Source: a virus. From it: DNA of 23,446 nucleotides. Below the pieces are notes generated by a model. It had not been told where the DNA came from, searched no databases, and saw nothing but the letters and a program-made list of their open reading frames with translations. The stretch covers positions 1-23,446 of the IMG/VR virus record IMGVR_UViG_3300012936_000175. One strand, written 5' to 3'. Of the stretch, positions 1 to 23,446 are shown in pieces; the first letter of the stretch is position 1; every line of letters starts with the position of its first letter. Made by a program: the position numbers and the translations under genes.

Positions 1-362
1 CTATTAATGCGTTAGACGCACACATTAGTCATGAAGAAAAATCCGACGTAGTTTATACAGTTCACTGGGGCTATGCCGGTACAGAAGGCGAGCATGCTGC
101 TTCTAGCATTGGTACGTTTTCACTTGAATTTGATAAAGATAATTTTATTGAATATGCAGATTTAAAAGAAAGTGATGTTATAGGTTGGCTAGAAGCTGGC
201 TTAGATGTTGCTGTAATGAAAGAAAACTTAAAAAATCAAATAGATCTTTTAAAAACACCAATAAGTAAAACCTATTCTGCTCCATTTGCTGAAATAGAAA
301 CAGAAATAGAAACAGAAACAGAAACAGAAACAGAAACAGAAACAGAAGAAGGAGGAGAATAA
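1..362 (+). CDS. Small conserved phage protein (DUF7936-like), 5' partial, with Glu-Thr repeat tail
   Basis: An open frame enters from the left edge (first full codon at base 3) and stops with TAA at 360-362, giving 119 visible residues. The body carries 'VVYTVHWGYAGTEGEHAAS', then an 'F(I)EYADLKESDVIGWLE' stretch and a short helical region. I recognise this layout as a small beta-rich protein common in marine phages (DUF7936 type) whose function is not known; that match is from memory. The C terminus departs from the family: nine Glu-Ile/Glu-Thr dipeptides encoded by a hexanucleotide repeat, then EEGGE. It lies upstream of the packaging genes on the same strand. The start codon is outside the window. 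The reading frame is certain; the family call is moderately sure. Confidence 0.75.
   Translation, partial: INALDAHISHEEKSDVVYTVHWGYAGTEGEHAASSIGTFSLEFDKDNFIEYADLKESDVIGWLEAGLDVAVMKENLKNQIDLLKTPISKTYSAPFAEIETEIETETETETETETEEGGE
291..344 (+). repeat. In-frame GAA-ACA hexanucleotide repeat, 9 units
   Basis: Nine consecutive 6-base units (GAAATA or GAAACA; the last six are identical GAAACA) encode alternating Glu and Ile/Thr at the C terminus of the upstream protein. Because the unit is 6 bases, slippage would change the number of dipeptides without shifting the frame. The resulting tail is acidic and probably unstructured. Confidence 0.95.
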
Positions 363-380
363 TAATAATAATAAATATAA

Positions 381-412
381 TTTAATAATTTAATAATTTA
401 ATAATTTAAACC
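381..412 (+). repeat. TTTAATAA 8-bp tandem repeat in the leader of the next gene
   Basis: Three exact copies of TTTAATAA (381-388, 389-396, 397-404) and a diverged fourth (TTTAAACC, 405-412) run directly into the ATG at 413. Together with the preceding 'aataataataataaatataa' they fill the whole 50-base gap between two genes. No Shine-Dalgarno sequence is present. The run could be an A/T-rich translation enhancer, part of a promoter, or simply slippage product; the sequence alone does not decide. Confidence 0.85.
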
Positions 413-673
413 ATGAGTAAAGAAAACAAAATAACCGAAGAAGAATTAAAAAACCTACAAGAATTAGTTGGAAAACTTAATAGCGCTTCTACGCAATTAG
501 GTAGCATTGAAATGCAAAAACACCAGTTACTACATGCTTCACAAACTTTGCAGTCAGATATGGCGGAAATGCAAAAAGCTTTAGAAGAAACATACGGCAA
601 AGTATCTGTTAATATTCAAGATGGAACTTATAAAGAAATGCCTGAAGATGTAGAGCCAGAAATAATAGGATAA
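413..673 (+). CDS. Small coiled-coil protein (prefoldin-like heptads), function unknown
   Basis: 86 residues, acidic. Residues ~8-65 are strongly helical with heptad spacing of Leu/Met/Ile (around 'ELKNLQELVGKLNSAS' and 'QTLQSDMAEMQKALEETYG'), so a coiled coil is predicted. It ends in a short beta-like piece, 'GKVSVNIQDGTYKE', and an acidic tail. Small proteins of this type, with a conserved G-IE-QK core and a YG-V-I--G ending, recur in marine phage genomes (from memory). The role is unknown; a chaperone-like or assembly-accessory role is only a guess from the prefoldin-like look. The ATG follows the A/T repeat leader, has no Shine-Dalgarno, and is the only reasonable start. Four bases separate it from the next gene. 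Confidence 0.8.
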   Translation: MSKENKITEEELKNLQELVGKLNSASTQLGSIEMQKHQLLHASQTLQSDMAEMQKALEETYGKVSVNIQDGTYKEMPEDVEPEIIG

Positions 674-677
674 GATC

Positions 678-896
678 ATGTCGTTGGTAAGAAAAATTAG
701 TATAGGTAAAGACTATAAAAATGATGCAATGCACTACTCTGTTGGCCAAGAAGTATATGGCGGACATACAATTTGTGATATTGTTGAAAAAGATGATAAG
801 TTTTCTATTTATATTAAAAAAAATAAAGAAGTATTACCTTGGAAAGATTTTAATAAAAATATGGCTATAGCGGTTGAATATAATTTAGAATATTAA
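678..896 (+). CDS. Conserved 72-residue phage protein, function unknown
   Basis: 72 residues, mainly beta-strand in character: 'MSLVRKISIGKDYKNDAMHY', a 'VGQEVYGG' turn, then alternating hydrophobic strands and 'LPWKDFNKNMAIAVEYNLEY'. The ISIG-DYKN-AMHY opening and W-K-F-N ending look like a small family seen next to terminase genes in Bacteroidota phages (recognised from memory, no function assigned there). Its TAA overlaps the ATG of the next gene by one base (TAATG at 894-898), which suggests translational coupling. No catalytic motif is visible. Confidence 0.75.
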   Translation: MSLVRKISIGKDYKNDAMHYSVGQEVYGGHTICDIVEKDDKFSIYIKKNKEVLPWKDFNKNMAIAVEYNLEY

Positions 897-1498
897 TGCA
901 AAGTATATTTAACTTTATAGTTAAACCTAAAAACGAACGTTACGATAATAAAAAATATATTGATGGTAAAGAATTACTTTTAAATACAGAAATTTTTCAC
1001 CATCAATATGTTAGTCGTACGGGTATAGTTTTAGCTATTCCTAGAGAAAATAATACCAATATAAAAGTTAATGATGAAGTTATTGTTCATCATAATGTTT
1101 TTAGAAGATGGTATGATCAATATGGTAAAGAAAAAAATACAAAAAGTTTTTATAAAGAAAATGAGTATTTTGTTCAACCAGATCAAATATATTTGTATAA
1201 AAGGAATAATAAATGGCATGCGCCAGATGGCTATTGTTTTATAAAACCAATTGTATCTAATGATATATTTTCTAATGAAAAAGAAATACCTTTTAAAGGT
1301 ATTATAAAATATGTTGATAAAAAACTTAAAGATATACAAAAAGAAGATTTAGTTGGTTTTACACCCAGCAGTGAATATGAATTTATTGTTGACGGTGAAA
1401 GATTATATAGAGTATTAACTAATTCAGTATCTATTAAGTATGAACGTCAAGGAAACGAAGAAGAATATAATCCAAGCTGGGCAGAAGGCAGTCGATGA
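896..1498 (+). CDS. Putative co-chaperonin (GroES/Cpn10)-like protein with two barrel-like halves
   Basis: 200 residues. The first half contains 'RTGIVLAIP', then 'IKVNDEVIVHHNVFRRWYD'. This matches the GroES-type beta-barrel pattern (G-V-A-I ... K-V-x-D-x-V). The second half repeats it: 'FKGIIKYVDKKLKDIQKEDL' and then 'VGFTPSSEYEFIVDGERLYR', a second strand-turn-strand barrel. Between them lies a conserved 'EYFVQPDQIYLYKRNNKW' and 'DGYCFIKPI'. GroES family proteins are ~95 residues, so two copies would explain the length. Phage-encoded co-chaperonins (T4 gp31 is the known case) help GroEL fold capsid proteins, which would fit the position beside the head genes. The fold is my inference from pattern; no GroES mobile-loop signature is certain. 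The last 59 bases overlap the next gene in another frame, and the stop is TGA. Confidence 0.6.
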   Translation: MQSIFNFIVKPKNERYDNKKYIDGKELLLNTEIFHHQYVSRTGIVLAIPRENNTNIKVNDEVIVHHNVFRRWYDQYGKEKNTKSFYKENEYFVQPDQIYLYKRNNKWHAPDGYCFIKPIVSNDIFSNEKEIPFKGIIKYVDKKLKDIQKEDLVGFTPSSEYEFIVDGERLYRVLTNSVSIKYERQGNEEEYNPSWAEGSR

Positions 1499-1712
1499 GT
1501 TAATAAAGGTTGCAAAAGAACCTATTGTTGATTCAGAAGAAGATGTTGCGGCAGATAGATTAAAAAACGCGGCAGCAACAAAAAAATTAGCTATATTTGA
1601 TGCTTTTGAAATATTAAATCGTATAGAGACCGAAAAAGCGTTATTAGAGGGAACTACTGTTGATAAAAAAGAAAATACTTTTAAAGGTTTTGCAGAAAAA
1701 AGATCTAAGTAA
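1440..1712 (+). CDS. Candidate terminase small subunit (unconfirmed); 90-residue protein
   Basis: 90 residues, highly charged and almost entirely helical, with the core 'AADRLKNAAATKKLAIFDAF' followed by 'EILNRIETE'. It starts inside the previous gene (59-base overlap, different frame). The residues encoded in the overlap ('IIQAGQKAVDELI' region) look like part of the conserved protein, so the early ATG is preferred; no later Met exists. Its TAA overlaps the terminase ATG by one base (TAATG at 1710-1714). Size, helical character and position directly 5' of the large terminase gene suggest the small subunit that recognises phage DNA, but no DNA-binding motif can be pointed to. An accessory protein of unknown role is the alternative. 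Confidence 0.65.
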   Translation: MNVKETKKNIIQAGQKAVDELIKVAKEPIVDSEEDVAADRLKNAAATKKLAIFDAFEILNRIETEKALLEGTTVDKKENTFKGFAEKRSK

Positions 1713-3922
1713 TGTATCAACAAACTTTATATAAGGTTATAGAGCCTATAAAAATAAATACTATAAAACGTCTTAATAAAGCAAAAAAATGGAAATATGG
1801 ATACAATAAAGAGCATGATGTTATCGTTATATCAAAAAATGGTCAAATTGGTGAAGTATATGAAATCCAAAATTTACGGATAGCTTTACCAAAGGCTGCA
1901 AATGTTTTTAAAGGTAATAATAAATGGGAAGTGCAGCAATACCCAAAAGAGCTGCAAAAATTAAAAAGTATATTTGATTGGAAAGATTTACCAGTTGAAT
2001 TTCAAAATAAGTGGCATGGTTATATTGATAAAGAATTCACCAAACGCGATGAAGGCTATTGGTTTTATAATAAAGATAATCCTACTTATATTACTGGCAC
2101 TCATTATATGTACTTGCAGTGGACCAAGATTGATGTTGGGAAACCAGAGTTTAGAGAAGCAAACAGACTATTCTTTATATTCTGGGAAGCTTGCAAAGCA
2201 GATACAAGATGTTATGGAATGTGCTACCTTAAAAATAGACGGAGTGGCTTTTCATTCATGGCATCAGCAGAGACTGTTAACCAAGCTACCATCTCTTCAG
2301 ACGCTAGGTTTGGAATATTATCAAAATCAGGTGCTGACGCAAAAAAAATGTTTACTGACAAAGTTGTACCAATATCCGTTAACTACCCGTTCTTTTTTAA
2401 ACCAATACAAGATGGAATGGATAGACCAAAAACAGAATTGGCATATAGAGTTCCCGCAAGTAAATTTACAAGAAAAAAAATAATTACAAACCAAAAAACC
2501 CAAGAGCTTCAAGGATTAGATACAACTATTGACTGGAAAAATACAGGTGATAATAGTTATGATGGTGAAAAATTAGCGTTGCTAGTACATGATGAAGCAG
2601 GTAAATGGGAAAGACCAGAAAATATATTAAATAACTGGCGTGTAACTAAAACTACATTAAGACTGGGATCTAGAGTTATAGGTAAGTGCATGATGGGCTC
2701 AACAAGTAATTCATTAGATAAAGGTGGAGGAAACTTTAAAAAACTATATAATGACTCAGATGTTACAAAAAGAAACCGCAATGGACAGACTCGCTCGGGA
2801 TTATATAGTTTGTTCATACCTATGGAATGGAACTACGAGGGATTCATTGATTCTTATGGATTACCTGTATTCAATACACCCTCAAAACCAATCGAGGACA
2901 ATTACAAAGAGCTTATTGACGTCGGAGTTATTGAACACTGGGAAAATGAAGTTGAAGGTTTAAAAGGAGATCAAGACGCATTAAATGAATTTTACAGACA
3001 ATTTCCGAGAACTGAAGAACATGCTTTCAGAGATGAAACTCGCAATAGCATATTTAATCTTGCTAAGATTTACGAACAGATTGACTACAATGAAGAAGCT
3101 AGACATTCTAGTGTTACGACTCGTGGAAATTTTTCGTGGCAAGCAGGGATCAAAGATACAAAAGTAGAATTTATACCTAATTTAGAAGGTAGATTTAATA
3201 TAAGTTGGGTGCCTGATAGAAATTTACAAAATAAAGTAGTTATTAAAAATGGAATTAAATATCCCGGTAATGAGCATGTTGGAGCTTTTGGTTGTGATAG
3301 TTATGATATATCCGGCACAACAGATGGTAAAGGATCTAAAGGATCTTTGCACGGCCTTACAAAGTTTAGCATGGAAAATGCTCCACCAAACAGATTTTTT
3401 TTAGAATATATTGCAAGACCACAAACAGCCGAAATATTTTTTGAAGATGTTTTAATGGCGTTAGTATTTTACGGTATGCCATTGCTTGCAGAAAATAATA
3501 AACCTCGGTTATTATATTATTTAAAAAGAAGAGGCTATAGAGGTTATTCAATGAATAGGCCTGATAAAGTTTGGAATAGGCTATCTGTAGCAGAAAAAGA
3601 AATAGGTGGTATACCAAACTCAAGTGAAGATATAAGGCAAGCGCATGCAGCTGCAATTGAAAGTTACATTAATACTTATGTTGGCGAAAAAGAAGATGGT
3701 AACTATGGAGATATGTATTTTAATATAACATTAGGTGATTGGGCTAAATTTGATATAAATAAAAGAACAAAATTTGACGCGGCAATAAGTTCTGGCTTAG
3801 CTATTATGGCTTGTAATAAAAATAGATACACACCGCGATCAACTATTGAATTAAAAGATAAAGTTAATTTTAGTTTTGCTAAATATAACAATAAAGGAAA
3901 TATTTCAAAAATAATACGATAA
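1712..3922 (+). CDS. terL: Large terminase subunit (packaging ATPase and nuclease)
   Basis: 736 residues, in the size range of the long terminases of crAss-like phages. It would drive ATP-dependent DNA translocation into the prohead and cut the concatemer. N-terminal ATPase domain: a Walker-A-like motif at 174-181 (K-N-R-R-S-G-F-S) that lacks the usual Gly-Lys-Ser/Thr; Walker B 'LALLVHDEAG' with D294 and E295; and a coupling-like 'GSTSNSLDKGGG' soon after. C-terminal nuclease (RNase H fold expected): candidate acidic residues in 'GCDSYD' (D529, D532), in 'TLGDWAKFD' (D676) and in 'FDAAISSG' (D689). The conserved 'GYWFYNKDNPTYITGTHYMY' segment precedes the ATPase. Starts within the TAA of the upstream gene and ends immediately before the portal ATG. 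Codons look less A/T-biased at roughly 2100-3120 than in the 3' third. Confidence 0.9.
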   Translation: MYQQTLYKVIEPIKINTIKRLNKAKKWKYGYNKEHDVIVISKNGQIGEVYEIQNLRIALPKAANVFKGNNKWEVQQYPKELQKLKSIFDWKDLPVEFQNKWHGYIDKEFTKRDEGYWFYNKDNPTYITGTHYMYLQWTKIDVGKPEFREANRLFFIFWEACKADTRCYGMCYLKNRRSGFSFMASAETVNQATISSDARFGILSKSGADAKKMFTDKVVPISVNYPFFFKPIQDGMDRPKTELAYRVPASKFTRKKIITNQKTQELQGLDTTIDWKNTGDNSYDGEKLALLVHDEAGKWERPENILNNWRVTKTTLRLGSRVIGKCMMGSTSNSLDKGGGNFKKLYNDSDVTKRNRNGQTRSGLYSLFIPMEWNYEGFIDSYGLPVFNTPSKPIEDNYKELIDVGVIEHWENEVEGLKGDQDALNEFYRQFPRTEEHAFRDETRNSIFNLAKIYEQIDYNEEARHSSVTTRGNFSWQAGIKDTKVEFIPNLEGRFNISWVPDRNLQNKVVIKNGIKYPGNEHVGAFGCDSYDISGTTDGKGSKGSLHGLTKFSMENAPPNRFFLEYIARPQTAEIFFEDVLMALVFYGMPLLAENNKPRLLYYLKRRGYRGYSMNRPDKVWNRLSVAEKEIGGIPNSSEDIRQAHAAAIESYINTYVGEKEDGNYGDMYFNITLGDWAKFDINKRTKFDAAISSGLAIMACNKNRYTPRSTIELKDKVNFSFAKYNNKGNISKIIR

Positions 3923-6340
3923 ATGGCTAAAGTAATAAAAAAAGGCATTTTTCCAAGTCAAGCTGTAAGCGACGTTGAGAAAGCTAGTGAACAATATGGT
4001 TTAGAAGTTGCCAACGCTATAGAATCAGAATGGTTTAGAAAAGACGGATCAGACGCGCGTTACTTTGCAAATAGAGATCAATTTCATAGATTAAGGCTAT
4101 ATGCAAGAGGTGAACAAAGTGTAGAAAAATATAAAAATGAATTATCAATTAATGGTGATTTATCATATTTAAATTTAGATTGGAAGCCAATACCTATTAT
4201 ACCTAAGTTTGTAGATATAGTTGTTAATGGTATACAAGAAAGAACTTATAATTTAAAAGCATATTCAGTTGATAGTGTTGCTTCAGAAGCAAGAACAAAC
4301 TATGTTAAAAGCTATTTAGAGGACATGCGTTTATTTGAGTTTAAACAAAATGTAGAAGCTCAAACCGGTTTAAATACATTTAATAATGACCCAAACAATT
4401 TACCGGAATCTGAAGATGAATTAGAGTTACATATGCAGTTAAACTATAAACAAAGTATAGAAATTGCACAAGAACAAGCTTTAACAAATGTATTTGATTT
4501 AAATAAATATCATTTGCTTAAAAAAAGATTAGATTATGATACAACTGTATTAGGTATATCTTGCGTTAAAAATAGTTTTAATACTGCTGAAGGAATAAAA
4601 ATTGATTATGTTGATCCAGCTGATATAATATATTCATATACAGAATCTCCATATTTTGATGATATATATTATGTAGGTGAAATAAAAAGATTAACAATAC
4701 CAGAACTTAAAAAACAATTCCCTGAATTAACCGATGAAGATATAATAAAGATAGAAGGATATGGTTCAGGAACTTTAAAACTACGTAATAAGTTTTCAAC
4801 AGTTGATGCAACTGATAATAATTATGTTTATGTTTTATTTTTTGAATATAAAACTTTTGAAAATCAAGTTTATAAAATAAAAGAAGGCAGCAGTGGTTAT
4901 GAAAAAGCATTAAAAAAAGATGATGGGTTTAATCCTCCTCCGGCAAGTGATCCTAGATTTAAAAAGGTAAATAGGGCTATAGAAGTTTTATATGAAGGAG
5001 CAAAAATTGTAGGTCATGGGCAAGTATTAAAATGGAAAAAATGTGTTAATATGACTAGGCCTAAGTCTGATATTACAAAAGTACAAATGAGCTATAACAT
5101 TGTAGCTCCAAGAATATATAAAGGAAAGCCTGAATCTTTAGTTAGTAGAATGACCTCTTTTGCTGACATGATTCAAATAACGCATTTAAAACTACAACAA
5201 GTTCTTTCAAGATTGGTACCAGACGGTGTGTATTTAGATGCGGACGGCCTTGCTGAAGTGGATTTAGGTAATGGTACAAATTACAATCCACAAGAAGCGT
5301 TGAATATGTATTTTCAAACTGGTAGTATTATTGGTAGATCAATGACGCAAGACGGTGATATAAATCCAGGTAGAGTGCCTATTCAAGAACTACAATCATC
5401 AGGAGGTAATAATAAAATAGCTAGTTTAATTAATAGTTATAATTATTATTTACAAATGATGAGAGATGTAACTGGATTAAATGAAGCAAGAGACGGTAGT
5501 ACGCCAGATAAAAATGCTTTAGTTGGTTTACAAAAAATGGCTGCAGCAAATAGTAATACAGCTACAAGACATATATTGCAAGGAGGTTTATATTTAACTT
5601 TAAAAACAGCTGAAGCTGTATCATTAAGAATAGCTGATGTATTAGAATATTCTAATACTAATAATCAATTTATGCAATCTTTAGGTAAGTTTAATGTTGG
5701 TAATTTAAATGAAATTACAGAATTACATACACATGATTTTGGAATATTTTTAGAGTTAACACCTGATGCAGAAGAAAAACAACTTCTTGAAAACAATATT
5801 CAAATGGCTATTCAACAACAACAAATAAACCTTGAAGATGCAATTGATGTTAGAGAAGTTAGAAATTTAAAACTTGCTAATCAATTATTAAAAGTAAGAA
5901 GAAAAAGAAAACAACAACTTGATCAGCAATTGCAACAGCAAAATATACAAGCACAATCTGAAGCTAATGCCCAATCATCACAAGCAGCAGCTGCGGCAGA
6001 AATTCAAAAGCAACAAGGTGTTGCAGAAAGTAAAGTACAAATTGCACAAGCACAATCTCAATTTGATATACAAAAATTAGAAAGAGAAGCCGCAATCAAA
6101 AAAGAATTAATGCAATTTGAATTTGATTTAAATATGCAGCTTAAAGAAGCTGAGTCAAATGTAATTAATAATAAAGAGAAGTTTAAAGAAGATCGTAAAG
6201 ATAAACGAACAAAAATTCAAGCTTCTCAACAAAGTGAATTAATAGAACAAAGAAAAACAGGTAAACCACCTAAAAACTTTGAATCCGCAGGTATGGATAA
6301 CTTAGGTGGATTTGGATTAGAGCAATTTGATCCAAGATAA
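3923..6340 (+). CDS. Portal protein
   Basis: 805 residues directly after the terminase with zero intergenic bases. The portal is the dodecameric ring at the head vertex through which DNA is pumped. An N-terminal alpha/beta region ('FVDIVVNGIQERTYNLKAYS' near residue 100) is followed by a middle region with 'VDPADIIYSY' and a long helical stem/crown region ('MMRDVTGLNEARDGSTPDKN'). Residues ~610-780 form a very long Gln/Glu/Lys/Ala-rich coiled coil before a Gly-rich end, 'GGFGLEQFDPR'. The length and position match the ~800-residue portals of crAss-like phages; typical T7-like portals are ~530 residues. The identification rests on synteny and these patterns. Confidence 0.85.
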   Translation: MAKVIKKGIFPSQAVSDVEKASEQYGLEVANAIESEWFRKDGSDARYFANRDQFHRLRLYARGEQSVEKYKNELSINGDLSYLNLDWKPIPIIPKFVDIVVNGIQERTYNLKAYSVDSVASEARTNYVKSYLEDMRLFEFKQNVEAQTGLNTFNNDPNNLPESEDELELHMQLNYKQSIEIAQEQALTNVFDLNKYHLLKKRLDYDTTVLGISCVKNSFNTAEGIKIDYVDPADIIYSYTESPYFDDIYYVGEIKRLTIPELKKQFPELTDEDIIKIEGYGSGTLKLRNKFSTVDATDNNYVYVLFFEYKTFENQVYKIKEGSSGYEKALKKDDGFNPPPASDPRFKKVNRAIEVLYEGAKIVGHGQVLKWKKCVNMTRPKSDITKVQMSYNIVAPRIYKGKPESLVSRMTSFADMIQITHLKLQQVLSRLVPDGVYLDADGLAEVDLGNGTNYNPQEALNMYFQTGSIIGRSMTQDGDINPGRVPIQELQSSGGNNKIASLINSYNYYLQMMRDVTGLNEARDGSTPDKNALVGLQKMAAANSNTATRHILQGGLYLTLKTAEAVSLRIADVLEYSNTNNQFMQSLGKFNVGNLNEITELHTHDFGIFLELTPDAEEKQLLENNIQMAIQQQQINLEDAIDVREVRNLKLANQLLKVRRKRKQQLDQQLQQQNIQAQSEANAQSSQAAAAAEIQKQQGVAESKVQIAQAQSQFDIQKLEREAAIKKELMQFEFDLNMQLKEAESNVINNKEKFKEDRKDKRTKIQASQQSELIEQRKTGKPPKNFESAGMDNLGGFGLEQFDPR

Positions 6341-6369
6341 ATTTTTAAATAATTATATAATATTTTATT

Positions 6370-7590
6370 ATGGCAGAAAAAATTAAAGCTAAAGTTGTAG
6401 AGACTGAAGAAAAGTCTATGCAAGAAAAAGAACAAGAAATACAAAAAGATTCTAATTTTGATGAAGAATCTGGAATGTATAAAGTAGATTTAACAAAAAT
6501 TAAAGAAGAAACCAATGCCGTTCAAGAACAAGAAGCAAAAGATGGCGTGTTACGCGGAAGCAGCGAGAATGAAGAAGATGGGGAAAAAACCGAAGTGGAA
6601 TTGCAAAACGTACGCGAAGAAGAAGAAATAGAACCAATATTAGAAGAAATAATCGATGAAACAGATACAACTGACGAGGCAGGAGTGGCTGAAAGCGATG
6701 AAACTACCAACCCCACACCGGAACAAGAAGAAATATTACAGGAAGAAAAAACACAAGAACCTGTAAATTTACCAGAAAATATTCAAGACTTAGTAAAGTT
6801 TATGAATGAAACTGGTGGAAGCATAGAAGATTATGCAAGATTAAATGCAGATTATAGTAATGTAGATGAAGATACGTTGTTAAGAGAATACTATAAGCAA
6901 ACAAAACCACATCTTAGTTATGATGAAATATCTTTTTTAATGGAAGATAACTTTGATTATGATGAAGAAATAGATGAATCAAGAGATGTTAAAAGAAAAA
7001 AATTAGCTCGTAAAGAAGCGATTGCAAGCGCTAAAGACTTTTTGACAGGATTGAAGGATCAGTATTACAAAGAAGTCAAGTTGGGTTCTAAGTTACTACC
7101 TGAACAGCAAAAAGCAATAGACTTTTTCAATCGTTATAATAATGAGCAAAAACAAGCTGAAGAATTATTACAGAAGCAAACTACACATTTTGCAAAAGAA
7201 ACTAGTAAAGTTTTTAACAATGAATTTAAAGGTTTTAATTTTAATGTTGGAGACAAGAAATACAGGTTTAATATAAAAGATGTTAATAAAGTAAAATCAC
7301 AGAATATATCAAGTGTCTTTGATAAATTTGTTAATCAGGACTCGCTCCTAACCAACTCTACTGATTTTCATAAAGCTTTATTTACTGCTTCTAATCCTGA
7401 TTCAATAGCAAATCATTTTTATCAACAAGGTAAAGCGGATGCAATTAAACAAATGACGGCAGACGCTAAAAATATTGACATGGATCCTCGCAAAACTGCT
7501 GATGGCTTTGTTAATGCCGGTGGAATGAAAGTGAGAGTTATTTCAGGCGATAATCTTTCAGATTCAAGATTAAAACTAAAAAATTATTAA
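6370..7590 (+). CDS. Candidate scaffolding protein (acidic head assembly protein)
   Basis: 406 residues between portal and major capsid genes, the usual place for a scaffold. Residues ~1-135 are extremely acidic and low in complexity (runs such as 'REEEEIEPILEEIIDETD'). Next comes an ordered part beginning 'LPENIQDLVKFMNETGGS' and including 'REYYKQTKPHLSYDEISFLM', then a basic/helical stretch (~200-300) and a C-terminal part ending 'VRVISGDNLSDSRLKLKNY'. Scaffold proteins are typically helical, acidic and placed exactly here, but they have little sequence conservation, so this is inference. A structural head protein that stays in the virion is the alternative. The bases for the acidic segment (about 6541-6720) look clearly richer in G and C than the flanks. 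It has a 29-base A/T-only leader without Shine-Dalgarno. Confidence 0.65.
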   Translation: MAEKIKAKVVETEEKSMQEKEQEIQKDSNFDEESGMYKVDLTKIKEETNAVQEQEAKDGVLRGSSENEEDGEKTEVELQNVREEEEIEPILEEIIDETDTTDEAGVAESDETTNPTPEQEEILQEEKTQEPVNLPENIQDLVKFMNETGGSIEDYARLNADYSNVDEDTLLREYYKQTKPHLSYDEISFLMEDNFDYDEEIDESRDVKRKKLARKEAIASAKDFLTGLKDQYYKEVKLGSKLLPEQQKAIDFFNRYNNEQKQAEELLQKQTTHFAKETSKVFNNEFKGFNFNVGDKKYRFNIKDVNKVKSQNISSVFDKFVNQDSLLTNSTDFHKALFTASNPDSIANHFYQQGKADAIKQMTADAKNIDMDPRKTADGFVNAGGMKVRVISGDNLSDSRLKLKNY

Positions 7591-7611
7591 ACTAAAAAAA
7601 ATTAATTTAAA

Positions 7612-9042
7612 ATGGCAAACGATAATACTTTTGCAGGACCAGGTGCGTCCAGTTTAGCAACGCCAAATTATACTAAAATGACTACTCCTGGTAGTTATTT
7701 AGATATTCAAAATGACGGATGGGCTAAGCAATACTTACCTGAACTGTATGAAAAAGAAGTTGAAAGATACGGCAATAGAACCGTAGCTGGATTCTTAAAA
7801 ATGGCAGGAGCTGAAATGCCTCTGCAATCTGATCAAATTATTTGGTCTGAACAAGGAAGACTACATTTAGCGTATAAAGGAACAGTTAACTGTACGGATG
7901 GTCAAGTTACAGATATTAAGGATATTGACAATGAAGGAGGCAGCAGCATAGCTCACTCTGTAAGAGTTGGTGCTACTGTAGTAGCTTCTATTGTTGGTGG
8001 AGCAGGTACTAAAGTATGTAAAGCATACTGTACTGCATCTGCTAATGATAACCTTAGCTTAACATTAAGACCTTATGGAGCAGAGCATTTTGACGACTTA
8101 GCAACGTTAGCTGGTGGTGATACTGCTGTAGATATTAGATTTTTTGTTTATGGTTCTGAATTTAAAAAAGGTTCTAACCCAATGGATGAATCAGTTGAGC
8201 CTACATTCAAAACTTTTACAAATAAACCAATGATAATTAAAGATCATTTCGAAATTAATGGTTCTGATACTGCTCAAATTGGGTGGGTTGAAGTAACTGG
8301 CGAAAGTGGTCAAGGTGGTTATTTATGGTATTTAAAAGCTTCTGGAGATACAAACGTAAGATTCGAAGAGTACATGGAAATGACAATGGTTGAAGCTGAA
8401 AAATCAGCATCTACTGCTGTTTCAGATATCCCTGATGGTTCTGAAGGTTTACTTTCAGCAATCGGCTCAAGAGGTATTGTAGCTACAGATCAATTTAATG
8501 CAGGTGCTGTGTTAAGTGAATTTGATGATTTATTAAAAGAGCTAGATAAGCAAGGTGCTATTGAAGAAAATATGTTATTCTTAAATAGAGATGCTAATTT
8601 AGTTATTGATGATTTACTAGCAGGATTAAACCCACACTCTACAGGTGGCGTACATTATGGTGTATTCCAAAATTCTGAAGATATGGCGCTTAATCTTGGA
8701 TTTACTGGATTTAGAAGAGGCTCTTATGATTTCTATAAAACTGATTGGAAATATCTTAATGATAAATCTACAAGAGGTTTAGTAGGAGGTTTAAGTGGTG
8801 TTTTACTTCCAGCTGGTAGTAGTTCAGTTTACGATCAACAATTAGCTGAAAACGTAAGAAGACCATTCTTACACGTAAGATATAGAGCTTCTCAAGCTGA
8901 TGATAGAAAAATGAAAACATGGATTACAGGTTCAGTAGGTGGTGCAACTGCTTCTGGAGTTGATAAAATGGAAATTCATTATTTATCAGAAAGATGTTTA
9001 GTGGTACAAGCTGCTAACAACTTTATCAGATTTGACTCTTAA
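7612..9042 (+). CDS. Major capsid protein
   Basis: 476 residues. Length, place after portal and scaffold candidates, and composition (few Lys/Arg clusters, many Gly/Ala/Ser and beta strands, a preserved hydrophobic core) fit the major head protein, which would assemble as an HK97-fold shell. The N-terminal arm is flexible ('GPGASSLATPNYTKMTTPGS'). It is followed by 'WAKQYLPELYEKEVERYGNR' and a long helix/beta-hinge region; a later segment, 'FLNRDANLVIDDLLAGLN', is followed by 'GFTGFRRGSYDFYKTDW', typical of a capsid A-domain region. The HK97 fold cannot be verified by eye. A strong hairpin follows the stop. The leader 'aattaatttaaaATGG' has no Shine-Dalgarno. The codons look more regular (GCT, GGT, GAA, AGA), as expected for a highly expressed gene. 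Confidence 0.85.
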   Translation: MANDNTFAGPGASSLATPNYTKMTTPGSYLDIQNDGWAKQYLPELYEKEVERYGNRTVAGFLKMAGAEMPLQSDQIIWSEQGRLHLAYKGTVNCTDGQVTDIKDIDNEGGSSIAHSVRVGATVVASIVGGAGTKVCKAYCTASANDNLSLTLRPYGAEHFDDLATLAGGDTAVDIRFFVYGSEFKKGSNPMDESVEPTFKTFTNKPMIIKDHFEINGSDTAQIGWVEVTGESGQGGYLWYLKASGDTNVRFEEYMEMTMVEAEKSASTAVSDIPDGSEGLLSAIGSRGIVATDQFNAGAVLSEFDDLLKELDKQGAIEENMLFLNRDANLVIDDLLAGLNPHSTGGVHYGVFQNSEDMALNLGFTGFRRGSYDFYKTDWKYLNDKSTRGLVGGLSGVLLPAGSSSVYDQQLAENVRRPFLHVRYRASQADDRKMKTWITGSVGGATASGVDKMEIHYLSERCLVVQAANNFIRFDS

Positions 9043-9050
9043 TACTTAAT

Positions 9051-9088
9051 TAAAGGAACGGGTGCTTCGGCACCCTGACCTTTATTTT
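9051..9088 (+). terminator. Hairpin with UUCG loop after the capsid gene, terminator-like
   Basis: A perfect 6-bp stem GGGTGC/GCACCC (9060-9065 with 9070-9075) closes a TTCG tetraloop. Outside a 3x3 internal loop (AAC/TGA), a second stem TAAAGG/CCTTTA (9051-9056 with 9079-9084) continues. The next bases are T-rich (TTTATTTTAT, then ATTTTT). This is the form of a factor-independent terminator, or of an RNA-stabilising 3' end for the abundant capsid message. Since same-strand genes follow after 24 bases without an obvious promoter, partial read-through is likely. The structure is directly visible; its function is inferred. Confidence 0.75.
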
Positions 9089-9111
9089 ATAAATTTTTAT
9101 TATATTATATC

Positions 9112-9900
9112 ATGGCAAAAAAACAGAAAGCAGCGGTGGCTGCTGAAGAACCAGCAATGGTTACTCCACCAAAAAAACAAAAAAAAGTAGAATATAAAGA
9201 TAGGTTGTACGAATTAATCATTAATGATACGCCTATTACTTATATATTAAATAGTAGAGGAATTTTATATTTTGATAAAGAAAAAGGTTATGAAAGAGAA
9301 ATTAAATATTGTGAAAATCAAAAAACAATATTTGAAGATGAAATGAAAGGTTCTCAAAGATTAACACATATTTCTTTTAGAAATGGAAAACTTTTTGTAC
9401 CAAAAGAAAAACAAACGTTACAAAAATTTCTTGATGTTCATCCAAAAAATGGTGTAGCTTATAAAGAATTTGATGCAGTTCAAATTGCAGAAGATGAATT
9501 AGATGTTATAGAATTAGAAATCGAAGCTTTAACAGCTGCCCAAACTATAGAAATTGACCATGCTGAGGCTATATTAAGGTCTGAGTTAGGAAATAAGGTA
9601 TCTACGATGACGTCTAAAGAGCTTAAAAGAGATTTACTACTATTTGCTAGAAGAAACCCTAATTTGTTCTTAGAATTAGTTAATGATGAAAACATAAATA
9701 TTAGAAACATCGGTATAAAAGCTGTTGAAATGAATATTATAAATTTATCATCGGATCAAAGAACATTTAATTGGGCTTCTACTGGAAGAAAACTTATAAC
9801 AGTTCCATTTGATGAAAACCCATATTCAGCATTAGCTGCTTGGTTTAAAACAGATGAAGGTGTTGAAGTTTTTCAAACAATAGAAAAAAGATTGAAATAA
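9112..9900 (+). CDS. Conserved phage protein after the capsid gene, probable virion/head-accessory protein
   Basis: 262 residues, no recognised function. N-terminal ~30 residues are Lys/Ala/Pro-rich ('MAKKQKAAVAAEEPAMVTPP'), probably flexible. The body starts with strands ('YKDRLYELIINDTPITYILN'), then an 'EREIKYCENQKTIFEDE' segment, a 'FLDVHPKNGVAYKEFD' piece, a helical central part and a conserved end with 'FDENPYSALAAWFKTDEGVE'. I recognise this body as recurring in marine phages beside the capsid gene, without an assigned role (memory). No transmembrane segment or enzyme motif. It is bracketed by two strong hairpins, which suggests its expression level differs from its neighbours. It could be a capsid-associated or neck protein. 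Confidence 0.7.
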   Translation: MAKKQKAAVAAEEPAMVTPPKKQKKVEYKDRLYELIINDTPITYILNSRGILYFDKEKGYEREIKYCENQKTIFEDEMKGSQRLTHISFRNGKLFVPKEKQTLQKFLDVHPKNGVAYKEFDAVQIAEDELDVIELEIEALTAAQTIEIDHAEAILRSELGNKVSTMTSKELKRDLLLFARRNPNLFLELVNDENINIRNIGIKAVEMNIINLSSDQRTFNWASTGRKLITVPFDENPYSALAAWFKTDEGVEVFQTIEKRLK

Positions 9901-9905
9901 TCGTT

Positions 9906-9944
9906 TATAGTGGTTAGGCCGCTATAAGCGGCTTAATCATTATA
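9906..9944 (+). promoter_or_regulatory. Long RNA hairpin between genes (~17-bp stem, 5-base loop)
   Basis: The bases 9906-9922 pair with 9928-9944 around a TATAA loop. The inner stem GCCGC/GCGGC (9918-9922 with 9928-9932) is G+C-rich in an otherwise A/T-rich gap. The outer stem continues through G-T pairs at 9917/9933, 9913/9937 and 9910/9940. Those G-T pairs can form only in the + strand RNA; they would be C-A mismatches in the other strand's RNA. No T run follows (the next bases are AAAAAAATATT up to the ATG at 9957), so it looks less like a classical terminator than a processing, stability or translation-control element. Confidence 0.75.
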
Positions 9945-9956
9945 TAAAAAAATATT

Positions 9957-10709
9957 ATGGCAATATCAGTAAATGCAGTATATAGAACCGTACTTTCAAT
10001 AATGAATAAAGAAGGTAGAGGATATTTAACGCCTGATCAATTTAATAAAATAGGTGCACAAGTACAATTAGACTTACTTGAAAAATCATTTTTTGATTAT
10101 AATAGAGCAATGAACAGGAAAAAAAGTTTTGTTGTAAACGATGAGTATGGGGATTTGCCAAGAAATATAAAAGAAAAGATAGATATACTATCTAAAGAAG
10201 CTACATTAAACATAAGCAATGGTTTATCTACATTACCTGTTGACTTATATAGAATTATAAATATAACATCAGCAAGCAGAACAATTAATCTGCAAGAAGT
10301 TAAAAAATCTGAGTTATCATATATAAATGCTTCAAAATTAACTAAACCTAGTTTAGACTATCCGGTATATTATTTGGAGTCGTCATCTGCTAATACCAGC
10401 AATCAAGAAACGGCTTCTAGTTCTACAATAAATACCAATATAAAATTTTTACCAATTACATTAACATCTGCTCAAATAGACTATGTAAAAATCCCCCAAG
10501 AACCTAAATGGGGCTTTACAAGAACAGATAACAATGCTTACAACTACCAAGCATCAAGTGCTCACGATTTTGAGCTACATAAATCTGAACAAGTTAATTT
10601 AGTTATAAAAATACTTGCGCATGCAGGTGTAATTGTAAAAGATCCTACCTTAATACAAATGGCAGGAAACGAAGAAAATAAAAAAATACAACTTGAAATA
10701 ACTAGATAA
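9957..10709 (+). CDS. Candidate head-tail connector / ring protein
   Basis: 250 residues. A helical N terminus ('AVYRTVLSIMNKEGRGYLTP', then 'QVQLDLLEKSFFDYNRAMNR') is followed by a beta-rich middle ('STLPVDLYRIINITSASR', a '..YPVYYLE' strand, 'PQEPKWGFTR') and a helical end ('FELHKSEQVNLVIKILAHAG'). This mixed layout and size match tail tubular A / ring-type neck proteins of podovirus-like phages. In crAss-like virions several such rings sit between portal and tail. The assignment is from layout and remembered family pattern. Its TAA overlaps the next ATG by one base (TAATGG), implying coupled translation. The leader follows the hairpin at 9906-9944. Confidence 0.65.
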   Translation: MAISVNAVYRTVLSIMNKEGRGYLTPDQFNKIGAQVQLDLLEKSFFDYNRAMNRKKSFVVNDEYGDLPRNIKEKIDILSKEATLNISNGLSTLPVDLYRIINITSASRTINLQEVKKSELSYINASKLTKPSLDYPVYYLESSSANTSNQETASSSTINTNIKFLPITLTSAQIDYVKIPQEPKWGFTRTDNNAYNYQASSAHDFELHKSEQVNLVIKILAHAGVIVKDPTLIQMAGNEENKKIQLEITR

Positions 10710-11806
10710 TGGCATTACTACAAGAAACACAATATCAATATTACGAGTCCAGTCAAGTATTTGTTGCTACAACAAATAATAAAACTCAGTTTACTTTAAC
10801 ATTTGACCCTATACCTTCTGATGCTAATAAATTTTTAGTATTCGTTAATAGTATAGAACAAACATCAGGATTTACTTATGCTAACGGCGTACTGACTTTT
10901 GCTTCAGATTTAAATGTGCAAGATGTAGTTACTGTTGAATTAAAAGATAAAAATTTAGGTAAATATAGATATATAAAATTAAAAGATATTATAAACAACT
11001 ATTTAGTTGCTTATGTTGGTGATGGTAAAATTATTGATAGCGCAAAGAAAACCGATATAATGTTTCATGCAAAACGGGGTATACAAGAATTTAGTTATGA
11101 TATATTAAAGATTGAAAAAATTCAGGAAATAGAAATTGGGCCTAGTTTATCTGTGCCAATGCCACAGGACTATGTTAACTACGCTTGTATTTCTTGGGTT
11201 GATGAATCTGGTATAGAAAGACTAATATACCCAGCTAGATTTAGTTCTAAACCTTCTCATTCATTATTACAGGATGATGATTTTAATTATTTATATGATC
11301 AAGAAGACAACGCTTTAGTTGGAACGTCTGTTACAGATGCTAGATTTAAAGATTTTGATACTACTAAAATTTCAGGTTCTGTTCCAAATTCAAAAATAAA
11401 TCATAGTATATACGATAACGGAGTAGATAGAATGGCTTTTACAGGTGCAAGATATGGTTTAAATCCTGAAACTTCACAGGAAAATGGATATTTTATAATA
11501 GATGAAGCTGGGGGCACTATTAATTTTAGTAGTGATATGGTTAATAGATTGGTTACTTTAAAATATGTTTCAGACGGATTAGGCACTGATGATGAAATGC
11601 AAGTTCATAAATTTGCTGAAGATGCAATATATAAATATATAACTCACGCTATAGCGTCAGCAAAAGCTAACATGCCCGAGTTTATAATTAATAGATTTAG
11701 AAAAGAAAGAAGAGCAGCAATGCGAAATGCTAAATTAAGATTATCAAACTTAAAAATAGAGCAGATGAACCAAGTAATGAAAGGTAAATCTAAACAAATT
11801 AAATAG
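10709..11806 (+). CDS. Candidate neck/tail ring protein with an inserted N-terminal beta domain
   Basis: 365 residues. After 'MALLQETQYQYYES' comes a compact beta domain (residues ~15-86: 'TQFTLTFDPIPSDANKFLVF' to 'VVTVELKDKN') of a type often found in phage tail and fibre proteins. The conserved core then begins: 'YRYIKLKDIINNYLVAYVGD', 'FHAKRGIQEFSYD', 'VPMPQDYVNYACISWVDESG' and, near the end, a helix-rich region with 'HAIASAKANMPEF' and a basic tail. I recall homologues of the core in marine Bacteroidota phages, with or without a beta insertion. A structural ring/stopper role fits the order but is not proved. It ends at TAG; reading through would meet another TAG (11837) and TGA (11849), so TAG is a true stop here. 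Coupled to the gene before it. Confidence 0.65.
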   Translation: MALLQETQYQYYESSQVFVATTNNKTQFTLTFDPIPSDANKFLVFVNSIEQTSGFTYANGVLTFASDLNVQDVVTVELKDKNLGKYRYIKLKDIINNYLVAYVGDGKIIDSAKKTDIMFHAKRGIQEFSYDILKIEKIQEIEIGPSLSVPMPQDYVNYACISWVDESGIERLIYPARFSSKPSHSLLQDDDFNYLYDQEDNALVGTSVTDARFKDFDTTKISGSVPNSKINHSIYDNGVDRMAFTGARYGLNPETSQENGYFIIDEAGGTINFSSDMVNRLVTLKYVSDGLGTDDEMQVHKFAEDAIYKYITHAIASAKANMPEFIINRFRKERRAAMRNAKLRLSNLKIEQMNQVMKGKSKQIK

Positions 11807-11811
11807 TACAT

Positions 11812-14800
11812 ATGCCAGAAGCTAAAAATACCTTTTTAGAAGGTAAAATGAATAAAGACCTTGACGCTCGTTTGTTAAAAAACGGAGAATATTTTGATGC
11901 GCAGAATATCCATATAAGTAAATCTGAAGGTTCTGATGTGGGTACTGTGCAAAATATTTTAGGTAATAAATTAAATTATACAACCGGCGCTTTTAAGCTT
12001 GGGGTAAGAACTATTGACGCTAACGGAAATAATGATTTAGGAATTATTACTACAAATACAACAGACGGAACTAATGCCGCTGGTGCTGGATATAGCGGTG
12101 TGCCTAATGTTACTTCTGGATTTACAACAAACGGTAATGGCGTTGGCGGAAATGTTAATATTATAATAGATGGAGGTACTGTAACTAAAGTTACATTTAG
12201 CGGAACGTCATCTGGATATAAAGTTGGAGATACAATAACAATAAGTAAAGATGTGGGTACCCCTGCAATTGGCGGTTCAACAAGTGTTGTTTTAACATTA
12301 AGAGAAGAAGATTTATTAATTACAGAAGATGTTGGTACTGTTATTGGTTATTTAGCTGATAGTGAAGCAAAAAATGGAATTTATAGAATATATTATTTTG
12401 TAAAAGGTAATACAGGTCATAAAGATAATATATATTATTATGAAGAAGGAACTACCGCGCCTATACCATTAATAAATAATAAAAGTAATTTTTTAAAATT
12501 TAGCTCTGATTTTTTAATAACAGGTATAAATATAATTGATGATTTATTGTTTTGGACTGATAATAAAAATCAACCAAGAAAAATAAATACTGTAACTGCT
12601 AAAGAAGATAATAATTATTATGATAATGAAGATAAAATATCAGTTGCAAAATATTATCCGTATACAGCACCTAAAGTTTTAAGGCAAGTTGCAGGCACAA
12701 ACCATTCTGGTATGCAAAGATTAAAAGTTCAAGCTAAACTAGGAACTGCAATAACTACTGCAACAAAAACTGTAGTAATAAGCTCTACTGCTGTAGATGG
12801 TGATCCAGAGCATAATATTCATGTTGGTCAAGAAATATATAGCGGCTCCACATTTTTAGGTAAAGTAGATGCAGTAAGTGCTGATGGGTTAACGATTACT
12901 TCTGATACAAATATTACAAATATAACTCAAAATACAGTATTAACTTTTTTAAATCAAAATGATAAATTAAGAGATAAGTTTGTTAGGTTTGCATATAGAT
13001 TTAAATTTAAAGATGGCGAGTATTCATTAATATCACCATTTACACAACATTGTTTTATACCTCAAACATATAACGTGGCCTATGCTAGCAATGGCTCAAC
13101 AAAAACCGCTAATTCATCATTACCTACAAATGATGGTATTGGCTTAACAGCTACTCAACGAAAAGAGGCGGCAGAAAGTACAGAATTGGCTAGCTTTATT
13201 AATGACGCTGCGCATGTAAACTTACAAATTGAATTTCCTTCTGACGAGCCTACTAAAGATTTTGAAATTAATAAAATTGAAATATTAATAAAAGAATCTA
13301 ATAGACCTGATATAAAAAGCTTAGCACAATTAGATATAACAGATAGTAGCGTTGGAACGGATAAAATATATGAATATACTTATAAAGGGTCTTTACCTTA
13401 TAAAACATTACCAGAAAGACAATTAACCAGAGTTTATGACAATGTTCCTGTAAAAGCAAAAGCCCAAGAATTAATTGGTAATAGAATTGTTTATGGTAAT
13501 TATCAAGAAAATCCAAATAATAAACCATATAATAGTGATGAGAATTATTCTTTTGATTATCATTTAGGAGTAGGTATTAAAAATGATAGTGAATTTTTAT
13601 TTGATAAACAATATCCTTATCATAGTATTAAAACGAGAAGAACATATCAAGTTGGAATTGTATTAATTGATAGATACGGAAGACAATCGCCAGTATTTTT
13701 ATCTGATGATGTAAATAATTCTATATTAAAAGTAAAAGCAAAAAGCAGTAGCGAAACAGACTCAAATTTTGCTGGTGAGGTAATGGAAATAAGTTTTAAT
13801 AAAAAAATTCCATCATCTGATAGAGATAATAATTCTGTTTTATATAGTTTTAATAATCCAACTGGGTGGTATTCTTATAAGGTTGTTGTAAAACAAAATG
13901 AACAAGAGTATCATAATATATATGCACCAGAAGCTAAAAGTGGAATACCTGACGCTCAAACTCAGTCTGCCCATAGCGCAGTGTTTTTTGATAATGAAGA
14001 TAAAAGAACGTGGCTGGTTTTACACGGAGATAACATAAATAAAGTGCCTAGAGATACAACGCAAGAATCTGTAGACGATAATTCTATATTTCCTACTGAT
14101 GTAAGTTTATTTCCAAAAGTTAATAGTGGTTTAGCAGATATAATGTCTGATTTTCCACTTGTAGATATAATAAGTGTTGGTAAAGCTATAGATCATGGTT
14201 TAGAGTTTTTTATTATTGGTTCTAGTACAACCGGTACCCAAGAAGAAAGCGGCCATACATACCGAACTTTTTATAATTATAAGAAAAATCCATTATTAGC
14301 AGAATTACCAAATGGGTTTGGTGTTACAATTGGCCCTGTTACTGCAAACAACCAATCACCATTAGGAGCCCGTGGAAATACCGGGTTTTCAGTATGGGAA
14401 ACAAAACCATTTGAAAGCTCATTAGATTTATATTATGAAACTGTAACTTGTGGTTTAATATCAACATTAAACACTGAAATATTAGCCGGATCTAGTGCTC
14501 AACCAGCAAGTATAAAATTTGACGATGACTCAACCACTACTTCATTTGCTGAAGGGTTAGACGCAGGTGTAAATGGTCAAGCAATTGGGCCTAATTTAAA
14601 AACACTAGATCAAAATGATAATGCAATTACTAGTGGTTTAACATATTCCATTATAAGCGTATTGGAAGATGGTAACGCCTCGCCTCCTTTGCAAACAACT
14701 GGGGATAGCCATTTTGGTATTTCTGAAGATGGAAATAATTTTAAAATTAAAGTTACTAATAATAAATTTTATCATGGCACATCCGGTCACATATATACAG

Positions 14801-15507
14801 TAAGAGTAAAAGTTGTTAATTCAGCTAATCAATCGGTTGAACAAGATTTTACGGTAAATTTAACAAACTCAGCGCCAGATCTAGTCTTGCCTGCAACCGC
14901 GACTCATACACATTTTAATTCATCGGGTGTAATTTTTAGCCCAACATCAGCGGTAAATGGAAGTTCAGATACAACACAAAATACTATAAACATAACGCAT
15001 AGTATAAAGCAAGTTACATTTGATCCAACAGGAGCTAATGAAACTACAGATACACATAAAAATAAATTTTCTATTAATAGTAATACAGGGGTAGTTAGTG
15101 CTAATAATCATAATTTTCCTGATAGTGAAATTGGAAAAGTTTATAAAATAACTACTGAAATTAATGATAATAGCGGTATTACGCAATCTAATACAGATGA
15201 TGAGTTTTGCGAAGTTACAATAGGTGGATGGTTTTGGGGTAATTATTTATTTGCCAGCGGTGGACAAACGGGTGTTTGTGGCACTATAAATGCTAATTCA
15301 CCTAGACAAGATTTTTATATTAAAAGACCTTCATCAAATAATTCAACAAGCCAAACACCACAAGAAAACGATGAAGTATATTCAAATGCTGCTTTAACAA
15401 CGCCTGTTAATGCTGGTGCTGTTATAACAAATCCAATGTCCGATGGCTTCCATACAATAATAGCCGGCGGTAAAATACAATTTGTTGACCAACCTAATAA
15501 TTGTTAG
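11812..15507 (+). CDS. Large tail protein (muzzle / tail tubular B-like, N-terminal part) with inserted beta modules
   Basis: 1231 residues. Core opening: 'NTFLEGKMNKDLDARLLKNG' then 'YFDAQNIHIS'. Modules seen: (1) residues ~84-165, a Gly-rich 'GAGY...GV...GGTVTKVTF' domain of a type frequent in phage tail proteins; (2) core, 'GIYRIYYFVKGNTGHKDNIY'; (3) ~304-379, a small beta domain with 'VGQEIYSGSTFLGKV'; (4) core, 'RFAYRFKFKDGEYSLISPF' to 'ETKPFESSLDLYYETVTCGL' (862-881); (5) ~890-1136, cadherin-like repeats; (6) C-terminal module from C1156 to the last residue C1231, with 'NDEVYSNAALTTPVNAG'. Core blocks resemble the very large tail nozzle proteins of crAss-like and other podovirus-like phages; the inserts probably face outward and may contact host or stabilise the virion. 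It ends at TAG in the same frame as the next gene, which appears to carry the rest of the core. Confidence 0.75.
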   Translation: MPEAKNTFLEGKMNKDLDARLLKNGEYFDAQNIHISKSEGSDVGTVQNILGNKLNYTTGAFKLGVRTIDANGNNDLGIITTNTTDGTNAAGAGYSGVPNVTSGFTTNGNGVGGNVNIIIDGGTVTKVTFSGTSSGYKVGDTITISKDVGTPAIGGSTSVVLTLREEDLLITEDVGTVIGYLADSEAKNGIYRIYYFVKGNTGHKDNIYYYEEGTTAPIPLINNKSNFLKFSSDFLITGINIIDDLLFWTDNKNQPRKINTVTAKEDNNYYDNEDKISVAKYYPYTAPKVLRQVAGTNHSGMQRLKVQAKLGTAITTATKTVVISSTAVDGDPEHNIHVGQEIYSGSTFLGKVDAVSADGLTITSDTNITNITQNTVLTFLNQNDKLRDKFVRFAYRFKFKDGEYSLISPFTQHCFIPQTYNVAYASNGSTKTANSSLPTNDGIGLTATQRKEAAESTELASFINDAAHVNLQIEFPSDEPTKDFEINKIEILIKESNRPDIKSLAQLDITDSSVGTDKIYEYTYKGSLPYKTLPERQLTRVYDNVPVKAKAQELIGNRIVYGNYQENPNNKPYNSDENYSFDYHLGVGIKNDSEFLFDKQYPYHSIKTRRTYQVGIVLIDRYGRQSPVFLSDDVNNSILKVKAKSSSETDSNFAGEVMEISFNKKIPSSDRDNNSVLYSFNNPTGWYSYKVVVKQNEQEYHNIYAPEAKSGIPDAQTQSAHSAVFFDNEDKRTWLVLHGDNINKVPRDTTQESVDDNSIFPTDVSLFPKVNSGLADIMSDFPLVDIISVGKAIDHGLEFFIIGSSTTGTQEESGHTYRTFYNYKKNPLLAELPNGFGVTIGPVTANNQSPLGARGNTGFSVWETKPFESSLDLYYETVTCGLISTLNTEILAGSSAQPASIKFDDDSTTTSFAEGLDAGVNGQAIGPNLKTLDQNDNAITSGLTYSIISVLEDGNASPPLQTTGDSHFGISEDGNNFKIKVTNNKFYHGTSGHIYTVRVKVVNSANQSVEQDFTVNLTNSAPDLVLPATATHTHFNSSGVIFSPTSAVNGSSDTTQNTINITHSIKQVTFDPTGANETTDTHKNKFSINSNTGVVSANNHNFPDSEIGKVYKITTEINDNSGITQSNTDDEFCEVTIGGWFWGNYLFASGGQTGVCGTINANSPRQDFYIKRPSSNNSTSQTPQENDEVYSNAALTTPVNAGAVITNPMSDGFHTIIAGGKIQFVDQPNNC

Positions 15508-15540
15508 AGAACTCGTAAAATATGTAATAATATAAATATT
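15505..15540 (+). other. In-frame TAG junction between two halves of the tail protein
   Basis: The amber stop at 15505-15507 is followed by eleven sense codons (15508-15540) in the same frame and then the ATG of the next gene; no other stop intervenes. Read-through would give one ~1668-residue protein. Independent initiation is also plausible, because the 33 bases include an A/T-rich leader ('aataatataaatattATGCC') like that of other genes here. Context of the stop is TGT-TAG-AGA. Confidence 0.8.
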
Positions 15541-16818
15541 ATGCCAGAAGTAAAAGAAATAGGTTATTTTAACTCTATATTTATAAAATCTGCTGAATTT
15601 GAAGAAACAAATAATGCTAATCAAAAAAGATTTTATATAGAAGAATCCAGAATAAAAGGTGGATTTAATGAGACTACTATGGATCAAGGAGTTAGAGCGT
15701 ATTTAGTTAATGATGAATATACTGTTGTTAATAGAAAAAATGCAATGATATATTCTGGTATATATAATGCTAAAACTGGTGTTAATGAATTAAATCAATT
15801 TTCTATTGGTGATAACATTACTAAAGCCGTAGATATAACAGACGGTTCAATTCAAAAATTACATGCGGAAGACAGAGAATTATTCATATTACAAGAAGAC
15901 AAATGTAATGCTGCTGGTATAAATAAAGATTTTATATTTACAGCCGAAGGGCAACCATTAAGTACAGCATCGAATATAGTTATAGGTCAAGTAAGAACAT
16001 TTTTAGGTATATATGGAATAAGCACAAACCCTGAAAGTTTTGCAGTTAAAGGTAATAGAAAATATTTTACAGATGAAAAACGTGGGGTTGTTTTAAGGCT
16101 AACAAGAGACGGGTTAACTGAAATATCTAATTATGGTATGAGAGATTACTTCAAAGATAATCTCAAAACAAATACAAATTTAATTGGAATGTACGATAAT
16201 GTAAAAGATCAATACATTCTTCATTTAAAACAAACTGGTAATACTGTTGCATTTGATGAAACATCAAAAGGTTGGACTAGCTTTTATAGTTATTACCCTG
16301 AAAACGGTTTTACTTTAAATAATAAATTTTATACTTTCAATAAAGGTAATATATATGTTCATTATAAAAATACAGATTACAATGTATTTTATGGTCAACC
16401 AGCAGCTGCATCTAGCGTAACCGCAATTATGAATATAGATGGATCAGTTGTTAAAACTTTTAAAACATTAGGTTATGAAGGTACTACAGGTTGGTCTGCT
16501 AATAATATTAAAACAGATTTGGATGAATCTAATCATTCTGATTTAGCAGAAAATATAGCTAAATATGAATATAATTTTGGATATGATAGTAATAATGAAT
16601 TTATAAATATATTACCATCAATGTTTGTAAAAAAAGAAGGTAAGTATTTTTCAGTATTACAAAATGCTTCAATAGATGCTCAAGAAGACGAAATATTATT
16701 TGGAGCAGGAGTATCAGGTGTAAAAGGAATGTATTTACATACTACGCTAGAAACAAAAGAAAATAGTAAACAAGAATTATTTACAATCTTAAGTGAGGTT
16801 GTAATATCATCAAAATAA
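15541..16818 (+). CDS. Tail protein, C-terminal part of the muzzle/tail tubular B-like core
   Basis: 425 residues, almost all beta. It opens with 'MPEVKEIGYFNSIFIKSAEF' and then 'RFYIEESRIKGGFNETTMD', and later shows blade-like blocks: 'LHAEDRELFILQEDK', 'VKGNRKYFTDEKRGVVLRLT', 'DGLTEISNYGMRDYFKD' and 'KGWTSFYSYYPENGFTLNNK'. These look like beta-propeller blades, which form the body of tail tubular B-type nozzle proteins. In homologues as I remember them these blocks lie in the same polypeptide as the preceding ORF's core, so this appears to be its continuation. The same frame and TAG separation support that. It could be translated separately from its own ATG and assemble with the first part. 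Stops with TAA, 6 bases before the next gene. Confidence 0.75.
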   Translation: MPEVKEIGYFNSIFIKSAEFEETNNANQKRFYIEESRIKGGFNETTMDQGVRAYLVNDEYTVVNRKNAMIYSGIYNAKTGVNELNQFSIGDNITKAVDITDGSIQKLHAEDRELFILQEDKCNAAGINKDFIFTAEGQPLSTASNIVIGQVRTFLGIYGISTNPESFAVKGNRKYFTDEKRGVVLRLTRDGLTEISNYGMRDYFKDNLKTNTNLIGMYDNVKDQYILHLKQTGNTVAFDETSKGWTSFYSYYPENGFTLNNKFYTFNKGNIYVHYKNTDYNVFYGQPAAASSVTAIMNIDGSVVKTFKTLGYEGTTGWSANNIKTDLDESNHSDLAENIAKYEYNFGYDSNNEFINILPSMFVKKEGKYFSVLQNASIDAQEDEILFGAGVSGVKGMYLHTTLETKENSKQELFTILSEVVISSK

Positions 16819-16824
16819 AAAATT

Positions 16825-17787
16825 ATGGGATTTGCAGATACAGGATTTGGTAAATTTCTCGCAGGCGGCGGAGGTTCTTTAATAGGCGCAGGTGTTAGCT
16901 TAATAGGTGGGCTTATAGGTGCTGGTAAAGCTAGAAGACAAGCAAGGGCTATGGCTAAACAAGCTAAAGATTTAAATGATAGAATTGAAAACTTTAATAG
17001 ACAGGATATAATAAATCCATATGCTAATGTTAAAGATTTAAGTAGCATGGTTAGTAATCCGTTTGAAAATTTACAAGTTGCAACTGCAGCATCTGAAATG
17101 AGGGCAAGAGAACAAGATTTATCATTAGCAACAACATTAGATACGCTAAGAGCAACAGGCGCGGGAGCAGGTGGCGCTACAGCATTAGCGCAGGCCGCTT
17201 CAAGAAGTAAAGCAAATATTGCTGCAAATATACAACAGCAAGAAGCACAAAACGCAAGATTAAGAGCACAGGGTGAACAACAAATGCAACAATTACAAAT
17301 GAGAGAAGCTGCAAGAGTACAACAAGCAGAAGCACAAGGTAAAGCATTCGAATTTGGCGCTAGAGAAAGAAGAGAAACTGCAGAATTAAATAGATTAGCT
17401 GCGCAACAACAAAACTTAATGGGACAAGCAAATCAGCTAAGAGGCCAAGCTAGCGCAATGACAGGGCAAGCATTAGGTTCGGTAGGTAGCTTATTGGGTG
17501 CTGCAGGCGGTATGGCAGCTTATCAAAATTATTTAAATAAAGGTGGAACACCTAACGTAACTGGAGGAGGTGGTGGAAATTTATTTGGTGGAGCACCAGT
17601 TCAATCACCTATATATGGAACTAATACACCTGATTTTGCTTTACAAAATTTAGGACAAACAATAAGTAATTCAATAGCAGCACAAAAAGCCGTTCAAGTT
17701 CCTGGTTTTAATTTAAGTTTAAATCAAGGAAGAGGAGCATTTGGTTCACAATATGGTGGCGCTTTTGGCGGTTACGGTATAAATTAA
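16825..17787 (+). CDS. Internal virion / ejection-type protein with glycine-zipper N terminus
   Basis: 320 residues, rich in Ala, Gln, Gly. Residues ~8-40 form a Gly/Ala/Ile/Leu hydrophobic stretch ('GSLIGAGVSLIGGLIGAG') that could insert in a membrane. Next come the conserved-looking 'INPYANVKDLSSMVSNPFEN' and 'LATTLDTLRATGAGAGGATA', then a long Gln/Ala/Arg helix (~130-215) of coiled-coil type. A second Gly-rich hydrophobic segment ('LGSVGSLLGAAGGMAAYQNY') and a disordered Gly-rich tail follow. This matches the style of T7 gp14 or P22 gp7-type ejected proteins, which cross or line the host envelope during DNA entry. The role is inferred from composition and its position after the tail gene. 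Leader 'aaaattATGGG', no Shine-Dalgarno. Confidence 0.7.
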   Translation: MGFADTGFGKFLAGGGGSLIGAGVSLIGGLIGAGKARRQARAMAKQAKDLNDRIENFNRQDIINPYANVKDLSSMVSNPFENLQVATAASEMRAREQDLSLATTLDTLRATGAGAGGATALAQAASRSKANIAANIQQQEAQNARLRAQGEQQMQQLQMREAARVQQAEAQGKAFEFGARERRETAELNRLAAQQQNLMGQANQLRGQASAMTGQALGSVGSLLGAAGGMAAYQNYLNKGGTPNVTGGGGGNLFGGAPVQSPIYGTNTPDFALQNLGQTISNSIAAQKAVQVPGFNLSLNQGRGAFGSQYGGAFGGYGIN

Positions 17788-17793
17788 TAAATT

Positions 17794-19434
17794 ATGGGAG
17801 CATACGAAAATCCAAAATTCTTTAACGCGCCAAATTATATGGCAGGAACACAGGCTTTTTTAACTACTTTTAAAAAGGGTTTTGAAGAAGAATTTCAAAA
17901 AGGACAAGACCTTATTGAAGATAGGAAAGCATATGAAGATGGTATATATGAGCAAGGCGAAGAATTAAAAAAAGAATTAGACGCAGCTGTTAATAATAGT
18001 CAAATAACTAAAGATCAAGTACAAACAGCTTTAAGATCCTTTTATGATGAAGCACTATCGGTTGATATGCCTACTAAAAAAGGATTAGGCGGTTTATTTG
18101 CAAAACCAACCGAAAGAAGATTAGGCAAGCTTGATTTAATAGAAGCACAAAATAGTTTTACAGATGCTATCACGGGCATTAATACAGCATTTAATTATGC
18201 TTATGACCCTGAAGTTGATATAATGGAAAATGAAGATAGAGGGCATCCACAATTTAAAAAGAAAAAAGCTATTTACGATGCAATAAAAAATGCAAGTGCA
18301 AATCCTAACTTTAACTATTCTGATGGTAAATTTGATGGAAGCCTTGAAGTTATAATAGATGGTAAAAAACAAAAATTTACTACAGGAGAAATTCAAGCTA
18401 TATTTAGTGCATCAGGTAAAGAACAAAGAGATATTATTGATGCTAAGCATACTGAAATGGAGGATGGTGTTTTTAATGCTTTAAATGCTGAGCTTTCAAA
18501 TAGTGTAGAATATTCAAAATTTCAAGCTGGTGATAAAAACAAAATGTTTTTTGCTAGAAACGCAGCTTCAAGAATTCTTGATGCAAGATTAGGTATTGCA
18601 GGATCTAACGCTAATTATAGTAAAGCAACATTAAGTTTTTTAAATGACGAATATAATAACCATGCTAATATAAACGAAAATCAAAAAATAGATATTATTG
18701 GTCAATACGTTACAAATAAAAAAATTAATAAACTAGAGCTTGCTAGAATAGCAAATGAGCCTATGGATGTTAGTGCTGGCACATATGCTCAAAGATATGA
18801 TATTTCAATTGTTGAAGCTACCGAATTAAAACAACAAATATTACAAGGAAAAACAGATGTAGTAAAAAGTTCCTATATGCAAGCATTAGCTGATAGAGGA
18901 TTAATAGATAAAGCTTATATAGCTCCTTTGGCTACCGGTGATGGTGATGGCGGTAATGGCATTTCTAATTCTGTAAATTTAGCTTATGCAAACATTAGAG
19001 ATACTGTTAATATAGATTATGGAAAAATGAACTTTAGTGAAATACAAAGTTATTGGAAAGGTAGAACATTTAAAGATGCAAGAATACTAGATGTAAGAAG
19101 AGCGGTAGGTCCAACATATAAACCGGGTGATAATAATCTTATATTTACGGTTACAAGCGGTCAAACTGGAGAAGAAGATTTACCTGTAATAAACATGAAC
19201 TCTGTTGAAGGTAGAAACTTTTTAACTAGAGAATTAATTGATGCTAGTCAATATGGGGGTAAATTTAGGGATGATTTACAGGTTTTAGCTGAACAAGATT
19301 ATTTTAAAGAAAAAAGAAGATTTGCATTTCAACCGTCGCTAGGGGCTACTTCAGCAGGTACGCAGCCAAATGATTTTAGTAACACTACGCTTAGCTTATA
19401 CAATACATTATACGATAAATACGGTCCAAAATAA
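17794..19434 (+). CDS. Probable internal virion protein, function unknown
   Basis: 546 residues, largely helical, no enzyme motif recognised. N terminus: 'NAPNYMAGTQAFLTTFKKGF', a charged helix, then 'ALRSFYDEALSVDMPTKKGL' and 'SFTDAITGINTAFNYAYD'. The middle is Lys/Asn/Asp-rich. The C-terminal third has more beta ('NNLIFTVTSGQTGEEDLPV') and a flexible end. Placed between the glycine-zipper protein and the giant ORF, the usual place for proteins carried inside podovirus-like heads (cargo or ejection proteins), so a packaged role is inferred. No signal peptide or membrane segment. 5 bases separate it from the next ATG. Confidence 0.65.
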   Translation: MGAYENPKFFNAPNYMAGTQAFLTTFKKGFEEEFQKGQDLIEDRKAYEDGIYEQGEELKKELDAAVNNSQITKDQVQTALRSFYDEALSVDMPTKKGLGGLFAKPTERRLGKLDLIEAQNSFTDAITGINTAFNYAYDPEVDIMENEDRGHPQFKKKKAIYDAIKNASANPNFNYSDGKFDGSLEVIIDGKKQKFTTGEIQAIFSASGKEQRDIIDAKHTEMEDGVFNALNAELSNSVEYSKFQAGDKNKMFFARNAASRILDARLGIAGSNANYSKATLSFLNDEYNNHANINENQKIDIIGQYVTNKKINKLELARIANEPMDVSAGTYAQRYDISIVEATELKQQILQGKTDVVKSSYMQALADRGLIDKAYIAPLATGDGDGGNGISNSVNLAYANIRDTVNIDYGKMNFSEIQSYWKGRTFKDARILDVRRAVGPTYKPGDNNLIFTVTSGQTGEEDLPVINMNSVEGRNFLTRELIDASQYGGKFRDDLQVLAEQDYFKEKRRFAFQPSLGATSAGTQPNDFSNTTLSLYNTLYDKYGPK

Positions 19435-19439
19435 TAAAT

Positions 19440-22400
19440 ATGGAAGAATTAGAAGTAATAGTACAAAAAATGTTTGCGGCAGGTGAACCTGAAGAAAACA
19501 TTAAGTTTTTTATTGAAGAATATAATGCAAAAAAGCAAAACGACCCTGTACAGGAGACTGCGAGTGTAGGGTCGGAAAACATAAGCAGTACGGATTTAAA
19601 TTTGGAAAATACTTCATCGGAATTACCAAAAGATCCAAATAGAGAAAAACTTATACAATTAGAAACAGAGTTAGCTGCTACTATGGCAGATCCTAAAACA
19701 ATGAACTCTGATGAAAATTTTAAAAAAAGAAAAAGCCTTAAGAAAAAAATTAAAGCATTAGGTGGCGATAGACCAATTGAAGAAGTTGAACTTGAAGGTG
19801 TGGTGGTTGAACCAAAAGAATTAGATGTAAATCAAAAGCGAATAGAAAGATTTCAACAAGTTACTGATGATTTTTTAAAAAATTATAATACAGAAGGTAA
19901 AACTTGGAAAGAACTTAGTCAAGACCCTGTTTTAGAAAAAGAACTTAAAAACGAAATTAAAAGAAGATCTAATAGAATTGCTTTTGGAGAAAAATTACCA
20001 CAATATTATAATAAAAATGCGGGTAGAGATATGGACGATCTGACTACCATGGATGGTATTTTTAATAAAGGTTTAGAAAAAGTATTAGAAAAAGAAAAAT
20101 TTGAAAACTCTCAAAACGAAATAAAAAGAATTAACTTTCTTAAAAAAACAAACGCATACGGACCATTAGTTAATTTAGCTAGAAATCAATTTGATTATAC
20201 TGATAGCCCTAATAAGAAAAAAGTTAATGAATTAGGTAAAAGATTATTAGAATTAAGAAGAATAATAGAAGCAGGCGGAGATGATGATGCTATTAATAAA
20301 GCTATAGTGGAGTCTAATGAAATTATACCGCAGTATACTGAGGCATGGAATAGTATTCAAAAAAGAAAGCCCGGAGAAAAAACTTTTTTTAACCCTTTAA
20401 CTAATCAATTAGAAGGTGAACGTGATGAGCCACAACCGGGTCTTGAAGACGTAACTAATAGATATGCGTCGATATTAAATTCTTATGAAAATAAACATAT
20501 TGAATCGTTAGAAAACGAATTAGTATTACGAGAGCTTGATCAACAAGATTTTGATTTAGCAGGAAATCAAACAGTAGATATTACTATTGATGGAAAAGAC
20601 GGATTTCAAATAGCTTTATTACAAGAATTAGGGTATGAAGTTCAAGATGTAGAAAATACTACATTTTTAGATAGATTAGATATTCTTGTAGGTAAAAAAG
20701 CTGGTAAAGTTGTAAAAAATGTAAAATATTCTGATTTAGTAAAACTTAAAAACAGCAGATCAAGCGATAATACAACTTCAGTTGGAGGTTTAAATAAAAT
20801 ATTTGATTCAACCTTTATGGAAGGAATAAATGGCTTTGATGAAAATGGTAAACCTATTAATATACAAGAAAAAGTTCAGGATCTATACGATGATAAAATA
20901 GATTTACAATTAAGAAAAAACGCATTAGAAGAAATATTTATATTAAATAATGATCCTGCTTCAAAAAAAATAACAATGTTTGGTACGCCTCTTGCTTTTG
21001 TAGGTTCTGCTACAAAAAATATTGGCGCAAGCATTTCAGGCTTTTTTAATAGAGAAGAATCTGAAAGGTTTATTCAATCATTACCAGCAACTAAAAGAGA
21101 AAAATACGATAATTATAAAGAGTTTTTAAATGATAAAAGTATACCTTTATCAAAAGACCAACAAGAAAATTTTAAAAGAGGATTTGCATTTGAATTATTT
21201 GGAGAAGCTTTACCGGGATTTACAGGAGATTTAATAAAATTTGGAATTGCAAATAAAGTGGCTGGAGCTGCTGGTATTACTGCTAGAATACAAAAATTAA
21301 CAAAAACAGAGCCGGTAAAAGCATTTTTTGCAAATAATCTTATGGAAGGTGTTAAGTTTTCTGCTGTTATGGCAGATCCAGATATGTTTGGTGAAGGTTT
21401 TTATTTTGGTGCTGGCTCACAAGTAGCCGGAAAATTATTACCAAAATTAACAGGATCACTTGCTAAATATAACACAGCTTATACCAAAATAGTTGGAGGA
21501 GGTGCAGGTATGGCATCTGGTAGTGAAGTTGCGGCTTTAACTCATGCGTTTGTAGATCAAATGATGGGTGATACAGCGTTTCAAACTGGGTTAGATGAAT
21601 TATACGGAGAGCAAAGTGATGCTGGAAGAAGAATTACTTTAAACCTTGGAATGGGTGGTGCTTTAGGAGGTATTAAAATAAACCCTAGAGCTGAACTTTC
21701 TAACATGGCAGCCAGAAGAAATTATGCAAAAGAAATTTCAGATAATATCAATGAAGGCAAATACAAGGGCAAAGAATTAGAAAAGAAAGAAGTACTTTTA
21801 GCACATTTAAATAGAGATATTGCTTTAGTAGATGCAAAGTTTAATGAATTAGATTTAGGCTCTCAGCAAAAGCTAAGAAATGAAGCTATAAATATTGTTG
21901 AAAGAGGAGAAATATCAGGCCCAGATATATTAACTGGAAATATAATAAAAAGAAAAGCAACTAAAGCAGAAATTAAAGAAGCAAAAAATACTATTAATAG
22001 ATACGAATTAAATAAATCTAATGCTAAAAGATTGCTTAATAAATATGGCGGCAATGTTAAAAAGTCTGGTGTTTTTGGTGAAACATTTAAATTTGAAATA
22101 AAAGAAGGTGAAGGTGCTTTATTAGGTGAAGGTAATAAAGCAGAATATGATCCTGTAACTAATACTGTAAGAGTTGATATTAATAAATTTAGGCCAGGTG
22201 TTTTTGCTCAAGAAATTGGGCATGCTATGATGAAAGCTGCCTTTGGTAAAAATAAAAAAGCTGCTACAATATTTAGAGATAAAATACAAGAAACTGTAAA
22301 TACAAAATTAAAAGGTGAAACTTTTAATGTTGGAGGTAAAGAAGGTTTAACATTTGAAGAAGCAATAAAAGAAGCATATAAAGAAAAGAAAAATCAACAA

Positions 22401-23446
22401 CCAGAAGAATATGTAATGAATGTAGTTGAATTTTTATCACAACCTAAATATCAACATTTATTGCTTAAAAATGGTGTTATAAGCGATATTAAAAGAACAA
22501 CATTAAATATTGCTAATAGAATAGGATTAGATTATTCTAATAAAAAGAACTTTACAACAGGTGAACAAATGCTTGAATTTTTATTTAGCATTGGTAAAGT
22601 AGCAGAAGGTGGTTCTGCATCTGCTATAAAAAATAAATTTAAAGCGTTTAGCAATATTGTTATAGACGGTAATAAAATATATAATAGAAGATCAGGAAAA
22701 GAAATTTCAAAAGAAGATATAAACAGAGCAGCTTCAAAAAATTTTTCAAAAGAAATAACTCCAGAGTTAACAACGCCAAAAAGAAAAAGTGTATTGCAAG
22801 CTATAAAAGATTTAGTGCCTAAGAATATAAAAACTAAAGAAGAATTTGACGCATGGGCAACTAGCCCTCGAGGTGGTCAAAAATTAGGTGAGGCTTTTGT
22901 TGATGGTGGTGCAATAAGTAACTACATAAGATCAGGAAAAACTAGAGCTGAAAGTGATAAAACACTTGAAGATGTTTTAGAAAGAACAATGAAATTTAAT
23001 CCTGAAGCTAAAAGAGCTGATGGTACAGTGGTTGGTATTGAAGGATTTGGCGAAAGGATATTTGCAGATGCAGCTTGGGCAAGATTAACATCAAAAGAAG
23101 CTTTATTTAAAGAAGGTGAAAAATTAAAACAAGAAAGAAGTATTGATCAAAATGATTTTCAAATTGCTGACAACGTTGTAAAAACTAGAATTGAACCAAC
23201 TAAAAAAGGTGGCACACCATCTATTATACAAACTAACTTAAAAGTAAATGGCAAAAGAATAACTGAAAAAAACACAAAGTTAAGAGAAGACTTTTTAAAA
23301 GAAGCAGATGCTGTATTAGAAAAAGTTGCTGATTTAGGTTTTAAACCTGGTGATAAAGGATTTAGAAAAGCATTAGCTAAGACAATAAAAACAAATAATC
23401 CAGAACTTTTTGAAGCGTTTAAAAAAGAATTAGGTGATTATAATAA
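19440..23446 (+). CDS. Giant internal (cargo/ejection-type) protein with degenerate zincin motif, 3' partial
   Basis: An open frame from the ATG at 19440 ('aataaatATGG' leader) to the right edge, at least 1335 codons; I found no stop over its whole length. Residues ~1-500 are charged and mostly helical/coiled. Residues ~508-720 contain several Gly/Ala hydrophobic segments ('GTPLAFVGSATKNIGASISG', 'IANKVAGAAGITARI', 'IVGGGAGMASGSEVAALTHA') that could interact with membranes. At 921-934 lies 'VFAQEIGHAMMKAA': a zincin-like HExxH pattern with Gln924 where the first His ligand should be, H928 present, and 'PEEYVMNVVEFLS' (988-1000, E990 a candidate third ligand) downstream. The rest is charged, with 'GFGERIFADAAWARL' near 1202. 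Very large proteins with zincin-type domains are carried in crAss-like virions (memory). Function is not determined. Confidence 0.75.
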   Translation, partial: MEELEVIVQKMFAAGEPEENIKFFIEEYNAKKQNDPVQETASVGSENISSTDLNLENTSSELPKDPNREKLIQLETELAATMADPKTMNSDENFKKRKSLKKKIKALGGDRPIEEVELEGVVVEPKELDVNQKRIERFQQVTDDFLKNYNTEGKTWKELSQDPVLEKELKNEIKRRSNRIAFGEKLPQYYNKNAGRDMDDLTTMDGIFNKGLEKVLEKEKFENSQNEIKRINFLKKTNAYGPLVNLARNQFDYTDSPNKKKVNELGKRLLELRRIIEAGGDDDAINKAIVESNEIIPQYTEAWNSIQKRKPGEKTFFNPLTNQLEGERDEPQPGLEDVTNRYASILNSYENKHIESLENELVLRELDQQDFDLAGNQTVDITIDGKDGFQIALLQELGYEVQDVENTTFLDRLDILVGKKAGKVVKNVKYSDLVKLKNSRSSDNTTSVGGLNKIFDSTFMEGINGFDENGKPINIQEKVQDLYDDKIDLQLRKNALEEIFILNNDPASKKITMFGTPLAFVGSATKNIGASISGFFNREESERFIQSLPATKREKYDNYKEFLNDKSIPLSKDQQENFKRGFAFELFGEALPGFTGDLIKFGIANKVAGAAGITARIQKLTKTEPVKAFFANNLMEGVKFSAVMADPDMFGEGFYFGAGSQVAGKLLPKLTGSLAKYNTAYTKIVGGGAGMASGSEVAALTHAFVDQMMGDTAFQTGLDELYGEQSDAGRRITLNLGMGGALGGIKINPRAELSNMAARRNYAKEISDNINEGKYKGKELEKKEVLLAHLNRDIALVDAKFNELDLGSQQKLRNEAINIVERGEISGPDILTGNIIKRKATKAEIKEAKNTINRYELNKSNAKRLLNKYGGNVKKSGVFGETFKFEIKEGEGALLGEGNKAEYDPVTNTVRVDINKFRPGVFAQEIGHAMMKAAFGKNKKAATIFRDKIQETVNTKLKGETFNVGGKEGLTFEEAIKEAYKEKKNQQPEEYVMNVVEFLSQPKYQHLLLKNGVISDIKRTTLNIANRIGLDYSNKKNFTTGEQMLEFLFSIGKVAEGGSASAIKNKFKAFSNIVIDGNKIYNRRSGKEISKEDINRAASKNFSKEITPELTTPKRKSVLQAIKDLVPKNIKTKEEFDAWATSPRGGQKLGEAFVDGGAISNYIRSGKTRAESDKTLEDVLERTMKFNPEAKRADGTVVGIEGFGERIFADAAWARLTSKEALFKEGEKLKQERSIDQNDFQIADNVVKTRIEPTKKGGTPSIIQTNLKVNGKRITEKNTKLREDFLKEADAVLEKVADLGFKPGDKGFRKALAKTIKTNNPELFEAFKKELGDYN

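Follow-up and report, generated by a model that had tools for sequence, protein, structure and literature searches.

The crassvirus muzzle is known in structural detail from phage phicrAss001, where each subunit consists of a single chain, gp44 (PDB 7QOK, 7QOL), that comprises a ring-joining domain, a propeller, an IG2 domain, a crass domain and a C-terminal domain. In this protein, IG1 spans residues 163-292 and IG2 residues 318-1021, the crass insertions are located at 453-904 and 940-1012, and a gate loop is present in blade 4 (PMC10172136). The length of the muzzle varies within the family as a result of insertions in the crass and IG2 regions, and the nozzle of phage T7 has the same core of ring-joining domain and propeller (PMC10172136). 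A crass domain is not reported for the nozzles of short-tailed phages (T7; SU10, 7Z4F).

All cultured relatives that were examined encode the muzzle in a single gene, i.e. phi38:1 (gp97), elemoE, phi18:3 (gp114, the product of which was detected by mass spectrometry according to its record), Gundel_1 and phicrAss001 (gp44), and the same holds for the complete environmental genome ctfjg026. The cultured relatives closest to the phage described here, with about 32-35% identity in the region of its second muzzle reading frame, are phi38:1 (Callevirus), Elemovirus and phi18:3 (Baltivirus), which have unbroken muzzle genes of 1324, 1470 and 1612 codons, respectively. We know of no split in nozzle proteins of the T7/SU10 type.

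A muzzle encoded by two open reading frames

The DNA that was analyzed, a stretch of 23,446 nucleotides (IMG/VR record IMGVR_UViG_3300012936_000175; the window), represents the structural block of a marine crass-like phage, with genes for terminase, portal, head proteins, ring proteins and muzzle. Whereas one polypeptide forms each subunit in the described crassvirus muzzles, two genes are found here (Table 1) and in 79 relatives. They directly follow the ring ORFs (9957-10709 and 10709-11806, a label based on position and on comparison with phicrAss001), and this order is also found in phi38:1, phicrAss001, Elemovirus and phi18:3. Elsewhere in the window (896-1498), a 200-aa protein matches phrog_13932, which is annotated as co-chaperonin GroES. 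The two muzzle ORFs share one frame, and between the TAG that ends ORF1 and the ATG of ORF2 there are 33 nt, i.e. eleven sense codons and no other in-frame stop, exactly as given in the original prediction.

Table 1 Features of the muzzle locus in the window
Feature	Position	Strand	Evidence
ORF1, N-terminal muzzle chain (1231 aa, TAG end) with added C-terminal domain array	11812-15507	+	phrog_14478, hhalign to gp44, AlphaFold2/Foldseek, dN/dS
ORF2, C-terminal muzzle chain (425 aa, TAA end): end of crass domain, most later propeller blades, C-terminal domain	15541-16818	+	Pfam, hhalign, conserved N-terminus, dN/dS
Added array of tandem cadherin/Ig-like domains, Cys-bounded module last	14446-15504	+	Follows 'LDLYYET'; Foldseek, profile match
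TAG stop of ORF1, within first promoter-like block	15505-15507	+	TAA, TGA or displaced in relatives
-35-like block TTAGAG of candidate phage promoter	15504-15509	+	TA at fixed positions -19/-18 across junctions
Conserved element AAAATATGTAATAAT, with -10-like block AATAAT (15526-15531) inside	15517-15531	+	Kept in the junctions of 67 of 79 relatives, at the expected spacing

Both ORFs match phrog_14478 in order, with the best stretches at profile positions 250-354 for ORF1 and 920-1243 for ORF2, and ORF2 scores above the curated Pfam cut-offs (27 bits for both) with the crassvirus muzzle domains crAss_MUZ (PF25731, 44.2 bits) and crAss_MUZ_C (PF25729, 36.3 bits). The common PHROG, matched in order, and the muzzle domains of ORF2 thus indicate that the two ORFs belong to one tail protein. 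A relative with a solved structure did not turn up in plain sequence searches, while profile alignment to gp44 and fold comparison did succeed. The family profile of ORF1 was aligned by hhalign to gp44 residues 7-176 (probability 96.7) and that of ORF2 to residues 1054-1285 (probability 96.8), so that the two ORFs map in order to the two ends of this protein. The AlphaFold2 model of ORF1 (residues 1-1200), which is of fair quality (pLDDT 72, pTM 0.62), matched the solved muzzle (7qok_A, Foldseek prob 1.00, 597 columns) as well as cadherins. Furthermore, ORF1 and ORF2 align in order with the muzzles of phi38:1, Elemovirus and ctfjg026 and are collinear with them across the break. The suggestion that the ORFs are the N- and C-terminal parts of one muzzle protein is thereby borne out, also by the proposed alignment to homologues, in which they correspond to one continuous protein.

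The overall reading, which we consider quite probable, is that the ORFs specify two chains of one crassvirus-type muzzle subunit after an old gene fission, with most likely a promoter at the cut. The added array runs up to a stop, after which come about 30 nt of intergenic DNA and a new start, and the chains would be translated separately and would then have to fold together. A model of the read-through fusion, made to view the packing of the chains, gave a confidence that is too low for that use (pLDDT 54, pTM 0.32); its best Foldseek matches were again the muzzle and cadherins, and also the tail protein of phage SU10 (7Z4F). Since this model is poor, we infer contact between the chains from homology instead of from structure prediction. 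On this basis it is likely, and we hold this with good confidence, that the two chains fold together in one muzzle subunit. If so, the crassvirus muzzle, a topologically interleaved tail-tip protein, tolerates production as two chains.

Position of the cut and the added array

When extrapolated back from ORF2 residue 93, the cut would fall within the second crass insertion, at about residue 960 of gp44, and according to this mapping the blades that flank IG2 would come from different chains. Placed on gp44, ORF1 would cover the end that joins the ring, the initial propeller blades and the greater part of the crass domain, and ORF2 would contribute the final segment of the crass domain, the rest of the propeller with its gate blade, and the C-terminal domain.

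In most unsplit relatives that were read, the sequence 'LDLYYET' (or its counterpart) is followed by a linker of roughly 20-30 residues and then by WYNCYSFGNGVESDRIRDDFN. This linker is short in phi38:1 and Elemovirus and longer in some relatives, such as L139. In the 14 split ORF1s that were checked, 320-375 residues follow 'LDLYYET' before the stop is reached. The start of split ORF2s, M..E[VI].YFNSF....EESRIKGGFN, is the counterpart of the unsplit WYNCYSFGNGVESDRIRDDFN block, and its first part, M..E[VI].YFNSF, is conserved among the relatives as the ORF2 N-terminus. Thus, as compared to the single chain of gp44, the split phages have two chains, with a cadherin-like array that replaces the linker and a candidate regulatory element in the intergenic stretch.

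The array at the C-terminus of ORF1 is missing from the corresponding place of the unsplit relatives that were read. Its fold is cadherin-like, as indicated by Foldseek matches to cadherins (E about 1e-9) and a profile match to cadherin-23 (E 1.8e-5); when the single sequence was compared with the Pfam cadherin family, the score stayed below the cut-off. The array evolves faster than the rest of the protein, with dN/dS values of 0.20-0.47, compared to 0.09 for the core of ORF1 (against the sister locus L008) and 0.08 for ORF2. We envisage that an array with a Cys-bounded tip was added at the short linker in the distal part of the crass domain, and that the cut left its C-terminus free at the tip of the tail, in probable contact with the surface of the host. 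The cut would then have made room for a variable adhesive array at this position. These observations bear out the original view that the Cys-bounded module ending at C1231 is the genuine end of ORF1, and they support the option, raised at the same time, of a true gene split linked to the addition of a C-terminal module.

In many of the loci L040-L048 and L059-L085, ORF2 is enlarged between YFNSF.LKK and EESRIRGG by an insertion of up to about 130 residues, so that insertion sites occur on both sides of the cut.

The intergenic element as a candidate promoter

Alignment of the junctions revealed the element AAAYAWGTRATWAT, the G of which is mostly located 13-17 nt before the ATG of ORF2. The 12 relatives' junctions without it mostly have short gaps, and their existence implies that the element is not essential to the split. 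Upstream of the element there is a TA block, with T in 55 and A in 54 of 57 distinct junctions at positions -19 and -18 from its G. In many junctions, including that of the window, this block is the stop codon of ORF1 itself. Where the stop is elsewhere (31 junctions), TA is still found at -19 in 26 cases, versus at most 14 at any other position. Since TA is retained where the stop has moved, the block is conserved in its own right, and the position of the TAG would follow from the overlap of the ORF1 stop with the first promoter block. The resulting layout, [TG]TARAA-N16-RATWAT, has the spacing of a two-block promoter, and the predicted start, 7 nt past the second block, coincides with the ATG in most loci; in the window it precedes the ATG of ORF2 by 3 nt.

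A motif was built from the junctions alone and then counted in 11 large records with the junctions masked. In upstream intergenic stretches and in the sense direction, 24 non-junction copies were found, as compared to a mean of 2.8 and a maximum of 18 for 200 column-permuted motifs. At the strictest cut-off the numbers are 7 copies versus a mean of 0.18 and a maximum of 3; with less strict cut-offs, high counts in intergenic DNA are also obtained for some of the permuted motifs. The non-junction copies that were read precede GroEL-like, ERF-like, ring and other genes (names assigned by eye from the sequence), mostly at 20-70 nt from the ATG, and the upstream TA block recurs in them, with a TAT where transcription is predicted to begin. 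Of the 11 large records, 8 contain a gene for a phage sigma factor (phrog_351). The flavobacterial sigma-A consensus TAnnTTTG (PMC9723704) is not matched by the element, and a generic sigma-70 scan of this stretch yielded no more sites than scans of its shuffles. A limited search of the open-access literature found no description of such a promoter element or of a split muzzle.

From these motif statistics we consider it reasonably probable that a phage promoter is present at the cut. It would allow independent transcription of ORF2 and the later genes, and if this is correct, the element is a candidate common promoter of these phages that can be tested directly. The ORF2 mRNA might then start within a few bases of the ATG and be leaderless, which is a speculative prediction; leaderless mRNAs make up 5.5% in F. 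psychrophilum (PMC9723704).

The main rival to promoter function is that the fission is real and the element acts in translation, either in initiation on ORF2 or in coupling to ORF1. The distance from the G of the element to the ATG would suit ribosome binding, and Shine-Dalgarno sites are not used in flavobacteria (PMC9723704, PMC6847099). A translational role is nevertheless rather unlikely, since copies of the element precede other genes at 20-70 nt, in one case followed by a hairpin leader, and since the second block is kept at its fixed spacing 20 nt upstream even where the ORF1 stop has moved. Returning to the promoter, the most complete form of the proposal is an interleaved virion fold, with propeller and crass domain shared by both chains, that is cut into two genes and maintained in this form across a large marine group; at the cut there would be a phage-specific promoter whose -35-like block takes in the stop codon of the first gene, and the ORF2 mRNA, with little or no leader, would start at the AUG. 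We regard this full combination as tentative, and somewhat doubtful in all its parts together.

Some further observations were made on the motif and its surroundings. The GroEL-like genes preceded by the promoter-like motif are those of L090 and L094. A phrog_351 gene is located directly upstream of the ERF-like gene that carries the motif in L124 (2729-3487, minus strand) and L129 (8503-9279, plus strand). In the window, a short G+C-rich hairpin (9901-9956) separates a 262-aa ORF from the first gene for a ring protein and has counterparts in L057 (1578-1640), L060 (1797-1862), L064 (398-460) and L072 (1651-1709) in which the sequence differs and the pairing is preserved; in four of these relatives it is directly 3' of a copy of the motif. 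Perhaps it is a leader hairpin or a terminator. A search of the window against Rfam gave no match to a structured RNA. Two other roles for the junction were considered and rejected: bypassing, in which the ribosome would leave the last Cys codon and land on the TGT of the conserved element, because this last codon is not conserved and stops occur after the supposed landing site in relatives, and start-stop (ATG-TAA) coupling within the element, which is absent in the wider set of junctions.

Distribution of the split among relatives

Among the 83 loci first collected in two IMG/VR scans, 79 have the split, and a further scan added more unsplit members, which belong to a sister group; a scan of genome contigs for relatives found none. 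The unsplit sister-group muzzles of L141, L144, L145 and L159, with about 2780-2830 codons, are the longest of the family in this collection. In the 79 relatives the gap between ORF1 and ORF2 is mostly 29-33 nt. Over the 80 split loci, window included, ORF1 ends with TAA in 50 cases, with TAG in 28 and with TGA in 2. The two ORFs are in different frames in 42 of these loci and in the same frame with 1-5 further in-frame stops in 26, which leaves 12 loci with the same frame and a single stop; only in the window and its sister L008 is this stop a TAG. The frame match is thus nothing special, and the idea that it points to functional continuity finds no support among the relatives.

In a ring-protein tree with 92 rows, those of split loci fell in two groups in a quick search, whereas a tree in which they were held together had a higher likelihood (AU p 0.80). 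A single origin of the fission is therefore compatible with the data, though not proven. Both ORFs are under purifying selection, and it is near certain that the muzzle gene underwent an old and stable fission, which has become fixed in a large marine phage group. In annotation, the muzzle of these crass-like phages will appear as two unrelated genes.

Programmed amber read-through, one of the options originally put forward, would mean that the TAG is sometimes read, giving a rare long muzzle chain beside the short one. Like the read-through coat protein of Qbeta, the window has two parts in the same frame that are separated by a stop codon, and the loci with a single in-frame stop could be taken in the same way. 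Unlike in Qbeta, however, neither the frame nor a leaky stop is conserved across the relatives, most of which have a different frame, additional stops or TAA, and the second part has its own conserved Met start. The local RNA fold is not unusual (z 0.63), the intergenic stretch is conserved as DNA, and ORF2 holds a conserved propeller core that is needed in every subunit, all of which makes read-through very improbable.

Even less credit can be given to suppression of amber codons by the host or phage, or to a code with recoded TAG, which would yield one long protein. Some gut crassviruses do recode TAG (PMC7886860), but in the window the standard code gives uninterrupted genes, which end in TAA, TAG or TGA, TAG also terminates the ring gene at 11806, and relatives have TAA or TGA at the place of the ORF1 stop. 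Neither the window nor the pieces of ten split records yielded a suppressor tRNA, so that the combination of such a tRNA with in-frame TAG in conserved genes, as expected for a recoded crassvirus, is not seen, and the originally suggested amber-suppressing host can be set aside. The possibility of faulty assembly, or of a nonsense mutation that arose recently in one phage, for which nothing but the single stop could be adduced, is practically dismissed by the split in 79 further contigs with both ORFs under purifying selection.

The apparent split in Maribacter phage Panino was rejected as the same event, since it is a frameshift at another place. It occurs at a T run in the C-terminal part (about 9180-9245 of PP540027.1), due to which the muzzle is annotated as two genes, and it is possibly a sequencing error. 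Finally, ORF1 of L065 ends about 200 nt earlier than that of L066 (7438 versus 7644), at a TGA, apparently as the result of a frameshift relative to L066, and despite this early end the promoter-like element of L065 is intact.
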